From contig NZ_RWJF01000001.1 in the NCBI RefSeq assembly GCF_003970925.1, positions 2,660,501-2,724,500 on the forward strand: a stretch of DNA of 64,000 nucleotides, in the 5' to 3' direction. A program made the position numbers and the translations under genes. The notes under the pieces were generated by a model, which saw nothing but the letters and a program-made list of their open reading frames with translations, made no database searches and had not been told where the DNA came from. Within the stretch, counting starts at the first letter, position 1. The number at the start of each line of letters is the position of its first letter. This DNA comes from Sphingomonas ginkgonis. GTDB lineage: Bacteria; Pseudomonadota; Alphaproteobacteria; Sphingomonadales; Sphingomonadaceae. Positions 1-64,000 of the stretch are shown piece by piece.

Positions 1-200
1 TACACCGCGACGACCTTCACCGGCAGGTCGCGCCGCTTGTACAGGAACAGCCCGGGATAGTTGCGCCCCGGCCCCGCGCGGGTCTGCGCTTCGCCGCTGG
101 CGATCGACGCCCAGTAGGGCGGCTTCTTCATCTGCGCCGCTGCCGGCGTCGCCGCGACCTGCAGCAGGACAGCAGTGGCGATCGCCCCCCAAACGCGCAT
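1..200 (-). CDS. SH3 domain-containing secreted protein (partial, runs off the window)
   Basis: Only the N-terminal ~66 residues are present; the gene continues beyond the left edge. It begins with a signal peptide (hydrophobic stretch after MRVW, ending near ATPAAAQ), so the product is probably periplasmic. After it come the features of a bacterial SH3 domain: a TRAGPGRNYP segment and a DLPVKVVAV segment. Such proteins are usually ~150 aa and probably bind cell wall or scaffold partners; the ligand is unknown. Its ATG overlaps the stop of the upstream nitronate monooxygenase-like gene (TGATG), so the two are likely translationally coupled. Confidence 0.75.
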   Translation of the reverse strand, partial: MRVWGAIATAVLLQVAATPAAAQMKKPPYWASIASGEAQTRAGPGRNYPGLFLYKRRDLPVKVVAV

Positions 201-1606
201 CACGCCCCCGCCAGGATCCGGTCGACCAGCTGCTTCACCGTGGGCACGAACCCGTTCGAATAGAACGGATCCTTCTTGAAGCGGAATGCTGCGTGGCCCG
301 CGAATAGCAGGTTCTGCTCGACGTCGCCGCCGTGCGCGACATCCTGCAGGGTCTTCTGGATGCAAAAGCTGCGCGGATCGGCGAGCCGCCCAGTCGAGTT
401 CTTCTCATTGTCCGCCCAGCTCGAAAAGGCGCATTGCGACAGGCAGCCCATGCAGTCGGCCTGGTCCTTGCGGATCACCTTCTTCTCGTCTGGCGTGACG
501 AACACCAAAGTCTCGTCGGGCGTCTTCAGCGCTTCGGTGTAGCCGGCGCCGAACCACTCGCGGGCGTGCTGCAGGTCACCCTTGCTGACCCAGTAGCCCT
601 TCTTGTTGCCGACGCCGACATCGAGCTCGAAGTGATGGTCGCCGAGGCTTTCCTTGGTGAAGGCAATCTGTCGCTCGCTGCGTCCCTCGAGGTTGCGCAG
701 GAACGGGTTCTTGACCGCCGAAGAATAAAAGCCCGTCGGCGAGAAGCGATGGAGCAGCACGTCGCCCTCCTCCAGCGTCATCAGCCGCGCCTTCCACTCG
801 GGCGGAATGGGGCTTTCCTGGGTCAGCAGCGGACGCGTGCCGAACTGAAAGACGATGCTTCCGAGCTCGGGATTGTCAATCCAATGCTCCCATTCGTCGA
901 GCCGCCATACGCCGCCGGCCATGACGATCGGCACCGTGTCGGCGATCCCGCCTTCGCGCATCACCGCGCGCAGTTCGGCAACGCGCGGATAGGGATCCTG
1001 CGGCGCGCGCGGGTCCTCGGCGTTGCTCAGCCCGTTGTGCCCCCCGGCAAGCCACGGATCCTCGTAGACGACCGCGCTCAGCCACTCGGCCGCCTTGGAG
1101 TAGGCCCGCTTCCACAGCGCTCGAAAGGCACGACCGGAGGAGATGATCGGAAGATAGGTGACGCCGTGGCGGGCAGCGATCTCGCTCAGCTTGTACGGCA
1201 TGCCTGCGCCGCAGGTCACGCCCGCGACCAGACCCTTGGTGCGCTCCAGCACACCCTCGAGCACGCGCTGCGCGCCGCCCATTTCCCACAGGACGTTGAT
1301 GTTGATCGCGCCCTTGCCGCCGGCGATCTCGTAGGCCTTGCGGACCTGCGCGACCGCGCCTTCGATCGCATAGTTGACGAGCTCGTCATGGCGCTCGCGA
1401 CGCGTCAGCGCGCGATAGACCTGCGGGATGATCCGCCCCTCGGGGTCATAGCTGTCGGCGTTGACGGCACTGACGGTTCCGATCCCGCCGGCCGCAGCCC
1501 AGGCTCCGCTGCTGGCATGGTTGGTCGCCGAGACTCCCTTGCCCCCCTCGACCAGCGGCCAGACCTCGCGGCCGCCGTACATGATGGGCTTCAGGCCCTT
1601 GAACAA
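200..1606 (-). CDS. Nitronate monooxygenase family flavoprotein (NAD(P)H-dependent flavin oxidoreductase type)
   Basis: 468 aa. The fold is that of the 2-nitropropane dioxygenase/nitronate monooxygenase family: a TIM barrel with Gly-rich FMN-binding turns, here VTCGAG near residue 131 and VMAGGVW near 228. A C-terminal extension not seen in the short family members carries a cysteine cluster DCMGCLSQC (C385, C388, C392) and another Cys near 415. This could bind a metal or Fe-S cluster, which is my inference. The start is TTG, chosen because GGGAGA lies 6 nt upstream. The physiological substrate is unknown. It overlaps the SH3 gene by one base. Confidence 0.8.
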   Translation of the reverse strand: MFKGLKPIMYGGREVWPLVEGGKGVSATNHASSGAWAAAGGIGTVSAVNADSYDPEGRIIPQVYRALTRRERHDELVNYAIEGAVAQVRKAYEIAGGKGAININVLWEMGGAQRVLEGVLERTKGLVAGVTCGAGMPYKLSEIAARHGVTYLPIISSGRAFRALWKRAYSKAAEWLSAVVYEDPWLAGGHNGLSNAEDPRAPQDPYPRVAELRAVMREGGIADTVPIVMAGGVWRLDEWEHWIDNPELGSIVFQFGTRPLLTQESPIPPEWKARLMTLEEGDVLLHRFSPTGFYSSAVKNPFLRNLEGRSERQIAFTKESLGDHHFELDVGVGNKKGYWVSKGDLQHAREWFGAGYTEALKTPDETLVFVTPDEKKVIRKDQADCMGCLSQCAFSSWADNEKNSTGRLADPRSFCIQKTLQDVAHGGDVEQNLLFAGHAAFRFKKDPFYSNGFVPTVKQLVDRILAGA

Positions 1607-1694
1607 CTTCGCTCTCCCAACGGTTCGCGGCGCTATACAGCCAATATCGGGCTTGCACCGTAAATTTCTTCTCTACCGGGGAACACAACGAAAG

Positions 1695-1720
1695 AGGGCC
1701 GGGGATCGCTCCCCGGCCCT
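1695..1720 (-). terminator. Intrinsic terminator of the glycine-zipper gene
   Basis: A perfect 11-bp stem (1695-1705 paired with 1710-1720) closes a 4-nt loop. On the minus strand it is followed by CTCTTTCGTT, a short U-rich tail. It lies 25 bp after the stop of the 1746-2150 gene, so it should end that transcript and separate it from the nitronate monooxygenase gene. Confidence 0.75.
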
Positions 1721-1745
1721 CCGTGCTCGACCGATCGCCTGAGGC

Positions 1746-2150
1746 TTAGCAGCTGCTCCTGCCGACCTGGCGACCGAGGAGCGCCCCGACGGCACCGCCG
1801 ATGATGGCGCCGGTCGTGCCGCTGCCACGATGCCAGCCGTCACCACGTCCGACCTGGCTGCCGATCAGCGCGCCCGCCGCGCCGCCGACGATGGTTCCGG
1901 TGGTGCCGCTGCAACGGTGGTTGCGGTAGCCGTAGTAGCTGCGGCCATAGTAGCCGCGATCGGAATAGCCGCGGCCGTAGTACTGGTTGCCGTAATAGCC
2001 ATTGCCGTAATAGTTGTTGTAGCGCGGAGCATAGCCGCGGCCGTAATAAGGCTGGCTGTAACCATAGCCCTGGTAATACTGCGCGTCGGCAGCGGCGGGC
2101 ACCGCAACAGCGGCAACGGCGGAAGCGGCAAGAAGAGCCTTCTTGAACAT
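1746..2150 (-). CDS. Glycine-zipper 2TM domain protein, Tyr/Gly-rich
   Basis: 134 aa with an N-terminal signal peptide (ends near AAADA). The middle is a low-complexity Tyr/Gly/Asn/Arg region made of short repeats such as YYGRGY and YYGNGY. The C-terminal half has two glycine-zipper segments, GTIVGGAAGALIGSQVGRG and GAIIGGAVGALLGRQVG, each preceded by a GTTG turn. Related proteins (17 kDa surface antigen/Rick_17kDa type) insert in the cell envelope. The end is Cys (RSSC). GAGGGAGA just upstream supports the ATG. Monocistronic: a terminator follows and nadC is ~95 bp upstream. Confidence 0.75.
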   Translation of the reverse strand: MFKKALLAASAVAAVAVPAAADAQYYQGYGYSQPYYGRGYAPRYNNYYGNGYYGNQYYGRGYSDRGYYGRSYYGYRNHRCSGTTGTIVGGAAGALIGSQVGRGDGWHRGSGTTGAIIGGAVGALLGRQVGRSSC

Positions 2151-2246
2151 CTCAAATCTCCCTCGAACCGGCGATCACTAAGCCGGCGGTCGAAGGCCTT
2201 TCTGGGCGATTCGCACTGACCGATGCCTGAACGTCATGTTTTCCCG

Positions 2247-3104
2247 TCAGACAGGTTGCAGCGCGAAGTCGAGCCCGATGTCGACGGCCGGAGCCGACTG
2301 CGTGATTCGGCCTACCGAGACGTAGGTGACGCCCGTTTCGGCAATGCCACGGATGGTCTCGAGGCGAACCCCGCCGGAGGCTTCGGTCGGCACCCGTCCT
2401 GCCACCAGCGTCACCGCGTCGCGAAGCACTGGGGGCGGCATGTTGTCGAGTAGCAGCCGGTCCGCGCCCGCGGCGAGCGCCGGCTCGATCTGGTCGATAC
2501 GGTCGACCTCGACCTGCACCGGCAGCCCGCTGTCGGCAGCCTTGGCGCGGCGCACCGCTTCCGCAACCCCGCCGCAAACCGCAACATGATTGTCCTTGAT
2601 CAGCAGCCCGTCGTCGAGCCGCAGCCGATGGTTGTGCGCACCGCCCATCCGCGCCGAATATTTCTCCAGCAGCCGCAGCCCGGGAATGGTCTTGCGGGTG
2701 TCGAGCAGGATGGCGCCCGTCCCAGCAATTGCGTCCGCATAGTCGCGGGTCATGGTGGCGATGCCCGACAGATGCTGGAGCGTGTTGAGCGCCGATCGCT
2801 CCGCCGACAGCATCGGCAGCGCGAGCCCGGCGAGACGCATCAGCACCGTACCGGCATCCACCTTGTCGCCGTCGCTGACCGGGGCGTCCACCCAGACCTC
2901 GGGATCGAGCCGGCGGAAAAAGGCTTCGGCAATCGCCAGCCCCGCGACACAGATCGGCTCGCGCGTACGCATTATCGCGCCGAAGCGCGCATCGGGTCCG
3001 ATCGTCGCGCGGCTGGTGACATCGCCGCCGGAGCCCAAGTCCTCTGCAAGCGTGCGGGTAACAAAATCGTCGAGGTCGAAACCGGGCAGGTCGAAGCTGG
3101 TCAT
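2247..3104 (-). CDS. nadC: Nicotinate-nucleotide diphosphorylase (carboxylating), quinolinate phosphoribosyltransferase
   Basis: 285 aa, the usual size for NadC. It converts quinolinate and PRPP to nicotinate mononucleotide in de novo NAD synthesis (cytoplasm). Signature segments are EDLGSGGDVTS (21-31), DTRKTIPGLR (135-144), MGGAHNHR (153-160) and LIKDNH (168-173), followed by the LLLDNM and SGG strands of the phosphate-binding barrel. An open frame extends 26 codons further upstream, but the MTSF start at 3104 matches the family N-terminus and clears the preceding gene by 37 bp. It ends the long minus-strand operon that starts with lemA. nadA and nadB are not in the window. Confidence 0.92.
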   Translation of the reverse strand: MTSFDLPGFDLDDFVTRTLAEDLGSGGDVTSRATIGPDARFGAIMRTREPICVAGLAIAEAFFRRLDPEVWVDAPVSDGDKVDAGTVLMRLAGLALPMLSAERSALNTLQHLSGIATMTRDYADAIAGTGAILLDTRKTIPGLRLLEKYSARMGGAHNHRLRLDDGLLIKDNHVAVCGGVAEAVRRAKAADSGLPVQVEVDRIDQIEPALAAGADRLLLDNMPPPVLRDAVTLVAGRVPTEASGGVRLETIRGIAETGVTYVSVGRITQSAPAVDIGLDFALQPV

Positions 3105-3141
3105 GCTTGCGCCTTGGCCGAGGCGCAGGGGCGCGGCAAGC

Positions 3142-3975
3142 TCAGGCGCTCGCCGCGACCTGCCGCGGCGCCCGCCAGCCATCGCCCTCGCGCACGAAGC
3201 GCGCCGGCACGCCGGGCTCGAACCGCTGCCCGTTCCAACGCAGCAGACCGACCGTCACCGTGTCGCTGCCGAGCTCGAGCAGGTTGAAGCTCTGCGGCTC
3301 GTCGCGGACCCGCACCGAGGTGGCGGTCCCGGCCTGGATAACGAGCGCCGGCCCGGCACGAGTGACGAGATCGCTCGCGCTGTGGGTCGAGGCGCGATGG
3401 TTGTGACCGGCCAGCAGCAGGTCGACGCCGGCCTCGACGATCGCGTCAAGGGCGAGCTCCTGTCGCCCGACCGCCTCGCCCAGCTCATGCTCACCGACCG
3501 GCAGCGCGAACAAAGGATGATGGGTGATCAGCACGCGCAAGCCCGGCGTCGCCTTGGCGAACGTGTCGCGGATCAGCTGGACCTGTTCTTCGTTGATCCG
3601 CCCGTCCTTGAAGGTCGCCGACCGCGCCGTGTTGATGCCCAGCACCGCTGCGCCCTTGATCTCGACGAAGGGGCAGAGCGTGTCGTCGATGTAGCGACGG
3701 TAGCGGGCCAGCGGCGACAGGAAGCGCCGCAGGACGTCATAGAGCGGAACGTCATGGTTCCCCGGCACCGCGATCACCTCGTGCCCGGCATCACGCAGCC
3801 GGGTCAGGAAGGCACAGGCCTCCTTGAATTGCTCGGTGCGCGCCCGCTGGGTGAAGTCGCCGCTCACCACCACCAGGTCGGGCTTGATCGAGTCGAGTTC
3901 GCTTTCGACCTCGGCGACGATCAGCGGGTCGTGAGCGCCGAAGTGGAGGTCGGACAGGTGGACGATGCGCGGCAT
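3142..3975 (-). CDS. Metallophosphoesterase (calcineurin-like)
   Basis: 277 aa. All metal-binding blocks of the class are present: DLH (D9, H11), SGDF (D40), GNHD (72-75), THH (151-152) and GHNH (189-192). This resembles cyclic nucleotide phosphodiesterase CpdA-type and YkuE-type enzymes, but the substrate cannot be told from sequence. No signal peptide or membrane segment is visible, so it is probably cytoplasmic. It sits between the Nudix hydrolase gene (55 bp gap) and nadC (37 bp gap), which would fit a nucleotide-related role; that is inference. Confidence 0.85.
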   Translation of the reverse strand: MPRIVHLSDLHFGAHDPLIVAEVESELDSIKPDLVVVSGDFTQRARTEQFKEACAFLTRLRDAGHEVIAVPGNHDVPLYDVLRRFLSPLARYRRYIDDTLCPFVEIKGAAVLGINTARSATFKDGRINEEQVQLIRDTFAKATPGLRVLITHHPLFALPVGEHELGEAVGRQELALDAIVEAGVDLLLAGHNHRASTHSASDLVTRAGPALVIQAGTATSVRVRDEPQSFNLLELGSDTVTVGLLRWNGQRFEPGVPARFVREGDGWRAPRQVAASA

Positions 3976-4030
3976 GGTGGATCAACCGATCCGTCGCGAC
4001 TTGTTTCCGCGCATCTCGGCGCGGCTCAGC

Positions 4031-4564
4031 TCAGTTCCAGGCGGCGCCGAGCAACAGCAGCAATTTGACGTCCATCGCGACGCCCAGCTCGCGGCGCTCC
4101 GCCACGAAGTCGGGCAGCCTCGCCCGCTCGACTAGGTGTACCGTGATGTCCTCGTGACCAGGGATGCCGCCGCCCTCCCCAACCCGGGTGAGACCCGTGG
4201 CCCGAACCAGCGTAAAACTCTCGCTCAGCATGCCGGGTGAAGCGTGGAACTCGCCCAGCTCCTCGATCGCCGCGGCCTCAAACCCGGTTTCCTCGACGAG
4301 CTCCTTGTGCGCGGTGTCGATGACGCCCGCCTGCTCGTCCTCGTCGCCGATCAGACCTGCCGGGAGCTCGAGGCAACGGCCGCCGACGGGAACGCGATAC
4401 TGCTCGACCAGCACGATCTTGCCGTCAGCCTCGGCGAGAATGACGACTGCGCGGATGCCGCCAACACGGCCCGCATATTCCCATTTACCCTGCGTGACCG
4501 CCTGGACGAAGCGCCCCTGCCAGCGGATTTCCTTCGGCGCGTCGTAATCGTTGTTGTCGCTCAC
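4031..4564 (-). CDS. Nudix hydrolase (ADP-ribose pyrophosphatase-like)
   Basis: 177 aa. The Nudix box runs from ELPAG (67-71) to KELVEETGFE (87-96). The usual RE pair is KE here (K87-E88) and the loop between the Gly and the catalytic helix is slightly long, but the metal-binding EExxxEE arrangement (E88, E91, E92) is kept. The VEQYRVPVGGRCLELPAG lead-in is typical of ADP-ribose/NDP-sugar pyrophosphatases. The start is GTG, overlapping the stop of the upstream TPM gene (GTGA), so the genes are coupled. Being in one operon with nadC hints at NAD or ADP-ribose turnover. Confidence 0.82.
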   Translation of the reverse strand: MSDNNDYDAPKEIRWQGRFVQAVTQGKWEYAGRVGGIRAVVILAEADGKIVLVEQYRVPVGGRCLELPAGLIGDEDEQAGVIDTAHKELVEETGFEAAAIEELGEFHASPGMLSESFTLVRATGLTRVGEGGGIPGHEDITVHLVERARLPDFVAERRELGVAMDVKLLLLLGAAWN

Positions 4565-5235
4565 AATTCGATCAGCTTGTCCGGAAGTTCGTTGATGTCA
4601 GCGGCGGTTTTGGGGAAATGTTCCGCCAGCACGTCGCCGATCAGACCGACGGCCGCGGCGATCCCGTCCGCCGGACGTCCCTGCTTCACGTCGGCGAGCA
4701 GGATCGCCATCGCCTCGCCCCAGCATTCCGGCGTGGTCACCTCATGGATCGCCTGGTCGGCGACGATCTCCGCGCGCCGTTCGCCCAGCGACAAATAGAG
4801 GAGAACGCCGGTGCGCCCGATCGTGCGCCGCTCGGCGGCCGCCTTGAACAGCGCAACGGCGCGGCGACGCACGCGCCGCTGCTTGGTCGCTCCGGGCGTA
4901 AGTGCGAGGCGCAGCGGCATCCACTTCAGAAGCAGCAACGCAATGGTGAACTTCAGGACCGCGACGAACATCAGCATCGCCAGCAGCTGCCCGAGAGTCG
5001 GCTCCTCGCTCCATCCGCCGTTGACGAGATGGAACGCCCAGTACAGCCAGCCCGGTGCGAAGGCCGACCAGGCAAGCACGGCGATCAGCACCGCGACTGC
5101 CCAGTGCAGGCCGACATCGTGGTAGGGGTCGCTGAGATCGGTCAGGATGGTGACGATCTCGCCGTCGCTGCGCGCTTCGGCAGCCGCGACCGCAGCGCTG
5201 ACCTTGTCGTGGTCGGCATCAGACAATGCGGCCAT
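4561..5235 (-). CDS. TPM domain-containing membrane protein (second of a tandem pair)
   Basis: 224 aa. The N-terminus (MAALSDADHDKVSAAVAAAE then DGEIVTILTD) is the start of a TPM domain. It is interrupted by two strongly hydrophobic segments (about 43-63 and 80-103), and the C-terminal part (RTGVLLYLSLGERRAEIVAD) is the rest of the domain, so it may be a membrane-split TPM fold. The ATG overlaps the stop of the preceding TPM gene (TAATG) and its own stop overlaps the Nudix GTG. LemA plus one or two TPM proteins is a common bacterial envelope set; its biochemical role is not established. Confidence 0.78.
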   Translation of the reverse strand: MAALSDADHDKVSAAVAAAEARSDGEIVTILTDLSDPYHDVGLHWAVAVLIAVLAWSAFAPGWLYWAFHLVNGGWSEEPTLGQLLAMLMFVAVLKFTIALLLLKWMPLRLALTPGATKQRRVRRRAVALFKAAAERRTIGRTGVLLYLSLGERRAEIVADQAIHEVTTPECWGEAMAILLADVKQGRPADGIAAAVGLIGDVLAEHFPKTAADINELPDKLIEL

Positions 5236-6116
5236 TACCAGCTGCCTCCGGCGCCGCCGCCGCCGAAGCTGCCACCGCCGCCCGAGAAGCCGCCTCCGCC
5301 GCCGAACCCGCCGCCGCTGCCCCAGCTGGAGCCGCCTCCCCAGGTCGAGCTGCTGCTGCCGCCAGTCCCCGGTCCCCACAGGATGATCGGGCCGCCCCAA
5401 CCGCCACCGCGGCGATAGCGGCGGCCGCCCAGTCGGCGGACCAGCGGGATGATGACGAAGAGGATGATGAAGATCCAGAACAGGACGGGCATCAGCCCCG
5501 CCGACTCCTGGTTGCGCGACGCGCTCCGCTGGCCGGCCTGCGCGGCCTGGGCTTGCGCTTGGTCGGGGGGAAGGCTCATCACGCGCGCGATTTCGGTGGC
5601 GCCGTCGACGATCCCGCCGCCCATGTCGCCGGCCCTGAAGCGGGGCAGGATCTTCTCGCGGATGATCTCGCCCGACACGGCGTCGGTCATGTACGCGCCG
5701 GCGCCATAACCGGTGGCGATCCACACCTTCCGCTCCTTGGGCGCGACCAGCAGGATGACACCGTCGTCCTTGCCCTTCTGGCCGATGCCCCAGGCACGCC
5801 CCAGGTTGTAGGCATAGTCGCTGATCACCTGCCCCTGAAGGTCGGGCACGGTAGCGACGACCAGCTGCCGACCGCCCGACTGCGCCTCGAGCGCAGCGGA
5901 CTTGGAGCTGATGTCCATGACCTGCTCGGGCCGCAGCAGGTGCGCCTCGTCGACCACCCTCCCGGTCAGCTTGGGAAAGGTCTGCGCCGCGGCGAACGTC
6001 GCGACGAACAGCGCGAGCAGCACCAGCACCACGCCCGCGAGCGCGGCAGCCCAGCTAGTGGTTCGCGAGCGAAGCTGGACCCCCGCCTGCGCGGAAGCGA
6101 CGGCGGGTTGCGGCAC
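5235..6116 (-). CDS. TPM domain protein, YgcG family, with Gly/Ser-rich tail
   Basis: 293 aa. Order: a hydrophobic signal/anchor (about 20-43), a TPM domain (LTGRVVDEAHLLRP through EIIREKILPRFR, ~50-170), a second membrane helix (VLFWIFIILFVIIPLV, ~205-222), then a Gly/Ser/Trp-rich tail ending GGGGAGGSW. The architecture matches YgcG family proteins, which sit in the inner membrane with the TPM domain in the periplasm. Start is GTG, 4 bp after lemA stops. The GC-rich tail creates long spurious frames in other phases at 5230-5420. Confidence 0.85.
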   Translation of the reverse strand: MPQPAVASAQAGVQLRSRTTSWAAALAGVVLVLLALFVATFAAAQTFPKLTGRVVDEAHLLRPEQVMDISSKSAALEAQSGGRQLVVATVPDLQGQVISDYAYNLGRAWGIGQKGKDDGVILLVAPKERKVWIATGYGAGAYMTDAVSGEIIREKILPRFRAGDMGGGIVDGATEIARVMSLPPDQAQAQAAQAGQRSASRNQESAGLMPVLFWIFIILFVIIPLVRRLGGRRYRRGGGWGGPIILWGPGTGGSSSSTWGGGSSWGSGGGFGGGGGFSGGGGSFGGGGAGGSW

Positions 6117-6120
6117 GGGC

Positions 6121-6720
6121 CTAGTTCCCGAAATCGACCTTGGGCGCGTTTTCGGACCCTGCGGCGGCCTGGAACGGGACCTTGGGCTTGGCGCCGTAGA
6201 AGATCTTGGCGCCGATCGCGTCGGGGAAGGTGCGGATGCGGGTGTTATAATCCTGCACCGCCGTGTTGTAGTCGCGGCGCGAAACCAAGATGCGGTTCTC
6301 GGTGCCTTCCAGCTGGTCCTGCAGCATGGAGAAGTTGTTGAGGCTCTTCAGCTCCGGGTACCGCTCTTGGATCATCGGCCCGAGCAGCGGCCGGATGCTG
6401 TTCGACACGGCTTGCTGGGCGTTGGCGAACTGCTGGACCTTGGACGGATTGCTGAGATCGGTCGGCGCGAGCTGGACCTGGGTGGCGCGCGAGCGAGCCT
6501 CCGCCACCCCGACCAGCACGGTCGACTCCTGCTTCGCCGCCGCCTTCACCGTCTGCACCAGATTGCCGACGAGGTCGTTTCGACGCTGGTAGTCGGCCTG
6601 GAGATTGGCCCAGGCCGCGTTGACCTTCTCCTCCGAGGTGGGAACCGAGTTCAGCCCGCACGAGGCGAGCGAGACTGCGGCAAGCGGCGGCACGAGACCG
6701 AAGCGGCGAAGATAGGTCAT
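6121..6720 (-). CDS. lemA: LemA family lipoprotein
   Basis: 199 aa. The N-terminus has a lipoprotein signal with lipobox LASC (Cys ~21), so it should be a lipid-anchored envelope protein. The LemA core follows: EKVNAAWANLQADYQRRNDL, then YPELKSLNNF and the helical ENRILVSRRDYNTAVQDYN segment. First gene of a minus-strand operon with two TPM genes, Nudix, metallophosphoesterase and nadC (gaps from -4 to +55 bp). Its start lies back to back with mscL (divergent, ~116 bp). Function of LemA is still unclear in general. Confidence 0.88.
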   Translation of the reverse strand: MTYLRRFGLVPPLAAVSLASCGLNSVPTSEEKVNAAWANLQADYQRRNDLVGNLVQTVKAAAKQESTVLVGVAEARSRATQVQLAPTDLSNPSKVQQFANAQQAVSNSIRPLLGPMIQERYPELKSLNNFSMLQDQLEGTENRILVSRRDYNTAVQDYNTRIRTFPDAIGAKIFYGAKPKVPFQAAAGSENAPKVDFGN

Positions 6721-6836
6721 GCGATCGTTTCCCCTGAAAAACGAAGTGATCCGAACGTAGGAGCAGGCTGCCCCGCTTGCAATTGCCGGCGGAGAGCGCG
6801 ACGCTTCGCTTGCCCATCAATCGGGAGATCAGCGTC

Positions 6837-7268
6837 ATGTGGCAGGATTTTCGTGCCTTTATCGCCCGCGGCAACGTGCTCGACCTTGCGGTCGCCGTGA
6901 TCATCGGCGGCGCCTTCGGCAAGATCACCACCAGCCTGGTCGAAGATGTCGTCATGCCGATCGTCGGCGCCATCTTTGGCGGGCTGGACTTCTCCAGCCA
7001 TTTCCTCCGGCTCGGCCCGGTACCGGCGGGCTACCGGGGTTCGCTCAGCGACTATGCCGCGCTCAAGAAGGCCGGTGCGCCGATCCTTGGATGGGGCGAG
7101 TTCGTCACCCAGGTGCTGAACTTCCTCATTCTCGCCTTCATCATCTTCATCCTGGTCCGCTACGCGACCCGGCTGATGGCGCGGAAGCCCGAGCCCGAGG
7201 CGACTCCGGCACCGACGGAGATCGAACTGCTCACCGAGATCCGCGACGCGTTGCGCACGCGCAGCTGA
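6837..7268 (+). CDS. mscL: Large-conductance mechanosensitive channel MscL
   Basis: 143 aa, normal MscL length. The N-terminal amphipathic helix and TM1 read DFRAFIARGNVLDLAVAVII with the conserved GGAFGKI turn. A periplasmic loop (~45-75) and TM2 (FLILAFIIFILVRY) follow, ending in a charged C-terminal helix (EIELLTEIRDALR). It gates open on membrane tension to release solutes in hypo-osmotic shock. The start ATG has GGGAGA 8 nt upstream; an in-frame TTG 60 bp earlier is less likely. Probably monocistronic. Confidence 0.95.
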   Translation: MWQDFRAFIARGNVLDLAVAVIIGGAFGKITTSLVEDVVMPIVGAIFGGLDFSSHFLRLGPVPAGYRGSLSDYAALKKAGAPILGWGEFVTQVLNFLILAFIIFILVRYATRLMARKPEPEATPAPTEIELLTEIRDALRTRS

Positions 7269-7275
7269 CCGGCAC

Positions 7276-7308
7276 TGCCCCGGCTCTCGCTCGTTCAGGG
7301 CCGGGGCA
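7276..7308 (+). terminator. Stem-loop after mscL, possible terminator
   Basis: A 9-bp GC-rich inverted repeat (7276-7284 with 7300-7308, loop 15 nt) begins 8 bp after the mscL stop. No U-tract follows on the plus strand, so it may be a weak terminator or 3'-end stabiliser. Confidence 0.4.
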
Positions 7309-7331
7309 ACAAGAAACTTGAGAGACAATCG

Positions 7332-7997
7332 TTGAAACTGATCATCGGCAACCGCGCCTATTCGAGCTGGTCGATGCGCGGCTGGCTCGCCGTCAAGCAC
7401 AGCGGCATCGCCTTCGAGGAACTGGTCGTTCCCCTCTACAACGAGGCGTGGGAGAAGCGGCGCGAGGGAGACGAATTCGCCCCGTCGCTGGGCAAGGTGC
7501 CGATCCTGTGGGACGGTGACGCGGTGGTCTGGGACAGTCTGGCGATCGTAGACTACTGCGCCGACAAGGTCGGCCGGGAGCGCTACTGGCCCGCGGATGA
7601 CGGCGCGCGCGCCATGGCGCGATCGATGGCGGCGGAAATGCATTCGAGCTTCGCGAACCTGCGCCGGGAGCTGCCCTTCAACGTCCGCCGACTGATCGAG
7701 AACCATCGTCTCAGCAATCCCGTCCGCGCGGAGATCGACCGCATCATGGTGCTGTGGGCTCAGGCGCGGGCACGCTGGGGAAGCGGCGGCGAATATCTGT
7801 TCGGAGGCGCGTGGACCGCGGCGGACATGATGTTCGCGCCGGTCGTCTGCCGCTTCGTCACCTACCAGGTTCCCGTGCCGCCCTTCGCGGCGCGTTACAT
7901 GGAAGCGGTGCTCGCCCATCCTCACGTCACCGGCTGGATCGAGGCGGCGCAGGAGGAGCCCTGGGTCATCGAGGAGTATGAGCCGCAGCCGGCCTGA
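7332..7997 (+). CDS. Glutathione S-transferase family protein
   Basis: 221 aa. The N-terminal thioredoxin-like domain begins with KLIIGNRAYSSWSMRGWLAV, a Ser-type active-site region (YSSWSMR) seen in GST-like enzymes of proteobacteria. GKVPILWDGD and VWDSLAIVDYC form the glutathione gamma-Glu site (cis-Pro and the D-S pair). The C-terminal all-helical domain runs from ~88. The start codon is TTG, with a weak GAGAG upstream. Substrate unknown; such enzymes are usually cytoplasmic. Confidence 0.85.
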   Translation: MKLIIGNRAYSSWSMRGWLAVKHSGIAFEELVVPLYNEAWEKRREGDEFAPSLGKVPILWDGDAVVWDSLAIVDYCADKVGRERYWPADDGARAMARSMAAEMHSSFANLRRELPFNVRRLIENHRLSNPVRAEIDRIMVLWAQARARWGSGGEYLFGGAWTAADMMFAPVVCRFVTYQVPVPPFAARYMEAVLAHPHVTGWIEAAQEEPWVIEEYEPQPA

Positions 7998-8016
7998 CGG
8001 CCGGTCGCGACGGCCT

Positions 8017-8250
8017 TCATAGATCGATCCCGGCGGCGATGGCCTCCAGCTTGCGGACCCGCTCGCGCAGGTCGGCGATCTCGATCCGCCCGCCGGTCGC
8101 GACGGGGGCGCCCCCATCCTGAATTCGGGCGATTTCAAGCCGTCGCACGTCGAGCCAGCCCTGCCAGCCCTTGAGCAACGCGGCGCTGGTGATCCCGAGC
8201 CCCGTCAGTCCGACCGCACCGAGGGTCAGGATGGAGTCGATCGCGATCAT
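8017..8250 (-). CDS. PspB-like small membrane protein
   Basis: 77 aa. One N-terminal membrane helix (about residues 6-27) is followed by a charged helix ending ADLRERVRKLEAIAAGI, a short coiled coil. This is the architecture of PspB (one TM, then a helix that binds PspC/PspF partners); E. coli PspB ends in a similar RERIQALE pattern. Its ATG overlaps the stop of pspC (ATGA), so it is coupled to it. If correct, gene order is A-C-B rather than the usual A-B-C. Named by architecture and context only. Confidence 0.6.
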   Translation of the reverse strand: MIAIDSILTLGAVGLTGLGITSAALLKGWQGWLDVRRLEIARIQDGGAPVATGGRIEIADLRERVRKLEAIAAGIDL

Positions 8251-8657
8251 TTCCGGTCCTCCGACTTCTCGTGGCGCAGCGCCTCGATTTCGCGGGCGAG
8301 GTCGTCGCTGCTGCGGCTGTTGAGGTGATGATCGATCGCCATCATCCGGCGATCGTTGGTGTCGAGGTTCTCGCGAAGGTCGCGGATCGAGTGACGCCGC
8401 CCGGTGTCGTAATCCATCCGGTCGAGCTCGCTGCCGCGCCGGCGGCGCAGCTTGCCCGCGGCAAAAAAGCCGATGGCGCCAAGCGCGAGGTAGGCGATGA
8501 AGGCCTGCCAGAAGGTCACGAAGGTGAGGAACGGCACGGCGATGAAGCCGACCCGAATGAAGGTCGGGTCGATGTTCAGCGTGCGGCCCAGCCCGGAGCA
8601 GACGCCGAGCAGCTTCTTCTCGCGGCGGTCGAGGCTGAACGGAATGCGGTCGGTCAT
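8247..8657 (-). CDS. pspC: PspC domain-containing protein
   Basis: 136 aa. The first ~65 residues are a PspC domain: FSLDRREKKLLGVCSGLGRTL, then NIDPTFIRVGFIA and a membrane segment (FLTFVTFWQAFIAYLALGAI). The C-terminal half is soluble and charged, ending in a coiled-coil-like stretch (DDLAREIEALRHEK). In enterobacteria PspC senses membrane stress with PspB and releases PspA/PspF. Between pspA (14 bp gap) and the PspB-like gene (4-bp overlap). SD AAGGGG is ~9 nt before ATG. Confidence 0.85.
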   Translation of the reverse strand: MTDRIPFSLDRREKKLLGVCSGLGRTLNIDPTFIRVGFIAVPFLTFVTFWQAFIAYLALGAIGFFAAGKLRRRRGSELDRMDYDTGRRHSIRDLRENLDTNDRRMMAIDHHLNSRSSDDLAREIEALRHEKSEDRK

Positions 8658-8671
8658 GGCGTCTGATCCCC

Positions 8672-9460
8672 TTAGTGACTGCGGCGCGCGGCGAGCGCGG
8701 CCTTCATGGCGTTAAGCTCGGCATCAATCGCCTCGGCGGCGCGAAGCTCGGCAAATTCCTCTTCCAGGCTCTTCGGCCCGGTCATTCCCATCGCGTCGGC
8801 ATAGCCTTCGGCCAGGTCCGCGCGCTTCTCCAGCAGGTCGAAGCGGGCGAAGGCGTCGGCGGCGCGCGCCGAGTTCATGATTTCCCGCGAACGGGCGCGG
8901 GTCATCGCACTCTCGAGCCGGCTGGCGATAGCGTGCTGCCGGGCACGCGCCTCGTTGATCTTGGCCTGGAGCCGGGCGATATCCGCCTCATAGCCCTTCA
9001 GCAGCTGCTCCAGTGCGAGCATCTCCGTCCCGAGCGACGCGGCGATGTCGGCGGCCTTCTGCCGCTCGGCCAACGCCAGGCGGGCGAGATCGTCGCGGCC
9101 CTTGTCGAGCGCCAGCTCGGCCTTATCGGCCCAGCCCTGTTCGACGGTGGCCAGCCGCGCGGTGGTGCGGCGCATCTCCTTCATGTCGGCGATCGACCGG
9201 GCGGCCGAGGCGCGAACTTCGACCAGCGCCTCCTCCATTTCGACGATCATCAGCCGGATGGTGGTGGCCGGGTCCTCGGCGCGGTCGAGCATCTCGCCGA
9301 CGTTGGCGGCGATGATGTCGCGGGCGCGGCTGAAGAGCGGGTGACCGAAGAAGGCAGCGAGCGGAGTGGCGGGCCGGGTCTCGGCCCGCGGCTCCTCGAT
9401 CCGCTCGAGGCGGATCGCCCGCTCGGGCACCTTGGCTTCGATCGGGGTCAGGTCAGGCAT
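8672..9460 (-). CDS. pspA: Phage shock protein A (PspA/IM30 family)
   Basis: 262 aa, ~40 longer than E. coli PspA because of an N-terminal extension (residues 1-35). The PspA/Vipp1 fold starts at FFGHPLFSRARDIIAANVGE and continues as long coiled-coil helices to the end. PspA binds stressed inner membrane and, in E. coli, inhibits PspF. Two ATGs are possible; 9460 is preferred because GAAGG sits 9 nt upstream, whereas the ATG at 9490 has none. Its start overlaps the end of a small upstream ORF by 8 bp. Confidence 0.9.
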   Translation of the reverse strand: MPDLTPIEAKVPERAIRLERIEEPRAETRPATPLAAFFGHPLFSRARDIIAANVGEMLDRAEDPATTIRLMIVEMEEALVEVRASAARSIADMKEMRRTTARLATVEQGWADKAELALDKGRDDLARLALAERQKAADIAASLGTEMLALEQLLKGYEADIARLQAKINEARARQHAIASRLESAMTRARSREIMNSARAADAFARFDLLEKRADLAEGYADAMGMTGPKSLEEEFAELRAAEAIDAELNAMKAALAARRSH

Positions 9461-9596
9461 AGAAGGCAACCTTCGCGGAAGCGGCGCCATAGCTGGCAGT
9501 GGCGGGGCCGACGGCCGAACCGACGGCGACGGAGCTCATCAGCAGCGCAGCGGCTGCGGCGATCAGCGTGCGGTGAAGCGTGGAAACCTTGTGCAT
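9453..9596 (-). CDS. Small secreted/membrane peptide leading the psp locus
   Basis: 47 aa, starting MHKVSTLHRTLIAAAAALLM with a clear signal-peptide-like hydrophobic core and an Ala-rich end (SAKVAFYA). GGGAG is 8 nt upstream of ATG. It ends 8 bp inside pspA, and the pspA Shine-Dalgarno lies within it, so translation of pspA is likely coupled to it. No known family recognised; envelope-stress role is inferred only from position. Confidence 0.65.
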   Translation of the reverse strand: MHKVSTLHRTLIAAAAALLMSSVAVGSAVGPATASYGAASAKVAFYA

Positions 9597-9648
9597 CGTC
9601 TTGCTCCCTGGATGCCGGCGGAGGGGGTGCCGGTCATGCCAGCTACAA

Positions 9649-9664
9649 TTCAAAAGCCGTGCCA
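9649..9664 (-). promoter_or_regulatory. Candidate sigma-54 promoter of the psp locus
   Basis: On the minus strand the sequence reads TGGCACG-N4-TTGAA. It matches the sigma-54 consensus (TGGCACG-N4-TTGCA) except for A in place of the important C of the -12 element. It would start transcription near 9640, ~45 nt before the leader ORF. Psp operons are classically sigma-54/PspF driven; pspF itself is not in the window. Confidence 0.5.
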
Positions 9665-9738
9665 AACCCGCATTTGCGGGAAAAATGCTGCTGATGGCTG
9701 CATCGGGAGATGATGTTGGTGGATTATCCCACCGGCAG

Positions 9739-9755
9739 TTGGGAAATCCTCCCAA
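9739..9755. promoter_or_regulatory. Inverted repeat, possible upstream activator site
   Basis: TTGGGA-N5-TCCCAA is a perfect 6-bp dyad with a 5-bp spacer. A further TCCCA half-site lies at 9727-9731, and CCCGCA-TT-TGCGGG is at 9667-9680, next to the candidate -24 element. The 9739-9755 dyad lies ~100-115 bp upstream of the inferred psp start, a usual distance for an enhancer-binding activator site. Confidence 0.4.
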
Positions 9756-9815
9756 ATGGAACCCTCGCGAGCGCCTGAGCGCTTTAGCTCGAAACATCGC
9801 AACGGGAGTTCAACA

Positions 9816-10025
9816 ATGCTGGGGAAGATTCTGGGCGCAATCGTCGGCGAGAAGCTGGCCGGCCCCAACCAGGGCGTGAAGGGCGCGCTGCTCGGCGCCG
9901 CTGGCGCCCGCATCGCCACCAAGGGTCTCGGCCGCCTCGGAACGCTGGCGATCGCCGGCTATGGCGCCAAGAAGCTCTACGACTGGAACAAGGCGCGCCG
10001 GAGCGGCACCGCTCAGACTTACTGA
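9816..10025 (+). CDS. Small conserved hypothetical protein, Gly-rich
   Basis: 69 aa: MLGKILGAIVGEKLAGPNQG, then a Gly/Ala-rich hydrophobic part (KGALLGAAGARIATKGLGRL) and a basic end. The glycine spacing suggests a membrane-associated hairpin. GGGAG precedes ATG by 7 nt. It is divergent from the psp locus and shares its control region, so it may be co-regulated. A strong terminator follows directly. No function assigned. Confidence 0.6.
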   Translation: MLGKILGAIVGEKLAGPNQGVKGALLGAAGARIATKGLGRLGTLAIAGYGAKKLYDWNKARRSGTAQTY

Positions 10026-10050
10026 CGCGAGCCCTTCAACAGCGTGCCGG

Positions 10051-10088
10051 AACGGCGGTCAGGCTTCGGCCTGGCCGCCGTTTTCCGT
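10051..10088 (+). terminator. Intrinsic terminator inside the 3' end of the convergent DUF3297 gene
   Basis: An 8-bp and a 5-bp stem separated by a T-G wobble (10051-10064 with 10069-10082) close a TTCG tetraloop and run into TTTTCCGTTT. It ends the transcript of the 9816-10025 gene. The same DNA encodes the last residues and stop of the DUF3297 gene on the other strand. Confidence 0.8.
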
Positions 10089-10346
10089 TTCGTCGCCTTC
10101 GGTCACCGGGTTCTGCAAATAAGGCTCGACGGTGCCGTTGAGCTTGATTGTCATGGGGTTGCCGTGGCGGTCCCGGCTCTTGCCGGCGGCGACGCGGATC
10201 CAGCCTTCGGAAATGCAATATTCCTCGACGTTGGTCTTCTCCTGCCCGTTGAACTTGATGCCAACGCCCTGGCGGAGAAGGTCCGCGTCGAAGTGCGGGC
10301 TGCGCGGGTCGAGCGAGAGACGGTCGGGAAATTGTTGATCAGCCAT
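10059..10346 (-). CDS. DUF3297 family protein
   Basis: 95 aa. Segments such as PDRLSLDPRSPHFD, GVGIKFNG and VEEYCISEGWIRV followed by GNPMTIKLNGTVEPY are those of the DUF3297 family, a small protein of unknown function common in alpha- and gammaproteobacteria. The acidic tail (EGDETENGGQAEA) lies in the terminator DNA of the converging gene. Divergent from metC with ~55 bp between starts. Confidence 0.85.
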   Translation of the reverse strand: MADQQFPDRLSLDPRSPHFDADLLRQGVGIKFNGQEKTNVEEYCISEGWIRVAAGKSRDRHGNPMTIKLNGTVEPYLQNPVTEGDETENGGQAEA

Positions 10347-10401
10347 GGCGCCGCCCCTACCCCTCCCGGCGAACGGCGGTCAACGCCATGAGCGAGGAAC
10401 G

Positions 10402-11568
10402 ATGGCGATGGCGCGCGACTGGCGGACGAGGCTGATCCACAGCGAGGCCCGCGCCCCGGCGGGCTTCCGCTCGATGACGACCCCGGTCCATCGCGGCTCC
10501 ACCACCTTCTTCGAGACGGCGGAAGAGGTGTGCGACGGCTCGGACCAGGACAATCCCTACCGCTACGGGATCTACGGCACGCCGACCACGCTCGAGCTCG
10601 CGGCGAGGATGGCGGAGCTGGAAGGCGGGACCGACGCGATCATCGTCCCCAGCGGGCTTGCCAGCATCTCCCTGGTGTGGCTCGCGCTGACCCAGGCGGG
10701 CGGCCACGTCCTCGTCCCCGAGAACGCCTACGGGCCGAACCCCCTGCTCGCGCACAAGCTGATGAGCCGGTTCGGAGTCGAGACGCAGACCTATAAGCAC
10801 GACATCGGCGACGGGATCGCGTGGCTGATCCGCGACAATACCCAGCTGATCTGGACCGAGACCCCGGGTTCGGTGACGATGGAGGTGCAGGACGTGAAAG
10901 GCATCGCCGAGGCCGCGCGCGACCGCAACGTCCCGGTCGCGCTCGACAACACCTACGGCGCCGGGGTTTTCTACAACGGCTTCGAGCATGGCGCCGACAT
11001 CGTCATCCAGGCGCTGACCAAATATGTCGGCGGACACAGCGACCTGCTGCTCGGGTCGGTGACGGTCCGCGACGCGGCGCTGTTGGCGAGGCTTCGGGAC
11101 GCCTACAACTGGCTCGGCCTCAGCGTCTCCCCCGACGAGTGCAGCCTCGCGCTGCGCGGGTTCAAGACGCTCGCCGTCCGCCTCGACCATCTCGAGCGCG
11201 CGACTCTCGAAGTGGCGCGCTGGTGCGCGGAGCAGCCCGAGATCGAACAGGTGCTCCACCCCGCCCTGCCCGGCTGCCCCGGCCACGAGATCTGGAAGCG
11301 CGACTTCTCCGGCTCGGCGAGCATCTTCTCGATCGTGTTCTGCGACGGCTTCTCGCGCGAGCGGCTGCTCGCCTTCGTCGACCGGCTCGAGCTGTTCCGC
11401 ATCGGCTTCAGCTGGGGCGGTGCCGGCAGCCTCGTCATGCCCTATTTCGGACCCAACCGGGCGACCAAGCTGTACGGCGAGCGGCTGGTCCGCTTCAACA
11501 TCGGGCTGGAGAGCCCCGCCGACCTCGTCGCCGATCTGCAGCAAGGCCTTGCCGCGCTGCGCGATTAG
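10402..11568 (+). CDS. metC: Cystathionine beta-lyase (PLP-dependent Cys/Met metabolism enzyme)
   Basis: 388 aa. The Cys/Met-metabolism PLP fold is clear: YGIYGTPTTLELAARMAELE, IVPSGLASISL, ETPGSVTMEVQD, LDNTYGAGVF and the PLP lysine in QALTKYVGGHSD (K207). The C-terminus has FSWGGAGSLVMP, typical of MetC. It would cleave cystathionine to homocysteine in methionine synthesis. The 10402 ATG follows GAGG; upstream in-frame codons overlap the divergent gene's promoter. Monocistronic as far as seen. Confidence 0.9.
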   Translation: MAMARDWRTRLIHSEARAPAGFRSMTTPVHRGSTTFFETAEEVCDGSDQDNPYRYGIYGTPTTLELAARMAELEGGTDAIIVPSGLASISLVWLALTQAGGHVLVPENAYGPNPLLAHKLMSRFGVETQTYKHDIGDGIAWLIRDNTQLIWTETPGSVTMEVQDVKGIAEAARDRNVPVALDNTYGAGVFYNGFEHGADIVIQALTKYVGGHSDLLLGSVTVRDAALLARLRDAYNWLGLSVSPDECSLALRGFKTLAVRLDHLERATLEVARWCAEQPEIEQVLHPALPGCPGHEIWKRDFSGSASIFSIVFCDGFSRERLLAFVDRLELFRIGFSWGGAGSLVMPYFGPNRATKLYGERLVRFNIGLESPADLVADLQQGLAALRD

Positions 11569-11616
11569 CGCCGCCACGGTTGCCGTAATCCTCGCGCCCC
11601 ATTAAGCGCGCGGCTG

Positions 11617-12903
11617 ATGAATAATTCACCCCCCGACCGGGCCAATCGGCCGCGGCTCGAGCTGCACGTGCCCGAGCCGCCCTTCCGCCCCGGCGACAAG
11701 CCCGACTTCAGCTTCGTCGACGTGCCCGCGGCCGGCAGCGCGCCGCGCCCCGGCACCGACGCGCCGGCGGCCGAGACCTGGCCGCTGACCGAGACCCTGG
11801 TGCGGGTGCTGGACGATTCCGGCCAGCCGGTCGGGCCGTGGGACCCGCGGCTGCCGGCCGAGGTCAAGCTTAAGATCCTCCGCGACATGGTTACGGTGCG
11901 CATCTTCGACGACCGGATGTACCGCGCCCAGCGGCAGGGCAAGACGAGCTTCTACATGAAGTGCACCGGCGAGGAGGCCATCGCCACCGCCGCCGCGGCG
12001 GCGCTCGACCGGGAGGACATGTGCTTCCCGACCTATCGCCAGCAGGGCCTGCTCGTCGCACGCGGCTATCCGCTCAAGACGATGATGTGCCAGATTTACT
12101 CGAACGCCGGCGATCCCTTACGCGGTCGCCAGCTGCCGATCATGTATTCGGACAAGCCGCACGGCTTCTTCTCGATCTCGGGCAATCTCGGCACCCAGTA
12201 TCCGCAGGCGGTGGGCTGGGCGATGGCGAGCGCGATCAAGGGTGACAGCCGGATCGCGATGGGCTGGATTGGCGAGGGCGCGACGGCCGAGGGCGACTTC
12301 CACTCGGCACTGACCTTCGCCGCCGTCTACACCGCGCCGGTGGTGCTGGCGGTGGTCAACAACCAGTGGGCGATTTCCAGCTGGTCGGGGATCGCCGGGG
12401 CCGAGAAAGCGACCTTCGCCGCGCGCGCCCGCGGCTATGGCGTTGCCGGCCTCAGGGTCGACGGCAATGACGCGCTGGCGGTCTATGCCGCGGTGCAATG
12501 GGCGGCCGAGCGCGCGCGCGGCAACCATGGCGCGACCCTGATCGAGTTCTTCACCTACCGCGCCGAGGGTCATTCGACCTCCGACGACCCGACCGGCTAC
12601 CGCGCCGCGGGCGAGGCCCAGTCCTGGCCGCTAGGCGACCCGATCGAGCGGCTGAAGCAGCACCTGGTCGGCGCCGGCGAGTGGGACGAGGAGCGGCACC
12701 AGGCGATGGTCGCCGAGTGCGAGCAGGAGGTCCGCCGCAGCCAGAAGGAAGCCGAGGCGGTCGGCACGCTGCCCCAGCAAGGCTTCGACGAGATCCCCTC
12801 CATGTTCGAGGACGTCTACGCCGAAACCCCGTGGCATCTTTCCGAGCAGCGCGACGAGGCGATGGGCGAGGCCCGCGAGTTCCTGGGGCACGAACCGAAA
12901 TGA
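11617..12903 (+). CDS. bkdA1: Branched-chain 2-oxoacid dehydrogenase E1 component, alpha subunit
   Basis: 428 aa. Thiamine-diphosphate E1-alpha: RIFDDRMYRAQRQGKTSFYM, the GWIGEGATAEGDFHSAL ThDP/Mg site, NNQWAIS and the phosphorylation-loop-like YRAEGHSTSDDPTGYR. The ~85-residue proline-rich N-terminal extension is typical of BkdA1 as opposed to pyruvate E1-alpha. It decarboxylates the 2-oxoacids of Val, Leu and Ile. The stop overlaps the E1-beta start (ATGA). First gene of the bkd operon. Confidence 0.93.
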   Translation: MNNSPPDRANRPRLELHVPEPPFRPGDKPDFSFVDVPAAGSAPRPGTDAPAAETWPLTETLVRVLDDSGQPVGPWDPRLPAEVKLKILRDMVTVRIFDDRMYRAQRQGKTSFYMKCTGEEAIATAAAAALDREDMCFPTYRQQGLLVARGYPLKTMMCQIYSNAGDPLRGRQLPIMYSDKPHGFFSISGNLGTQYPQAVGWAMASAIKGDSRIAMGWIGEGATAEGDFHSALTFAAVYTAPVVLAVVNNQWAISSWSGIAGAEKATFAARARGYGVAGLRVDGNDALAVYAAVQWAAERARGNHGATLIEFFTYRAEGHSTSDDPTGYRAAGEAQSWPLGDPIERLKQHLVGAGEWDEERHQAMVAECEQEVRRSQKEAEAVGTLPQQGFDEIPSMFEDVYAETPWHLSEQRDEAMGEAREFLGHEPK

Positions 12904-13913
12904 CGACCCGCAACATGATCCAGGCCATCAACGACGCGCACCGCGTCATGATGGAGCGCGACCCCGACGTCGTCGTGTTCGGCGAGGACGTCGGCTATTT
13001 CGGCGGCGTGTTCCGCGCCACCGAGGGACTGCAGAAGCAGTTCGGCAAGCAGCGCTGCTTCGACGCGCCGATCAGCGAGGGCGGGATCATCGCCACCGCG
13101 GTCGGGATGGCGGCCTATGGACTGAAGCCGGTCGCCGAGATCCAATTCGCCGACTATATCTATCCCGGCTACGACCAGATCGTCTCCGAGGCGGCGCGGA
13201 TCCGCTACCGCACCGCGCACGAATGGACGATGCCGATGGTCATCCGCTCGCCCTACGGCGGCGGCATCTTTGGCGGCCAGACCCACAGCCAGAGCCCCGA
13301 GGCGCTGTTCACCCATGTCGCCGGCCTGAAGGTGGTGATTCCCTCCACGCCCTACGACGCCAAGGGGCTGCTGATCGCCGCGATCGAGGACCCGGACCCG
13401 GTCGTCTTCTTCGAGCCCAAGCGGATCTACAACGGCCCGTTCGACGGCCACCACGACAAGCCGGTGACGCCCTGGGCCAAGCATCCGGCGAGCGAAGTGC
13501 CCGATGGCCACTACACCGTGCCGCTGGGCAAGGCGAACATCGTCCGTGCCGGCGAGGCGGTGACAATCCTCGCCTACGGGACGATGGTCCATGTCGCGCT
13601 CGCGGCGGCGGAGGCGAACCAGGTCGACGCCGAGGTGATCGACCTGCGCACGCTGGTTCCGCTCGACCTCGAGACGATCGTCGAGAGCGTGAAGAAGACC
13701 GGCCGCTGCCTCGTCATGCAGGAAGCGACCCGCACCTCGGGTTTCGCGGCCGAGCTGGCGACCCTGGTGCAGGAGCGCTGCTTCTACCATCTCGAGGCGC
13801 CGGTGGCGCGCGTGACCGGCTGGGACACGCCCTATCCGCACGCCTATGAATGGATTTATTTCCCCGGTCCGTTGCGGACCAAGAATGCGCTGAAGAAAGT
13901 GCTGGAGTCCTGA
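12900..13913 (+). CDS. bkdA2: Branched-chain 2-oxoacid dehydrogenase E1 component, beta subunit
   Basis: 337 aa. MIQAINDAHRVMMERDPDVV, FGEDVGYFGGVFRATEGL, PISEGGIIATAVGMA and the C-terminal LVMQEATRTSGFAAEL are the usual E1-beta blocks; FGEDVG carries the ThDP-activating Glu. It pairs with the upstream E1-alpha. Start ATG overlaps the E1-alpha stop by 4 bp, and its TGA shares a base with the E2 ATG (TGATG), so the three genes are tightly coupled. Confidence 0.94.
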   Translation: MTTRNMIQAINDAHRVMMERDPDVVVFGEDVGYFGGVFRATEGLQKQFGKQRCFDAPISEGGIIATAVGMAAYGLKPVAEIQFADYIYPGYDQIVSEAARIRYRTAHEWTMPMVIRSPYGGGIFGGQTHSQSPEALFTHVAGLKVVIPSTPYDAKGLLIAAIEDPDPVVFFEPKRIYNGPFDGHHDKPVTPWAKHPASEVPDGHYTVPLGKANIVRAGEAVTILAYGTMVHVALAAAEANQVDAEVIDLRTLVPLDLETIVESVKKTGRCLVMQEATRTSGFAAELATLVQERCFYHLEAPVARVTGWDTPYPHAYEWIYFPGPLRTKNALKKVLES

Positions 13914-15220
13914 TGGCCCGCTTCGAATATAAGCTCCCCGACATCGGCGAAGGGATCGCCGAGGCCGAGATCGTCGCCTGGCACGTCAAGATCGGCGACC
14001 GGGTCGAGGAAGACCAGCAGATCGCCGACATGATGACCGACAAGGCGACGGTCGAGATGGAATCGCCGGTCTCCGGCACGGTGCGCGAACTAGCCGGCGC
14101 GGTCGGCGACATGGTGCCGATCGGTTCGGTGCTGGCGGTGATCGAGACCGAGGGCGAGGCGAGCGGCGCGCCGGCGAAGCGCGCGGCTCCCGCCGCCGCT
14201 GCCGCCCCTGCCGACGCGACCGAGGAAGTGCCGCTCGGCGACGGCGCGGTAGTGCCGACGAAGGAAATGGAGGAAGAGCTTCCGACCGTCGACGTGACCC
14301 CGGAGGCGCCCGCGCCCAAGCCGGCGCCGGAGCCCGTCCAGGCGCCGGCCGAACCCGCCGGGGGTGCCAAGGTCCTTGCTTCCCCCGCCGTTCGCCAGCG
14401 CGCGCGCGACCTCGGCGTCGACCTCGCTCAGGTGAAGACCGCGAGCGACCGCATCCGCCATTCGGACCTCGATGCCTATCTCCTCTACAACGGCGGTTCG
14501 CTGCCGGGGCGCAGCGCCGGTGCGCAGCGGCCGGACGAGACGATCAAGGTGGTCGGCCTGCGCCGCAAGATCGCGGAGAACATGCAGGAGGCCAAGCGCC
14601 GGGTCCCGCACTTCACGCTGGTCGAGGAATATGACGTCACCGCGCTCGAGGAAGCGCGGGCGATGATGAATCGGGATCGCGGCTCCAACCCGAAGCTGAC
14701 GCTGCTGCCCTTCCTGATCACTGCCATGACCCGCGCGCTGCCCGAGTGGCCGATGCTCAACGCCACCTACGACGACTCCGCGAACGTCATCACCCGCCAC
14801 GGCGCGGTGCACATGGGCGTCGCGACCCAGACCCCGGGCGGGCTGATGGTCCCGGTGATGCGCGATGCGCAGGCGGAGAGCGTGTGGCAGATCGCGAGCG
14901 AGATCCTCCGCCTGTCCGAGGCCGCGCGCACCGGCAAGGCGAGCCGCGAGGAACTGTCTGGCCCGACCATCACCATCTCCTCGCTGGGCCCGATGGGCGG
15001 GATCACTTCGACTCCGGTGATCAGCCCGCCGCAGGTCGCTATCATCGCGGTCAACAAGGTCGAGGAGAAGGTCGTCCCGCTGAACGGCGAGTTGGAGATC
15101 CGCAAGCGGATGAACCTCTCGCTGTCGTGCGACCACCGGGTCGTCGATGGCTGGGACGCGGCGAGCTTCCTGCAGGCGCTCCGGGCTTATATCGAGAACC
15201 CGCTGCGGCTCCTCGCCTAG
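13913..15220 (+). CDS. bkdB: Branched-chain 2-oxoacid dehydrogenase E2 (dihydrolipoamide acyltransferase)
   Basis: 435 aa. Domains in order: one lipoyl domain (1-80, lipoyl lysine K44 in TDKATVEM), Ala/Pro linker, E3-binding domain (about 150-190, starting LASPAVRQRARDLGVDL), linker, and the catalytic acyltransferase domain with HRVVDGWDA (408-416; His408 catalytic). It transfers the acyl group to CoA. The E3 (lipoamide dehydrogenase) that completes the complex is not in this window. Confidence 0.94.
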   Translation: MARFEYKLPDIGEGIAEAEIVAWHVKIGDRVEEDQQIADMMTDKATVEMESPVSGTVRELAGAVGDMVPIGSVLAVIETEGEASGAPAKRAAPAAAAAPADATEEVPLGDGAVVPTKEMEEELPTVDVTPEAPAPKPAPEPVQAPAEPAGGAKVLASPAVRQRARDLGVDLAQVKTASDRIRHSDLDAYLLYNGGSLPGRSAGAQRPDETIKVVGLRRKIAENMQEAKRRVPHFTLVEEYDVTALEEARAMMNRDRGSNPKLTLLPFLITAMTRALPEWPMLNATYDDSANVITRHGAVHMGVATQTPGGLMVPVMRDAQAESVWQIASEILRLSEAARTGKASREELSGPTITISSLGPMGGITSTPVISPPQVAIIAVNKVEEKVVPLNGELEIRKRMNLSLSCDHRVVDGWDAASFLQALRAYIENPLRLLA

Positions 15221-15223
15221 CCG

Positions 15224-15469
15224 CTACTTCTTCGCCTTGAGCTCGTGCCAGCTCTTCTCGTCGAGCTGGACGTCGAACTTCCTGGCGGCGCGCTGGATGC
15301 GGTGCCAGGCCTCGTCGCGCTCCTTGTCGGTGACGTCCTTGACCTGGTTGAAGCGGGCGACGGCGTTGCGGACGTGGCTGGCGTTCTCCAGCGGCTCCTT
15401 GCGCTGCTTGGGGAAGGCGAACTTGTCCTCGTCGAGGTGGTTGCGCTGATCGGTGCTGAGCTCGGCCAT
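15224..15469 (-). CDS. DUF6582-like small protein
   Basis: 81 aa, soluble, charged, no signal peptide. Pattern DEDKFAFPKQRKEPLENASH followed by RNAVARFNQV matches the DUF6582 type (F-P-x-R-x-P, then an Ala-rich helix), found in many bacteria and phages with unknown role. AAGGAGAGGATC precedes the ATG. It converges on bkdB with only 3 bp between stops. Confidence 0.7.
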   Translation of the reverse strand: MAELSTDQRNHLDEDKFAFPKQRKEPLENASHVRNAVARFNQVKDVTDKERDEAWHRIQRAARKFDVQLDEKSWHELKAKK

Positions 15470-15521
15470 GATCCTCTCCTTGACAGGAAGGACCAACGGC
15501 CGAGCCGCGCCCCGGTGCCGC

Positions 15522-16067
15522 TCAGGCGGCGAGCCGGTCGACCTCCTCGAGCCCGTTCGCGATCCCCGCCTCGCGCTGCTCCGGGCCGGCCGCGATGCCG
15601 TCGGCATGGACGAACTCGGGCGCGATGCCGATGAAGCCGAACACGCCGGTCAGGTAAGTTTTGAGGTGCTCCAGCGCACCCGCGGGCGTGCCTTCCTCGT
15701 AGAAGCCGCCGCGCGACAAGGCGACGATCACCCGCCGTCCGCCGGCCAGCCCCTCGGGCCCGGTCGCGGTGTAGCGGAAGGTCTGGCCGGCTACGAGGAT
15801 GCGGTCGAGCCACGCCTTGAGCTGGGTCGGCAGCGTGAAATTGTACATCGGCGCGCCGATCACCACCGTGTCCGCGGCGAGGAACTCGTCGAGCACCGGC
15901 CCGGCGCCGAGCTGGTCGAGCGTCAGGTGCGGCAGCGGGTCGGCGGCGAGATCGCGGACCACGACCGGCTCCCCGCCGGACGCAAGCTGGTCGGTGATCC
16001 GCTGGGTGAGGATCCGGCTGACGCTGTTCTCGCCGGTGATGCTGCTGTCGACGCGGAGGATGGTCAT
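15522..16067 (-). CDS. azoR: FMN-dependent NADH-azoreductase / quinone reductase
   Basis: 181 aa flavodoxin-like protein. LRVDSSITGENSVSR binds FMN phosphate, and APMYNFTLPTQLKAWLDRI is the hallmark of AzoR-type enzymes. They reduce quinones and azo compounds by two electrons in the cytoplasm. Slightly shorter than E. coli AzoR (~200 aa). It is divergent from an HxlR regulator with 51 bp between start codons; in Bacillus the HxlR-type YodB controls azoR1, so the pair is probably a quinone-response module. Confidence 0.87.
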   Translation of the reverse strand: MTILRVDSSITGENSVSRILTQRITDQLASGGEPVVVRDLAADPLPHLTLDQLGAGPVLDEFLAADTVVIGAPMYNFTLPTQLKAWLDRILVAGQTFRYTATGPEGLAGGRRVIVALSRGGFYEEGTPAGALEHLKTYLTGVFGFIGIAPEFVHADGIAAGPEQREAGIANGLEEVDRLAA

Positions 16068-16079
16068 GGAAAGTTCCTT

Positions 16080-16113
16080 GGTATTGATTTGTTACCGAGG
16101 AGCTTTACGTAAC
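16080..16113. promoter_or_regulatory. Candidate HxlR operator between azoR and its regulator
   Basis: The 51-bp divergent gap holds overlapping dyads: GGTA-N9-TACC (16080-16096) and GTTAC-N13-GTAAC (16091-16113). It is the only AT-rich patch nearby. Both promoters must lie here, so binding would control both genes. The assignment is by position and symmetry. Confidence 0.45.
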
Positions 16114-16118
16114 CACCC

Positions 16119-16562
16119 ATGGACGCCCCGCAAGAACGCAAAAATTTGATCCTCGGGCACAGCGATGTGCCTGCCCCGGAACCGATCGGCGAGGGGCCGC
16201 CCGACATCCAGCTCGCCGGCTGCCGCAACGTCACGCCGGTGCTGAACCGCGTCGGCGACAAATGGAGCATGCTGATCGTCATGGTGCTGTCGGCCGGGCC
16301 CCGGCGCTTCAACGAGCTGAAGCGCGTCATCGACGGCATCTCGCAGCGCATGCTGACCCTCTCGCTGCGCGGTCTCGAGCGCGACGGCCTCGTCAGCCGG
16401 ACGGTGACCCCGACCATCCCGCCGCGGGTCGACTATGAGCTGACCGAGCTCGGCCGCTCCCTGCGCGAGCCGGTGCGGGCGCTGGGCGAATGGTCGATCG
16501 CGCACATCGCCTGCATCCGCGCGGCGCAGGCCCGCTACGACGCGGCGCACGACCCCGAATAA
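16119..16562 (+). CDS. HxlR family winged helix-turn-helix transcriptional regulator
   Basis: 147 aa. HxlR fold: CRNVTPVLNRVGDKWSMLIV (Cys35 at the head of the domain), RRFNELKRVIDGISQRML (recognition helix region), LERDGLVSRTV (wing) and VDYELTELG. A Cys at this position is often a thiol/quinone sensor in the family. A 34-residue N-terminal extension is unusual. Divergent from azoR, which it probably represses, along with itself. Confidence 0.88.
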   Translation: MDAPQERKNLILGHSDVPAPEPIGEGPPDIQLAGCRNVTPVLNRVGDKWSMLIVMVLSAGPRRFNELKRVIDGISQRMLTLSLRGLERDGLVSRTVTPTIPPRVDYELTELGRSLREPVRALGEWSIAHIACIRAAQARYDAAHDPE

Positions 16563-16599
16563 GCTACCCAATCGGCCGGTGAAGTTTTAACGCCGGGCG

Positions 16600-18921
16600 A
16601 TGCTCAAGCCCGTCCGTCCCGACATCGCCGCGCTCGAGGCGCTCGACGATCGCCTTCGCTGGCTCAGCGCCTGGACCATCCACAACGCCAACCACCTGCG
16701 CGAGAGTCCCGACGGTCTGAAGGTCGGCGGGCACCAGGCGAGCTGCGCGTCGATGGCAGCGATCATGTCCGCGCTCTACTTCCACGCGCTCGGACCCAAT
16801 GACCGGGTCGCGGTGAAGCCGCATGCCGGGCCGGTGCTCCACGCCATCCATTATCTGCTCGGCAGCCAGAGCCGCGAGCAGTTGGAGAATTTCCGCGGCT
16901 TCGGCGGCGCGCAAAGCTATCCGAGCCGGACCAAGGACAGGATTCCGGTCGATTTCTCGACAGGCTCGGTCGGCCTCGGCGTGGCCGTCACCCTCTTCGC
17001 CAGCCTGGTGCAGGACTATCTGACCGCTCACGGCTTCATGCCGGAAGCGGAGCGCGGCCGCTTCGTCAGCCTGATCGGCGACGCCGAGCTCGACGAAGGC
17101 AACATCTACGAAGCCATCATCGAGGGCTACAAGCACGACGTCCGCAACCTGTGGTGGATCGTCGACTACAACCGCCAGAGCCTCGACGCGACCACCGCCG
17201 ACCGCATGTTCCGCCGATTCGACGACATGTTCGAGACCTGCGGCTGGAAGGTCGTCACGCTGAAATATGGCAAGCAGCAGGAGGCGGCGTTCGGCGAGCC
17301 GGGCGGCGAGGCGCTGAAGCGCTTCATCGACGAGACCCCCAACGCCGAATACAGCGCGCTCACCTATCTCGGCGGCGCGGCCTGGCGCGAGCGGTTGCTG
17401 AAGGACTGCAGCGGCGCGGTGAAGCCGATCCTCGACGCGCGCGATGATCGCCAGCTGCAGTCGCTGATGACCAATCTCGGCGGGCACGACATGGCCGCGC
17501 TGGTCGAGGCGTTCGACGCCGCCAAGGATGACGACACGCCGACCCTGTTCATCGCCTACACCGTCAAGGGTTACGGCCTGCCCTTCGCCGGCCACAAGGA
17601 CAATCACGCCGGGCTGATGAACCCAACCCAGCTCGACCAGCTGCGCGAGCAGATGGGGATTGCCCAAGGACAGGAGTGGGAGAAGCTCGCCGGGATCGGC
17701 GACAATGCCCGGACGGCGGTCGAGGCGACGCTCGAGCGTGCCGCGATCCGCCGCGACAAGCGACCGCGCGTGTTCGGGACGGTGACGGTCCCCGCCCTCC
17801 CCGCGCCGACCGGCGAGGAACAGTCGACCCAGGCCGCGTTCGGGCGGATCCTGCTCGATCTCGCCAAGTCGGGCGAGCCGCTCGCCGACCGGATCGTCAC
17901 CACCTCGCCCGACGTGACAGTCTCGACCAATCTCGGCGCCTGGGTGAACCAGCGCCGGCTGTTCAACCGCCGCGAGCTCACCGACACGTTCGCGCAGGCC
18001 AAGATCGCCTCGGCGCAGAAGTGGCGCGGCGAGGACAAGGGCCAGCACATCGAGCTGGGCATCGCCGAGAGCAACCTGTTCCTGACTCTGGCCGCGACGG
18101 GCCTTGCCGGCGACCTGTTCGGGACGCGGCTGTTCCCGGTCGGCACCCTCTACGATCCGTTCATCGCCCGCGGCCTCGATGCGCTCAACTACGCCTGCTA
18201 CCAGGATGCGCGCTTCCTGTTGGTGGCGACGCCGAGCGGGGTCACGCTTGGGCCGGAGGGCGGCGCGCACCAGTCGATCAACCCGCCGCTGATCGCGCTT
18301 GGCCAGCCGGGGCTGCGCCACTACGAGCCGGCCTTCGCCGACGAGCTCGCCGCGATGATGGAAGAGGCGTTCCGGCTGATCGACGCGCCGGACGGCGAGT
18401 CCACCTATCTCCGCCTCTCGACCCGCAACGTCGTTCAGGTCGCACGGCCGGACGATGGCTGGCGCTCGGGCGCACTGGCCGGTGCCTACTGGCTGCGCGA
18501 GCCGGGCGAAGGAGCCGAGGCGGCGATCGTCGCGATGGGCGCGGTGATGCCCGAAGCGCTCGCCGCGCATGAGGAACTGGCGCGCGACATTCCCGGGCTT
18601 GGCCTGCTCGCCGTCACCTCCCCCAACCTCCTCCATCGCGGCTGGACCGCGGCGCAGGCAGCACGCTGGAAGGGCGAGCGCCAGCCAAGCCATGTCGAGC
18701 GGCTGCTCTCCCGCCTCGCGCCGGGTGCCGGGCTGGTCACGATCTGCGACGCTGCGCCGGCCTCGCTGAGCTGGCTTGGCGGCGTGCTCGGCCAGCGCGT
18801 GGCGCCGCTCGGGGTCGATCGGTTCGGGCAGACCGGAACGCTGCCCGACCTCTACGCCGCCTACCGGCTCGACGGGACGGCGATCACCGAAGCCGTTGCC
18901 GAGCTCCTGCTCCAGCTTTAG
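16600..18921 (+). CDS. AceE-like thiamine-diphosphate E1 dehydrogenase / transketolase-family enzyme
   Basis: 773 aa. Both ThDP-enzyme halves are on one chain: the Mg-ThDP motif GDAELDEGN (160-168) with N191, and an E1-beta-like half from ~400 (IELGIAESNLFLTLAATGLAG, PSGVTLGPEGGAHQS). Overall it resembles homodimeric pyruvate dehydrogenase E1 (AceE, ~890 aa) but is shorter. No paired E2 or E3 gene lies next to it; the nearest E2 is bkdB. Substrate therefore uncertain (a 2-oxoacid is likely). The MaoC gene starts 9 bp downstream, so they form an operon. Confidence 0.72.
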   Translation: MLKPVRPDIAALEALDDRLRWLSAWTIHNANHLRESPDGLKVGGHQASCASMAAIMSALYFHALGPNDRVAVKPHAGPVLHAIHYLLGSQSREQLENFRGFGGAQSYPSRTKDRIPVDFSTGSVGLGVAVTLFASLVQDYLTAHGFMPEAERGRFVSLIGDAELDEGNIYEAIIEGYKHDVRNLWWIVDYNRQSLDATTADRMFRRFDDMFETCGWKVVTLKYGKQQEAAFGEPGGEALKRFIDETPNAEYSALTYLGGAAWRERLLKDCSGAVKPILDARDDRQLQSLMTNLGGHDMAALVEAFDAAKDDDTPTLFIAYTVKGYGLPFAGHKDNHAGLMNPTQLDQLREQMGIAQGQEWEKLAGIGDNARTAVEATLERAAIRRDKRPRVFGTVTVPALPAPTGEEQSTQAAFGRILLDLAKSGEPLADRIVTTSPDVTVSTNLGAWVNQRRLFNRRELTDTFAQAKIASAQKWRGEDKGQHIELGIAESNLFLTLAATGLAGDLFGTRLFPVGTLYDPFIARGLDALNYACYQDARFLLVATPSGVTLGPEGGAHQSINPPLIALGQPGLRHYEPAFADELAAMMEEAFRLIDAPDGESTYLRLSTRNVVQVARPDDGWRSGALAGAYWLREPGEGAEAAIVAMGAVMPEALAAHEELARDIPGLGLLAVTSPNLLHRGWTAAQAARWKGERQPSHVERLLSRLAPGAGLVTICDAAPASLSWLGGVLGQRVAPLGVDRFGQTGTLPDLYAAYRLDGTAITEAVAELLLQL

Positions 18922-18930
18922 GCAGCGCCC

Positions 18931-19383
18931 ATGGCAGGAAAGTTCTTCGACGAATGGCAGGTCGGCGACCGGATCGAGCATGAGATCCGGCGCACGGTGA
19001 CCGAGACCGACAATCTCCTGATCTCGACCCTCACCCACAACCCGCAGCCGCTCCACCTCGACCATGAGGCGGCAGCGGCAAGCGAGTTCGGGCGGCCGCT
19101 CGTCAATTCGGTTTTCACCTTCGGGCTGCTGGTCGGGGTCAGCGTCGGCGACACCACGCTCGGAACGCTGGTCGCCAACCTGGGCTACGAAAAGGTCGTC
19201 TTCCCCGCGCCGGTGTTCACCGGCGACACGCTGCGCTGCGAGAGCGAGTGCACCGAGCTGCGCGAAAGCAAGTCGCGTCCCAATGCCGGGATCGTCACCT
19301 GGGAGCACCGCGCCTTCAACCAGCGCGGCGAGCTGGTCTGCCGGATGAGCCGCTCCGCCCTGCTGCGCAAGCGCCCGGCCTGA
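18931..19383 (+). CDS. MaoC family dehydratase / enoyl-CoA hydratase
   Basis: 150 aa, a single hot-dog domain. The hydratase 2 motif appears as [15 protein letters not shown] (N37 and H42 near the catalytic Asp/His positions), followed by [18 protein letters not shown]. It would hydrate a 2-enoyl-CoA or mesaconyl-CoA-like thioester. Its position between an E1-like enzyme and acetyl-CoA synthetase fits acyl-CoA catabolism; the substrate is not known. Confidence 0.8.
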
Positions 19384-19596
19384 GCCAAGGGGCTTCGGCC
19401 CAAGGGAGAATGGCAGGGTTCGCCCGAAACCGGCACTGCCGGTGCTGCGCCTGCGCGGGCAGCAGCAAGGGGACGGATCATGGCCGAAGCACGGGACGAC
19501 GCACCGCAACAGAGGGGTGAGCTGCTGGCGCCGCCGATTGCTCCCCGCCTGCCACCTTCGCTATCGAGCCTCACGAACATTGTTGGAGAGGCGAGC

Positions 19597-21524
<1,928 letters not shown>

Positions 21525-21525
<1 letters not shown>

Positions 21526-21998
21526 TGCGCCATGGTCTTGCTTTCGCCCTCCTCCTGACTGCCGCCTCCGCCGCCCACGCCAGCTTCGATCCGGTCGCCT
21601 TCTTCCAGGGCCGGAGCCATGGCGACGGGCGGCTGAAGGTCATCCTTCAGTCCGCCAAGAGCGTCCGCGTGGACAGTCGCGGACGGGTGGAGCCCGACGG
21701 CTCGCTGCTCCTCTCGCAGCGGGTCGACCAGCAGGGCGAGGCGGTGCGCACCCGCACCTGGCGGCTGACCCGGATCAGCCCGACCCGCTTCCAGGGGTCG
21801 CTGACCGACGCGACCGGCCCCGTCACCGTCGACCTGGTCGGACGCGGCGCGCTGATCCGCTACCGGATGAAGAACAACATGCAGGTCGAGCAGACGCTCA
21901 CCCCCATGGGGCCGAGGGTGGTCCAGAACAGCATGCGGGTGAGCCGCCTCGGAGTCACCGTCGCCCACCTCGACGAGACCATCCGCAAGCTGGACTGA
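21525..21998 (+). CDS. DUF3833-like secreted protein
   Basis: 157 aa. Start is GTG overlapping the acs stop by one base, with GGAAGGA 7 nt upstream; this start was found from the RBS since no ATG is available. A signal peptide (LAFALLLTAASAAHA) is followed by a beta-rich domain with FFQGRSHGDG and RTWRLTRISPTRFQGSLTD, which resemble DUF3833 (small lipocalin-like). Function unknown. Probably co-transcribed with acs and the transporter. Confidence 0.65.
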
Positions 21999-22044
21999 CG
22001 CGGCTCGCCTGCTAATCCTCGACGCCGAGGAGAGTGGGGGACGG

Positions 22045-23697
22045 ATGGCGGATCAGCAGCAGCGCGCCCGCGGCGGGTGGGGAATGGCAAAGGTCGTCGC
22101 GGCCTCGTCGACCGGCACGGCGTTCGAGTGGTATGACTTCTTCATCTTCGGCAGTCTCGCCGCGACCATCTCCAAGGTCTTCTTCGCCGGGCTGGACCCG
22201 ACCGCCGGACTGATCGCGGCGCTCGGCCTGTTCGCCGCCGGCTTCGCCTTCCGGCCGTTCGGCGCGATCCTGTTCGGCGCGATGGGCGACCGGATCGGGC
22301 GCAAGGCGACCTTCCTGATCACCGTGACCCTGATGGGCGCGGCGACCTTCGCGATCGGCCTGTTGCCGACCTATGCAAATGCGGGGATCGCCGCCCCAGT
22401 CCTGCTCATCTTCCTTCGCATCTGCCAGGGGACGGCGCTCGGCGGGGAATATGGCGGCGCTGCCATCTACGTCGCCGAACATGCGCCCGACGACCGCCGC
22501 GGGGGTACCACCGGCTGGATCCAGTCGAGCGCCGCCTTCGGACTGCTCGCCGCGCTGATCGTCATCTACGTCACCCGCACCAGCATCGGCGAAGAGGCGT
22601 TCGCCGCCTGGGGCTGGCGGGTGCCCTTCCTCCTCTCAATCCTGCTGCTCGGCGCCTCGCTGTGGCTCCGCTCCAAGCTCCACGAAAGCCCGCTGTTCAC
22701 CAGGCTGCGCGACGAGGGCGCGATTGCCAAGGCCCCACTGACCGAGGCGTTCGCTCGCGGCGAGAACCTGAAGCGCGTGCTGCTCGTCTTCTTCGCCGTC
22801 ATGTGCGCGCAGGGAGCGGTCTGGTACTGCACCTTCTTCTTCATGCAGGTGTTCCTGATGAAGTCGCTGGGCGTGCCCGAGCCGACGGTGAACCTCATCG
22901 TCCTGTTCATGACGCTCGCCAGCATCCCGCTCTACGTCTTCTTCGGCTGGCTGTCCGACCGGGTCGGGCGCAAGCCGGTGATGGTCGGCGGCATGGCGCT
23001 GGCACTGCTCGCCTATTTTCCCGGCTTCCACGGCATCGCCGACGCGGTGAACCCGGCGCTCAGCGCCGCCCAGCGCGCCACCCCGATCGTCGTCGCGACC
23101 CAGCCGTCGACCTGCTCCGTGCAGTTCGATCCGGTTGGCACCGCCCAGTACAAGAGCGCGTGCGACGTCGCTAAGAGCCTGCTCGGCGGCTCCGGGCTCC
23201 GCTATTCCAGCATGACCTCGGGGGACGGCTCGACCAGCATCCGCGTCGGCACCAGCCTGCTCGCCGTTCCCGACGGCAGCAATCTCGACGCCAAGGGCCT
23301 GAAGGCGCTCAAGACCGCCACCGGCGACCAATTGAAGGCAATGCTTAAGGCGAACGGCTACCCCGCCGCCGCGGACCCGCACGCATTCGACCTGTCGCTG
23401 CTCGCCTTCTGGCTGCTGGTCTTCACCGCCGCCGCCTGTGCCGTCTACGGGCCGCAGGCCGCCGCGCTGGTCGAAATGTTCCCGACCCGCATCCGCTACA
23501 CCGCCCTGTCCCTGCCCTATCATGTCGGCACCGGCTGGGTCGGCGGCTTCTTGCCGGTCACCAGTTTCGCGCTGGTGGCGATCACCGGCAACCCGTTCAG
23601 CGGGCTGTGGTATGCGGTGGTCTTCACCGCAATCAGCTTCGTGACCTCGTTGCTGTTCCTGCCCGAGACCCGCGGGCGGCCGCTCGACTCGATCTAG
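22045..23697 (+). CDS. MHS-family MFS transporter with a periplasmic insert
   Basis: 550 aa, ~100 longer than usual metabolite:H+ symporters (ShiA/KgtP type). FEWYDFFIFGSLA begins TM1, GDRIGRK and SDRVGRKP are the two cytoplasmic MFS loops, and RICQGTALGGEYGGAAIYVAE is the family signature. Between TM8 and TM9 there is an extra ~120-residue soluble domain (about 329-448) with two Cys (C357, C373). Its substrate is probably a carboxylate, since it follows acs; that is inferred from the neighbours. Converges on dgoA with a 4-bp CTAG overlap. Confidence 0.85.
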   Translation: MADQQQRARGGWGMAKVVAASSTGTAFEWYDFFIFGSLAATISKVFFAGLDPTAGLIAALGLFAAGFAFRPFGAILFGAMGDRIGRKATFLITVTLMGAATFAIGLLPTYANAGIAAPVLLIFLRICQGTALGGEYGGAAIYVAEHAPDDRRGGTTGWIQSSAAFGLLAALIVIYVTRTSIGEEAFAAWGWRVPFLLSILLLGASLWLRSKLHESPLFTRLRDEGAIAKAPLTEAFARGENLKRVLLVFFAVMCAQGAVWYCTFFFMQVFLMKSLGVPEPTVNLIVLFMTLASIPLYVFFGWLSDRVGRKPVMVGGMALALLAYFPGFHGIADAVNPALSAAQRATPIVVATQPSTCSVQFDPVGTAQYKSACDVAKSLLGGSGLRYSSMTSGDGSTSIRVGTSLLAVPDGSNLDAKGLKALKTATGDQLKAMLKANGYPAAADPHAFDLSLLAFWLLVFTAAACAVYGPQAAALVEMFPTRIRYTALSLPYHVGTGWVGGFLPVTSFALVAITGNPFSGLWYAVVFTAISFVTSLLFLPETRGRPLDSI

Positions 23698-24323
23698 GCG
23701 GCGAGCCCCTCGACATAGGCGCGCGCCGCCGCGCCGGCGTCGGCCGCGGTGCGCCCGGGCGCATAGACGCCCGAGCCGAGCCCGAACCCGGTCGCGCCGG
23801 CATCGAGCCACGGCCGCATCCCGTCCGGCTTGACTCCGCCGACGACGAGCAGCCGCAGGTCCTTGGGCAGGACCGCGCGCTGCGCCTTCACGACCGCGGG
23901 GGTGGCGCCCTCCGCCGGGAACAGCTTGAGCACATGCGCCCCGGCCTTGAGCGCGGCGAACGCCTCGGACGGGGTGTAGTAGCCCGGCGAGGAGGCGAGC
24001 CCGGCCGCGACGGTTGCTCGGATCACATCGACGTCGGTGTTGGGGGAGACGACCAGCCGCCCACCCGCTGCCCGCACGCTCGCGACCTGGTCGGTGTCGA
24101 GCACCGTCCCGGCCCCGATCAGCGCCCGGTCGCCGAGCCGGTCGGCGAGCCGACGAATGCTCTCCAGCGGGTCGGGCGAGTTGAGCGGCACTTCAATCAC
24201 GCGGATGCCGGCGGCGAAGATCGCCTCTCCCACCGCGACCGCCTCGTCCGGAGTGACGCCGCGGATGATCGCGACCAGCGGGCATTGGTCGAGGTAGCGG
24301 AAAAGATTTTCGGGGGCGCTCAT
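23694..24323 (-). CDS. dgoA: 2-dehydro-3-deoxy-6-phosphogalactonate aldolase
   Basis: 209 aa class I aldolase of the KDPG/KDPGal family. PLVAIIRGVTPDEAVAVGEA, E44 in IEVPLNSP, GAGTVLDTDQV, SPGYYTPSEA and the Schiff-base lysine K133 in HVLKLFPAE are all present; the PLNSP motif favours KDPGal over KDPG. It yields pyruvate and glyceraldehyde 3-phosphate, the last step of the De Ley-Doudoroff galactose pathway. ATG overlaps the dgoK stop (ATGA). Confidence 0.93.
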   Translation of the reverse strand: MSAPENLFRYLDQCPLVAIIRGVTPDEAVAVGEAIFAAGIRVIEVPLNSPDPLESIRRLADRLGDRALIGAGTVLDTDQVASVRAAGGRLVVSPNTDVDVIRATVAAGLASSPGYYTPSEAFAALKAGAHVLKLFPAEGATPAVVKAQRAVLPKDLRLLVVGGVKPDGMRPWLDAGATGFGLGSGVYAPGRTAADAGAAARAYVEGLAA

Positions 24324-25204
24324 GACAGTCTCCGTGCAATTTCAGCGATGCCGGCAAGAAAGGCCTGCTCGCCATCGACCTCGCGGCAGGCGAAGCCGGC
24401 TTCGTCCAACGCGGCAGCGTAGAGCGCGGTGAGCTCGGGCCGGCCCATCACCGCCACCTCGCCTGATGCGCCCGCGGTGCCGGTGCGGACGTCTCCGCCG
24501 ATCAGCAGGCCGCTGACCCAGCTCGACGCGTCGGCGCGGTCGAGCCGGCCGAGCAGCACCCGCGCCCGCGCCGAGAAGAGGTCGGCGGTCAGCGCCTCGC
24601 CCTTCAGTCCCTGGCGCACCCCGGCGCGGAACGCCGCGTCGGGCTCGGCCTTGTCGTGCAGCAGCTCGGCCAGGATGCTCTTCTCCTTGAGGAGGTTGAA
24701 CAGCTCGCCGGTCATCACCGTGCGGAACTCGGCGATCCGGCCGCCCGCCAGCCGCACCCATTTATTGTGCGTTCCCGGATGGCAGGCGAGAGCATCGGCA
24801 CCAATCAGCCCGGCCGCCACCGCGCCGAGCAGCTGCACCTCCTCGCCGCGCATGACGTCGGCACGATCGTCATCGACGAAGCTGGCGCCGGGCACGATCG
24901 CCGAGCGGTCGGGCTCGGGCCAGACCAGCGCCGCGGCGATTTCGTCCAGACCCGCGGGGCATGGTACGTAGGGCGCCTCCTTCCAGCCGCGGTTCGAGCC
25001 GATCATGCCGGCCATCAGAAGGGGCAGATCGCCAAGCCGCTCGCGGATCTCGCCGACCGCGGCGGCGAAGCCCCCGTCCGACAGCGACAAGATGCCCTTG
25101 CCGTCCTCGAACTCCGCCTCGTTCCGGCCGTCCGGCCCAATCCGGTAGGCGCGGCGATTGGTCGTTCCCCAGTCGACCGCGATGTAGCTGTTCAGCGAGA
25201 TCAT
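24320..25204 (-). CDS. dgoK: 2-dehydro-3-deoxygalactonokinase
   Basis: 294 aa. The ASKHA-type phosphate loop AVDWGTTNRRAY (9-20) is the DgoK signature; further blocks are LMAGMIGSNRGW, RGEEVQLLGA and CHPGTHNKWV, with EFRTVMTGELFNLL. It phosphorylates 2-keto-3-deoxygalactonate made by dgoD. AGGAG lies 5 nt before the ATG. First gene of a dgoK-dgoA pair divergent from the GH1-like gene and dgoD, with a 200-bp shared control region. Confidence 0.93.
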   Translation of the reverse strand: MISLNSYIAVDWGTTNRRAYRIGPDGRNEAEFEDGKGILSLSDGGFAAAVGEIRERLGDLPLLMAGMIGSNRGWKEAPYVPCPAGLDEIAAALVWPEPDRSAIVPGASFVDDDRADVMRGEEVQLLGAVAAGLIGADALACHPGTHNKWVRLAGGRIAEFRTVMTGELFNLLKEKSILAELLHDKAEPDAAFRAGVRQGLKGEALTADLFSARARVLLGRLDRADASSWVSGLLIGGDVRTGTAGASGEVAVMGRPELTALYAAALDEAGFACREVDGEQAFLAGIAEIARRLS

Positions 25205-25404
25205 CCATGCTCCTGTGCAAGGGGGAACAGCCGACGGCCGGCCCGGGTCCGCACTTTCCTGAACGGCTCGCTAGCCGCGTGGGCAACGAGCATGCAACCA
25301 TCGCGCGCCCGATCACTTTAACGCAGCACGGAGCCAGCCATAACCGGTCCGCCCGGGGGGTGGTTCGGACACCAGTTCAAGGGAGAGCCGCCATCGCCAA
25401 CTTC

Positions 25405-26700
25405 ATGTTCGCGACGGGGATCGAGAACAGCATCCCGACCATCAACAACGGCAAGACGCGCGTCGACCAGATGGAGGCGAGCCAGCACTACCGGCGCTGG
25501 CGCGAGGATTTCGACTGCATCCAGGAGATCGGGATCAACTTCCTCCGCTTCGGGCCGCCGCTGCACAAGACCTATCTCGCGCCCGGGCGCTACGACTGGG
25601 AGTATAGCGACCTCACCTTCGCCGAGCTGCGCCGCCGGGATATCACTCCGATCGTCGATCTCTGCCACTTCGGCGTTCCCGACTGGATCGGCAATTTCCA
25701 GAACCCGGATTTCCCGCAGCTCTTCGCCACCTACGCCGCTGCCTTCGCCGAGCGCTTCCCTTGGGTCCAGCTCTACACGCCGGTCAATGAAATGTTCATC
25801 TGCGCGGTCTTCTCCGCCCGCTACGGCTGGTGGAACGAGCAGCTCCGCTCCGACCTCGGCTTCGTCACTGCCTTGAAGCACATCGTCAAGGCGAACGTGC
25901 TGGCGATGAACGAGATCCTGAAGCGGCGCCCCGACGCCATCTTCATCCAGTCGGAAAGCTCGGAATATTTCCATGCGGATTCACCCAGCGCAATCGGCCC
26001 AGCCGAGCTCCTGAACGCGCGTCGCTTCCTCAGCCTCGACCTCAACTACGGGCGGCGCGTCGACAGCGAGATGTACGAATATCTCATGGACAATGGGATG
26101 ACTCGCGAGGAGTACCACTTCTTCCTCGGCAACCGCCTCAAGCAACATTGCATCCTCGGCAACGACTATTACCGCACCAACGAGCACCGCGTCTTCGCCG
26201 ACGGACACACCACGTCGAGCGGCGAGGTGTTCGGCTATTCCGAGATCACCCGCCAGTATCACAATCGCTACCGCCTCCCGATCATGCACACCGAGACCAA
26301 CCTCGTCGAAGGCCCGAACGGCGACGAGGCGGTGCAATGGCTGTGGAAGGAATGGGCGAACGTGCTGCGCCTGCGCAACGTCGGCATCCCGACCGTCGGC
26401 TTCACCTGGTACAGCCTGACCGACCAGGTCGACTGGGACACCGCGCTCCGCGAGCAGAACGGCAACGTCAACCCGCTCGGTCTGTTCGATCTCGACCGCA
26501 AGATCCGCAACGTCGGCAAGGCCTACAAGAAGCTGATCCAGGACTGGCGCGACGTGCTGCCCGCCTCCTCGGTCTGCCTTGCCGTGCCGATCGTCCCGCC
26601 GTCGGAAACGCATTGGCCAGCCGCGCGCACCCAGCGCCTCGAGGCAAGCGCCGCCAACGCCAATCCGCCCGCCGAGATGCACAACCCCGAGACCGCCTGA
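25405..26700 (+). CDS. Family 1-like glycoside hydrolase (beta-galactosidase/glucosidase type)
   Basis: 431 aa from this ATG. The GH1/clan A TIM barrel reads FATGIENSIPTIN at the N-terminus, GINFLRFGPPLHK, LCHFGVPDWIGNF, the acid/base YTPVNE (E129), and the probable nucleophile in MHTETN (E297). It lacks a signal peptide, so acts on imported sugars. The true start is unclear: the ATG has no close SD, whereas AAGGGAG stands 7 nt before an in-frame ATC (25393), and a GTG lies at 25360. It overlaps dgoD (TGATG). A role in releasing galactose from small galactosides is inferred from the locus. Confidence 0.75.
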   Translation: MFATGIENSIPTINNGKTRVDQMEASQHYRRWREDFDCIQEIGINFLRFGPPLHKTYLAPGRYDWEYSDLTFAELRRRDITPIVDLCHFGVPDWIGNFQNPDFPQLFATYAAAFAERFPWVQLYTPVNEMFICAVFSARYGWWNEQLRSDLGFVTALKHIVKANVLAMNEILKRRPDAIFIQSESSEYFHADSPSAIGPAELLNARRFLSLDLNYGRRVDSEMYEYLMDNGMTREEYHFFLGNRLKQHCILGNDYYRTNEHRVFADGHTTSSGEVFGYSEITRQYHNRYRLPIMHTETNLVEGPNGDEAVQWLWKEWANVLRLRNVGIPTVGFTWYSLTDQVDWDTALREQNGNVNPLGLFDLDRKIRNVGKAYKKLIQDWRDVLPASSVCLAVPIVPPSETHWPAARTQRLEASAANANPPAEMHNPETA

Positions 26701-27857
26701 TGAACCCCGCACCCACGACGATCGGCAAGATCGAGACCTTCATCGTTCCGCCCCGCTGGCTGTTCGTCCGGGTCGAGGCGGCGGACGGCGCGGTGGGCTG
26801 GGGCGAGGCCAGCCTGGAAGGGCATGGCGAGGCGGTCGAGGGCGCGTTCGAGGCCATCCGCGACCGCTGCCTCGGCGAAGACCCGGACCGGATCGAGGAC
26901 CATTGGCAGGTCTGCTACCGGGGCGGCTTCTATCGCGGCGGCGCGGTTCTCATGTCCGCCCTCTCCGGGCTCGACCAGGCGCTGTGGGACCTCAAGGGGC
27001 GCCGCTACGGCCTGCCCGCCTGGCAGATGCTCGGCGGCAAGGTGCGCGACCGGATCCGCGCCTATGCCTGGATCGGCGGCGACCGGCCGCACGAGATCGC
27101 CGACGCGGCGCAGGGCCGGCGTCAGCAGGGCTTCTCCGCGGTCAAGATGAACGCCACCGCCGAGCTCGACTGGATCGGCACCCCGCGCCTGTTCGACGCG
27201 GTGATCAAGCGGGTCGAGGCGGCGCAGGCCGCCGGCATGGACGTCGGGCTCGACTTCCATGGACGGGTCCATCGGCCGATGGCCAAGCAGCTCGCCAAGG
27301 TGCTCGAGCCGCTCGGTCTCCTGTTCATCGAGGAGCCGCTGCTGAGCGAGAACCCGGAAGGGCTGCAGCAGATCAGCGAACTCGTCTCGACCCCGATCGC
27401 GCTGGGCGAGCGGCTCTATTCGCGATGGGACTTCAAGCCCTTCTTCGAGAAGGGGGCGGTCGACATCATCCAGCCCGATCTCAGCCACGCGGGCGGACTC
27501 AGTGAATGCCGCCGGATCGCGGCGATGGCGGAAGCCTTCGATGTCGCGGTGGCGCCGCACTGTCCCCTGGGACCACTGGCGCTCGGCGCCTGCCTGCAGC
27601 TCGCGGCGACGGCGCCCAACGTCGCGATCCAGGAGATGAGCCTCGGCATCCACTACAATACCGACGGGCACGACCTGCTCACCTATTGCCGCGACAAGTC
27701 GGTGCTGACCCCGCAGGACGGGTTCCTGCCGATCCCCGTTGGCGCGGGCCTGGGGATCGAGATCGACGAGGAGCTTGTCCGCTCTTTCGACAAGGACCGG
27801 CACCGCTGGCGCAACCCCGTCTGGCGGCTCGCCGACGGGAGCTTCGCCGAATGGTAG
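26700..27857 (+). CDS. dgoD: D-galactonate dehydratase (enolase superfamily)
   Basis: 385 aa. Metal ligands D185 (GLDFHGRVH), E211 (FIEEPL) and E237 (LGERLYSRW) and the catalytic His residues H187 and H287 (APHCPLGPLALGAC) match the galactonate dehydratase subgroup of the mandelate racemase family. It makes 2-keto-3-deoxygalactonate, the substrate of dgoK. Start ATG shares a base with the stop of the GH1-like gene. Confidence 0.93.
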   Translation: MNPAPTTIGKIETFIVPPRWLFVRVEAADGAVGWGEASLEGHGEAVEGAFEAIRDRCLGEDPDRIEDHWQVCYRGGFYRGGAVLMSALSGLDQALWDLKGRRYGLPAWQMLGGKVRDRIRAYAWIGGDRPHEIADAAQGRRQQGFSAVKMNATAELDWIGTPRLFDAVIKRVEAAQAAGMDVGLDFHGRVHRPMAKQLAKVLEPLGLLFIEEPLLSENPEGLQQISELVSTPIALGERLYSRWDFKPFFEKGAVDIIQPDLSHAGGLSECRRIAAMAEAFDVAVAPHCPLGPLALGACLQLAATAPNVAIQEMSLGIHYNTDGHDLLTYCRDKSVLTPQDGFLPIPVGAGLGIEIDEELVRSFDKDRHRWRNPVWRLADGSFAEW

Positions 27858-27895
27858 CCTAGCCCGTCACGCCGCTCGCGGCGGCGATGCGTGTC

Positions 27896-28207
27896 TCAGG
27901 CCGCGCTGCGCAGCTCCTGCCGCTTGAACGGGACATCCTCGAGGCTCGCCCGCAGCCGCTCGATCTCGATCGCGTCGGCGCTGGCATGAGCATGCGCGTA
28001 GCGATCCTCGCACGCCTGCTCTTCCTCGCTGAGCTCCCGCATGTAGGTGATCGACAGCCGACGCCCGAACACGTCGTCGCCCCTCAGCTTCATCTCCGGC
28101 TCGGCGTCCGCCGGCAGGCTGTCGCGGATCGCGACCAGCGTGTTGATGAGCATGTCCAGCGACGTGTGGTCGCTGATCTCGATGAAATCCTTGACCTTCC
28201 GGCTCAT
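27896..28207 (-). CDS. Conserved hypothetical protein, charged
   Basis: 103 aa, soluble. MSRKVKDFIEISDHTSLDML begins a helical part, and RRLSITYMRELSEEEQACED suggests a coiled or helical C-terminal half. No family recognised. The ATG is supported by an excellent SD (GGGGAGGAGC). It lies between dgoD (convergent) and galactose dehydrogenase (divergent), but nothing in its sequence suggests sugar metabolism. Confidence 0.65.
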   Translation of the reverse strand: MSRKVKDFIEISDHTSLDMLINTLVAIRDSLPADAEPEMKLRGDDVFGRRLSITYMRELSEEEQACEDRYAHAHASADAIEIERLRASLEDVPFKRQELRSAA

Positions 28208-28334
28208 ACGCTCCTCCCCCTCTCCCCGGGGTCGTGAAAGCTGCGCCAGGCCCATCGCCTGCGCAACGGATCAAATCATGTTGCCCACAATTAAGTGTTG
28301 ATCTGCTGAACATTTCCTCCAGCTGACGTTAATG

Positions 28335-28361
28335 CGACACAGTTCGCCAGAGGTTGTGTCG
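28335..28361 (+). promoter_or_regulatory. Hairpin presenting the ribosome binding site of the galactose dehydrogenase gene
   Basis: CGACACA (28335-28341) and TGTGTCG (28355-28361) form a 7-bp stem directly before the ATG. The Shine-Dalgarno AGAGG (28349-28353) lies in the 13-nt loop. As RNA it may tune translation; as DNA it may be an operator. No test was possible. Confidence 0.4.
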
Positions 28362-29285
28362 ATGCCCATCAGAATTGCCATTGTCGGTTATGGAAAGATT
28401 GCCGTGGATCAGCATGTTCCGGCAATACAGGGAAACTCCGAGTATCAGCTGGTCGCTGCGGTCTCGCCGCGCCCGCCGCAGGTGCCGCCTCCCGTTCCCG
28501 TCTACGAAAGCGTGGGCGCCATGCTCCAGGCGATGCCGGGAGGGGTCGACGCGATCGCCGTCTGCACGCCGCCGAGCGCGCGCCACCCGATCGTCGCCGA
28601 GGCGCTGGCAGCAGGGTTGCACGTCCTGATCGAGAAGCCGCCCGCGGCGACGCTCGGCGAGGTGGAGGACATGGTCCGCCGCGCGCATGCCGCTAACCGT
28701 ACGCTCTATGCCGCCTGGCACGCGCAGCATAACGACGGGGTCGACGACGCCCGCGACCGGCTGGCGGGGAAGACCGTCACCCGCTTCCGGATCGAGTGGT
28801 TCGAGGATGTCCGTAAGTGGCACCCCGGGCAGGACTGGATCTTCGCGCCGGGCGGCTTCGGCGTGTTCGACCCCGGCATCAACGCGCTGTCCATCTCGAC
28901 CAGCATTCTGCCCATGCCGCTGTTCATTCGTCAGGCGAAGCTGCTGGTGCCCGCCAACCGGCAGCAGCCGATCGCAGTCAGCCTCGACTTCGGCGACAAT
29001 CTGAGCGCCGACTTCGACTTCCGCGAGCGGCCCGACGAACATTGGGTGATCGAGGTCGACACCGCCGACGGCGAACAGCTGCGGCTGAGCGAAGGCGGCA
29101 CCCGGCTGGCGGTCAACGGCGCGGAGGTAAAGGTCAGCGGGATCGGCGAATATCCGTCGATCTACCAGCATTTCGCCAAGCTGGTCGCGGCGAACCAGGT
29201 CGAGGTCGACGTCGATCCGCTAAGGATCGTCGCCGACGCGTTCATGGCCGGGAGCCACCAGACCACCGACGCCTTCGACTTCTAG
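28362..29285 (+). CDS. D-galactose 1-dehydrogenase (Gfo/Idh/MocA family)
   Basis: 307 aa. Rossmann start IRIAIVGYGKIAVDQHVPAI, the EKPP motif (91-94), and the DVRKWHPGQDWIF and GVFDPGINALSI blocks agree closely with galactose 1-dehydrogenase of Pseudomonas fluorescens (304 aa). It oxidises galactose to galactono-lactone with NAD(P)+, the first step of the pathway. The 28362 ATG has AGAGG 8 nt upstream; the 28332 ATG lies before the hairpin. The next gene begins immediately after its stop. Confidence 0.9.
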   Translation: MPIRIAIVGYGKIAVDQHVPAIQGNSEYQLVAAVSPRPPQVPPPVPVYESVGAMLQAMPGGVDAIAVCTPPSARHPIVAEALAAGLHVLIEKPPAATLGEVEDMVRRAHAANRTLYAAWHAQHNDGVDDARDRLAGKTVTRFRIEWFEDVRKWHPGQDWIFAPGGFGVFDPGINALSISTSILPMPLFIRQAKLLVPANRQQPIAVSLDFGDNLSADFDFRERPDEHWVIEVDTADGEQLRLSEGGTRLAVNGAEVKVSGIGEYPSIYQHFAKLVAANQVEVDVDPLRIVADAFMAGSHQTTDAFDF

Positions 29286-30623
29286 ATGACCCGCTTCGCG
29301 GTCTCCGCTCGCGAGGACGACGGCGCGACGCTGCTGCGCGTCGCGTTAGCCGGTGGCGGAGACCGCGAGCTGCGGATCGAGGGTCCCGACGCTCCGCACT
29401 ACGAGGCTTTTCACGAGCGGCTGGCGGCGGCCTTCGGGACCCGGCGCCCGCGCCAGATGGAGACCGTCCGCTACGCCGGGGTGGAGCCGCCTTGGCGGCC
29501 GCTGATCACCGCCAACCTCCACCCGCGCATCCTCGTCGGATATGGCGACCCGGCGGTGCTCCGGACGGACGCGGGCTGGCTGCTTGTCGCGACGTCCAAC
29601 GACGCGCCCGACGCCTTCCCGCTGCTCCGCTCCGACGACCTCGACCATTGGGCGCCGGCCGGCTTCGTCTTCCCGGAGGGCGCGACGCCGGACTGGACCA
29701 GCGCCGGGCCGCGGCACGGCGACTTCTGGGCGCCCGAGATCGCGCGCGTCGGCGCCGAATATTGGCTCTGCTACACGGCGCGTGACCGCGACCGGCTGCT
29801 GGCGATCGGGCTCGCCCGCGCGCCCTCTCCCCTCGGGCCGTGGCGCGACAATGGCGAGCCGCTGATCGCCGGCAGCATGATCGACGCCCACATTCTCGTC
29901 GACGAGGGCCAGCCCTGGCTGTTCTGGAAGAAGGACTCCAACAGCCTGTGGCCGCGCCCGCTCGCCGCGCTGCTGGGTGATCATCCGCAGCTGATCGACG
30001 CCTTGTTCGACGACGAGCGCGACCGCCGCTCGGCCGCCTTCTGCGCCGCGGTCCTGCCCTGGGCCAATACGCGGCGGCCGATGGAGCGCTACTTCCTCAT
30101 GCAGCCGCTGATCCGCGCGGCGATCGAGAACTGGTCCAAGGTGCGCGCGGTGCTGGCGGCGAGCGGGGTCGCGGCGCCGATCGTCGCCGACATGACGACC
30201 CCGGTGTTCGCGCAGCGGCTGCGCGAGGACGGACGCGCGCTCGTCGGCGAGCGCCACCAGGTGCTGAGCAACGATCTCGACTGGGAAGGGCACCTGATCG
30301 AGGGCCCGTTCGTGTGGAAGCAGGAAGGGCGCTATTGGCTGTTCTACGCGGGCAACGACTTCACCAGCCCGCTCTACGGCATCGGCGTCGCCTCGGCGGA
30401 GCGGCTGACCGGTCCCTATGTCAAGCAGCCGGAGCCGCTGCTCCGCTCGACCGAGACGTGGCTCGCGCCCGGCCATGCCTCGGTCGCACGCGGCCCGACG
30501 GGCAAGCCGCAGCTCTTCTTCCACGCCTATCACCCGGGCAGCGGCGGCTATAACGAGTTTCGCGCGCTGTTGACGGTCGGCCTCGATTTCACCGACGGAT
30601 TTATCGCAACGAAAGAGGCCTGA
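29286..30623 (+). CDS. GH43-like glycoside hydrolase
   Basis: 445 aa, no signal peptide. Five-bladed propeller features: GYGDPAVLRTDAGW (D88 as likely base), GDFWAPEIARVGAEYWLCYT, and HLIEGPFVWKQEGRYWLFY (IEGPF Glu as likely acid). These point to GH43 or a related clan F enzyme acting on beta-galactosides or arabinosides. The ~75-residue N-terminal part is unusual. It starts the base after the galactose dehydrogenase stop, so it is in the same operon. Confidence 0.75.
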   Translation: MTRFAVSAREDDGATLLRVALAGGGDRELRIEGPDAPHYEAFHERLAAAFGTRRPRQMETVRYAGVEPPWRPLITANLHPRILVGYGDPAVLRTDAGWLLVATSNDAPDAFPLLRSDDLDHWAPAGFVFPEGATPDWTSAGPRHGDFWAPEIARVGAEYWLCYTARDRDRLLAIGLARAPSPLGPWRDNGEPLIAGSMIDAHILVDEGQPWLFWKKDSNSLWPRPLAALLGDHPQLIDALFDDERDRRSAAFCAAVLPWANTRRPMERYFLMQPLIRAAIENWSKVRAVLAASGVAAPIVADMTTPVFAQRLREDGRALVGERHQVLSNDLDWEGHLIEGPFVWKQEGRYWLFYAGNDFTSPLYGIGVASAERLTGPYVKQPEPLLRSTETWLAPGHASVARGPTGKPQLFFHAYHPGSGGYNEFRALLTVGLDFTDGFIATKEA

Positions 30624-30644
30624 CCGAGTCACCGCGGCCAGGCC
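30617..30644. terminator. Possible bidirectional terminator hairpin
   Basis: GGCCTG (30617-30622, overlapping the stop) pairs with CAGGCC (30639-30644) across 16 nt between the converging GH43-like and amt genes. There is no U-tract, so support is weak. Confidence 0.3.
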
Positions 30645-30660
30645 CCTGCCGTGTCAGTCT

Positions 30661-32094
30661 TCACATGTTGTAGGCGCGCTCGCCATGCTCGTTGATATCG
30701 AGCCCCTCGCGTTCCGCATCCGTGCTCGGACGCAGGCCGATGGTCTTGTCGATCGCGAAGTAGAGGATCGCCGATCCGATCCCTGACCAGAGCAAGGTGA
30801 CCACCACCGCCTTGACCTGGGTCAAGACCTGGCCGGCCATGTCGTAGGTCCCCGGCACCGCGGGGAACTTCGTATAGTCGAACCAGCCCTGCCCGCCGAG
30901 CCGCGGGTCGGCAACGATGCCGGTGGCGATCGCCCCGACGATCCCGCCGATGCAGTGCACCCCGAATACGTCGAGCGTGTCGTCGTACTTCAGCCGGTTC
31001 TTCACCGTGGAGACGAAGAAGAAGCAGATCGGCGAGACGATGAAGCCGAGCAGGATCGACGTCATTGGCGCGGCAAACCCCGAGGCGGGGGTGATCGCGA
31101 CGAGTCCGGCCACCGCGCCGGAGGCGGCACCGAGCATCGACGGCTTCTTGTGCACCAGCTGATCGCAGATCGCCCAGCTGACCGCCGCCGCCGCCGTCGC
31201 GACGAAGGTGTTGATGAAGGCGACGCCGGCGACGCCGTTGGCCTCGAGATTGGAGCCGGCGTTGAAGCCGAACCAGCCGACCCACAGCAGCGAGGCGCCG
31301 ATCATGGTCATGACCAGCGAGTGCGGCGGGGTTGCTTCCTTGCCGAACCCGACCCGCTTGCCGATCATCAGGCAGCCGACCAGCCCCGCGATCCCGGCAT
31401 TGATGTGGACCACCGTGCCGCCCGCGAAATCGAGCGCGCCCATCTGGTATAGATAGCCGGCGTCGGTGGTGTTGGCGGGAAGGAAGTCCGGTCCGGCGAA
31501 ATACCAGACCATGTGCGCGAGCGGGAAGTAGACGATCGTCAGCCATAGCACGACGAAGATCATCAGCGGAGTGAACTTCACCCGTTCCGCGAACGCTCCC
31601 ACAATCAGCGCCGGGGTGATGCAGGCGAAGGTCATCTGAAAGATGACGTAGGCATATTCGGGAATGTAGACGTTGTTGGAGAAGGTCGCCGCGTAGGTCG
31701 ATGCGCTGACCCCCATGAGGAACGCCTTGCTGAGCCCGCCGACGAATGGCGTCGCGCCGCCGGTGAAGGCCAGCGAGTAGCCCCAGCTGCACCACACCAG
31801 CGAGGCGACCGAGACGATCATCAGCACCTGCATCAGCACGCTCAGCATGTTCTTGGCGCGCACCAGCCCACCATAGAACAGTGCGAGCGCCGGGACGCTC
31901 ATCAGCAGCACCAGCGCGGACGACACCAGCATCCACACCGTGTCCGCCTTGTTGACCATCCCGGCCATCTGCGTGGCGTCGGGCGCCTGAATCAGCGCCG
32001 GCGCGGCGGCGGGCGCGGCCTGCGCCAGCAGCGGCGCGCCCCAGGCGGCGAGCCCGATAAACGCCGCCGCCTTCGTCAAAGTTGTCATACGCAT
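30661..32094 (-). CDS. amt: Ammonium transporter
   Basis: 477 aa. Signal sequence, then 11 TM helices of the Amt/Rh family: SVPALALFYGGLVRAKNMLS, WLTIVYFPLAHMVW, DFAGGTVVHINAGIAGLVG and DVFGVHCIGGIVGA, with the twin-His pair (the VHIN and GVHC histidines). Imports ammonium across the inner membrane. Start ATG at 32094 has AGGGGG 9 nt upstream. It follows glnK by 13 bp; GlnK binds Amt to block it when nitrogen is plentiful. Confidence 0.95.
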   Translation of the reverse strand: MRMTTLTKAAAFIGLAAWGAPLLAQAAPAAAPALIQAPDATQMAGMVNKADTVWMLVSSALVLLMSVPALALFYGGLVRAKNMLSVLMQVLMIVSVASLVWCSWGYSLAFTGGATPFVGGLSKAFLMGVSASTYAATFSNNVYIPEYAYVIFQMTFACITPALIVGAFAERVKFTPLMIFVVLWLTIVYFPLAHMVWYFAGPDFLPANTTDAGYLYQMGALDFAGGTVVHINAGIAGLVGCLMIGKRVGFGKEATPPHSLVMTMIGASLLWVGWFGFNAGSNLEANGVAGVAFINTFVATAAAAVSWAICDQLVHKKPSMLGAASGAVAGLVAITPASGFAAPMTSILLGFIVSPICFFFVSTVKNRLKYDDTLDVFGVHCIGGIVGAIATGIVADPRLGGQGWFDYTKFPAVPGTYDMAGQVLTQVKAVVVTLLWSGIGSAILYFAIDKTIGLRPSTDAEREGLDINEHGERAYNM

Positions 32095-32107
32095 GCCTGC
32101 CATCCCC

Positions 32108-32449
32108 CTAGAGCGCATCCTGATCCCGCTCGCCGGTGCGGATCCGCACCGCCGATTCCAGATCGACCACGAAGACCTTGCCGTCACCGATCGACCCGGT
32201 GCGCGCCGACTGCTCGATCGTCTCCACGACCCGGCCGACCATCGGATCCTCGATCGCGATCTCCAGCTTGATCTTGGGGACGAGGCTCGTCTGATATTCG
32301 GCCCCGCGGTAGATTTCGGGTTGGCCCTTCTGCCGCCCGTATCCGCGGACCTCGGACACGGTCAGTCCTTCGACGCCGACGCTCGCAAGCGCCTCCCGGA
32401 CCTCGTCGAGCTTGAACGGCTTGATGATGGCGATCACCAGCTTCATCAT
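32108..32449 (-). CDS. glnK: Nitrogen regulatory protein P-II (GlnK/GlnB)
   Basis: 113 aa. KLVIAIIKPFKLDEVREAL, T-loop GYGRQKGQPEIYRGAEY with the uridylylation tyrosine (Y52, or Y51 from the second Met), and GDGKVFVVDLESAVRIRTGE. Trimeric sensor of 2-oxoglutarate, ATP/ADP and glutamine. Linked to amt it is GlnK by position. It lies 10 bp after the torF gene in the same operon. Confidence 0.95.
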   Translation of the reverse strand: MMKLVIAIIKPFKLDEVREALASVGVEGLTVSEVRGYGRQKGQPEIYRGAEYQTSLVPKIKLEIAIEDPMVGRVVETIEQSARTGSIGDGKVFVVDLESAVRIRTGERDQDAL

Positions 32450-32459
32450 GTTCCCCTTG

Positions 32460-33224
32460 CTAGAAGCTCACCCCGACCGAGCCGACCACGCCGGCGCCGC
32501 CGATGCTGCGGCCCGACGGGCTCTCGAAATGCTTGTCGGTGTCGACGTACGACAGGCCGAAGGTCAGGTTCTTGAGGGCGTAGGCCGCGCCGACGTTCCA
32601 GTCGGTGTAGTGCCGGTACGGCGCCGTCAGGTAGCTCGGTCCCCAGCTGTGACCGAGATGGCCGGTCAGGCTGAGCGAGGTCTTGGGAACCGCGTAGCTG
32701 AGGTCGCCCGCGAGATAGAGGTTGTCGTCCCGCGCATGGGCCGCGGCGATCCCGTGCTGCTTGGGCGCATAGTTGGCAGTGACCTTGGCAGTGACCGGCC
32801 CGAACGCCTGCGCGACCGAGACATAGGGTTCGACGAAGTCTGTGTTGGCCCCGCCCGAACCCGGGTAATAATAATAGAGCACGCCGCCGTCGAACGTGGT
32901 CCCGCCCTTGGTCGTGTGCTTGTACCCGGCAATGAGGTCGAGTTCGGCGTCGCCCCCGTTGGCGATATAGTCGTCGATCGAGCTGCCCCAGAAGGTGGCG
33001 TAGAACCCGCTCGAATGGCTCAGCGTGCCCGTGCCCTGGATCGCGAAGCGGCGGTTGGTCTGGCTGATCCCGCGAAAGCGGTAATCGGTGACGATCGCGG
33101 CGCCGCCGCTGACTGCGAACCCGCCGCCGAGATCGGCGGCTTCAGCCGGCGCGCTGCTCATCACCAGCAGCAGCGCGGGCACTCCCAAGAACAATCGCAT
33201 CACAACCCCCTTTGCAAGAAGCAT
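32460..33224 (-). CDS. TorF family putative porin
   Basis: 254 aa. A signal peptide (core LFLGVPALLLVM, cleaved near AEAAD) is followed by a beta-barrel: FAVSGGAAIVTDYRFRGISQ, alternating strands and a terminal F (GVSF). This is the TIGR02001/TorF family found with glnK-amt in sphingomonads and proteobacteria. Two starts are possible: 33224 (AGGAGG 4 nt upstream) and 33200 (AAGGGGG 5 nt upstream); both leave a signal peptide. It may help nitrogen compounds across the outer membrane. Confidence 0.85.
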   Translation of the reverse strand: MLLAKGVVMRLFLGVPALLLVMSSAPAEAADLGGGFAVSGGAAIVTDYRFRGISQTNRRFAIQGTGTLSHSSGFYATFWGSSIDDYIANGGDAELDLIAGYKHTTKGGTTFDGGVLYYYYPGSGGANTDFVEPYVSVAQAFGPVTAKVTANYAPKQHGIAAAHARDDNLYLAGDLSYAVPKTSLSLTGHLGHSWGPSYLTAPYRHYTDWNVGAAYALKNLTFGLSYVDTDKHFESPSGRSIGGAGVVGSVGVSF

Positions 33225-33407
33225 TGATCCTCCTCACGCCGGCATGCCTCGCTACGTCCGGGCTGCTCTGCTCTGATTTCTAGAGGCTCGACGGAAATGC
33301 TGCAGTGCACAACGCGAGAAATTCACCGCTGGAGCGAAGTATTAACGCGAGCGCCGGTGCGCCTTCGCGGCTTCCCAAGCCGACCGGCCTGGGGCAACAG
33401 GCAGGAC

Positions 33408-34277
33408 ATGGATCAGCCAATCTGCGTCTGGCCGGTAGCGGCCACCCTCGGCGAGGGCCCCGTCTGGGTCGAGCGCGACCAGGCCCTCTGGTTCGTCGAT
33501 ATCAAGCAGCAGAAGATCCACCGCTACGATCCCGCCGATGGCGGGCGGCGAAGCTGGGACAGTCCCGAGCAGGTCGGCTTCGTGCTACCCGCCGACGATG
33601 GCGCGTTCGTCGCCGGGCTGCAGAGCGGGCTGCACCGCTTCGACCCGGCGGAGGGATCGTTCGAGCGTCTCTGCCGCGTCGACGAGGACCTCCGCGGCCA
33701 CCGGCTGAACGACGGGGTCGTGGACCCATCCGGGCGGCTCTGGTTCGGGACGATGGACGATGACGAGAGCGGGCCGACTGGGCGCTACTATAGCTATTTC
33801 CGGGGCGAGCTGGTGCGGCAGCCGATCGGCGGTTTCACCGTCACCAACGGGCCCGCCTTCTCGCCCGACGGCCGGCTGATCTACTTCACCGACACCCACG
33901 CCGACCGGATCTGGCGCGCGCCTGTCGACCGCGACGGCAAGCTCGGCGAACCGGAGCCGTTCGTCGAGATCGGCGCCGGCAACGGACATCCGGACGGGCC
34001 CTCGGTGGATTCGCAGGGATTCGTCTGGACCGCCCAGTTTGGCGGCGCCCGGGCGCTTCGCTACTCGCCCGACGGCGAGCTGGTGGGAATGGTCGCCTTC
34101 TCCGTCCCGAACGTCACCAAGGTCGCATTCGGCGGGGCGGATCGAAGCACCGGCTACGCCACTACCGCCCGGCTGTTCATGAGCGACGAGCAGGTCGCCG
34201 ACCGGCCGCAGGCCGGGGCCCTCTTCGCCTTCGCGCTCGAGGTCCCCGGCCTGCCCTGCCCGCTCGTCAGCCTCTGA
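33408..34277 (+). CDS. SMP-30/gluconolactonase family protein (probable aldonolactonase)
   Basis: 289 aa. Six-bladed propeller of the SMP-30/LRE family: LGEGPVW (metal Glu), NDGVVDPSGRLWFGTMD (Asn/Asp ligands), YFTDTHADRIWR and HPDGPSVDSQGFVW (catalytic Asp region). Such enzymes open sugar lactones, here possibly the galactono-lactone made by galactose dehydrogenase. SD is poor. Ends inside the convergent transporter gene (11-bp overlap). Separated from the other galactose genes by torF-glnK-amt. Confidence 0.85.
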   Translation: MDQPICVWPVAATLGEGPVWVERDQALWFVDIKQQKIHRYDPADGGRRSWDSPEQVGFVLPADDGAFVAGLQSGLHRFDPAEGSFERLCRVDEDLRGHRLNDGVVDPSGRLWFGTMDDDESGPTGRYYSYFRGELVRQPIGGFTVTNGPAFSPDGRLIYFTDTHADRIWRAPVDRDGKLGEPEPFVEIGAGNGHPDGPSVDSQGFVWTAQFGGARALRYSPDGELVGMVAFSVPNVTKVAFGGADRSTGYATTARLFMSDEQVADRPQAGALFAFALEVPGLPCPLVSL

Positions 34278-35586
34278 GGTCGGCTTCGAGCGGCGGCGCC
34301 GGCTGGCGGGCATAAAGCCCGAACGCCAAAATAATCGCGTAGCAGATCGCCGGCAGGAGCAGCGCGAAGGCGAGGCTCTTGGACGTATCCGCCAGGACGC
34401 CGGTCAGCAGCGGGACGACCGCGCCGCCGAAGATGGCGATGTTGATGATCCCCGAGCCGTCCGCCGCGCGCGGCCCCAGCTTCTCGCAGGCGAGGCTGAA
34501 GAGGGTCGGGAACATGATCGAGTTCATCAGCCCGATCGCCAGCAGTGAATAGGCGGCGACCTGGCCGGTCGAGTTGGCCGAGACGGCGATGAGCGCAATC
34601 GCCCCGGTCGCCACGGCTGCGAGCACCAGCCCCGGGTTGACCACCCGAAGCACCGCCGAGCCGATGAAGCGGCCGACCATGGCCCCGCCCCAATAGTACA
34701 TGATCATCTTGCCGGCGTCGGCGTCGGTCAGCCCGAGCACGCTCTTCTGCATCAGGTAATTGACAATCAGCGAACCGATCGAGACCTCGGCGCCGACGTA
34801 GAGAAAGATGCACAGCGCGCCGAAGCCGAAGCGGGTACGGCGGACCAGCTGGAAGCCGGCAAGCGGCGGGCTATGGTCGTGCTGCTCGCCCTTCAGCCGG
34901 TTGCGGAACAGGAACACCGCCCCGGCGATCACCGCCAGCGCGAGCGCCAGCCCGATGTAGGTATTGACGATCGCCTTGGTCTCGGCGCTGCGATAGGCGT
35001 CGAGCGCGGGGCCGCTCAGCTGGGCCGCGGTGACACCGGCGAGACCGCCGAGGATCAGCGCCGAGCCGACCCGCGGGAAGATCGTCGTGCCGAGGCTGTT
35101 GAACGCCTGCGCGAAGGTCAGCCGGCTGTGCACCGTGCGCGCCGGTCCGAGCAGACTGATCAGCGGGTTGGAGACGACCTGGACCACCACGACGCCGCTC
35201 GCCAACACGAACAGCGCAAGCAGGAAGAGTCCATAGGTCGCATAGGCGCTGGCGGGAATGAACAGGAGGCAGCCGACCATCATCGTCAGCAGCCCGGCGA
35301 TCGCGCCGCGCATGTAACCGATCCGTTTGACCAGCTGGGCGCCGGGAATGCCGATCACCAGATAGGCGGTGAAAAAGCAGAACTGCACCAGCATCGCCTG
35401 CGTGTAGCTCAGCGTGAACAGCTCCTTCAGCTTGGGAATGATCACGTCGTTGAGCGAGGTGATCCCACCGAAGATGAAGAACAGCGCCATGACGAACAGG
35501 CGCAGCTCGGGGGCATCGACGCTCTGCGCCTCGTCCTCGATCGGGTTCGAATCGGTGCTGCTGCTGGCCGCGGGAGCGAGCGCCAT
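34267..35586 (-). CDS. Sugar MFS transporter, FucP/GluP type
   Basis: 439 aa, 12 TM helices. FIFGGITSLNDVIIPKLKEL, QFCFFTAYLVIGIPGAQLV, and NSLGTTIFPRVGSALILGG are FucP/GluP (fucose, glucose/galactose:H+ symporter) signatures; the loop at ~245-265 separates the two halves. Galactose is a reasonable substrate given the locus. The 35586 ATG has GGAGG 9 nt upstream, and overlaps an 18-aa upstream ORF (TGATG). Confidence 0.9.
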   Translation of the reverse strand: MALAPAASSSTDSNPIEDEAQSVDAPELRLFVMALFFIFGGITSLNDVIIPKLKELFTLSYTQAMLVQFCFFTAYLVIGIPGAQLVKRIGYMRGAIAGLLTMMVGCLLFIPASAYATYGLFLLALFVLASGVVVVQVVSNPLISLLGPARTVHSRLTFAQAFNSLGTTIFPRVGSALILGGLAGVTAAQLSGPALDAYRSAETKAIVNTYIGLALALAVIAGAVFLFRNRLKGEQHDHSPPLAGFQLVRRTRFGFGALCIFLYVGAEVSIGSLIVNYLMQKSVLGLTDADAGKMIMYYWGGAMVGRFIGSAVLRVVNPGLVLAAVATGAIALIAVSANSTGQVAAYSLLAIGLMNSIMFPTLFSLACEKLGPRAADGSGIINIAIFGGAVVPLLTGVLADTSKSLAFALLLPAICYAIILAFGLYARQPAPPLEADLRG

Positions 35587-35642
35587 CAGGCCTGCCCTCC
35601 GCAAGTCGGCAAGTTGGTGTGACGGCTTTTGTTCATGGTCAT
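35586..35642 (-). CDS. 18-aa upstream ORF of the sugar transporter
   Basis: MTMNKSRHTNLPTCGGQA. It begins after GAGGAGAGA and ends with TGA sharing one base with the transporter ATG, so ribosomes could pass from one to the other. A 16-aa version starts at 35636. Too short for homology; support is the SD and the coupling. Confidence 0.45.
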   Translation of the reverse strand: MTMNKSRHTNLPTCGGQA

Positions 35643-35704
35643 TCTCTCCTCGTCCGCTTGGCTAATGGCGTGCGCGGTGGGGCGCAATGGCTCAGCCCCG
35701 CGCG

Positions 35705-35718
35705 CGCATAGCTATGCG
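35705..35718. promoter_or_regulatory. 14-bp perfect palindrome, candidate operator
   Basis: CGCATAGCTATGCG lies 120 bp upstream of the sugar transporter start, in a 225-bp non-coding gap (35643-35866). A GC-rich hairpin (GGGGC-N10-GCCCC) is beside it. It could be bound by a sugar-responsive repressor; none is encoded in the window. Confidence 0.4.
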
Positions 35719-35866
35719 TTCGCGCACGCCCTGCCCGTCCGTGTCCCCGGTCCGCTCCGATCTGGATGTTCAATGGCGCTATTCGGCACCGGTCCCGCCG
35801 TTCACAGCTTGATGCCGTGACCGCCGGCACCGCGCCGGCCACCCGGACTGCGGAAGGAAGCTCGCG

Positions 35867-35995
35867 ATGAAGAAGGCCTGGATCACGCCCGAGGTCAGGA
35901 CCATCCCGGTCGACACCGCGATCAGCCAGCTGCTTGCCAACGTGCTGCGTGAGCGCGACGAGGCCGGCGAGCCCCGGGTCGCCGCTCGACGCTGA
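35867..35995 (+). CDS. 42-aa ORF with a PqqA-like N-terminus
   Basis: Starts MKKAWITPEVRTIPVDTAIS with GGAAGGA 7 nt upstream, and ends in charged Arg/Glu-rich sequence (GEPRVAARR). The MKKxWxxPEV opening recalls PqqA-like peptide precursors, but no PqqA Glu-Tyr core and no modifying enzyme are nearby. Too short for a firm family call. The good RBS and protein-like composition make it probably real. Confidence 0.5.
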   Translation: MKKAWITPEVRTIPVDTAISQLLANVLRERDEAGEPRVAARR

Positions 35996-36011
35996 ACCTG
36001 GAGGCAGAAAC

Positions 36012-36107
36012 ATGAGACCGTCGTCCGGCGCCCCAGTGCGCTCGGCGAGGCTCTCTCGCGCCCGCTTCCGGCCTACCCGACGATCGGCTCGTCGATCGTT
36101 CCGTTGA
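36012..36107 (+). CDS. 31-aa Arg/Ser-rich ORF
   Basis: Starts MRPSSGAPVRSARLSRARFR; 10 of 31 residues are Arg. GGAGG precedes ATG by 7 nt. It starts 16 bp after the 42-aa ORF, so both may be on one transcript upstream of glnA. Coding nature is uncertain. The remaining 98 bp before glnA show no other ORF; glnB, which often precedes glnA in alphaproteobacteria, is absent here. Confidence 0.3.
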   Translation: MRPSSGAPVRSARLSRARFRPTRRSARRSFR

Positions 36108-36205
36108 AAATTTCACTCGGCCGCTGACTCTCCGCGCGACCGCTGGGAATAGGGCGGCTCGGTCGCCTTCGGGGCGGCGAATCGATCAACTGGAGTTTCA
36201 CGATC

Positions 36206-37618
36206 ATGGCGGCGAGCGCTGGCGACATTCTTTCGCGCATCAAGGACGAGGAGATCGAGTGGGTCGACCTCCGCTTCACCGATCCCAAGGGCAAGTGGCA
36301 GCACCTGACCATGGCCTCGGGCGTGATCGACGAGGACATGCTGACCGACGGCTTCATGTTCGACGGCTCGTCGATCGCCGGCTGGAAGGCGATCAACGAG
36401 AGCGACATGATCCTCATGCCGGATCTCGAGGCTGTCTTCGTCGATCCGTTCAGCGCGACCCCGATGATGATCCTGGTCTGCAACGTGGTCGAGCCCTCGA
36501 CCGGCGACCTCTACGCCCGCGACCCGCGCTCCACCGCGACCCGCGCCGAGGCGTATCTCAAGTCGACCGGGATCGGCGACACGGTGTTCGTCGGACCCGA
36601 GGCCGAGTTCTTCATGTTCGACGATGTCCGCTTCGAGGACAGCTACAACGCCTCGGGCTACCGCCTCGACGACATCGAGCTGCCGACCAACACCAACCGC
36701 GAATATGAGGGTGGTAACCTAGCCCACCGGCCGCGCGCCAAGGGTGGCTACTTCCCGGTCGCGCCGGTCGACAGCGCGCAGGACATCCGCGCCGAGATGG
36801 TCTCGACCATGCTCGAGATGGGCCTGCCCTGCGACAAGCACCACCACGAGGTCGCCGCCGCTCAGCACGAGCTCGGCCTGACCTACGGCACGCTGGTCCA
36901 GACGGCCGACCGCATGCAGGTCTACAAGTATGTCGTTCACATGGTCGCCAACGCCTACGGCAAGACCGCGACCTTCATGCCCAAGCCGATCGCCAAGGAT
37001 AACGGCTCGGGCATGCACACCCACATGTCGATCTGGAACGGCGGCAAGCCGCTGTTCGCCGGCAACGGCTATGCGGGGCTGAGCGACACCGCGCTCTACT
37101 TCATCGGCGGCGTCATCAAGCACGCCCGCGCGCTGAACGCCTTCACCAACCCGACCACCAACAGCTACAAGCGGCTGGTTCCAGGGTTCGAGGCGCCGGT
37201 TCTCCTTGCCTACTCGAGCCGCAACCGCTCGGCCTCGTGCCGCATTCCCTACGGTGCGGGCGAGAAGGCGAAGCGGGTCGAGTTCCGCTTCCCCGACGCG
37301 ATGGCGAACCCCTATCTTGCCTATGCGGCGCTGCTGATGGCCGGTCTCGACGGCATCCAGAACCGCATCCATCCGGGCGAGGCGATGGACAAGAACCTCT
37401 ACGACCTGCCGCCGGCCGAGCTCGTCAACGTGCCGACCGTCTGCGGCTCGCTCCGCGAGGCGCTGAACGCGCTGTCGAACGACCGCGCCTTCCTTACCCG
37501 CGGCGACGTCTTCACCGACGACCAGATCGATGCCTACATCGAGATCAAGTGGGACGAGGTCATGCGCTGGGAGACGACCCCGAGCCCGGTCGAGTTCGAC
37601 ATGTACTATTCGTCGTAA
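36206..37618 (+). CDS. glnA: Glutamine synthetase type I
   Basis: 470 aa, standard GS-I length. [70 protein letters not shown] and the adenylylation loop NLYDLPPAE (Tyr) are all present. It makes glutamine from glutamate and ammonium with ATP in the cytoplasm. GGAG is ~11 nt before ATG. It stands apart from amt-glnK but in the same 6-kb neighbourhood. A long hairpin follows 27 bp after the stop. Confidence 0.96.
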
Positions 37619-37645
37619 GCGGCCCAGCTCCAAGCCAACCCTATC

Positions 37646-37701
37646 TTAACCCCTCGCGGCGTAGGGTCCCCATCGGGGCACCTACGTGTGCGAGGGGTTA
37701 A
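37646..37701 (+). promoter_or_regulatory. Long hairpin sequestering the PilZ gene's ribosome binding site
   Basis: A perfect 12-bp outer stem pairs 37646-37657 (TTAACCCCTCGC) with 37690-37701 (GCGAGGGGTTAA). Inside, CGTAGG (37660-37665) pairs with CCTACG (37681-37686), then CCCC with GGGG around a 3-nt loop. The Shine-Dalgarno GAGGGG (37692-37697), 7 nt from the ATG, is wholly in the outer stem. No U-tract follows, so this is not a simple glnA terminator; it looks like a translational switch. Confidence 0.65.
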
Positions 37702-37704
37702 TAC

Positions 37705-38631
37705 ATGAATTCGTTCCGCTCGAAGATTCTGTCCGGCGAGCCGCTGGGCGAGCCGCTGCTGAAGACCAGCAAGAAGCGGCAGAACCGCCTCGAGGGCGAC
37801 GATCTCAAGGCGGTACCGATCCCGCGGGCGGAAGGCCGCAACGCCGATCACCGCGGCGAGGACCGTCACCGGCTGGTCGGCGAGCAGGTCATCCTCAACA
37901 GCGCCGAGGGCGAGCATGAGGCGCGGCTGATCAACCTGTCGGGGGGCGGGGCCATGGTCGAGTGCGACGCCGACCTCCCGATGTGGGAAAAGGTCGAACT
38001 CGTGCTCGGCGGCAAGGCCGGGGTCGAATGCGTCGTCCGCTGGATCCGCGATGGACGCTTCGGGCTCGAGTTCGCGCACGAGACCAAGCTCGACTGTTCG
38101 CCGGAGGAGCGGAACGCGCTACTCCGCGAGGTGCTCGAGCGCAATTTCGCCGACCCCATCCTGCTGGAGCCGCGCGCCGAGGCGCCCGAACCCGAGCAGC
38201 CGGCTGGCACCACGACTCCGTTCGACGAGCAGAGCAGCCGCGAGCCGCGGCACCCGCTGATCTGGTCGGGCTGCATCCACTATAATCACGAGAGCACCGC
38301 GGTGCGCCTCCGCAACATCTCCAGCGCGGGCGCGCAGATCGATTGTCCGCTGGCGCTGCAGGCCGGGGTCAAGCTGCTGCTCGACCTCGAGGAGGCGGGC
38401 ACCATCTTCGCCGAGGTGATGTGGGCGCGCGGCGACCTAGTCGGGCTGAAGTTCGAGGCGCCCTTCGAGGTTTCCTCGCTCGCCCGCAAGAAGCCCGAGG
38501 TGGCGCCCAGCCAATGGGAACAGCCGGTCTACCTGCGCGATTCCGGGCGCGCGTCGCCGTGGGCGTCGCACTGGCAGCGCAAGTCGATCAGCGACCTGAA
38601 ATCGGAGCTCGAGGGCTTCCTGAAGCGCTAG
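37705..38631 (+). CDS. Tandem PilZ domain protein
   Basis: 308 aa, soluble. The first PilZ domain (~50-130) has the c-di-GMP motifs RGEDR (RxxxR) and NLSGGG (N-x-S-x-x-G). The second (~177-260) has NISSAG but only a partial Arg motif (REPRH), so may not bind the ligand. The N-terminal ~45 residues and the tail are not conserved. Binds c-di-GMP or a protein partner; output unknown. Its 3' end overlaps the convergent membrane protein gene by 44 bp. Its RBS is buried in a hairpin. Confidence 0.8.
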   Translation: MNSFRSKILSGEPLGEPLLKTSKKRQNRLEGDDLKAVPIPRAEGRNADHRGEDRHRLVGEQVILNSAEGEHEARLINLSGGGAMVECDADLPMWEKVELVLGGKAGVECVVRWIRDGRFGLEFAHETKLDCSPEERNALLREVLERNFADPILLEPRAEAPEPEQPAGTTTPFDEQSSREPRHPLIWSGCIHYNHESTAVRLRNISSAGAQIDCPLALQAGVKLLLDLEEAGTIFAEVMWARGDLVGLKFEAPFEVSSLARKKPEVAPSQWEQPVYLRDSGRASPWASHWQRKSISDLKSELEGFLKR

Positions 38632-40111
38632 GCAGGCGCACGTCCCTGCGGACGTGGACCACCGCCCAGCGGTCCTGGTAGATGCGCCGGAACTGCCCCG
38701 ACGCGTCGATCAGGCGCAGCATGTCCTTGTCGTTCGGCGAAAAGATCGTCCAGGTGAAGCCCCAGCGCCGCTGCAATCCGGCGAACAGCCGCGCGTCGCC
38801 CTTCGTCATCGCATAATAGTCGTCGAAGTAGCGTTCCTTGTAGACGTCGCCGCCGCGGCCATCGATGTAGGGGCGGATGCCGCTCAGGATCAGCGGCCCG
38901 CCGAAGCTGTAATTGTTCATCACCCGCTGGGTGCGAAGCACGGGCGGCAGCTTGGCGATGGCCGTGAACGGCGTCGCATTATTGTCCGCGACGACGAGCG
39001 GGATCGCGGCGCGCACTCCGGCCGCCATGATCGCGAGCAGAACGAGCATGGGAACCACGCCGCGCGACCAGCGCGAATTGGCGAGCGCGACGCCGAGCTC
39101 CTCGCGCGGGGCGATCCACCCGCGCTCGCGAGCGATCGGTTCGGCCAGCAACAGCGCGGCGACGATCGAGAAGATGGTCTGGTGGCGGACGTGCGCCATA
39201 GCCAGGTAGAGCAGTCCGAGGAACAGCAGCAGCCGCCAAGGCGGAAGGCGGATTCCGCGCCACAGCACATAGGCGGCGGTGGCCATCATCGGCACCCCGA
39301 ACCACCACTGCGCCGCCGGGACCGTCGGCTGGAACTCGCCGATCGCGACGGCGGCCGTGCTGCCGAAGATGCCGAACGGCACCAGCAGCCCGTCAAGCCC
39401 GTGCGGGTTGAGCAGCGCGGCAGCAGTGCAGGCCAGCCCGAGCGCCGCCCAGCGGAGGAAGGTGCGGCGGCGATCCTCGGTCTGGGTCAGCGCTTCCATC
39501 GCGAACGGCGCAAACAGCGCGATCCCGACCGCGAAGCTCGCGTGGAGGTTGACCCAGGCCACGAACAGCAGCGCCCACCACAGCGAAGGCACGCGGTCGG
39601 CGTCGCGCGCGCGGAGCAGCACGACCGTCCACAGCGCGACGAGCGGCAGGCCAAGCACCAGCGGCCGCGCCAGCGTCAGCAGGAGCAGCACCGGCATCAG
39701 CAGCACGCAGGTGGCCGCCAGTTGCAGCGGCGGGCCGCGGCGCCGCACCTCCAGCCCGATCGCCAGGAACGTCGCGGCGATGCTCAGCCCGACCAGCGCG
39801 GCGAGCCCCGCCGGGCCGGCGGCCATCCAGGCGAGCCCGAGCAGCAGCGCGCCGAGCCACTCATGGTCGATCCACGGCGTCCCGAGCGCGGTGTAGGAAA
39901 AGGGATCCGCCATCGGGATGGCGCGATGCGCGACCATCCAGCGCGCGGTGGCGAGATGCCAGCTGGTATCGCCGTCGCGGAACACCGAGGGGCTGCTCGC
40001 CAGCATTGGCGGGATCAGCACCACGAAGACCAGCAGCAGGACGAGGTCGAGCCGCGCCGACGCACGGCCCGCCTCATGCCTCACTGCATCATCGAGCTGC
40101 CGGTCCCCCAT
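38588..40111 (-). CDS. Polytopic membrane protein, glycosyltransferase-like (unassigned)
   Basis: 507 aa with about 10-12 TM helices. An early loop DGDTSWHLATARWMVAHRAI with PFSYTALGTPWIDHEWL recalls the DxxxH-type first periplasmic loop of GT-C glycosyltransferases; the C-terminal ~120 residues are soluble. Substrate unknown. Stop lies 44 bp inside the converging PilZ gene. It follows the MFS gene by 11 bp in a minus-strand operon. Confidence 0.65.
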   Translation of the reverse strand: MGDRQLDDAVRHEAGRASARLDLVLLLVFVVLIPPMLASSPSVFRDGDTSWHLATARWMVAHRAIPMADPFSYTALGTPWIDHEWLGALLLGLAWMAAGPAGLAALVGLSIAATFLAIGLEVRRRGPPLQLAATCVLLMPVLLLLTLARPLVLGLPLVALWTVVLLRARDADRVPSLWWALLFVAWVNLHASFAVGIALFAPFAMEALTQTEDRRRTFLRWAALGLACTAAALLNPHGLDGLLVPFGIFGSTAAVAIGEFQPTVPAAQWWFGVPMMATAAYVLWRGIRLPPWRLLLFLGLLYLAMAHVRHQTIFSIVAALLLAEPIARERGWIAPREELGVALANSRWSRGVVPMLVLLAIMAAGVRAAIPLVVADNNATPFTAIAKLPPVLRTQRVMNNYSFGGPLILSGIRPYIDGRGGDVYKERYFDDYYAMTKGDARLFAGLQRRWGFTWTIFSPNDKDMLRLIDASGQFRRIYQDRWAVVHVRRDVRLPSASGSPRAPISGR

Positions 40112-40122
40112 TGCCACCAGCG

Positions 40123-41391
40123 TCAGTCCTCCGCGATCCGGCTGGTACGGCGGGTTTCCGGCAGCAGCAGGAAGGCGATCGTTGCCACCGCGAGCAGTGC
40201 CGTCACGTACCACGCGAACCCCCCCTCGCGGCCGGCCTGCTTGAACCATAGGGCGACATATTCCGCCGTGCCCCCGAACAACGCGTTGCCGATCGCGTAG
40301 GGCAAGGCGACACCCAGCGTGCGCAGCCCGGCCGGGAACAGCTCCGCCTTCACCACCGCGCTGATCGAGGTGTAGGCCGCGGTCAGCACCAGCGGGATCA
40401 TCACCAGCGGCAGCGCCTCGCCAGGGCTGCGCACCCCGGCCAGCGCCCCGAACACCGGCACCGAGGCGAGCATGCCGCCGATGCCGAACAGCAGCAGCAG
40501 CGGCTTGCGCCCGACACGGTCGGCAAGCCAGCCGAACGCCGGCTGGAGCAGCATGAACAGGAACAGCGCAACCGTCATCACCTCGGTGGCGGCGGGCTTG
40601 TCGAGGTGCGCGGTGTTGACCAGGAATTTCTGCAGATAGGTGGTGTAGGCATAGAAGCTGCAGCTTCCACCGGCGGTGATCGCCGCCACCAGCAGCACCT
40701 CGCGGCGATGGTCGCGCCACAGCGCCGCGATGCTCGACTTCTCGCGGTCGGGATGCAGTCCCTGGAAGCTCGCGGTCTCCTCGAGATGCCGCCGCAACCA
40801 GTAGACCAGCAGCGCGAGCAGGGTCCCGATCGCAAAGGGGATGCGCCAACCCCAGGCGGTGAGCTCCGCCTCGCTCAACCGGGACTGGAGCAGGAGCAGC
40901 ACCGCAAGCGAGAGCAGCTGGCCGCCGACCAGCGTCACATACTGGAAGCTCGACCAGAAGCCGCGGTGCGCTCGGCTCGCCATTTCCGACAGGTAGGTCG
41001 CGCTGGCGCCATATTCGCCGCCGACCGACAGCCCTTGCATCAGCCGGGCGACGAGCAGGATGGCGGGCGCGAGGAGGCCGGCGGTCGCATAGGTCGGCGC
41101 CACCGCGATCAGCAGCGAGCCGCCCGCCATCAGCGCGACCGACAGCGTCAGCCCCGCCTTGCGCCCGTGGCGGTCGCCATAGACCCCCATCAGCCACGCC
41201 CCGATCGGCCTCATCAGGAACCCCACGGCGAAGATCGCCGCGGCCGACAGCAGCTGCGCGGTGTAGTCGGCCTTGGGGAAGAAGACGGTCGCGAAATAGA
41301 TGCTCAGCGAGCTGTAGGCGTAGAAGTCATACCATTCGACGAGGTTGCCCGCCGAGCCGATGAGGATGTTGCGGAGCCGGGCGAGGTTCAC
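40123..41391 (-). CDS. MHS-family MFS transporter (KgtP/ShiA-like)
   Basis: 422 aa, 12 TM helices. NLVEWYDFYAYSSLSIYFA (TM1), GDRHGRKAGL, RLMQGLSVGGEYGASATYLSE and ADRVGRKPLLLL are the metabolite:H+ symporter signatures; GWRIPFAIG ends TM6. Substrate likely a carboxylate or amine. Start GTG overlaps the stop of the amino acid permease gene (GTGA). Lacks the periplasmic insert seen in the 22045 transporter. Confidence 0.88.
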   Translation of the reverse strand: MNLARLRNILIGSAGNLVEWYDFYAYSSLSIYFATVFFPKADYTAQLLSAAAIFAVGFLMRPIGAWLMGVYGDRHGRKAGLTLSVALMAGGSLLIAVAPTYATAGLLAPAILLVARLMQGLSVGGEYGASATYLSEMASRAHRGFWSSFQYVTLVGGQLLSLAVLLLLQSRLSEAELTAWGWRIPFAIGTLLALLVYWLRRHLEETASFQGLHPDREKSSIAALWRDHRREVLLVAAITAGGSCSFYAYTTYLQKFLVNTAHLDKPAATEVMTVALFLFMLLQPAFGWLADRVGRKPLLLLFGIGGMLASVPVFGALAGVRSPGEALPLVMIPLVLTAAYTSISAVVKAELFPAGLRTLGVALPYAIGNALFGGTAEYVALWFKQAGREGGFAWYVTALLAVATIAFLLLPETRRTSRIAED

Positions 41392-42800
41392 GCGGCGGCG
41401 CGCGCCCGAGCCGCGGCTGCACTGCCGTAGACGACGTAGAGCAGCAGCCCGATCGCCTGCGCGCCGAGGAAGAAGAGCTGGGTTCGGACCGGCAGGCTGA
41501 TGAAGAGGTAGAGGCAACCGAGGATCCCGATCACCCCGACCAGTCCCGCCGCGGGAGTGCGGAAGCGGCGCTCGCGGCCCGGCTCGCGGCGGCGCATCAC
41601 CAGCATCGCCGCGCATACCGCGACGAAGGCGGCGAGCGTTCCGGCGTTGGCGAGCGCGGCAATGCTCGACAGCGGGAACAGTCCGGCAATCACCGCGACC
41701 ACCACCGCGGTGAAGATGGTGATACGCACCGGCGTGCCGCGGCTCGAGACCCGGGCGAGGCTTCCTGGCAGCAGCCCGTCGCGCGCCACGGTGAAGAAGA
41801 TCCGGCTCTGGCCGTAGAAGAAGGCGAGGATGACGGTCGGCAGCGCGATCACCGCCGACGCGCCGAGGATCCGCGCCGCCCAGCCCTGCCCGATGTCGCG
41901 CAGGATCAGCGCCAGCGGCTCGGGACTGTCGGCGAATCGGGTGTAGGCGAGCGCTCCGATCGCGGCCGCGGCAACCAGCATGTAGATGGCCACGCACACC
42001 ACCATCGAGCCGACGATCCCGATCGACAGGTCGCGCCCCGGGTTCTTGGCTTCCTCCGCCGCGGTGGCGATCGCGTCGAATCCGTAGAAGGCGAAGAAGA
42101 TGATCGCCGCCGCCGCCATCACGCCGACCTCGCTGCCGGCGGGGCCGCTGCGCGGGAAGCCGTAGGGCATGAAGGGGTGGAAGTTGGCATCGTTGAAGTG
42201 CGGCAGCGCGACCGCGACGAACAGCGCCAGCGCGGCGAGCTTCACCACCACGAGAATGGCGTTGAGCGTTGCGCTCTCGCGGGTGCCGGCGATCAGCAGC
42301 CCCGCGACCACCGCGATGATGAAGACGGCAGGCAGGTTGATGATTCCACCCAGCTCGGGGCCGTTCACCAGTTCCTTGGGGAGGCCCAGCCCGACGCTGT
42401 CGAGGAACCCCGCGGCATAGCCCGACCAACCGACTGCCACCGCGCTCACCACCAGGCTATATTCGAGGATCAGCGCCACCCCGATCATCCAGGCGATCAG
42501 CTCGCCGAAGACGACGTAGGAGTAGGTGTAGGCGCTGCCCGAGGCGGGGATCATCGTCGCCACCTCGGCATAGGCGAGCGCGGCGCAGGCGCAGATCACG
42601 CCCGCGATCGCGAAGGAAAGGATGACCGCCGGGCCGGCCTTGCCCGCTCCTACGCCGATCAGCGTGAGAATGCCCGTCCCGACGATCGCGCCGACGCCCA
42701 GCGCGACGAGGTGCGGCCAGCTCAGCGTCTGCGCCAGCCGATGATGTTCCGCCAGTTCCTCGCGCGCCACGACGGCCTTGCGGTAGTTCCACTGCTTCAC
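41388..42800 (-). CDS. APC family amino acid permease
   Basis: 470 aa, 12 TM helices. GVGAIVGTGILTLIGVGAGK (TM1), SGSAYTYSYVVFGELIAWMIG, and FFAFYGFDAIATAAEEAKNP are the CAT/APC signatures; it resembles cationic amino acid permeases. Starts at GTG 42800 with AGGGGGG 7 nt upstream; upstream ATG in the same frame lacks an SD. First gene of the operon with the MFS and membrane-protein genes. Confidence 0.88.
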   Translation of the reverse strand: MKQWNYRKAVVAREELAEHHRLAQTLSWPHLVALGVGAIVGTGILTLIGVGAGKAGPAVILSFAIAGVICACAALAYAEVATMIPASGSAYTYSYVVFGELIAWMIGVALILEYSLVVSAVAVGWSGYAAGFLDSVGLGLPKELVNGPELGGIINLPAVFIIAVVAGLLIAGTRESATLNAILVVVKLAALALFVAVALPHFNDANFHPFMPYGFPRSGPAGSEVGVMAAAAIIFFAFYGFDAIATAAEEAKNPGRDLSIGIVGSMVVCVAIYMLVAAAAIGALAYTRFADSPEPLALILRDIGQGWAARILGASAVIALPTVILAFFYGQSRIFFTVARDGLLPGSLARVSSRGTPVRITIFTAVVVAVIAGLFPLSSIAALANAGTLAAFVAVCAAMLVMRRREPGRERRFRTPAAGLVGVIGILGCLYLFISLPVRTQLFFLGAQAIGLLLYVVYGSAAAARARAAA

Positions 42801-42850
42801 GCTGTTCCCCCCTACTCTTGCGGCCAGCCTAGCCGCGCCGGGCGGGACGC

Positions 42851-45800
42851 TCAATAATCCTTGCTGACCCTGAGGTTCGCGCTGGTCCGGCCAATCGTCG
42901 ACACGCTCGACAGGAGCGAGAGCCAGCGGGTGATCTGATACTCGATCCGCGTCGCCGAATAGCCCTGCCCGTCGGTGATCACCTCCACGAACAGCTTGCG
43001 CCCGAGATATTTGCCGGCCGACAGCGCGGTCTTCTGACCCGACGCGACGTCGGCCGGGAGCACCCGCAGCCGGTCGAGCCCGACCGCGCGCCGCAGCGAG
43101 TTCAACGGGTCGAGCCCGCGCCCGCCGCTGCGCAGCGCGTTGACCGCCGCGGCGAGCTGCAGCGCATCCGCCGGCGCGAGATTGGTGATCGAGGTGCCGA
43201 ACAGAAGGCGCGAGAGAAGCTCGTCCTGTGGCAGTGCGGGGACACTGGTGAAGCTGATCTCGGGCTTGTTGCTGGTGCCGCCGACACGCACCGTCGCCTC
43301 GATGCCCTGCAGCTGCGCATCGGCGCTGATGTCCAGCGTGGGATCGGGCGGCGTTTCGCCCTGGAAGCGGATCACGCCGCGGTCGAGGCGGAAGCTTCGG
43401 CCGGCGAAGTCATAGTCGCCGCGCACCAGGTTGGCGGTGCCGGTGAAGCGCGGCGCATCAACCGTGCCGCCGATGGCCAGTCGGGTCGTCCACAGGCTGC
43501 TGATGCCCAGCCCGCGCACGTCGAGGTTGCCGCCGTCGAGCTTCAGGTCGAGCGTCCACGGGTGGAGCTGGTCGAGCGTGATCTCCTCACTGGTGTCGAG
43601 CCCGGTGTGGCGAACCTGGAGCGTCGGGACGCCCGCCGTCGACCCCGCCCGGCCGAGGGTGAAGCGGCCCCGATTGAGCTTGAAGTCGCCACCGATCCGG
43701 CCGCCGCCGCCGTTCGAGCGGATGGTCAGCGGCCCGGTCACCTGCGCGGCGATGTCGTCGCGGTCGATCATCCGCGCGTTGGCGGCGTTGAAGGCGAGGT
43801 CGAGCGAGGGCGAGCCGCCGGAGAAGTCGATCTTCCCGCGCCCGCTGATCGATCCACCGCCGGGCGTAGCGCCGCCGAGCTGGTCGAACACCAGCCGCGA
43901 TCCGGCGAAGGAACCGTGGGCCTGGAGGTCGGTGACGACAAGCCCGGTGACCGCGCTCTCCAGCCGCGCCCCGGTGGCGCGGATCGAGCCCCGGATCTGC
44001 GGATCGAGCAGCCGCCCGCCGATATCCGCGCCCACTGCCACCGGCCCGCCGAGATCGACGATCCGCACCCCGGACAGCCGCCACAGCGTGTCGGCGGGGC
44101 CGGAATAGCGAAGCTGCGCGAACAGCGGGGCACCCAGCAGCTGCGCGACGATCGGGCCCTGCCGCGACAGTGGCGAGAAGCGCGCCTGGGCGCGACCGAT
44201 CACCTGCCCATGGTCGGCGGCCACCGCGCGGACCGCGGCCTGACCATCGGTGAGCACCGCCGCGATTCCGACGTCGATCGGTCGCGAGGCGAGCGTCAGG
44301 CCCGACCGCGCCAAGCCGCGCACCAGCAGATTGGCCCGCCCGGTCGGCCGACCGCCGTTCCAGGCATAGTCGATGCGCCCATTGGCCACCCCCTCGAGTC
44401 CCAGCCCGGGCACGAGGATGGCCAGCGCGCCGAGCGGCATCCCGCTGAGCTCGGCGCTGAGCTGCGGCCGCTCGCCGGTCCGACCCGACATTGTCGCGGT
44501 GCCGCCGGCGAACTGCACCCGCGTCGGGGCGATCGCCCAGCCATCGCCGTCGCGGGTGATGACGGCCGCCGACTGGAGCACCAGCGGCCGTCGCTCGACG
44601 TTGCCGCGACCGGTCAGGACGATGCGGTCCGGCGACACGTCGGCCAGTACCGAGAAGTCGAACCCGCGCCCGCGGGTGCCGGCGACGGCGGCGCGGACCT
44701 GCCCCCGCCCGTTCACCAAACTGGCGTTGGCCTGCACCCGAGAGAAGGCCAGCGCACCGGCGCTCACCCCGCGCGCGTTGAGCACGCCGGTGACGGTGGT
44801 CCGTCCGTCAATCAGCAGCACGGTGCCATCGATCCGGCCCGCCTGGATCGTCACCCCGGCCAGCGTCGCGTCATTGGCGGTAAGGTGCGCATCGATTCGC
44901 TGGTGCTCCTGCTCGGGGGCGAACTGCAGCTCGCCGGCGAGCGCGCCGGCAAGGCCCAGTTGGCCGCTGAACCCGCCCGGATCGGAGCGCAGCCGACCGC
45001 TCGCCTCCGTTCCCCCGACGGCAAGCGAGGCGATCACCAGGCTCGTCGGGCCGCCGGGCGGCAGCAGGATCTGGCCGATGCTGGTGAACGCGCCGAGGCT
45101 GGACCCGCCCGCCGCGCGATAGTCGAACCCGCCGCCGCTCGGCAGCAGCGACAGCCGCACCCCCGCCAGCCCCAGCCCGTCGTTCGGCCGCGCCAGCAGC
45201 AGCTCGATCCGTGGCCGCTCGATGGGACCGTCGAGGACCAGCCGGAACGGCCCGTAGCGCGCCTGGCGTCCGCTGCCCTCGATGTGGAACGTCCCGTCGC
45301 GGCGGCGGTAGCCCGCACCGACAAACGCCAGCCAGGGCGCCGACAATCGGAGATTGGTGAAGTGGAGGACGCCGTCCTCGCCGCGCGCGAGGTCGGTGGT
45401 GAGATGGGGTAGGCCGCCGGCGAGCTCGGCGAAGAAGCGGTTGTCGAGCCGCCGCACCCACGCCTCGCCGCGCCCCGCCACCCGGTTCCGCCCGTTCGCG
45501 CCGGGCAGCACCCGCAACTCGCTGGTCACGTCGACAATCCCCAGCCCGGGGATGCGATAGCGGGTAAGCCCGCCCGAAATGAGGATGTCGAAGCGTCCGC
45601 TGGCGAGGTCGAGCATCAGCGACACCCGCCCGTTGAGCTTGTCGCTGGTGAAGGCGAGCCTGTCGCCGCGGACCAGCCTGGGCGTCACGGCGAGCAGGCC
45701 CTCCAGCCGCGCATTGGCGAGGATCTGCCCGGCCGCATCGCCAATGCCGGTGATCCGCCGCGCCTGCAGCCTCAACGGCAGTCGCAGCGGCCATGCCGAC

Positions 45801-47020
45801 AAGCGTCCCCGACCCTCCGCGCGAACGTCGACGAACCCCGTCGTGTCGAACGTCACGGCGGGGGAGGTCAGGCGGTAGGCATAGGTGGCGGTGTCGAACG
45901 GTCCGTCGAGCGTCCACACCAGCCGGACCTTCTCGCCCCGCATGTTGGGAAACAGCGCGGCGGGGCGGAGCAGGTCGAGCCCGACATTGACCCCGTCGTA
46001 GGCGTTGCGTGCGAGGTCGAGCGTCCCGCGGGCAACCGCGCGAAGCTCGGGCGTGGCGGCGACCAGCCGGCCCGTCACGCGGCGGTCGCGCAAGGTCGCC
46101 TCGCCGCGGAGCGTCACCATCGGCGCGGTCAGCCGCTGCAGCTTGCCGGTCGCGTAGGGCGCCACCGCGACCCGGCCGGCGAGGGAGTAGCGGCCCGCGC
46201 TGGCGCCGATCAGCAGCCGCGCCGCCGGGCGCCCCGACAGGTCGAGCAGCGCTCTTCCACCCCAGCGCGTCCAGCTGCCGCTTCCCCCGACGTCGAGCTG
46301 CATCGGCCGGCGCATCCCGACCAACGCGGGCAGCAGCCCGTCCGCCGGCGCCCGCACCCGCGCCTGCAGGTCGAAGCGGTCGCGGTCGGGCTCGGCGTCG
46401 AGGAGCAGCATCGCCCGGTCGCCGCCGCGGTCGAACGCGGCCCGGAGTTCGATCAGCGCCCGTCCGGCGCGGATCTCCGCGCTTCCCGCGAGCGAGCCGG
46501 TGCGGGGAGTACCGGTCACGCCGGTGGCCAGCTCGAGCCGCTCGATGCCGAGCTCGCCGAGATGGATGTTGAAGTCGGGCAGGATCCGCCCGCGCCGCCC
46601 GGTCGGCCGCAGCGCGGGCCGGCGCAGCAGGATCACCCGCTGCGCCGTCAGCCGGTCGATCATCAGCCCGCGGGTCAGCCAGGCGCCGGGCGACCAGTCG
46701 AGTACCACGTCGGGCGCGGTCAGGAATACGCCGCGCGGGTCGCTCACCTCGACCGAGCGGAGGTGCGAGACGCCGAACACGCTGCCGTCGATCCGCCCGA
46801 TGCGGATCCGCAGTCCCGAGGCGGTTTCCAGTGCGCCGAGCCGGTCGACGATGAAGCGATGGCCCGGCGCGGTGTCGAGGAAGACGAGGCCGCCCGCCGC
46901 GAGCAGAAGCAACGAAACGAGCAACGCGACCATTTCCCGCGCCAAGCGATTGGCCCAGTGGCGTCGCCGCACGACGACCAGTGCCGGCCCGGCATCGGGT
47001 CGGTCGGTGACGACCTCCAC
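42851..47020 (-). CDS. tamB: Translocation and assembly module inner membrane component TamB
   Basis: 1389 aa. One N-terminal TM helix (MVALLVSLLLLAAGGLVFL) then a very long beta-rich bridge, ending with the conserved DUF490 domain (RFTGTANLVRGDYDFAGRSF, LQGIEATVRVGG, LSRLLFGTSITNL). TamB spans the periplasm and, with TamA, moves lipids and helps outer-membrane protein insertion. Start is GTG one base after the tamA stop. No ATG is available near the TM helix. Confidence 0.9.
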   Translation of the reverse strand: MEVVTDRPDAGPALVVVRRRHWANRLAREMVALLVSLLLLAAGGLVFLDTAPGHRFIVDRLGALETASGLRIRIGRIDGSVFGVSHLRSVEVSDPRGVFLTAPDVVLDWSPGAWLTRGLMIDRLTAQRVILLRRPALRPTGRRGRILPDFNIHLGELGIERLELATGVTGTPRTGSLAGSAEIRAGRALIELRAAFDRGGDRAMLLLDAEPDRDRFDLQARVRAPADGLLPALVGMRRPMQLDVGGSGSWTRWGGRALLDLSGRPAARLLIGASAGRYSLAGRVAVAPYATGKLQRLTAPMVTLRGEATLRDRRVTGRLVAATPELRAVARGTLDLARNAYDGVNVGLDLLRPAALFPNMRGEKVRLVWTLDGPFDTATYAYRLTSPAVTFDTTGFVDVRAEGRGRLSAWPLRLPLRLQARRITGIGDAAGQILANARLEGLLAVTPRLVRGDRLAFTSDKLNGRVSLMLDLASGRFDILISGGLTRYRIPGLGIVDVTSELRVLPGANGRNRVAGRGEAWVRRLDNRFFAELAGGLPHLTTDLARGEDGVLHFTNLRLSAPWLAFVGAGYRRRDGTFHIEGSGRQARYGPFRLVLDGPIERPRIELLLARPNDGLGLAGVRLSLLPSGGGFDYRAAGGSSLGAFTSIGQILLPPGGPTSLVIASLAVGGTEASGRLRSDPGGFSGQLGLAGALAGELQFAPEQEHQRIDAHLTANDATLAGVTIQAGRIDGTVLLIDGRTTVTGVLNARGVSAGALAFSRVQANASLVNGRGQVRAAVAGTRGRGFDFSVLADVSPDRIVLTGRGNVERRPLVLQSAAVITRDGDGWAIAPTRVQFAGGTATMSGRTGERPQLSAELSGMPLGALAILVPGLGLEGVANGRIDYAWNGGRPTGRANLLVRGLARSGLTLASRPIDVGIAAVLTDGQAAVRAVAADHGQVIGRAQARFSPLSRQGPIVAQLLGAPLFAQLRYSGPADTLWRLSGVRIVDLGGPVAVGADIGGRLLDPQIRGSIRATGARLESAVTGLVVTDLQAHGSFAGSRLVFDQLGGATPGGGSISGRGKIDFSGGSPSLDLAFNAANARMIDRDDIAAQVTGPLTIRSNGGGGRIGGDFKLNRGRFTLGRAGSTAGVPTLQVRHTGLDTSEEITLDQLHPWTLDLKLDGGNLDVRGLGISSLWTTRLAIGGTVDAPRFTGTANLVRGDYDFAGRSFRLDRGVIRFQGETPPDPTLDISADAQLQGIEATVRVGGTSNKPEISFTSVPALPQDELLSRLLFGTSITNLAPADALQLAAAVNALRSGGRGLDPLNSLRRAVGLDRLRVLPADVASGQKTALSAGKYLGRKLFVEVITDGQGYSATRIEYQITRWLSLLSSVSTIGRTSANLRVSKDY

Positions 47021-47021
47021 G

Positions 47022-49031
47022 TTAGAAGGCCTGCCCGAGCGAGACGACGACCGCGATCCGGCTGTCGCCGGCGCGGCGGTTGAGCGGGGTTCCGACGTCG
47101 ATCCGCAGCGGCCCGAAGCTGCTGTAGTAGCGCACCCCGATCCCGGTCCCGAGCTGCCAGCGGCGAAGGCTCGGCAGCGGATCGGTCGACAGGGTCCCGC
47201 CGTCGAGGAACGGGACGATGCCGAAGCTGCCCACCCGGACCCGCGCCTCGAGCGCAAACTCCATCAGGCTGCGGCCGCCGATGGGGTTGCCGCTGGCGTC
47301 CTTGGGGCCGAGCTCCTGGTAGCCATAGCCGCGGACCGAGCCGCCGCCGCCCGAATAGAAACGGCGCGACGGCGCGATCGCGTCGCGCGGCGCGCCGACG
47401 ATCGTCCCGAGCCGGATCCGCCCCGCCGCGACCACTCGCGACGACAGCGGCCGGTAGGCGCTTCCGTCGATCTGCACCCGGGTATAGCCGAACGTCCCGT
47501 CCTGCAGGCTCAGCTCGGGGCTCACCCGTCCGCCGAGCCGGAAGCCGCGGCTGGGATCGAGCAGGCTGTCGCTGCCGTCGTAGTTGAGGCTGCCCGGCAG
47601 CGCGGCGATGAAGAAGGTGCGGCGGCGCGGCAGGCTGGTGGCGGGGTCGACGTCCCGCTCGTCCGACGCGACCAGCTCGGGACCGAGGCTGAAGGTCCAT
47701 TTCTTCTGCCAGATGAAAGTAGACTGGCGCTCGACGTTGGCGGCGAGGTCGAGCGTCCGGGCTTCGTAGCCGGGTCGGTCGAGATGGCTGGCGCTGGCAG
47801 TGACGTTGAGCGCCTGATCGCGCCGCCGCCAGTTGCTTCGGCGCAGCGTTACGCCGGCGCTCTGCTCTTGCGTTCCGAGCACGCCGGCCACGGTCAGCGC
47901 GCCCTCGGGGTTGAAGAAGTTGCGGTGCTGCCAGCTGGCCTGCCCGCGCACGCCCTCGCCGGTGCCGTAGCCGAGCTCGCCCGAGACGGTGCGGAACGGC
48001 GCGGGGGAGAGCCGGACGTCGAGGTCGACGACCTGCGGATCGGCAGTCGGCACCGCCCGGATTTCCGCGCCCGCTACCAGCCCGGTGGCGATCAGCGCCC
48101 GGCGCAGGTCGTCGACCCGATCCTGGCGGTAGCGTTCGCCGGGGCGGAAGCGGGCGATCACCCCGACATGTCGGGCGTCGAACGGCGGCGAGCCGCTCAC
48201 CCGCAGCCGGCCGAAGCGCTGGAAGGGCCCGGGCGAGACCGGCAGAACCAGCCGCGCGACATGGGTTTCATGATCGACCACGATATCCTGTTGCCCGACC
48301 GTCGCCACCGCGAAGCCGCGCTCGCCCAGAGCCACCTTGAGCGCCACGCCGGCGTCGATCACGTCCTGGGCGACGACGGCGTCTCCCTCATGCACCGCGA
48401 AGCTGCGGCGGAGCGCGGCGGCATCCTCCCCGGCCGCCTCCAGACCCGGCAGGGCGACCGAGGCGAAGCGGTAGGCCTGCCCCGGCATCGCGGCGAGCAC
48501 CACCTCGACCCGCTCGCCCTCCAGCCTGGCGCTCGGCTCGACGCTCGCGTCATAATAGCTCTGCGAGCGGAGCAGCTCGGCAAGCAGTTCAGCGTCCGAA
48601 CCCGCGCGGCGGTCGATCTGGGCGGCGTTGGCGGCGCGGCGGCGGTCACCCTCCAGCGCGCTCTGCTCACGGAAGCTGCGGAGCAGCGCCTCGCCGCCGA
48701 TCGAGCCCAGCCCGGTAATGGTGAGATGATAGGGCCGCTGCTGCGCCGTCTCCGCCGCACGGCTGTTGCGGCTCGGACGAGCGGTCTCGGGCGGCGGGGT
48801 GGTGCCGGGCGCCTCGGGCGCGGGCGGGAGCCGCGACAGGTCGGGCCAGTCCACGCCCAATCCGGGCATCGGGTCGAGCGGCGCGTCGGGATCGACTTCG
48901 GCCCCGGGCGGCCGCGGGGCCGCGGGCGGCGGCGGGACCGGCTGCGCGCGCAGCGGAGCGGCCATGGCCATGGCGACACCGGCGCCGACCAGCAGCCGGC
49001 GGGCCCGCCCTCCCCTCGCGTCGGTCCTCAT
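47022..49031 (-). CDS. tamA: Outer membrane assembly protein TamA (Omp85/BamA family)
   Basis: 669 aa. Signal peptide (LLVGAGVAMAMAAPLRAQ), a Pro-rich linker (~30-95), POTRA domains (about 100-340), then an Omp85 barrel with the loop motif SVRGYGYQELGP and terminal Phe (SLGQAF). The Pro-rich linker is longer than in E. coli TamA (577 aa). Works with TamB just downstream. The ATG overlaps no neighbour; ~56 bp precede the small gene at 49088. Confidence 0.9.
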   Translation of the reverse strand: MRTDARGGRARRLLVGAGVAMAMAAPLRAQPVPPPPAAPRPPGAEVDPDAPLDPMPGLGVDWPDLSRLPPAPEAPGTTPPPETARPSRNSRAAETAQQRPYHLTITGLGSIGGEALLRSFREQSALEGDRRRAANAAQIDRRAGSDAELLAELLRSQSYYDASVEPSARLEGERVEVVLAAMPGQAYRFASVALPGLEAAGEDAAALRRSFAVHEGDAVVAQDVIDAGVALKVALGERGFAVATVGQQDIVVDHETHVARLVLPVSPGPFQRFGRLRVSGSPPFDARHVGVIARFRPGERYRQDRVDDLRRALIATGLVAGAEIRAVPTADPQVVDLDVRLSPAPFRTVSGELGYGTGEGVRGQASWQHRNFFNPEGALTVAGVLGTQEQSAGVTLRRSNWRRRDQALNVTASASHLDRPGYEARTLDLAANVERQSTFIWQKKWTFSLGPELVASDERDVDPATSLPRRRTFFIAALPGSLNYDGSDSLLDPSRGFRLGGRVSPELSLQDGTFGYTRVQIDGSAYRPLSSRVVAAGRIRLGTIVGAPRDAIAPSRRFYSGGGGSVRGYGYQELGPKDASGNPIGGRSLMEFALEARVRVGSFGIVPFLDGGTLSTDPLPSLRRWQLGTGIGVRYYSSFGPLRIDVGTPLNRRAGDSRIAVVVSLGQAF

Positions 49032-49087
49032 CGGCCACGGTCCTAGTCAGCGCGGATGAACCGTACCAGACCGCCGGACCAACAAAT

Positions 49088-49297
49088 TCAGTGGACGGTG
49101 CCGGCGGTCTCGCGCTGGCTGAGGAGCGCAATCACCCGTTCGATCTGCCGCCAATGGCAGAAGCGGAGCACGTTGCCGGCGTCCCGGCTCTGCTCGGCCA
49201 GCAGCGCCGCCTCGTAGCCGGCGTCATCGCCGAACCGCTCGAGCAGCCCGGTGGCATCGGTCAGGGCGATACGGCTGGAGATGAACGGCTCTTCCAT
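49088..49297 (-). CDS. Small conserved hypothetical protein
   Basis: 69 aa, helical. Segment SRDAGNVLRFCHWRQIERVI followed by a short end (ETAGTVH) recurs in small sphingomonad proteins I recognise by pattern only. No signal, no TM. Function unknown. Start supported by position; SD weak. Confidence 0.6.
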   Translation of the reverse strand: MEEPFISSRIALTDATGLLERFGDDAGYEAALLAEQSRDAGNVLRFCHWRQIERVIALLSQRETAGTVH

Positions 49298-49430
49298 GCC
49301 CAGCCTCTAGCCGGCCCCGCTTTGCAATAGGTTCAAGGGACAGGGTCAACGCTTCGTTCACCATGTTCGAGCGCGAGTGGACCCGCGGCGCGGCTGGTGT
49401 ATGGCACCCGCCATGCGCCAGCCTGCCCCC

Positions 49431-49589
49431 ATGTCCGCCGGGATCCTCATTGCCATCGGCGCCATCGCCGGCTTCGCCTTCGGACTGCTCCGCGGGGAGA
49501 CCAACTGGTGGACCTTCGTCGGCACGATCGCCGGGGCCGCCGCCGCGCTGCTCGTCTACCTCGTCGACCGCACCCGCCGCCGCGGCTAG
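49431..49589 (+). CDS. Small two-TM membrane protein
   Basis: 52 aa from this ATG: ILIAIGAIAGFAFGLLRG is TM1, WWTFVGTIAGAAAALLVYLV is TM2, then RTRRRG. Alternative ATGs at 49401 and 49413 add 6-10 residues; none has a clear SD. It converges on the S24 repressor gene with a 4-bp CTAG overlap. Function unknown. Confidence 0.5.
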   Translation: MSAGILIAIGAIAGFAFGLLRGETNWWTFVGTIAGAAAALLVYLVDRTRRRG

Positions 49590-50236
49590 GCGATCCGCCG
49601 CGCCGCCCAGATCACCCGGCCGATGATGCTGAGCTGCTCGAGGCTGCAGTCGGGCCAGTCGGCGTAGGCGGGGTTGTCGGACTGGACGGTGATCCGCCGG
49701 GTGACGGGGTGGATCGCCAGCCGCTTGACCATCAGCGCCTCGTCCAGCCGAAGCACGTAGATCCCGTCGCGCAGCCGTTCGACCCCGTCGCTCTGGTCGA
49801 TCAGGATGTCGTCGCCGTCGGCGAGGGTCGACGCCATGCTGTCGCCCTCGACCCGGATCAGCGTGAGATCCTGCACCGCCGAGCCGGTCAGGTTGCGCAG
49901 CCAGCGCTCGTCGAACGCGAAATAGGGCGGCCGCTTGGCCTCGTCGTCGGTGTAGGCGCCGGGCCCCGCCGAAGCGCGGATCTCGATGCGGCTGATGGGA
50001 ATCAGCCCGCGCGAGCCGTTGCCAGGCACCTCGGGCGCGCCGAGCAGGGTCTCGGGAACGTCGAAGTAGCGCGCCAGGGTCCGGCGGTCGCGCTCGTCGA
50101 GTCGCTTGGGCACGCCGCGCTTGACGAATTGCTGGATGTAGGCCGGGTTGCGCCCGATCAGGCGCGACAGGCCGGCAAAGTCTTCCCCGCGCTCGGCGCA
50201 CAGGCGATTCAGGACGTCACGAGGACTGCCGGGCAT
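49586..50236 (-). CDS. LexA-like S24 peptidase repressor
   Basis: 216 aa. N-terminal HTH (RLIGRNPAYIQQFVKRGVPK), a probable self-cleavage Ala-Gly at ASAGP (A90-G91), and catalytic Ser133 (EGDSMASTL) and Lys171 (MVKRL). This is the arrangement of LexA/CI-type repressors that cut themselves in response to RecA or another signal. Targets unknown, but it probably represses itself and the divergent gene. An IS1595 element now sits 37 bp upstream of its start. SD is absent, so translation may be leaderless or start elsewhere. Confidence 0.8.
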   Translation of the reverse strand: MPGSPRDVLNRLCAERGEDFAGLSRLIGRNPAYIQQFVKRGVPKRLDERDRRTLARYFDVPETLLGAPEVPGNGSRGLIPISRIEIRASAGPGAYTDDEAKRPPYFAFDERWLRNLTGSAVQDLTLIRVEGDSMASTLADGDDILIDQSDGVERLRDGIYVLRLDEALMVKRLAIHPVTRRITVQSDNPAYADWPDCSLEQLSIIGRVIWAARRIA

Positions 50237-50251
50237 GGTTTGTTCTACGCA

Positions 50252-50265
50252 TAGGAAAGTGCCTA
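50252..50265. promoter_or_regulatory. TAGG-N6-CCTA dyad, candidate operator of the S24 repressor
   Basis: An inverted repeat 16 bp before the S24 start codon, overlapping by one base the target duplication of the mobile element. A third matching half-site (TAGG at 53048-53051) now lies on the far side of the element. Confidence 0.45.
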
Positions 50266-50272
50266 GACAAGT
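50265..50272 (+). repeat. Target site duplication, left copy
   Basis: AGACAAGT directly abuts the left inverted repeat. The identical 8 bases abut the right one at 53041-53048. 8-bp duplications are the known size for IS1595-family transposition. Confidence 0.88.
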
Positions 50273-50297
50273 GGCGATGTTATACATTACATACCCA
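50273..50297 (+). repeat. Left terminal inverted repeat
   Basis: 25 bp starting GGCGATGTTATAC and ending ACATACCCA. It differs from the right copy at positions 7, 14 and 16. Confidence 0.9.
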
Positions 50298-50317
50298 GCC
50301 AAGGCAGGAGGGTGCAG

Positions 50318-51202
50318 ATGTTAGCGCCTAGCCGCGTCTGGAGCCTTCGAGAGATGCTTGAACTCAATGCGTTGCCCTTCCTTGGTGCGGCAACAACCAT
50401 GGCTCGTTTGCACAGCATACTTACGAACTTGGCTGAGGATCATGGTGATGAGTCTGCAAGTGGCTCAGCAAAAACCGTTAATCCTATACTGGACAAGTTC
50501 AAAGCGGAGGCAGCAGCGATCGGGGCGCGCTTGGCCGTAAAGGCTGTCGATCGGCTGTCCGCTGCCTTGCAGGCCCCGGAATGCACTCTTTCCGTCAAGG
50601 ACCTGACGGCCGCGATTTTCCAAATCGAAAGTAGGTTCGCGGACTATTTGGAGGACGTTCAATTCTTTGCGTTAAGCGAACACGAATCAGCAATGATGGG
50701 GTCCGCCGACACGCTCGTTGCAATGGACGGCTTCAGCGTCCTTTTCCCGGCAGCCTCGTTCGAGGCTGAGGAGGCGGCCAAGTGCATCGCCTTAGGCAGG
50801 CACACTGCAGCCGTCTTCCATTCGATGAGGATGTTGGAGATTGGGATCAAGGCGTTGGCGAAGCGCCTTTCCATACCAAGCCCTACTAAGTCGGCAGAGA
50901 AGAACTGGAAATTCATCTTAGATTCTATTCGGGCAAAGGTCGATGAGCTCTACCCAGCTGGTAAGCGCCTTCCCCATTCAGAAGGAGCCGCTTTCGAGGA
51001 CTTGCTAGTTAATCTGGAAGCCGTTCGTAACCCGTGGCGTAACGCTACCATGCATGTCGAAAATATATATGCCCCGCACGAAGCGCTCCACATAACGAGG
51101 TGCTCGACGTTTTTCATGGTTAAACTGTCGAGTTTAACTGACGAGGCGGGCTGTCCGTCCGGGGCCGAGCAGCAGCTACTTGAGGGCGGCACGCGCGCCT
51201 AG
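50318..51202 (+). CDS. Cargo protein, HEPN-like (unassigned)
   Basis: 294 aa, helical and soluble. AGGAGGG stands 5 nt before the ATG. The C-terminal third (about 160-270) has RHTAAVFHSMRMLEIGIKAL, a long helix, and VRNPWRNATMHVENIYAP. The RNATMH string (R241 to H246) fits the R-x4-6-H motif of HEPN nucleases, and the pattern resembles DUF4145-type HEPN proteins. The first ~140 residues match nothing I know. Codon use is visibly more A/T-rich than in chromosomal genes. It converges on the DUF2335 gene with a CTAG overlap. Possible toxin or defence role is inference. Confidence 0.65.
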   Translation: MLAPSRVWSLREMLELNALPFLGAATTMARLHSILTNLAEDHGDESASGSAKTVNPILDKFKAEAAAIGARLAVKAVDRLSAALQAPECTLSVKDLTAAIFQIESRFADYLEDVQFFALSEHESAMMGSADTLVAMDGFSVLFPAASFEAEEAAKCIALGRHTAAVFHSMRMLEIGIKALAKRLSIPSPTKSAEKNWKFILDSIRAKVDELYPAGKRLPHSEGAAFEDLLVNLEAVRNPWRNATMHVENIYAPHEALHITRCSTFFMVKLSSLTDEAGCPSGAEQQLLEGGTRA

Positions 51203-51672
51203 TCTCCGCCTTTCCGACCCCGAATGATTGCGCCCACAGTCCCGAGGGCTCCTGCTCCCAAGAACGCAATGGCTAGCTTTTCATGGCCTAAATAGGCGGA
51301 AAGGATCGCGCCGACAATCAAAAGCGCCAAGGCGAGGAAGCCGTAAAGCCGACCATCCCGGGTGTCCTTTATGTCGCCATCGAGCGCCATTCGCTGCATG
51401 TCGTGGTTATGCTGCAAATTGCTCTCAGCCATCGAGATGATCCGATCGGCGGACCCTGGTAGAATGCTTTCATACTCACGAAGGTGACGCGGGTGAGCAA
51501 TTGGCCCAGAGAAGCGCTCCTCGGCAACTAGCCCAATCATCTGGGCGACTACCTGCTTCCGCTGTGGACCGGAAACGACGCTGCCAATGCGTTTGGTAAT
51601 CTCCTGCTCGATCTCCTCCTGAATCTCAGGGAGCGGAGCAGACTTTGGGTTGCTTGCGGGAGGCTTCCCCAA
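51199..51672 (-). CDS. DUF2335 membrane protein (cargo)
   Basis: 157 aa. FSGPIAHPRHLREYESILPG and ADRIISMAESNLQHNHDMQR are the DUF2335 signature; two TM helices follow (110-129, 132-150) and a short basic tail. DUF2335 proteins occur on phages and mobile elements; their function is unknown. Start codon TTG with GGAG 10 nt upstream, inside the end of the 78-aa ORF (47-bp overlap in another frame). Confidence 0.75.
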   Translation of the reverse strand: MGKPPASNPKSAPLPEIQEEIEQEITKRIGSVVSGPQRKQVVAQMIGLVAEERFSGPIAHPRHLREYESILPGSADRIISMAESNLQHNHDMQRMALDGDIKDTRDGRLYGFLALALLIVGAILSAYLGHEKLAIAFLGAGALGTVGAIIRGRKGGD

Positions 51673-51862
51673 TTTGGCGATACTCCACTTCCGACTGGGA
51701 AAGGGCTCTTGATACCCCGTTCCATGCCTCTAGCAAGGACGCATCAATGCTCTCCGCTCTTCCGTACCGACGAGGAGTGAAGAAAAACATTGGCGCTGTG
51801 AAGCCTTCAATGAGCCCGCGACGGAAGGCTTTAGATCCAAGCCTGAAAGTGCCCGCTGACAT
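51626..51862 (-). CDS. 78-aa cargo protein
   Basis: Starts MSAGTFRLGSKAFRRGLIEG, continues with FTAPMFFFTPRR and an acidic helical end (ALSQSEVEYRQIGEAS). Basic N-terminal helix, no TM. It ends within the DUF2335 gene, so the two are probably translated together. The A/T-richer codon use matches the element. Similarity to known families not recognised. Confidence 0.6.
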   Translation of the reverse strand: MSAGTFRLGSKAFRRGLIEGFTAPMFFFTPRRYGRAESIDASLLEAWNGVSRALSQSEVEYRQIGEASRKQPKVCSAP

Positions 51863-51928
51863 AGTCTCTATCTAACCTCTCTCCGAGGGAATTCCAACTG
51901 CCTTGCGCAAGGGCGGGTTTCCCGTCCC

Positions 51929-52075
51929 TTAACGCCGGCGCTCCCTAACTAGTTTCTCAAGCACCTCAACGGCCCTTTCTGGGTCGAGTTCGCCAGCGTT
52001 GATCAACCTTTCGGCCTCTCGCTTGAACCGCTCGCTTTGCTCTTCCGCGCTCTCGAGGTGCTTCTTGGGAGGCAT
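51929..52075 (-). CDS. 48-aa accessory protein coupled to the transposase
   Basis: Starts MPPKKHLESAEEQSERFKRE and ends KLVRERRR; a highly charged, helical peptide. Its ATG shares a base with the transposase TGA (TGATG), so the two are made together. Similar short charged proteins accompany IS1595-type transposases as far as I recall; role unknown. A GC hairpin (51911-51928) and a perfect palindrome CCTTGCGCAAGG (51901-51912) follow its stop and may terminate transcription. Confidence 0.65.
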   Translation of the reverse strand: MPPKKHLESAEEQSERFKREAERLINAGELDPERAVEVLEKLVRERRR

Positions 52076-52992
52076 CAGGCCCTCGCAGCAGTTGTTTGAT
52101 AGGTGAGGCGCTTTCCGACGATACCCTTCAGCATCAGATCGGCACGCGCCGCGTCGTCAACGCCCACCTTCTCCCGGTGGCTATAGCGAAACTCGAACTC
52201 GGCGAGATAGCGGTGCAGGTGCTTCTCGGCGCAATGCTGGTAGACGCCGCGCATACCACGCTTGAAGATGCTGAACGCGCCCTCAACGGTGTTGGTGGTC
52301 ACGTCGCCGCGGACGTACTCCTTGTTATAGTGATGCACCGCCGAGTGCTCGGCAAACTCGCGCCCGATCTTGCGATACATGACATGTTCGTCGGTCATCA
52401 AGCGAGCTTCACGCGACAGGTTCTCTAGAACGATGCCCTGGATCTGCTTGCCGCCGTCAACGTGGAAGAGTCGGCTCTTGCCGGTGTTGCGATCGACGAG
52501 GCCGAGCACAGTCATCTTGTGGCCCCAGCCACCCTTCGGCACTTCCCGGCCAGCCTTACGACCGATGTAGGTCTCGTCGACTTCAACCGCGCCGCCCTCA
52601 TGGCCGAACGGGGTAAGATCGCCTTCGCGCATGGCCTCGCGGATGCGGTGCGACATGAACCAGGCGGTCTTCAAGGTGACGCCAAGGATGCGGTGCAGCT
52701 GGTTCGAACTGATGCCCTTCTTGCTGCCAGCGACAAGGAAGATCGCCTGGAGCCAGACGTTGAGGGCAACCTTGCTGCTCTCAAAGATGGTGCCCATGCG
52801 GACGGTGAAGGGCTTACGGCACTGATAGCACTTGTAGAGGCCGGGACGGGTGCTCTTGCCCGCCAGCTTGCCGATGCGCTCGACGCCGCCACAGTGCGGG
52901 CAAACCGGACCCTGCGGCCATACGCGAGCCTCAACGAAAGCGAACGCGGCGTCTTCGTTGTGGAAGTGCGGGGCGGAGAGCTTGCTGGCCAT
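52075..52992 (-). CDS. IS1595 family transposase
   Basis: 305 aa, intact. N-terminal zinc ribbon (C31-x2-C34 and C55-x2-C58) followed by an ISXO2-type catalytic domain: VEVDETYIG (D139), LMTDEHVMY (D201) and NTVEGAFSIFKRG (N234/E237, K244). This is the DDNK/DDEK arrangement of the family. Its promoter appears to begin inside the right inverted repeat. Followed by a coupled 48-aa ORF. Confidence 0.93.
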   Translation of the reverse strand: MASKLSAPHFHNEDAAFAFVEARVWPQGPVCPHCGGVERIGKLAGKSTRPGLYKCYQCRKPFTVRMGTIFESSKVALNVWLQAIFLVAGSKKGISSNQLHRILGVTLKTAWFMSHRIREAMREGDLTPFGHEGGAVEVDETYIGRKAGREVPKGGWGHKMTVLGLVDRNTGKSRLFHVDGGKQIQGIVLENLSREARLMTDEHVMYRKIGREFAEHSAVHHYNKEYVRGDVTTNTVEGAFSIFKRGMRGVYQHCAEKHLHRYLAEFEFRYSHREKVGVDDAARADLMLKGIVGKRLTYQTTAARA

Positions 52993-52998
52993 TCACCC

Positions 52999-53027
52999 TA
53001 GGTAATTTCTCACCGTGGGTATGTCAA
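52999..53027 (-). promoter_or_regulatory. Candidate transposase promoter inside the right inverted repeat
   Basis: Minus strand: TTGACA (53027-53022), 17-bp spacer, TACCTA (53004-52999). A start ~7 bp downstream falls on the transposase ATG, so the mRNA may be leaderless. On the plus strand TATAAT (53029-53034), 16 bp after TTCTCA, points outward to the 53105 gene. Confidence 0.45.
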
Positions 53028-53040
53028 GTATAATATCGCC
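53016..53040 (-). repeat. Right terminal inverted repeat
   Basis: Reverse complement starts GGCGATATTATAC and ends ACATACCCA; 22 of 25 match the left copy. Confidence 0.9.
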
Positions 53041-53048
53041 AGACAAGT
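53041..53048 (+). repeat. Target site duplication, right copy
   Basis: AGACAAGT, identical to 50265-50272. Confidence 0.88.
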
Positions 53049-53104
53049 AGGAATTGAAAAGGAATGAATCGTCGTGCCGAGTCGCCCTGGGGCGGGGGAA
53101 AGTC

Positions 53105-53275
53105 ATGTTGCTTCGTGAAGTGGAACGCTACCTCGACAACAGTAAAGTGCCGGCCACCAAGTTCGGCCGGATGGTGATGAAAGATCCTCGGTTTGTCTTC
53201 GACCTGCGGCGCGGTCGGGAGCCTCGGGCGCAGACCATGGCCAAGGTCCGCCAGTATCTGGAGCGGGTCAAGTGA
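53105..53275 (+). CDS. Small DNA-binding-like protein
   Basis: 56 aa. LLREVERYLDNSKVPATKFG followed by DPRFVFDLRRGREPRAQTMA looks like a short helix-turn-helix: a Thr-Lys-Phe-Gly turn and an Arg-rich second helix. GGGGG precedes ATG. Before the element inserted it was divergent from the S24 repressor. Overlaps the next gene (GTGA). Function inferred only from these features. Confidence 0.6.
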   Translation: MLLREVERYLDNSKVPATKFGRMVMKDPRFVFDLRRGREPRAQTMAKVRQYLERVK

Positions 53276-53604
53276 CCCGCCTGGGCATGTCCCGCGCCGG
53301 GGCAGCGCTCCATCGCGCGTTGCTAGCGCGAGTGGGCAAGGAATGTGATAGGATTTTACTTAGTTTCTGGACGTCGATTGATTGGCGTTCGCTTACGTTC
53401 AATGGGGAACGTCACAGCATTGGCCTGGTTGCGACGGGTCCCGATGCGGAGCAGCTGTCTCGCCGCCTGCTCGACGGGATCGAGGAAGCGGAGTTCGAGC
53501 TGCCCGGCCACTTCCTGGCCGAGATCTGCCGCGCGGGCGAGCTCGAGCGGCGTGCCGACGGCGCGGTGCTGATCCAGCTTGAGGCGCTGACGATCGAGTC
53601 CTAG
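53272..53604 (+). CDS. Hypothetical protein
   Basis: 110 aa from a GTG overlapping the upstream stop by 4 bp. Soluble alpha/beta, with FNGERHSIGLVATGPDAEQL and a later FELPGHFLAEICRAGELERR. No family recognised. A short A/T-rich patch (about 53340-53390) interrupts the otherwise GC-rich codon use. Its TAG overlaps the stop of the convergent gene (CTAG). Confidence 0.6.
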   Translation: MTRLGMSRAGAALHRALLARVGKECDRILLSFWTSIDWRSLTFNGERHSIGLVATGPDAEQLSRRLLDGIEEAEFELPGHFLAEICRAGELERRADGAVLIQLEALTIES

Positions 53605-54203
53605 CCGCGACGGCTGGCCAGCGTCCGCTTGAGATCGGCCAGCGCATGGTGGAGCGCGGCGCTGGCGTCGGCATTGAGCGGGTGCACGCTGGCCCCGGGC
53701 CCGGCGATCCCCTCCGCGACGCCCGCGGTCGTCGCGCCCCCCGCACCCTTGAGCAGATGCGCGTCGATCCGGGCGCTGAGCTCGCCCGCGGTCGGCAGCG
53801 GCCGCCCGGTGCCGGGGCCGAACAGCTGGACCACCCGCGCGTCCCGATCCGCCTCCGGCAGCGGATCGTCGAGCAGCAGCTCATCATTCTCCGGCGCCAG
53901 CAGCTGGTCGAGCAGCAGTTCTTCCGGCCCGAAGCCGGTGGCAACCTCGGTCAGCAGCAGGGCGTCCTCCGCATCGTCGAACAGCGCGGCGGGGGTGAAG
54001 GCAGGCAGGCGCAGCGGCGCCTGGCGGCTGCCGACACGGCGCAGCCCGCCGAGCGCCACCCCAAAGCCAAGGCTGGTCGCCGGCAGCACCCAGGCCGCCC
54101 CTCCCAGCCGGAAGCTCGCATAGGCGAGCCCGCAGGCGAACGCCGCCGCCGCCGCCCCGTCGACCAGCCATCCGGCCAGCCCCTCGTCCCCGCTCCGGTC
54201 CAT
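53601..54203 (-). CDS. Hypothetical protein with membrane-like N-terminus
   Basis: 200 aa. Residues ~15-55 hold two hydrophobic stretches (AAAAAFACGLAYASF and AAWVLPATSLGFGVALGG). The rest is acidic, with DARVVQLFGPGTGRPLPTAG and SARIDAHLLKGAGG. No family known to me. Start chosen at ATG 54203 because longer frames are GC-rich noise. Confidence 0.55.
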   Translation of the reverse strand: MDRSGDEGLAGWLVDGAAAAAFACGLAYASFRLGGAAWVLPATSLGFGVALGGLRRVGSRQAPLRLPAFTPAALFDDAEDALLLTEVATGFGPEELLLDQLLAPENDELLLDDPLPEADRDARVVQLFGPGTGRPLPTAGELSARIDAHLLKGAGGATTAGVAEGIAGPGASVHPLNADASAALHHALADLKRTLASRRG

Positions 54204-54238
54204 GCCGGGGCGATAGCAGGCGAAAGGTTTCCGACGGG

Positions 54239-54778
54239 TTAGGGGCGCGCCAGCAGCAGCTCGGCGATCGCCTCGACGAAGGCCGGCACGTCGTCCGGGC
54301 AGCGCGCGGTCACCAGCGCCCCATCGACCACCACGTCCGCGTCGACCACCGTCGCCCCAGCGTTGCGGAGATCGGTCCGGATCGAGCGCCAGCAGGTCGC
54401 CCGGCGCTGCCGAAGCAGATCGGCCTCGACCAGCAGCCAGGGCCCGTGACAGATGGCGGCGACCGGCCGACCCGCCGCGGCGAAGGCGCGGATCAGCGCG
54501 ACCGCCTGCGCGTCGGTCCGCAGCGCATCCGGATTGATCACTCCGCCCGGCAACACCAGCGCGTCGAAGCTTTCCGCGCGTGCCTCGGCAATGGTGAGGT
54601 CGGGCCGGATCGTCCGCCCGGGATCGTCGAGAACGGTGGCCTGGATGGGCGCTCCCGTCGGCGCCGCCAGCCGCACCTCGGCCCCGCGCTCGCGCAGCAG
54701 CCGGAGCGGCCCGAACAGCTCCTCCTCCTCGAACCCGCTGGTCGCCATCAGCAGCACGCGGCGGCCGCTCAGATCCAT
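54239..54778 (-). CDS. DJ-1/PfpI family protein
   Basis: 179 aa. GFEEEELFGPLRLLRERGAE, DALVLPGGVINPDALR and the nucleophile elbow AICHGPWLLVEA (Cys of CHG with a nearby Glu and the following region) are typical of PfpI/YhbO proteins (deglycase or protease I-like). GGGAGGG is 6 nt before the ATG at 54778. Cytoplasmic. The topoisomerase gene starts divergently 50 bp away. Confidence 0.85.
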   Translation of the reverse strand: MDLSGRRVLLMATSGFEEEELFGPLRLLRERGAEVRLAAPTGAPIQATVLDDPGRTIRPDLTIAEARAESFDALVLPGGVINPDALRTDAQAVALIRAFAAAGRPVAAICHGPWLLVEADLLRQRRATCWRSIRTDLRNAGATVVDADVVVDGALVTARCPDDVPAFVEAIAELLLARP

Positions 54779-54828
54779 TCTCAACCCTCCCAAGGGAACC
54801 GGGCGCTACGGCGGAGAATTGATCCGCC

Positions 54829-55869
54829 ATGCTCCGCCACTGCAGCGATTCGGATCCCGGTTACACCCGCAAGCGCGTCGGGAGCCACTGGGCTTATTTC
54901 AACGCCGACGGCAGTCGGGTCACCGACCGCGACGAAATCGATCGGCTGAACGCGATCGCGCTGCCGCCCGCCTACACCGACGCCTGGTTCTCGGCCCACG
55001 CCAACGGTCATCTCCAGGCCACCGGGATCGATGCCCGCGGCCGCAAGCAGTATCGCTATCACAATGACTTCCGCGCCAAGCAGGACGCAGCGAAATACGA
55101 GGGGTTGCTGGAGTTCGGCAAGGCGCTCCCGCGGCTGCGGCGCCGGATCGAGCAGGACCTGAAGAAGCGCAAGCACGGCCGTGACACGGTGCTGGCCGCC
55201 GTCGTCCGCCTTCTCGACACCCAGCATGTCCGCGTCGGCAACGAGCAATATGCGCGCGAGAACAAGAGCTTCGGGATCACCACCCTGCGCAACCGCCACC
55301 TTCGCCGCAAGGGCTCGAAGATGCTCATGCGGTTCGTCGGCAAGCACGGCATCACCCACGAGGTGAAGGTCACCGACTCCAACCTCAAGCGGATCGTCGG
55401 CAAGTGCCAGGAACTGCCCGGGCAGATGCTGTTCCAGTATCTGAACGATGAGGGCGAGCCCTGCCCGATCAGCTCGAGCGACGTGAACAGCTACATCAAG
55501 GAAGCGACCGGCGGCGACTTCACCGCCAAGCATTTCCGCACCTGGGGCGCCAGCGTCATCGCGATGGACCAGCTCCTCGAGAAGGCCGAGAACGCGCGGA
55601 TCACGGTTAAGACCGTGGTCGAGCCGGTCGCCGAGGCGCTCGGCAACACGGTGGCGATCAGCCGCAAGTCCTACGTCCACCCGGGGCTGCTTGAGGCGGT
55701 GAAGGAAAGCCCCCGCGACCCGCTGAACGGGCTCGACCGGCCGCGCGGAAAGACCCGCCTCGCCTCCAGCGAAGTGGCGCTGCTCGAATGGCTGGCAGCG
55801 GGGACGAAGAAGAAGCGGCGGCGCAAGCCCGCCGCCAATGATACTGGCAAGGAGAGCGCCGCGGCTTGA
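54829..55869 (+). CDS. DNA topoisomerase IB
   Basis: 346 aa, the poxvirus-like bacterial type. RVGSHWAYFNADGSRVTDRD, GRKQYRYHNDFR, LLDTQHVRVGNEQYARENKS, KHFRTWGAS and the active-site Tyr282 in SRKSYVHPG are present. Relaxes supercoils by nicking one strand. C-terminal Lys/Arg-rich tail (KKKRRRKPAAND). Start ATG at 54829 lies in a divergent gap; SD weak. Confidence 0.93.
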   Translation: MLRHCSDSDPGYTRKRVGSHWAYFNADGSRVTDRDEIDRLNAIALPPAYTDAWFSAHANGHLQATGIDARGRKQYRYHNDFRAKQDAAKYEGLLEFGKALPRLRRRIEQDLKKRKHGRDTVLAAVVRLLDTQHVRVGNEQYARENKSFGITTLRNRHLRRKGSKMLMRFVGKHGITHEVKVTDSNLKRIVGKCQELPGQMLFQYLNDEGEPCPISSSDVNSYIKEATGGDFTAKHFRTWGASVIAMDQLLEKAENARITVKTVVEPVAEALGNTVAISRKSYVHPGLLEAVKESPRDPLNGLDRPRGKTRLASSEVALLEWLAAGTKKKRRRKPAANDTGKESAAA

Positions 55870-55900
55870 TCGGCCGCGTCCCGCTTGCCATTCCGCGCCG

Positions 55901-56992
55901 ATGATCGACCGCCTGCACAGCTTCGCCCGCTGGTTCGTCGCCAATCTCGACGCGCTCGCCCTTGGCTGCCTTGCCGCGGCGGTGATCGTCGGGCTGATGC
56001 TGCTGCTGCGGACTTTCGGGCAGCGGACCATCGACTCCGATCCCGAGTGCCGTACCTGGCGCGGCGTGATCGGGCGGGTGCTGGCCAAGACCAGCTTCGC
56101 CTTCATGATCGTCGCCGCTATCGACATGGTGGTCAGCTACGCCGATCCGCCGCCCAAGATCGCGCGGCTGTCGGACATCCTCTTCACCATCGGTTTCGCG
56201 CTGCAGGGCGCGGTATGGGCGCGCGAACTCATCCTCGGGGTGATCGGCCGCAACATCAGCGAGGAGGCGGGCGAGAGCACGATCGGCAACGCCATGGGCG
56301 TCATCCGGGTGCTGATCAGCGTCGCCCTGTTCACGGTGGCGCTGGTCGTCATCCTCGACAATCTCGGGATCAACGTCACCGCACTGGTCGCCGGGCTGGG
56401 GATCGGCGGGATTGCCATCGGCCTTGCCGCGCAGGGCATCTTCGCCGACCTGTTCGCCGCACTCGCCATCCTGTTCGACCGCCCGTTCCGCCGCGGCGAC
56501 ACGATCCGCTACGACCAGTCGATCGGGACGGTCGAGAAGATCGGACTCAAGACGACCCGACTGCGCTCGGTAACCGGCGAGCAGATGGTGATCGCCAACA
56601 CCAAGCTGCTCGAGCGCGAGATCCACAACCTCGCGCAAGGCCACAGCCGCCGTTCGACCCTCACCTTCGGCGTCTCCTATCAGACAAGCCCCGAGGCACT
56701 GGCGCGCATCCCGCAGCTCGCGAAGGCCGCGGTCGACACTCGCCGCGGCTGCCACCTCGTCCGCTGCGCCCTGACCGGGTTTGGCGCCTCTAGCCTCGAC
56801 CACGAGCTGCTGTTCGATGACGCGACCCTCGATGCCGATGCGCTCGCGGCGGACCGGGCGGCCATCATGCTGGCGCTGATCCGCAGCTTCGCCACCGAGA
56901 AGATCGACTTCGCCTATCCCACCCAGGTCACCTTTACCGCCGCTCCCGACGGCCGCCTCGTCATGCCCTGGCCGGAGCCGAAGCCGGCCTGA
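55901..56992 (+). CDS. Mechanosensitive ion channel, MscS family
   Basis: 363 aa. Three to four TM helices in the first 165 residues, then the MscS core: LVAGLGIGGIAIGLAAQGIF (pore helix, Gly/Ala-rich) and FRRGDTIRYDQSIGTVEKIG and TTRLRSVTGEQMVIANTKLL (beta domain). Opens with membrane tension. The window thus holds both mscL and an MscS type. 31 bp after the topoisomerase gene; may share its transcript. Confidence 0.9.
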   Translation: MIDRLHSFARWFVANLDALALGCLAAAVIVGLMLLLRTFGQRTIDSDPECRTWRGVIGRVLAKTSFAFMIVAAIDMVVSYADPPPKIARLSDILFTIGFALQGAVWARELILGVIGRNISEEAGESTIGNAMGVIRVLISVALFTVALVVILDNLGINVTALVAGLGIGGIAIGLAAQGIFADLFAALAILFDRPFRRGDTIRYDQSIGTVEKIGLKTTRLRSVTGEQMVIANTKLLEREIHNLAQGHSRRSTLTFGVSYQTSPEALARIPQLAKAAVDTRRGCHLVRCALTGFGASSLDHELLFDDATLDADALAADRAAIMLALIRSFATEKIDFAYPTQVTFTAAPDGRLVMPWPEPKPA

Positions 56993-57038
56993 TCGGCCCG
57001 GGCTTGCTCAATACCGTTCTTTCGATAAACGGTTAGTC

Positions 57039-57509
57039 ATGCCCGAGATGACTCTAGACCGGATTCGCGGATTGGTCGGAACCGAAGTCGGCGTGTCCGA
57101 CTGGATCAGCGTCGACCAGGAGCGGATCACCCACTTCGCCGAGGTCACCGAGGACCGCCAGTTCATCCATGTCGACCCGGCTGCCGCCGCCGCGACTCCG
57201 TTCGGCGGAACGGTCGCCCACGGCTTCCTCACCCTCTCCCTGCTCAGCCGCATGTCGGCCGACGTCTCGCTGCGCCCGCAGGGCACGGTAATGGGGGTGA
57301 ACTACGGGCTGGAGAAGGTCCGCTTCCTCGCCCCGGTGCGCGCGGGCAAGCGGGTCCGCGGGCGCTTCACCCTGCTCGGGGTCGAGGACCGCGCACCCGG
57401 CCAGTACCTCTTCCGTCATCAGGTCACCGTCGATATCGAGGACGAAGCCAAGCCGGCGCTGATCGCCGAATGGCTCGGCCTGCTGTTCACCCAGGGAGAA
57501 ACCGAATGA
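57039..57509 (+). CDS. MaoC family dehydratase
   Basis: 156 aa. Hydratase motif [20 protein letters not shown] with D and H at catalytic spacing, and [16 protein letters not shown] after it. R-specific enoyl-CoA hydratase-like. Its TGA overlaps the thiolase ATG (ATGA), so the two are coupled. Probably a beta-oxidation or PHA-monomer route; the pair's substrate is unknown. Confidence 0.87.
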
Positions 57510-58690
57510 CTGCCGCCCGCGACGCCGTGATCGTCTCCACCGCCCGCACGCCGATCGGCCGGGCCTATCGCGGCGCCTTCAACGCCACCCCGTCCCCTAC
57601 CCTCGCCGCGCACGCGATCCGCGCCGCGGTCGAGCGCGCCCGGGTCGATCCGGGCGAGATCGAGGACTGCATCATCGGCGCCGCGCTGCCGCAGGGCGTC
57701 CAGGCGACCATCGGCCGCACCGCCGCGCTCCGCGCCGGGCTGGGCGTCGGGGTCGCCGGCATGACCATCGACCGCCAGTGCGCCTCGGGCCTGATGGCGA
57801 TCGCCACGGCCGCCAAGCAGGTCATCGTCGACCGCATGGACGTCTGCGTGGCGGGCGGGGTCGAGAGCATCAGCCTCGTCCAGACCCCCGAGATGCGGGT
57901 CGGCCCGGATCCCGAGCTGCTGTCGATGCACAACGGCGTCTACATGCCGATGATCCAGACCGCCGAGGTGGTCGGCAAGCGCTACAACATCAGCCGCGAG
58001 CGCTGCGACGAATATGCGCTTCGCTCGCAGCAGCGCACCGCCGAGGCGCAGCGGAACGGCGTGTTCGACAACGAGATCGTCCCGGTGACCGCCCGCATGG
58101 GGGTCAAGGACAAGGCCAGCGGCGAGGTCTCGATGCAGGAGGTCACGCTCGCCAAGGACGAGGGCAACCGGCCCGAGACCAACATGGAGGGGCTCGCCTC
58201 GCTCCAGCCGGTGATGGGCCCCGACAATCTCATCACCGCCGGCAACGCCTCGCAGCTGAGCGACGGGGCGTCGGCCTGCGTCGTCATGGACGCCGGCTAC
58301 GCCGAGAAGAAGGGGCTCGAGCCGCTCGGCCGCTACATCGGCATGGCCGTCGCCGGGACGGAGCCCGACGAGATGGGGATCGGCCCGGTCTTCGCCGTTC
58401 CCAAGCTGCTCGACCGGTTCGGCCTCGGGGTCGAGGACATCGGGCTGTGGGAGCTGAACGAGGCCTTTGCCGTGCAGGTCCTCTACTGCCAGGACAAGCT
58501 CGGCATCCCCGACGGCCGTCTCAACGTCAACGGCGGCGCCATCTCGGTCGGCCACCCCTACGGGATGAGCGGCGCCCGGCTCACCGGCCATGCTCTGCTC
58601 GAGGGCAAGCGGCGCGGCGAGAAATATGTCGTCGTGACGATGTGCGTCGGCGGCGGCATGGGCGCCGCCGGCCTGTTCGAGGTCCTCTAG
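57506..58690 (+). CDS. Acetyl-CoA C-acyltransferase (thiolase)
   Basis: 394 aa. Nucleophile Cys92 in [14 protein letters not shown], His350 in [15 protein letters not shown], and Cys380 in [13 protein letters not shown]. Degradative thiolase type. Coupled to the MaoC hydratase upstream. Converges on the catalase-like gene (22 bp apart). Confidence 0.92.
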
Positions 58691-58712
58691 CGACGCCGCG
58701 GCGGCGCGGGGG

Positions 58713-59807
58713 TCAGCCCTGCGCCGCCTCCCTGGCCGGAAGCGCCTCGTCGAGCGACTTGGGCTCGACCCGCTTCGCGCCAGCCATCCGCCGCTCGCTC
58801 ATCACCGGGTAGACCGCCAGCCGCGCGCGCATCACGCCGCCCAGCGGCCGGTGCGCCTCCAGGCTGTTGTTCGGCTGGAACGCCAGGCCGTTGTCGAACA
58901 GTTCGCGGCGTCGCTCGTCGAAGGCGGGCTGCGGCGGCAGGGTAAGACGGCCGACCAGCCGGTAGGGGCTGTCCTCCTGCGGCCATTCCACCGACGCGTC
59001 CTCGACCGGCATCTTGTCGAGGTCGGTGCAGAGCTGGACCGAGAAATCGAAGGTCGCGCCGTTGCGGCGGAAAAACGCTTCCATCGCGTGACGGAACGCA
59101 TTGTCGTCGTCGCTCGCGTCGATCTCCTCGTCGCTGATCGCCGCCAGCGTCTCCTCGCTCACCACCATCGCGACCTTGGCGACATAGTCGCCCCACCGCA
59201 GCGGCGCCTGGCTGAAGTAATTCTCGGCGAGCGGATGACGCGAGGGATGACCGAGGAAGCTGAGGATCTTGCTCGAGTTGCCGAACAGGGCATTGGTCGC
59301 GCGGGCGACGTTCGACACCGCTGATTTCACGCTGTCAGGCATCGCCGGCGCGTTCGCCACCCCGCCCTTGAAGTCGGCGAGGAAGGTCTTGGGCGTCGAG
59401 TGGATAAAGGCCGGCCCCGGCTCCAGCACGAAGTCCTGCGTCGTCTGCTCGCGCGCCTCGGGAATGCGCGGCCCATCGACGTCGAGCAGCTTGATCGCCA
59501 TCCCGCGGTGGGTCGAGATGCGATCTGGGATGAGCTCGCCCGGCCCCTGCGCGAAGCGGACCAGCGCCTCGTAGCGGCCCGGCTGCGCGGCGATCCCCTG
59601 CGCCAGCTCGGGCGGCAGGTCGCCGAAAATCTCCAGCTCGCCGCCGAGCAGCCCAGTCGCCTTGGCGTGGCTGGTCCGCATCGAATGGCCTTCCTTCTTC
59701 TCCTGCTTCTCGCCGAGCTGGATGAAGGTGTCGCGGATCTTGCCGATGGTCTCCTGTTCGTCGTCGACAATCTGCTCGATCGAGGGCTCGTAACGCACTG
59801 CGGACAT
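58713..59807 (-). CDS. Catalase-like heme protein
   Basis: 364 aa, shorter than usual catalases (~480). HAKATGLLGGELEIF, VRFAQGPGELIPDRISTHRG and a VDGPRIPEAREQTTQDFVLE stretch resemble the catalase-related fold; several key active-site features of true catalases cannot be seen, so peroxidase-like or other heme function is possible. No signal peptide. Ends a monocistronic unit. Confidence 0.75.
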   Translation of the reverse strand: MSAVRYEPSIEQIVDDEQETIGKIRDTFIQLGEKQEKKEGHSMRTSHAKATGLLGGELEIFGDLPPELAQGIAAQPGRYEALVRFAQGPGELIPDRISTHRGMAIKLLDVDGPRIPEAREQTTQDFVLEPGPAFIHSTPKTFLADFKGGVANAPAMPDSVKSAVSNVARATNALFGNSSKILSFLGHPSRHPLAENYFSQAPLRWGDYVAKVAMVVSEETLAAISDEEIDASDDDNAFRHAMEAFFRRNGATFDFSVQLCTDLDKMPVEDASVEWPQEDSPYRLVGRLTLPPQPAFDERRRELFDNGLAFQPNNSLEAHRPLGGVMRARLAVYPVMSERRMAGAKRVEPKSLDEALPAREAAQG

Positions 59808-59943
59808 CGACTATTCTCCTTGGTAACGCCCTTACAACGCGTCGCGGCGTGATCGGTCGCTACGCACCGCTGCCATTCGGCGGGCCCGGTCTGCCCAGCG
59901 CCACCTTTTGCCGCTAGGATCGCCTTCCTTGCTGGGAGGCGAT

Positions 59944-60720
59944 ATGTATCCGTTGCTCATTCCGGTCGTAGTGATCCTCGCCGGCGCTCTCGTCACCGGG
60001 CTGAAGAGCTTCGGCATCAACCAGGAATATCAGCGCGCCGTGCTGTTCCGGCTCGGCCGCCTGGGGACGATGAAGGGGCCCGGCTGGTACTGGCTGATCC
60101 CGTTCGTCGACCGGGTCGTGAAGGTCGACAAGCGGACCATCACCTACCAGCTCGAGACCCAGGAGACGATCACCCGCGACGGCGTGGCGGTCCGGGTCAA
60201 CGCCGTCCTGTGGTTCCGCGCCGAGTCCCCGGTCCAGGTCGTCACCTCGGTCGAGAACTGGATGTCGGCGACGGTCCAGGCGGCGGAGACCGCGCTGCGC
60301 GACGCGATCGGCCAGAGCGAGCTCGACAACATGCTCAAGGACCGGATCACCATCAACCGGCGGATGCAGGAGCTGCTGCGCGAAGCCTCGATGAACTGGG
60401 GCGTCGAGATCGACTCGGTCGAGATCAAGGACGTCGACATCCCCGAGCAGATGCAGCGGGCGATCGCGCGCGAGGCCGAGGCCATCCGTGAGAAGCGGGC
60501 GCGGATCATCAAGGCCGAGGGCGAGCAGGTCGCGGCCAGCAAGCTGTCGGAAGCCGCCAACATCATCAGCGGCTCGCCCGGTGCGCTCGAGCTCAGGCGG
60601 CTGCAGACGCTGTCGGAGATCGGAACCGAACACAACAGCACCATCGTCGCCATGCTGCCGGTCGAGCTGATCCACGCCGCGCGCAAGATCGCGAACATGC
60701 CCGACGCCGAGGAGAAGTGA
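59944..60720 (+). CDS. Slipin (SPFH/stomatin family)
   Basis: 258 aa. N-terminal TM (YPLLIPVVVILAGALVTGL), then the SPFH domain (INQEYQRAVLFRLGRLGTMK, GPGWYWLIPFVDRVVKVD, DGVAVRVNAVLWFRA) and a coiled coil (EKRARIIKAEGEQVAASKLS). Forms oligomers at membrane microdomains. GGGAGG is 6 nt before the ATG. No NfeD partner beside it. Confidence 0.92.
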   Translation: MYPLLIPVVVILAGALVTGLKSFGINQEYQRAVLFRLGRLGTMKGPGWYWLIPFVDRVVKVDKRTITYQLETQETITRDGVAVRVNAVLWFRAESPVQVVTSVENWMSATVQAAETALRDAIGQSELDNMLKDRITINRRMQELLREASMNWGVEIDSVEIKDVDIPEQMQRAIAREAEAIREKRARIIKAEGEQVAASKLSEAANIISGSPGALELRRLQTLSEIGTEHNSTIVAMLPVELIHAARKIANMPDAEEK

Positions 60721-60799
60721 GCGGACGCGCCCGCACTTCCAACGGTGCGGCAACCTCCCCGCCGCCCGCGCATTGACCGGACGACAACGGGAGAGTGTG

Positions 60800-61054
60800 A
60801 TGTCGGATTCCAGTCAGCCGCTGCTCGAGCGGGTCGCGCGGGTTCTTTGCGGAGCGGCGCACAGCGCCAACGCGGAAGGGCGCGAGACGAGCGCTGGCGA
60901 GCATGTCGACCGTCACTGGCGCGAGCATCTGAACCAGGCCCAGGCCGTCCTCCACACGATGCGCGAACCGGACCAGGCGATGGCCGCGGCGGGCGACGAG
61001 CAGGTCTGGAAGCGCATGGTCGAAGCCGCCATCACGCAGAAGGCGGACGCCTGA
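60800..61054 (+). CDS. Small hypothetical protein
   Basis: 84 aa, soluble, helical. Contains ERVARVLCGAAHSANAEGRE and HLNQAQAVLHTMREPDQAM. GGGAGAG precedes ATG by ~5 nt. A Cys and His-rich helix may bind metal, but nothing firm. The gap to the exporter gene is 19 bp, so they may share a transcript. Confidence 0.6.
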   Translation: MSDSSQPLLERVARVLCGAAHSANAEGRETSAGEHVDRHWREHLNQAQAVLHTMREPDQAMAAAGDEQVWKRMVEAAITQKADA

Positions 61055-61073
61055 CGAGCGTGGCCGACCGCTG

Positions 61074-62471
61074 ATGGCGCGCGGGCAGGAACAATCGCGC
61101 GCCGACCCGCGCTGGACCCTGGCGACCTCGGTCCTCGCCTCCTCGCTGAGCTTTGTCGAAGGCTCGGTGCTGAACGTCGCGCTGCCCGCGATCCGGTCCA
61201 GCTACGGCTCTAACGCCGAGCAGCTGCAATGGGTCGTCAACGCCTATCTCCTGCCGCTCTCCGCGCTGCTGCTCCTCGGCGGAGCGCTCGGCGACCATTT
61301 CGGCCGGCGCCGGCTGCTGGTGGCGGGCACCGCGCTGTTCGCCGCTGCCTCGCTGCTCTGTGCGCTCGCGCCGGGCGTCGAATGGCTGCTCGCCGGCCGC
61401 CTCGCGCAGGGAGCCGGCGCCGCGCTGCTGCTTCCCAACAGCCTCGCGCTGCTCAATACGGCGTTCGAGGGCGAGCGACGCGGCCGGGCGATCGGCATCT
61501 GGGCCGCGGCCGGCGCTGCCGCTGCGGCGGTCGCCCCGCTGATCGGCGGCTGGCTGGTCGACCATGTCGGCTGGCCGAGCATCTTCTACATCAACCTGCC
61601 GCTCGCCTTGGGCGCGATCGTCCTGGCGCTGCGCTTCGTCACCGAAGGCCGCGACGAAGCCGGCGGCCGGACCGACTATGGCGGCGCGCTCAGCGCCACG
61701 CTCGGGCTCGGCGGGGTTACCTATGCGCTGACCCGCTGGTCCGCGACGACCCGCATCGACACCCAGTCGCTGCTGTTCGGCCTCGGCGGCCTTGCCCTGC
61801 TTGCCGCCTTCCTGCTGATCGAGCGGCGGCGCGGCGAGAAGGCGATGATGCCGCTGGCCATGTTCGGCGACCGCGCCTTCGCCGGTCTCAACGGCATGAC
61901 CTTCCTGCTCTACGGCGCGTTCGGCGCGGTCATGCTGCTGGTCCCTTACCTGCTCATCTCGGCGCTCGGCTATTCGCCGGTCGAGGCCGGGCTGGCGATG
62001 CTCCCGCTGCCGATCGTGATCGCCACCGGCTCGCCGCTGATGGGTGGCCTTGCCGAACGGATCGGCCCCAGGCTGCCGCTCAGCATCGGCCCGTTGGTGG
62101 TCGCCGCAGGAATGCTGCTCGGGCTCCGGATCGGGACCGAGGCCCGATACTGGAGCGAGATCTTTCCGGCGATCACCGTCATGGCGCTCGGCATGGCGCT
62201 GGCGGTCGCGCCGCTCACGTCGACGGTGCTGGCCCCGGTCGACGCGAAGCACACCGGCACCGCGTCCGGTCTTAACAGCGCGGTGGCGCGGCTCGGCGGG
62301 CTGATCGCCACCGCCCTGCTCGGCGGGGTGCTCGCGCTCAAGAGCGGGGCGCTGCTCGGCGGCTTCCACCACGCCCTGTTCGCCTGCGCCGCGACCGGGG
62401 TCCTGGCCGGCGGCGCGGCGTTGCTGACGGTCGGCGGCGACAAGCCCGCCGGGAACCGCTCCGGGCGATGA
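61074..62471 (+). CDS. DHA2-type MFS exporter
   Basis: 465 aa, ~14 TM helices. SSLSFVEGSVLNVALPAI (TM1), LQWVVNAYLLPLSALLLLGG, GDHFGRRRLLV (loop 2-3), NSLALLNTAFEGERRGRAIG and GPLVGGWLVDHVGW-like AAVAPLIGGWLVDH are drug:H+ antiporter-2 features (EmrB/QacA). Substrate unknown. Stop overlaps the base of a terminator that serves the opposite strand. Confidence 0.9.
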   Translation: MARGQEQSRADPRWTLATSVLASSLSFVEGSVLNVALPAIRSSYGSNAEQLQWVVNAYLLPLSALLLLGGALGDHFGRRRLLVAGTALFAAASLLCALAPGVEWLLAGRLAQGAGAALLLPNSLALLNTAFEGERRGRAIGIWAAAGAAAAAVAPLIGGWLVDHVGWPSIFYINLPLALGAIVLALRFVTEGRDEAGGRTDYGGALSATLGLGGVTYALTRWSATTRIDTQSLLFGLGGLALLAAFLLIERRRGEKAMMPLAMFGDRAFAGLNGMTFLLYGAFGAVMLLVPYLLISALGYSPVEAGLAMLPLPIVIATGSPLMGGLAERIGPRLPLSIGPLVVAAGMLLGLRIGTEARYWSEIFPAITVMALGMALAVAPLTSTVLAPVDAKHTGTASGLNSAVARLGGLIATALLGGVLALKSGALLGGFHHALFACAATGVLAGGAALLTVGGDKPAGNRSGR

Positions 62472-62500
62472 AAAGGCCGCCCGGGCGAACCCGGACGGCC
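62471..62500 (-). terminator. Terminator for the minus-strand phaZ/microORF transcript
   Basis: Stem 62475-62485 with 62490-62500 (one T-G wobble on the minus strand) closes a TTCG tetraloop, followed by TTTTC on the minus strand. The MFS gene stop (62469-62471) lies in its tail. Confidence 0.75.
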
Positions 62501-62533
62501 TCAAACATTGTCTAGCCGATGAGCGGCTGACGC

Positions 62534-62587
62534 TTAGGCATGCACCTCGGCGGAGGCGACGCTCACCGACTGGGGACAATGAGACAT
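62534..62587 (-). CDS. 17-aa microORF with an ideal ribosome binding site
   Basis: MSHCPQSVSVASAEVHA, TAA stop. AGGAGGT is 6 nt from the ATG, the best SD in the window. It lies between the phaZ stop (68 bp before) and a terminator (34 bp after), so is expressed on the phaZ transcript or from its own promoter. No homologues known to me. Confidence 0.5.
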   Translation of the reverse strand: MSHCPQSVSVASAEVHA

Positions 62588-62655
62588 CAGACCACCTCCT
62601 TTCAGTTGTTGAACACTGTCAGCAAGATGGCCCGCTCGCCTGCGGTTTCAAGGGC

Positions 62656-63885
62656 TTAGCCGTTCGCGGCGATGAACTGTTCGACGACCGGCGCGATCAT
62701 CTCGCGCCAGCGACGGCCGTTGAAGATGCCGTAGTGGCCGACCCCGTCCGCCATATAGTAGAGCTTCTTGCTCGCCGGGAGCCTGGTCGCGATGTCGAGC
62801 GCGGCCTTGGTCTGGCCGAGCCCGCTGATGTCGTCGCGCTCACCCTCGATCGCCAGCAGTGCCGTGTCGCGGATCGCCGCCGGGTCGACCTTGCGGCCGC
62901 GATGGGTCAGCAGCCCGCGGGGCAGCAGGTGGTTCTGGAACACCGCATCGATCGTCTGCAGGTAGAATTCGGCGGTCATGTCGCAGACCGATCGATATTC
63001 GTCGTAGAACTTCCGAGTCGCGTCGGCGCTCTCGTCGTCGCCGACCACGAGATGCTTGAACATCTCCCAGTGGCTGATGAGGTGGCTGCCGAGGTTCATC
63101 GTCATGAAGCCGGCGAGCTGGAGGAAGCCCGGATAGACCTTCCGCCCGACGCCCGGGTAGGTCATCGGGACAGTCGCGATGACGTTGCGCTGGAACCAGG
63201 CGTGCGGGCGCTGGGTGGCCAGCGTGTTGACCGCGGTCGGCGCCTCGCGGGTGTCGATCGGGCCGCCCATCATGGTCAGGGTCGCGGGCCGGTTGGGGTG
63301 CTTGTCCGCGCCCATGATCGCGGTTGCCGCATAGGCCGGAACCGAGGGCTGGCACACCGCCAGCATGTGCGGCCGCTCGCCGCCCTGCCCGATCGTCTCG
63401 AGGAACTCGACCAGATAGTCGATATAGTCGTCGAGGTCGAAGCCGCCCTCCGACAGCGGGACGAGCTTCGCGTCGCGCCAGTCGGTGATGTAGACGTCGT
63501 GACCCGGCAGCATCCGCTCGACCGTGCCGCGCAGCAGCGTCGCGTAATGGCCCGACATGGGCGCGACGATCAGCAGCTTGGGCTGGTTCGCCGGCGCGCC
63601 CTCGCGGACGAAATGCTTGAGCTGGCCGAACGGCTTGCGGAGCACGATCTCCTCGCGCACCGGCAGCGTCTTGCCGCCGACCACCGTCTCGGTCAGGTGG
63701 AACTCGGGCTTGCCGCGCGGCGCGGCAGCATGGGCGAACACTTCCAGACTGGCCGCAGCGATCGGGCCCATGTGCCCGTAGCTGAACGGATTGGCCGGGT
63801 TCGACAGCCAGCCGGCTGACAGATTGGCCAAATGAGAAGCGCCCGCGAGCAGCGAGCGCTGCATCTCATAGGCATCGTAGAGCAT
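62656..63885 (-). CDS. phaZ: Intracellular polyhydroxyalkanoate depolymerase
   Basis: 409 aa. FSYGHMGPIAAASLEVFAHA at the start, LIVAPMSGHYATLLRGTVER, nucleophile Cys178 in AVCQPSVPAYAA (Cys replaces Ser, as in PhaZ1 of Ralstonia), HDVYITDWRDAK, and the C-terminal YYMADGVGHYGIFNGRRW His. Mobilises stored PHB. GGAAGGG is upstream of ATG. PHA genes (phaC, phaR) are not in the window. A 17-aa microORF follows. Confidence 0.93.
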   Translation of the reverse strand: MLYDAYEMQRSLLAGASHLANLSAGWLSNPANPFSYGHMGPIAAASLEVFAHAAAPRGKPEFHLTETVVGGKTLPVREEIVLRKPFGQLKHFVREGAPANQPKLLIVAPMSGHYATLLRGTVERMLPGHDVYITDWRDAKLVPLSEGGFDLDDYIDYLVEFLETIGQGGERPHMLAVCQPSVPAYAATAIMGADKHPNRPATLTMMGGPIDTREAPTAVNTLATQRPHAWFQRNVIATVPMTYPGVGRKVYPGFLQLAGFMTMNLGSHLISHWEMFKHLVVGDDESADATRKFYDEYRSVCDMTAEFYLQTIDAVFQNHLLPRGLLTHRGRKVDPAAIRDTALLAIEGERDDISGLGQTKAALDIATRLPASKKLYYMADGVGHYGIFNGRRWREMIAPVVEQFIAANG

Positions 63886-63910
63886 GAATGTCCCTTCCCC
63901 GGACCAATGC

Positions 63911-63923
63911 TTGTGCAGCGCAA
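63911..63923. promoter_or_regulatory. Candidate PhaR-like operator
   Basis: TTGTGC-A-GCGCAA is an almost perfect 13-bp dyad (one mismatch) 26 bp upstream of the phaZ start. It resembles TGC/GCA-type sites used by PhaR repressors in PHA genes. Position fits a promoter-proximal repressor site. The rest of 63886-64000 shows no gene. Confidence 0.4.
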
Positions 63924-64000
63924 AAGGTCCGCTTGCAAGGCAATCCGCCGATTGGTTCGGGTGCGGCGCACAAGATTGTTGTCCCTCTTCTAGGCTGCTA

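What the first reader, a model, noticed from the sequence alone, without database searches (positions are those of the whole stretch)
50265..53048. Complete IS1595-family element with four cargo ORFs, inverted repeats and target duplication
Seen directly: AGACAAGT at 50265-50272 and 53041-53048; between them inverted ends of 25 bp, 22 of 25 alike; an intact ISXO2-type transposase; four further ORFs. The cargo half is more A/T-rich than its flanks. Known: IS1595 elements make 8-bp duplications, have short inverted repeats and may carry passenger genes. The cargo (HEPN-like, DUF2335, 78 aa, 48 aa) does not match a passenger set I know, so this may be an undescribed IS-borne module, perhaps defensive or addictive.
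Basis: partly seen in the sequence, partly recalled or inferred. Interest (0 to 1): 0.82.

Follow-up and report, generated by a model that had tools for sequence, protein, structure and literature searches.

The report
Mobile element with swappable passenger genes
A small jumping gene in a Sphingomonas-like bacterium carries extra toxin- or defence-like genes, and related jumping genes keep the same engine but swap those extra genes at a fixed boundary, which may make them tiny delivery vehicles for such genes.

Summary
In detail: window 50273-53040 is a complete IS1595-family element (2768 bp) with 22/25 inverted ends and an AGACAAGT duplication. Of 31 S24 loci examined, 28 keep one intact AGACAAGT there; the other 3 (this genome, G437, G424) hold elements in exactly those 8 bp.

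The 48-aa ORF is not cargo: it is a small companion of the transposase. The HEPN-like gene is one of many alternative passengers. All 58 delimited relatives (of 80 loci) are 1.8-4.2 kb with extra ORFs: DUF3800, HEPN-like, RelA/SpoT, Panacea, PIN, PemK, GmrSD/HNH and others. Five passenger labels do not follow the transposase tree (19 changes; shuffled 18.9). In 31 close pairs homology stops 0-40 nt after a DNA box inside the companion ORF whose synonymous codons are frozen. Many far ends share a translation-start leader. DUF2335 plus the 78-aa ORF were not found in the other elements.

IS1595 elements with passengers ("transporter IS") are known. The frozen box, exchange boundary and recurrent target appeared in none of eight paper searches (titles and abstract starts, plus passages of four papers). 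Defence or addiction is inference; structure prediction never ran.

The parts
50265..50272 (.). left copy of the 8-bp target duplication AGACAAGT; with CCT at 50262-50264 it keeps the left half of the conserved site CCTAGACAAGTAGGAA
   Evidence: intact single copy in 28 of 31 loci
50273..50297 (+). terminal inverted repeat, passenger end
   Evidence: 22 of 25 against the other end
50298..50317 (+). leader with a Shine-Dalgarno-like GGAGG; the ATG at 50318 stands 45 nt from the element end, as in 15 of 50 elements with unrelated passengers
50318..51202 (+). HEPN-like passenger, 294 aa (GTG 50312 is an alternative start); RNxxxH at residues 241-246
   Evidence: R241 and H246 invariant in 13 of 13 aligned relatives; no Pfam match for this protein, PF05168 HEPN E 0.028 for 1 of 13 members
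51199..51672 (-). DUF2335 protein, 157 aa (TTG start assumed), two hydrophobic stretches near the C terminus by eye
   Evidence: PF10097 1.8e-13; match in 2 of 296 genomes of the order
51626..51862 (-). 78-aa ORF overlapping the DUF2335 ORF; no family match
51929..52075 (-). 48-aa companion ORF (QSERF type); its ATG overlaps the transposase stop
51981..51997 (-). 17-nt core of the frozen DNA box inside the companion ORF (GCTGGCGAACTCGACCC here)
52075..52992 (-). IS1595-family transposase, 305 aa
53016..53040 (-). terminal inverted repeat, transposase end
53041..53048 (.). right copy of the target duplication; AGGAA at 53049-53053 is the right arm of the conserved site
49586..50236 (-). host gene: S24 peptidase-type regulator (216 aa) upstream of which the element sits
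   Evidence: PF00717 1.9e-17; match in 56 of 61 genomes of the genus sample
53054..53275 (+). host gene: conserved 73-aa ORF on the other side of the site
   Evidence: tblastn homologues next to the S24 gene in G197, G424, G437, G450

Best explanation
A transporter IS (tIS) of the IS1595 family: an intact transposase and a translationally overlapped small companion protein form the moving head, and the far half is an exchangeable passenger slot. Shown by comparison: the ends and target duplication; the empty site; the recurrence of the same head with unrelated passengers; the end of homology just past a nucleotide-frozen box in the companion ORF; a shared leader in front of unrelated passengers at the far end. 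Inferred: passengers are replaced by recombination between elements, one crossover in or near the box and the other in the far-end leader or inverted repeat, and are expressed from that leader. Inferred with less confidence: the HEPN-like protein is an RNase acting as toxin or abortive-infection effector, the DUF2335/78-aa pair a second small membrane-linked unit, both helping the element persist by protecting or addicting the host. Inferred: the element landed in the centre of a palindromic control site (TTCCT-AGACAAGT-AGGAA) in front of a conserved S24 regulator, a preferred target hit repeatedly by related elements.
For: Ends, duplication and intact frames. Empty site in 28 of 31 loci, the other 3 occupied in the same 8 bp. 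58 of 80 named loci could be delimited (57 with perfect 8-bp repeats), 1831-4153 bp; with the window and G437, 60 of 60 have at least one ORF of 100 aa or more beyond the transposase, the largest opposed to the transposase in 49 of 60 and alone in 42 of 60. Passenger labels on the transposase tree: 19 changes against 18.9 shuffled, as low in 126 of 200. Close pairs: head 78-88% identical, end of homology 0-40 nt (median 12) after the box in 31 of 31 pairs, unrelated middle, similar last 25-54 bp in 3 of 9 pairs listed. Box: excess synonymous codon identity 0.454 over 8 codons against 0.024 over 31 others in 32 loci chosen by protein match alone; transposase control 0.058, best run of eight 0.133. 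RxxxxH invariant in 13 of 13. Class-wide, 8 of 14 other genomes with the HEPN-like gene have an IS1595 transposase (match over 100 aa) in the fetched stretch.
Against: No transposition, expression or toxicity was tested. No Pfam, NCBIfam or PADLOC family is matched by the HEPN-like protein; the fold could not be predicted. HEPN-like relatives also occur without a transposase in the stretch fetched: 4 of 7 other genomes of the family, 5 of 14 class-wide, plus one with only a 30-aa transposase fragment. PADLOC matches among passengers (11 models, best 1.4e-123) exceed those among flanking genes (7 models, best 1e-13) only moderately. The box is absent from 17 loci with the second companion type, has no second copy in the elements and no conserved hairpin, so its role is open. 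The start-codon spacing of 45 nt holds in 15 of 50, not all. Companion-ORF identity follows the transposase only weakly (r 0.25, 16 of 2000 permutations) and passenger type not clearly (128 of 2000). Close pairs are not independent of each other.
Confidence: 0.74

Rival explanations
1. An ordinary tIS: passengers were captured once per lineage by chance and the elements merely diverged; no exchange mechanism or dedicated boundary exists.
For: tIS are known in this family (passages in PMC5704250 and PMC3129680). Capture by imprecise transposition would need no special site, and many pairs lack a shared far-end leader (6 of 9 pairs).
Against: Unrelated passengers behind heads 80-88% identical, labels unclustered on the tree, homology ending within 40 nt of the box in 31 of 31 close pairs, synonymous freezing confined to the box.
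Confidence: 0.2
2. The companion ORF is a general antitoxin or regulator for the passengers, so that each element is a two-gene toxin-antitoxin unit moved by a transposase.
For: A companion is present in 49 of 80 loci by protein similarity (32 of one type; 17 of another), next to passengers that are often toxin-like.
Against: The same companion type accompanies unrelated passengers including DUF3800, GmrSD/HNH and RelA-like; its identity does not follow the passenger significantly (128 of 2000 permutations reach the excess); it overlaps the transposase stop.
Confidence: 0.12
3. The three elements in the same 8 bp descend from one ancient insertion whose contents diverged, instead of repeated targeting.
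For: All three exact hits lie in the same orientation, and window and G437 transposases are 85% alike.
Against: On the S24 tree G437 groups with empty G445 and G438 (99/99), away from the window; G424 lies elsewhere and its transposase fragment is 56% identical over 149 aa with different ends. One origin would need many precise losses. G197, G450 and Novosphingobium L081 carry elements at other points of the same intergenic region.
Confidence: 0.1

Closest known systems
tISCpe8 and MTnSag1/tISSag10 (IS1595-family transporter IS)
   Same: IS1595-family transposase, terminal repeats, passenger gene beyond the transposase (passages of PMC5704250, which name the reference on a lincomycin resistance element; the original papers were not held or not read)
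   Different: Those are described as mobilizable elements with a resistance passenger in Firmicutes; here a companion ORF with a frozen box, diverse toxin/defence-like passengers, and recurrent insertion at an S24 control site. No oriT was looked for.
IS1595 family as defined by Siguier, Gagnevin and Chandler 2009
   Same: zinc ribbon plus DDE_Tnp_IS1595 domain, 8-bp duplications, AT-rich targets (77% A+T in 58 target repeats); family features from passages of PMC8101967
   Different: The paper itself was not available; ISfinder could not be searched, so the subgroup (ISPna2-like by recall) is untested.
Tn7-like transposons with defence cargo (Benler et al. 2021, PMC8649781; abstract and outline seen)
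   Same: small conserved transposition core with highly variable cargo rich in defence and toxin-antitoxin genes
   Different: Tn7-like elements are larger with several transposition genes and targeting proteins; here one transposase, usually one passenger ORF, 1.8-4.2 kb.
HEPN domain RNases (recalled: RnlA/AbiF/Cas13-type RxxxxH active sites)
   Same: invariant RNxxxH near the C terminus in an otherwise probably helical protein
   Different: No significant match to any HEPN model (PF05168 E 0.028 in 1 of 13 members) or solved structure (best E 0.019, to an unrelated stretch).

Membership tests
IS1595 family | DDE_Tnp_IS1595 transposase domain and N-terminal zinc ribbon | tested here: met
   PF12762 112 bits (cut-off 27), PF12760 44 bits (cut-off 25.4), NF033547 187 bits (cut-off 75)
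IS1595 family | 8-bp target duplication | tested here: met
   AGACAAGT on both sides and a single copy in empty sites
IS1595 family | short terminal inverted repeats | tested here: met
   22 of 25
IS1595 family | catalytic residues proven | not testable with these tools
   D139, D201, N234 and E237 are invariant in the 5-row alignment; which are catalytic is recalled knowledge, not assigned here
IS1595 subgroup (ISPna2 or other) | closest ISfinder group | not testable with these tools
   ISfinder not available
Transporter IS (tIS) | passenger genes unrelated to transposition inside IS ends | tested here: met
   three passenger ORFs between ends; same architecture in 58 delimited relatives
HEPN superfamily | RxxxxH motif | tested here: met
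   R241, H246 invariant in 13 of 13; one motif alone is weak
HEPN superfamily | significant profile match | tested here: not met
   no Pfam match for the window protein; PF05168 E 0.028 for 1 of 13 relatives
HEPN superfamily | four-helix HEPN fold | not tested
   structure prediction answered 'busy' 22 times
DUF2335 family | PF10097 above cut-off | tested here: met
   50.6 bits, cut-off 25
Known anti-phage defence system | PADLOC model match in the window element | tested here: not met
   0 models for 5 proteins at E up to 1
Type II toxin-antitoxin system | toxic protein neutralised by its neighbour | not testable with these tools
   needs an expression test

The most novel reading that the evidence does not exclude
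A clade of minimal transposons has turned into a cassette-exchange system: the companion ORF carries a DNA box that serves as the crossover or recognition point at which passenger genes, mostly toxins, nucleases and other defence-like genes, are swapped between elements, while the opposite end supplies a ready ribosome-binding site and start codon. In effect, a one-slot, integron-like carrier built from a single IS, which moreover homes repeatedly on the operator of a conserved S24 regulator.
Probability: 0.42. Interest if true: 0.86.

Novelty: new variant of a known kind. Interest (0 to 1): 0.68.

Why it matters
Defence and toxin genes are known to ride on large islands, prophages and Tn7-like elements; here the carrier is only about 2-4 kb and uses one transposase. 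If exchange at the box is real, it would explain how such genes are reshuffled between chromosomes without integrases or conjugation modules, would give a simple marker (the box plus IS1595 ends) for finding unknown toxin and defence genes, and makes the exchange question testable with two marked elements. The repeated insertion into the same 8 bp of a regulator's control site is a ready system for studying target choice of IS1595 transposases.

Tried and rejected
Viral contigs with the HEPN protein: 5 pattern matches, none a relative. PDB by sequence and by profile: nothing relevant. PADLOC on the window's ORFs: nothing. Box as half of a pair of direct repeats around the passenger: no second copy in any of the 60 elements at up to 5 mismatches. 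Box as RNA hairpin: alifold energies -0.61 (sense) and -2.0 (antisense), tiny helices only, shuffled means -0.09 and -0.07. Box as a general feature of the clade: not in the second companion type. Because the first synonymous-codon test chose rows by the box itself, it was repeated on rows chosen by protein match only, with the same result. Companion as partner of a given passenger: inconclusive. Integron-like core sites at the far-end leader: considered by eye, dropped as too short to mean anything. L116 was dropped from the delimited set as a chance GC-rich repeat; 21 further loci of the 80 could not be delimited. 'RusA-like' is my label for a passenger cluster of 5; Pfam gives RusA only at E 0.14 for 1 of 3 members scanned.
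Full report
1. The element. Window 50273-53040 is bounded by AGACAAGT repeats and ends that match 22 of 25. It holds, from the left, a HEPN-like ORF (+), then on the other strand a DUF2335 ORF, a 78-aa ORF, a 48-aa ORF and an IS1595 transposase. The 48-aa ORF's ATG overlaps the transposase stop. The element and its transposase occur once in the 3.2-Mb genome.

2. The target. The site lies 29 bp in front of an S24-type regulator gene, facing a conserved 73-aa ORF. In 31 S24 loci (30 of the loci and G197), 28 have one intact AGACAAGT in the context CCTAGACAAGTAGGA; the three others are the window genome, G437 and G424. In 27 intact sites taken for a profile, TAGACAAGTAGGAA is invariant while neighbouring positions vary. 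The duplicated 8 bp are the exact centre of TTCCT-AGACAAGT-AGGAA; that this is the regulator's operator is inference. A pattern search for the occupied site found the same 3 of 71 genomes in the genus. G437 carries an element with an 85% identical transposase but other passengers: SocA/Panacea (3e-16), a 157-aa ORF and a protein with an HNH-like stretch (2.2e-5, below cut-off). G424 carries a 960-bp element with other ends (22 of 25) and a truncated transposase. On the S24 tree G437 sits with empty G445 and G438 (99/99), apart from the window and G424, so independent insertions are the simplest reading. All three exact hits have the same orientation. In G197 (Sphingomonas alba SE158) an element stands about 60 bp from the intact site, in the opposite orientation; in Novosphingobium L081 an element sits in the right arm of the same motif with TAGGATTT repeats; in G450 a distant IS1595 transposase (31%) lies in the same interval, without recognisable ends. 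In the genus, 47 transposase matches were found in 28 of 71 genomes; 30 were fetched as loci and 5 of those 30 lie in this interval. Against a genome of about 2.5 Mb that is far above chance (my estimate), though AT-rich target choice (77% A+T in 58 target repeats against 37% in flanks) and mild palindromy (5.17 of 16 against 4.45, sd 0.25) contribute.

3. Relatives. The genome scan with the transposase alignment found 384 loci and kept the best 80. With ends of at least 15 of 25 and 8-bp repeats with at most one mismatch, 58 of 80 could be delimited, 57 with perfect repeats, 1831-4153 bp long; one further candidate (L116) was dropped as chance and 21 had no solution. No delimited element is a bare IS. 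Counting the window and G437, the largest ORF beyond the transposase opposes it in 49 of 60 and is the only one of 100 aa or more in 42 of 60. ORFs were picked mechanically, so some may be spurious.

4. Passengers. Of 83 passenger ORFs of 100 aa or more, 18 match DUF3800, 3 RelA/SpoT, 3 SocA/Panacea, 3 PIN, 3 GmrSD_N, 2 HNH, 1 PemK, 1 KilA-N, 1 DUF2335 (the window's), 1 trypsin-like, 1 proteasome-like, 1 DUF5343, and 2 integrase-core ORFs that look like nested insertion sequences. PADLOC gives 11 models, the strongest PDC-S33 in 3 ORFs (1.4e-123). A control of 83 flanking ORFs drawn at random from 462 gave 90 Pfam families, the 25 shown being almost all housekeeping or transport, and 7 PADLOC models at weaker E-values (best 1e-13). 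So the passenger pool differs sharply from neighbouring genes, but the PADLOC excess itself is modest. The HEPN-like family is passenger in 10 of 60 elements; in one (L080) it is split into two ORFs.

5. Exchange. On a transposase tree of 60 elements, five passenger labels (38 rows; 22 unlabelled rows not counted) need 19 changes against a shuffled mean of 18.9, as low in 126 of 200 shuffles; HEPN alone 8 against 9.1, as low in 110 of 500. Near-identical heads carry unrelated passengers: L073 and L082 share 88% over the head and 94% over the last 54 bp, with different genes between. Window and G437 share 80.8% over the first 1060 bp of the element, ending exactly at the end of the box, and 19 bp in the far inverted repeat. 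In 31 close pairs (head at least 78%) among 31 box-bearing elements homology ends 0-40 nt after the box, median 12; mean identity is 0.95-0.97 in the box, 0.61-0.70 just before it and 0.25 beyond +60. The pairs share elements and are not independent.

6. The box. In 32 loci selected by protein similarity of the companion ORF alone, eight codons (…GCT GGC GAA CTA AGC CCC ACC GAG…) show an excess synonymous codon identity of 0.454 against 0.024 in 31 other codons of the ORF; e.g. Ala is GCT in 27 of 27, Glu is GAA in 32 of 32. An earlier version with rows chosen by the box gave 0.455 and 0.020. A conserved transposase segment gives 0.058, best run of eight 0.133. There is no second copy in the elements, no conserved hairpin, and the box is absent in 17 loci with a second companion type. 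An exact scan of viral contigs found 3 hits, all inside companion ORFs, 2 of 3 with the transposase in the stretch held. A DNA-level role is the natural reading; which one is unknown.

7. The far end. In 50 elements with an opposed ORF near the far end, 15 have an in-frame start codon exactly 45 nt from the end, including the window's ATG at 50318, with a leader of the type GGGGTGCTA-R-RTG shared by HEPN-like, DUF3800 and other passengers; the rest have other spacings.

8. The HEPN-like protein. R241 and H246 are invariant in 13 of 13 and N242 nearly so. No family or structure supports this independently. In the family sample 8 of 397 genomes have a relative; of the 7 others, 3 sit in IS1595 elements and 4 have no transposase in the fetched 13-14 kb. 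Class-wide, 15 of 385 genomes have one; of the 14 others, 8 have a transposase match over 100 aa in the fetched stretch, 1 a 30-aa fragment, 5 none. So it is mainly, not only, an IS1595 passenger.

9. What is known. Transporter IS of the IS1595 family are in print (passages of PMC5704250, and PMC3129680; family features in passages of PMC8101967). Passages of PMC7371123 mention the family only in a table. Eight paper searches, read as listings, showed nothing on exchange boundaries, a companion ORF with a frozen box, or S24-site targeting in this family; subscription papers, including the 2009 family paper, and ISfinder were not available, so priority cannot be claimed.

10. Verdict. A real, complete element; a new variant of a known kind. 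The element-level reading is firm, the exchange reading well supported but mechanistically open, and the defence or addiction function unproven.

Noticed in passing
window 50262-50272 and 53041-53053; L019-L047: TAGACAAGTAGGAA in front of an S24 regulator is invariant in 27 of 27 intact sites, with a second TAGGAA nearby; it looks like an unreported operator, also present in Novosphingobium L081.
   Followed up: partly
L050-L129: DUF3800 proteins are the commonest passengers of this IS1595 clade (18 of 83 passenger ORFs).
   Followed up: partly
L056, L065, window 50310-50333: Around some passenger start codons there is an imperfect inverted repeat, GGTGCTAG-ATGA-CTAGCGCC type, reaching a few codons into unrelated ORFs.
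   Followed up: no
L081 6939-11091: The Novosphingobium element appears interrupted by a nested IS3-type insertion (integrase-core ORFs) inside its transposase-companion region.
   Followed up: no
L193 (G450) 5700-8400: A distant IS1595 transposase (31% identity) fills the same S24 interval without recognisable ends or repeats.
   Followed up: partly
L114, L121: Two loci filed as Bordetella parapertussis (a MAG) and Oceanobacillus carry elements of this mainly alphaproteobacterial clade; mislabelled or contaminated records are possible.
   Followed up: no
window 51199-51862: The DUF2335 and 78-aa ORFs overlap and may be one transcription unit; a DUF2335 relative was found in only one other of 296 genomes of the order, at 26% identity.
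   Followed up: partly
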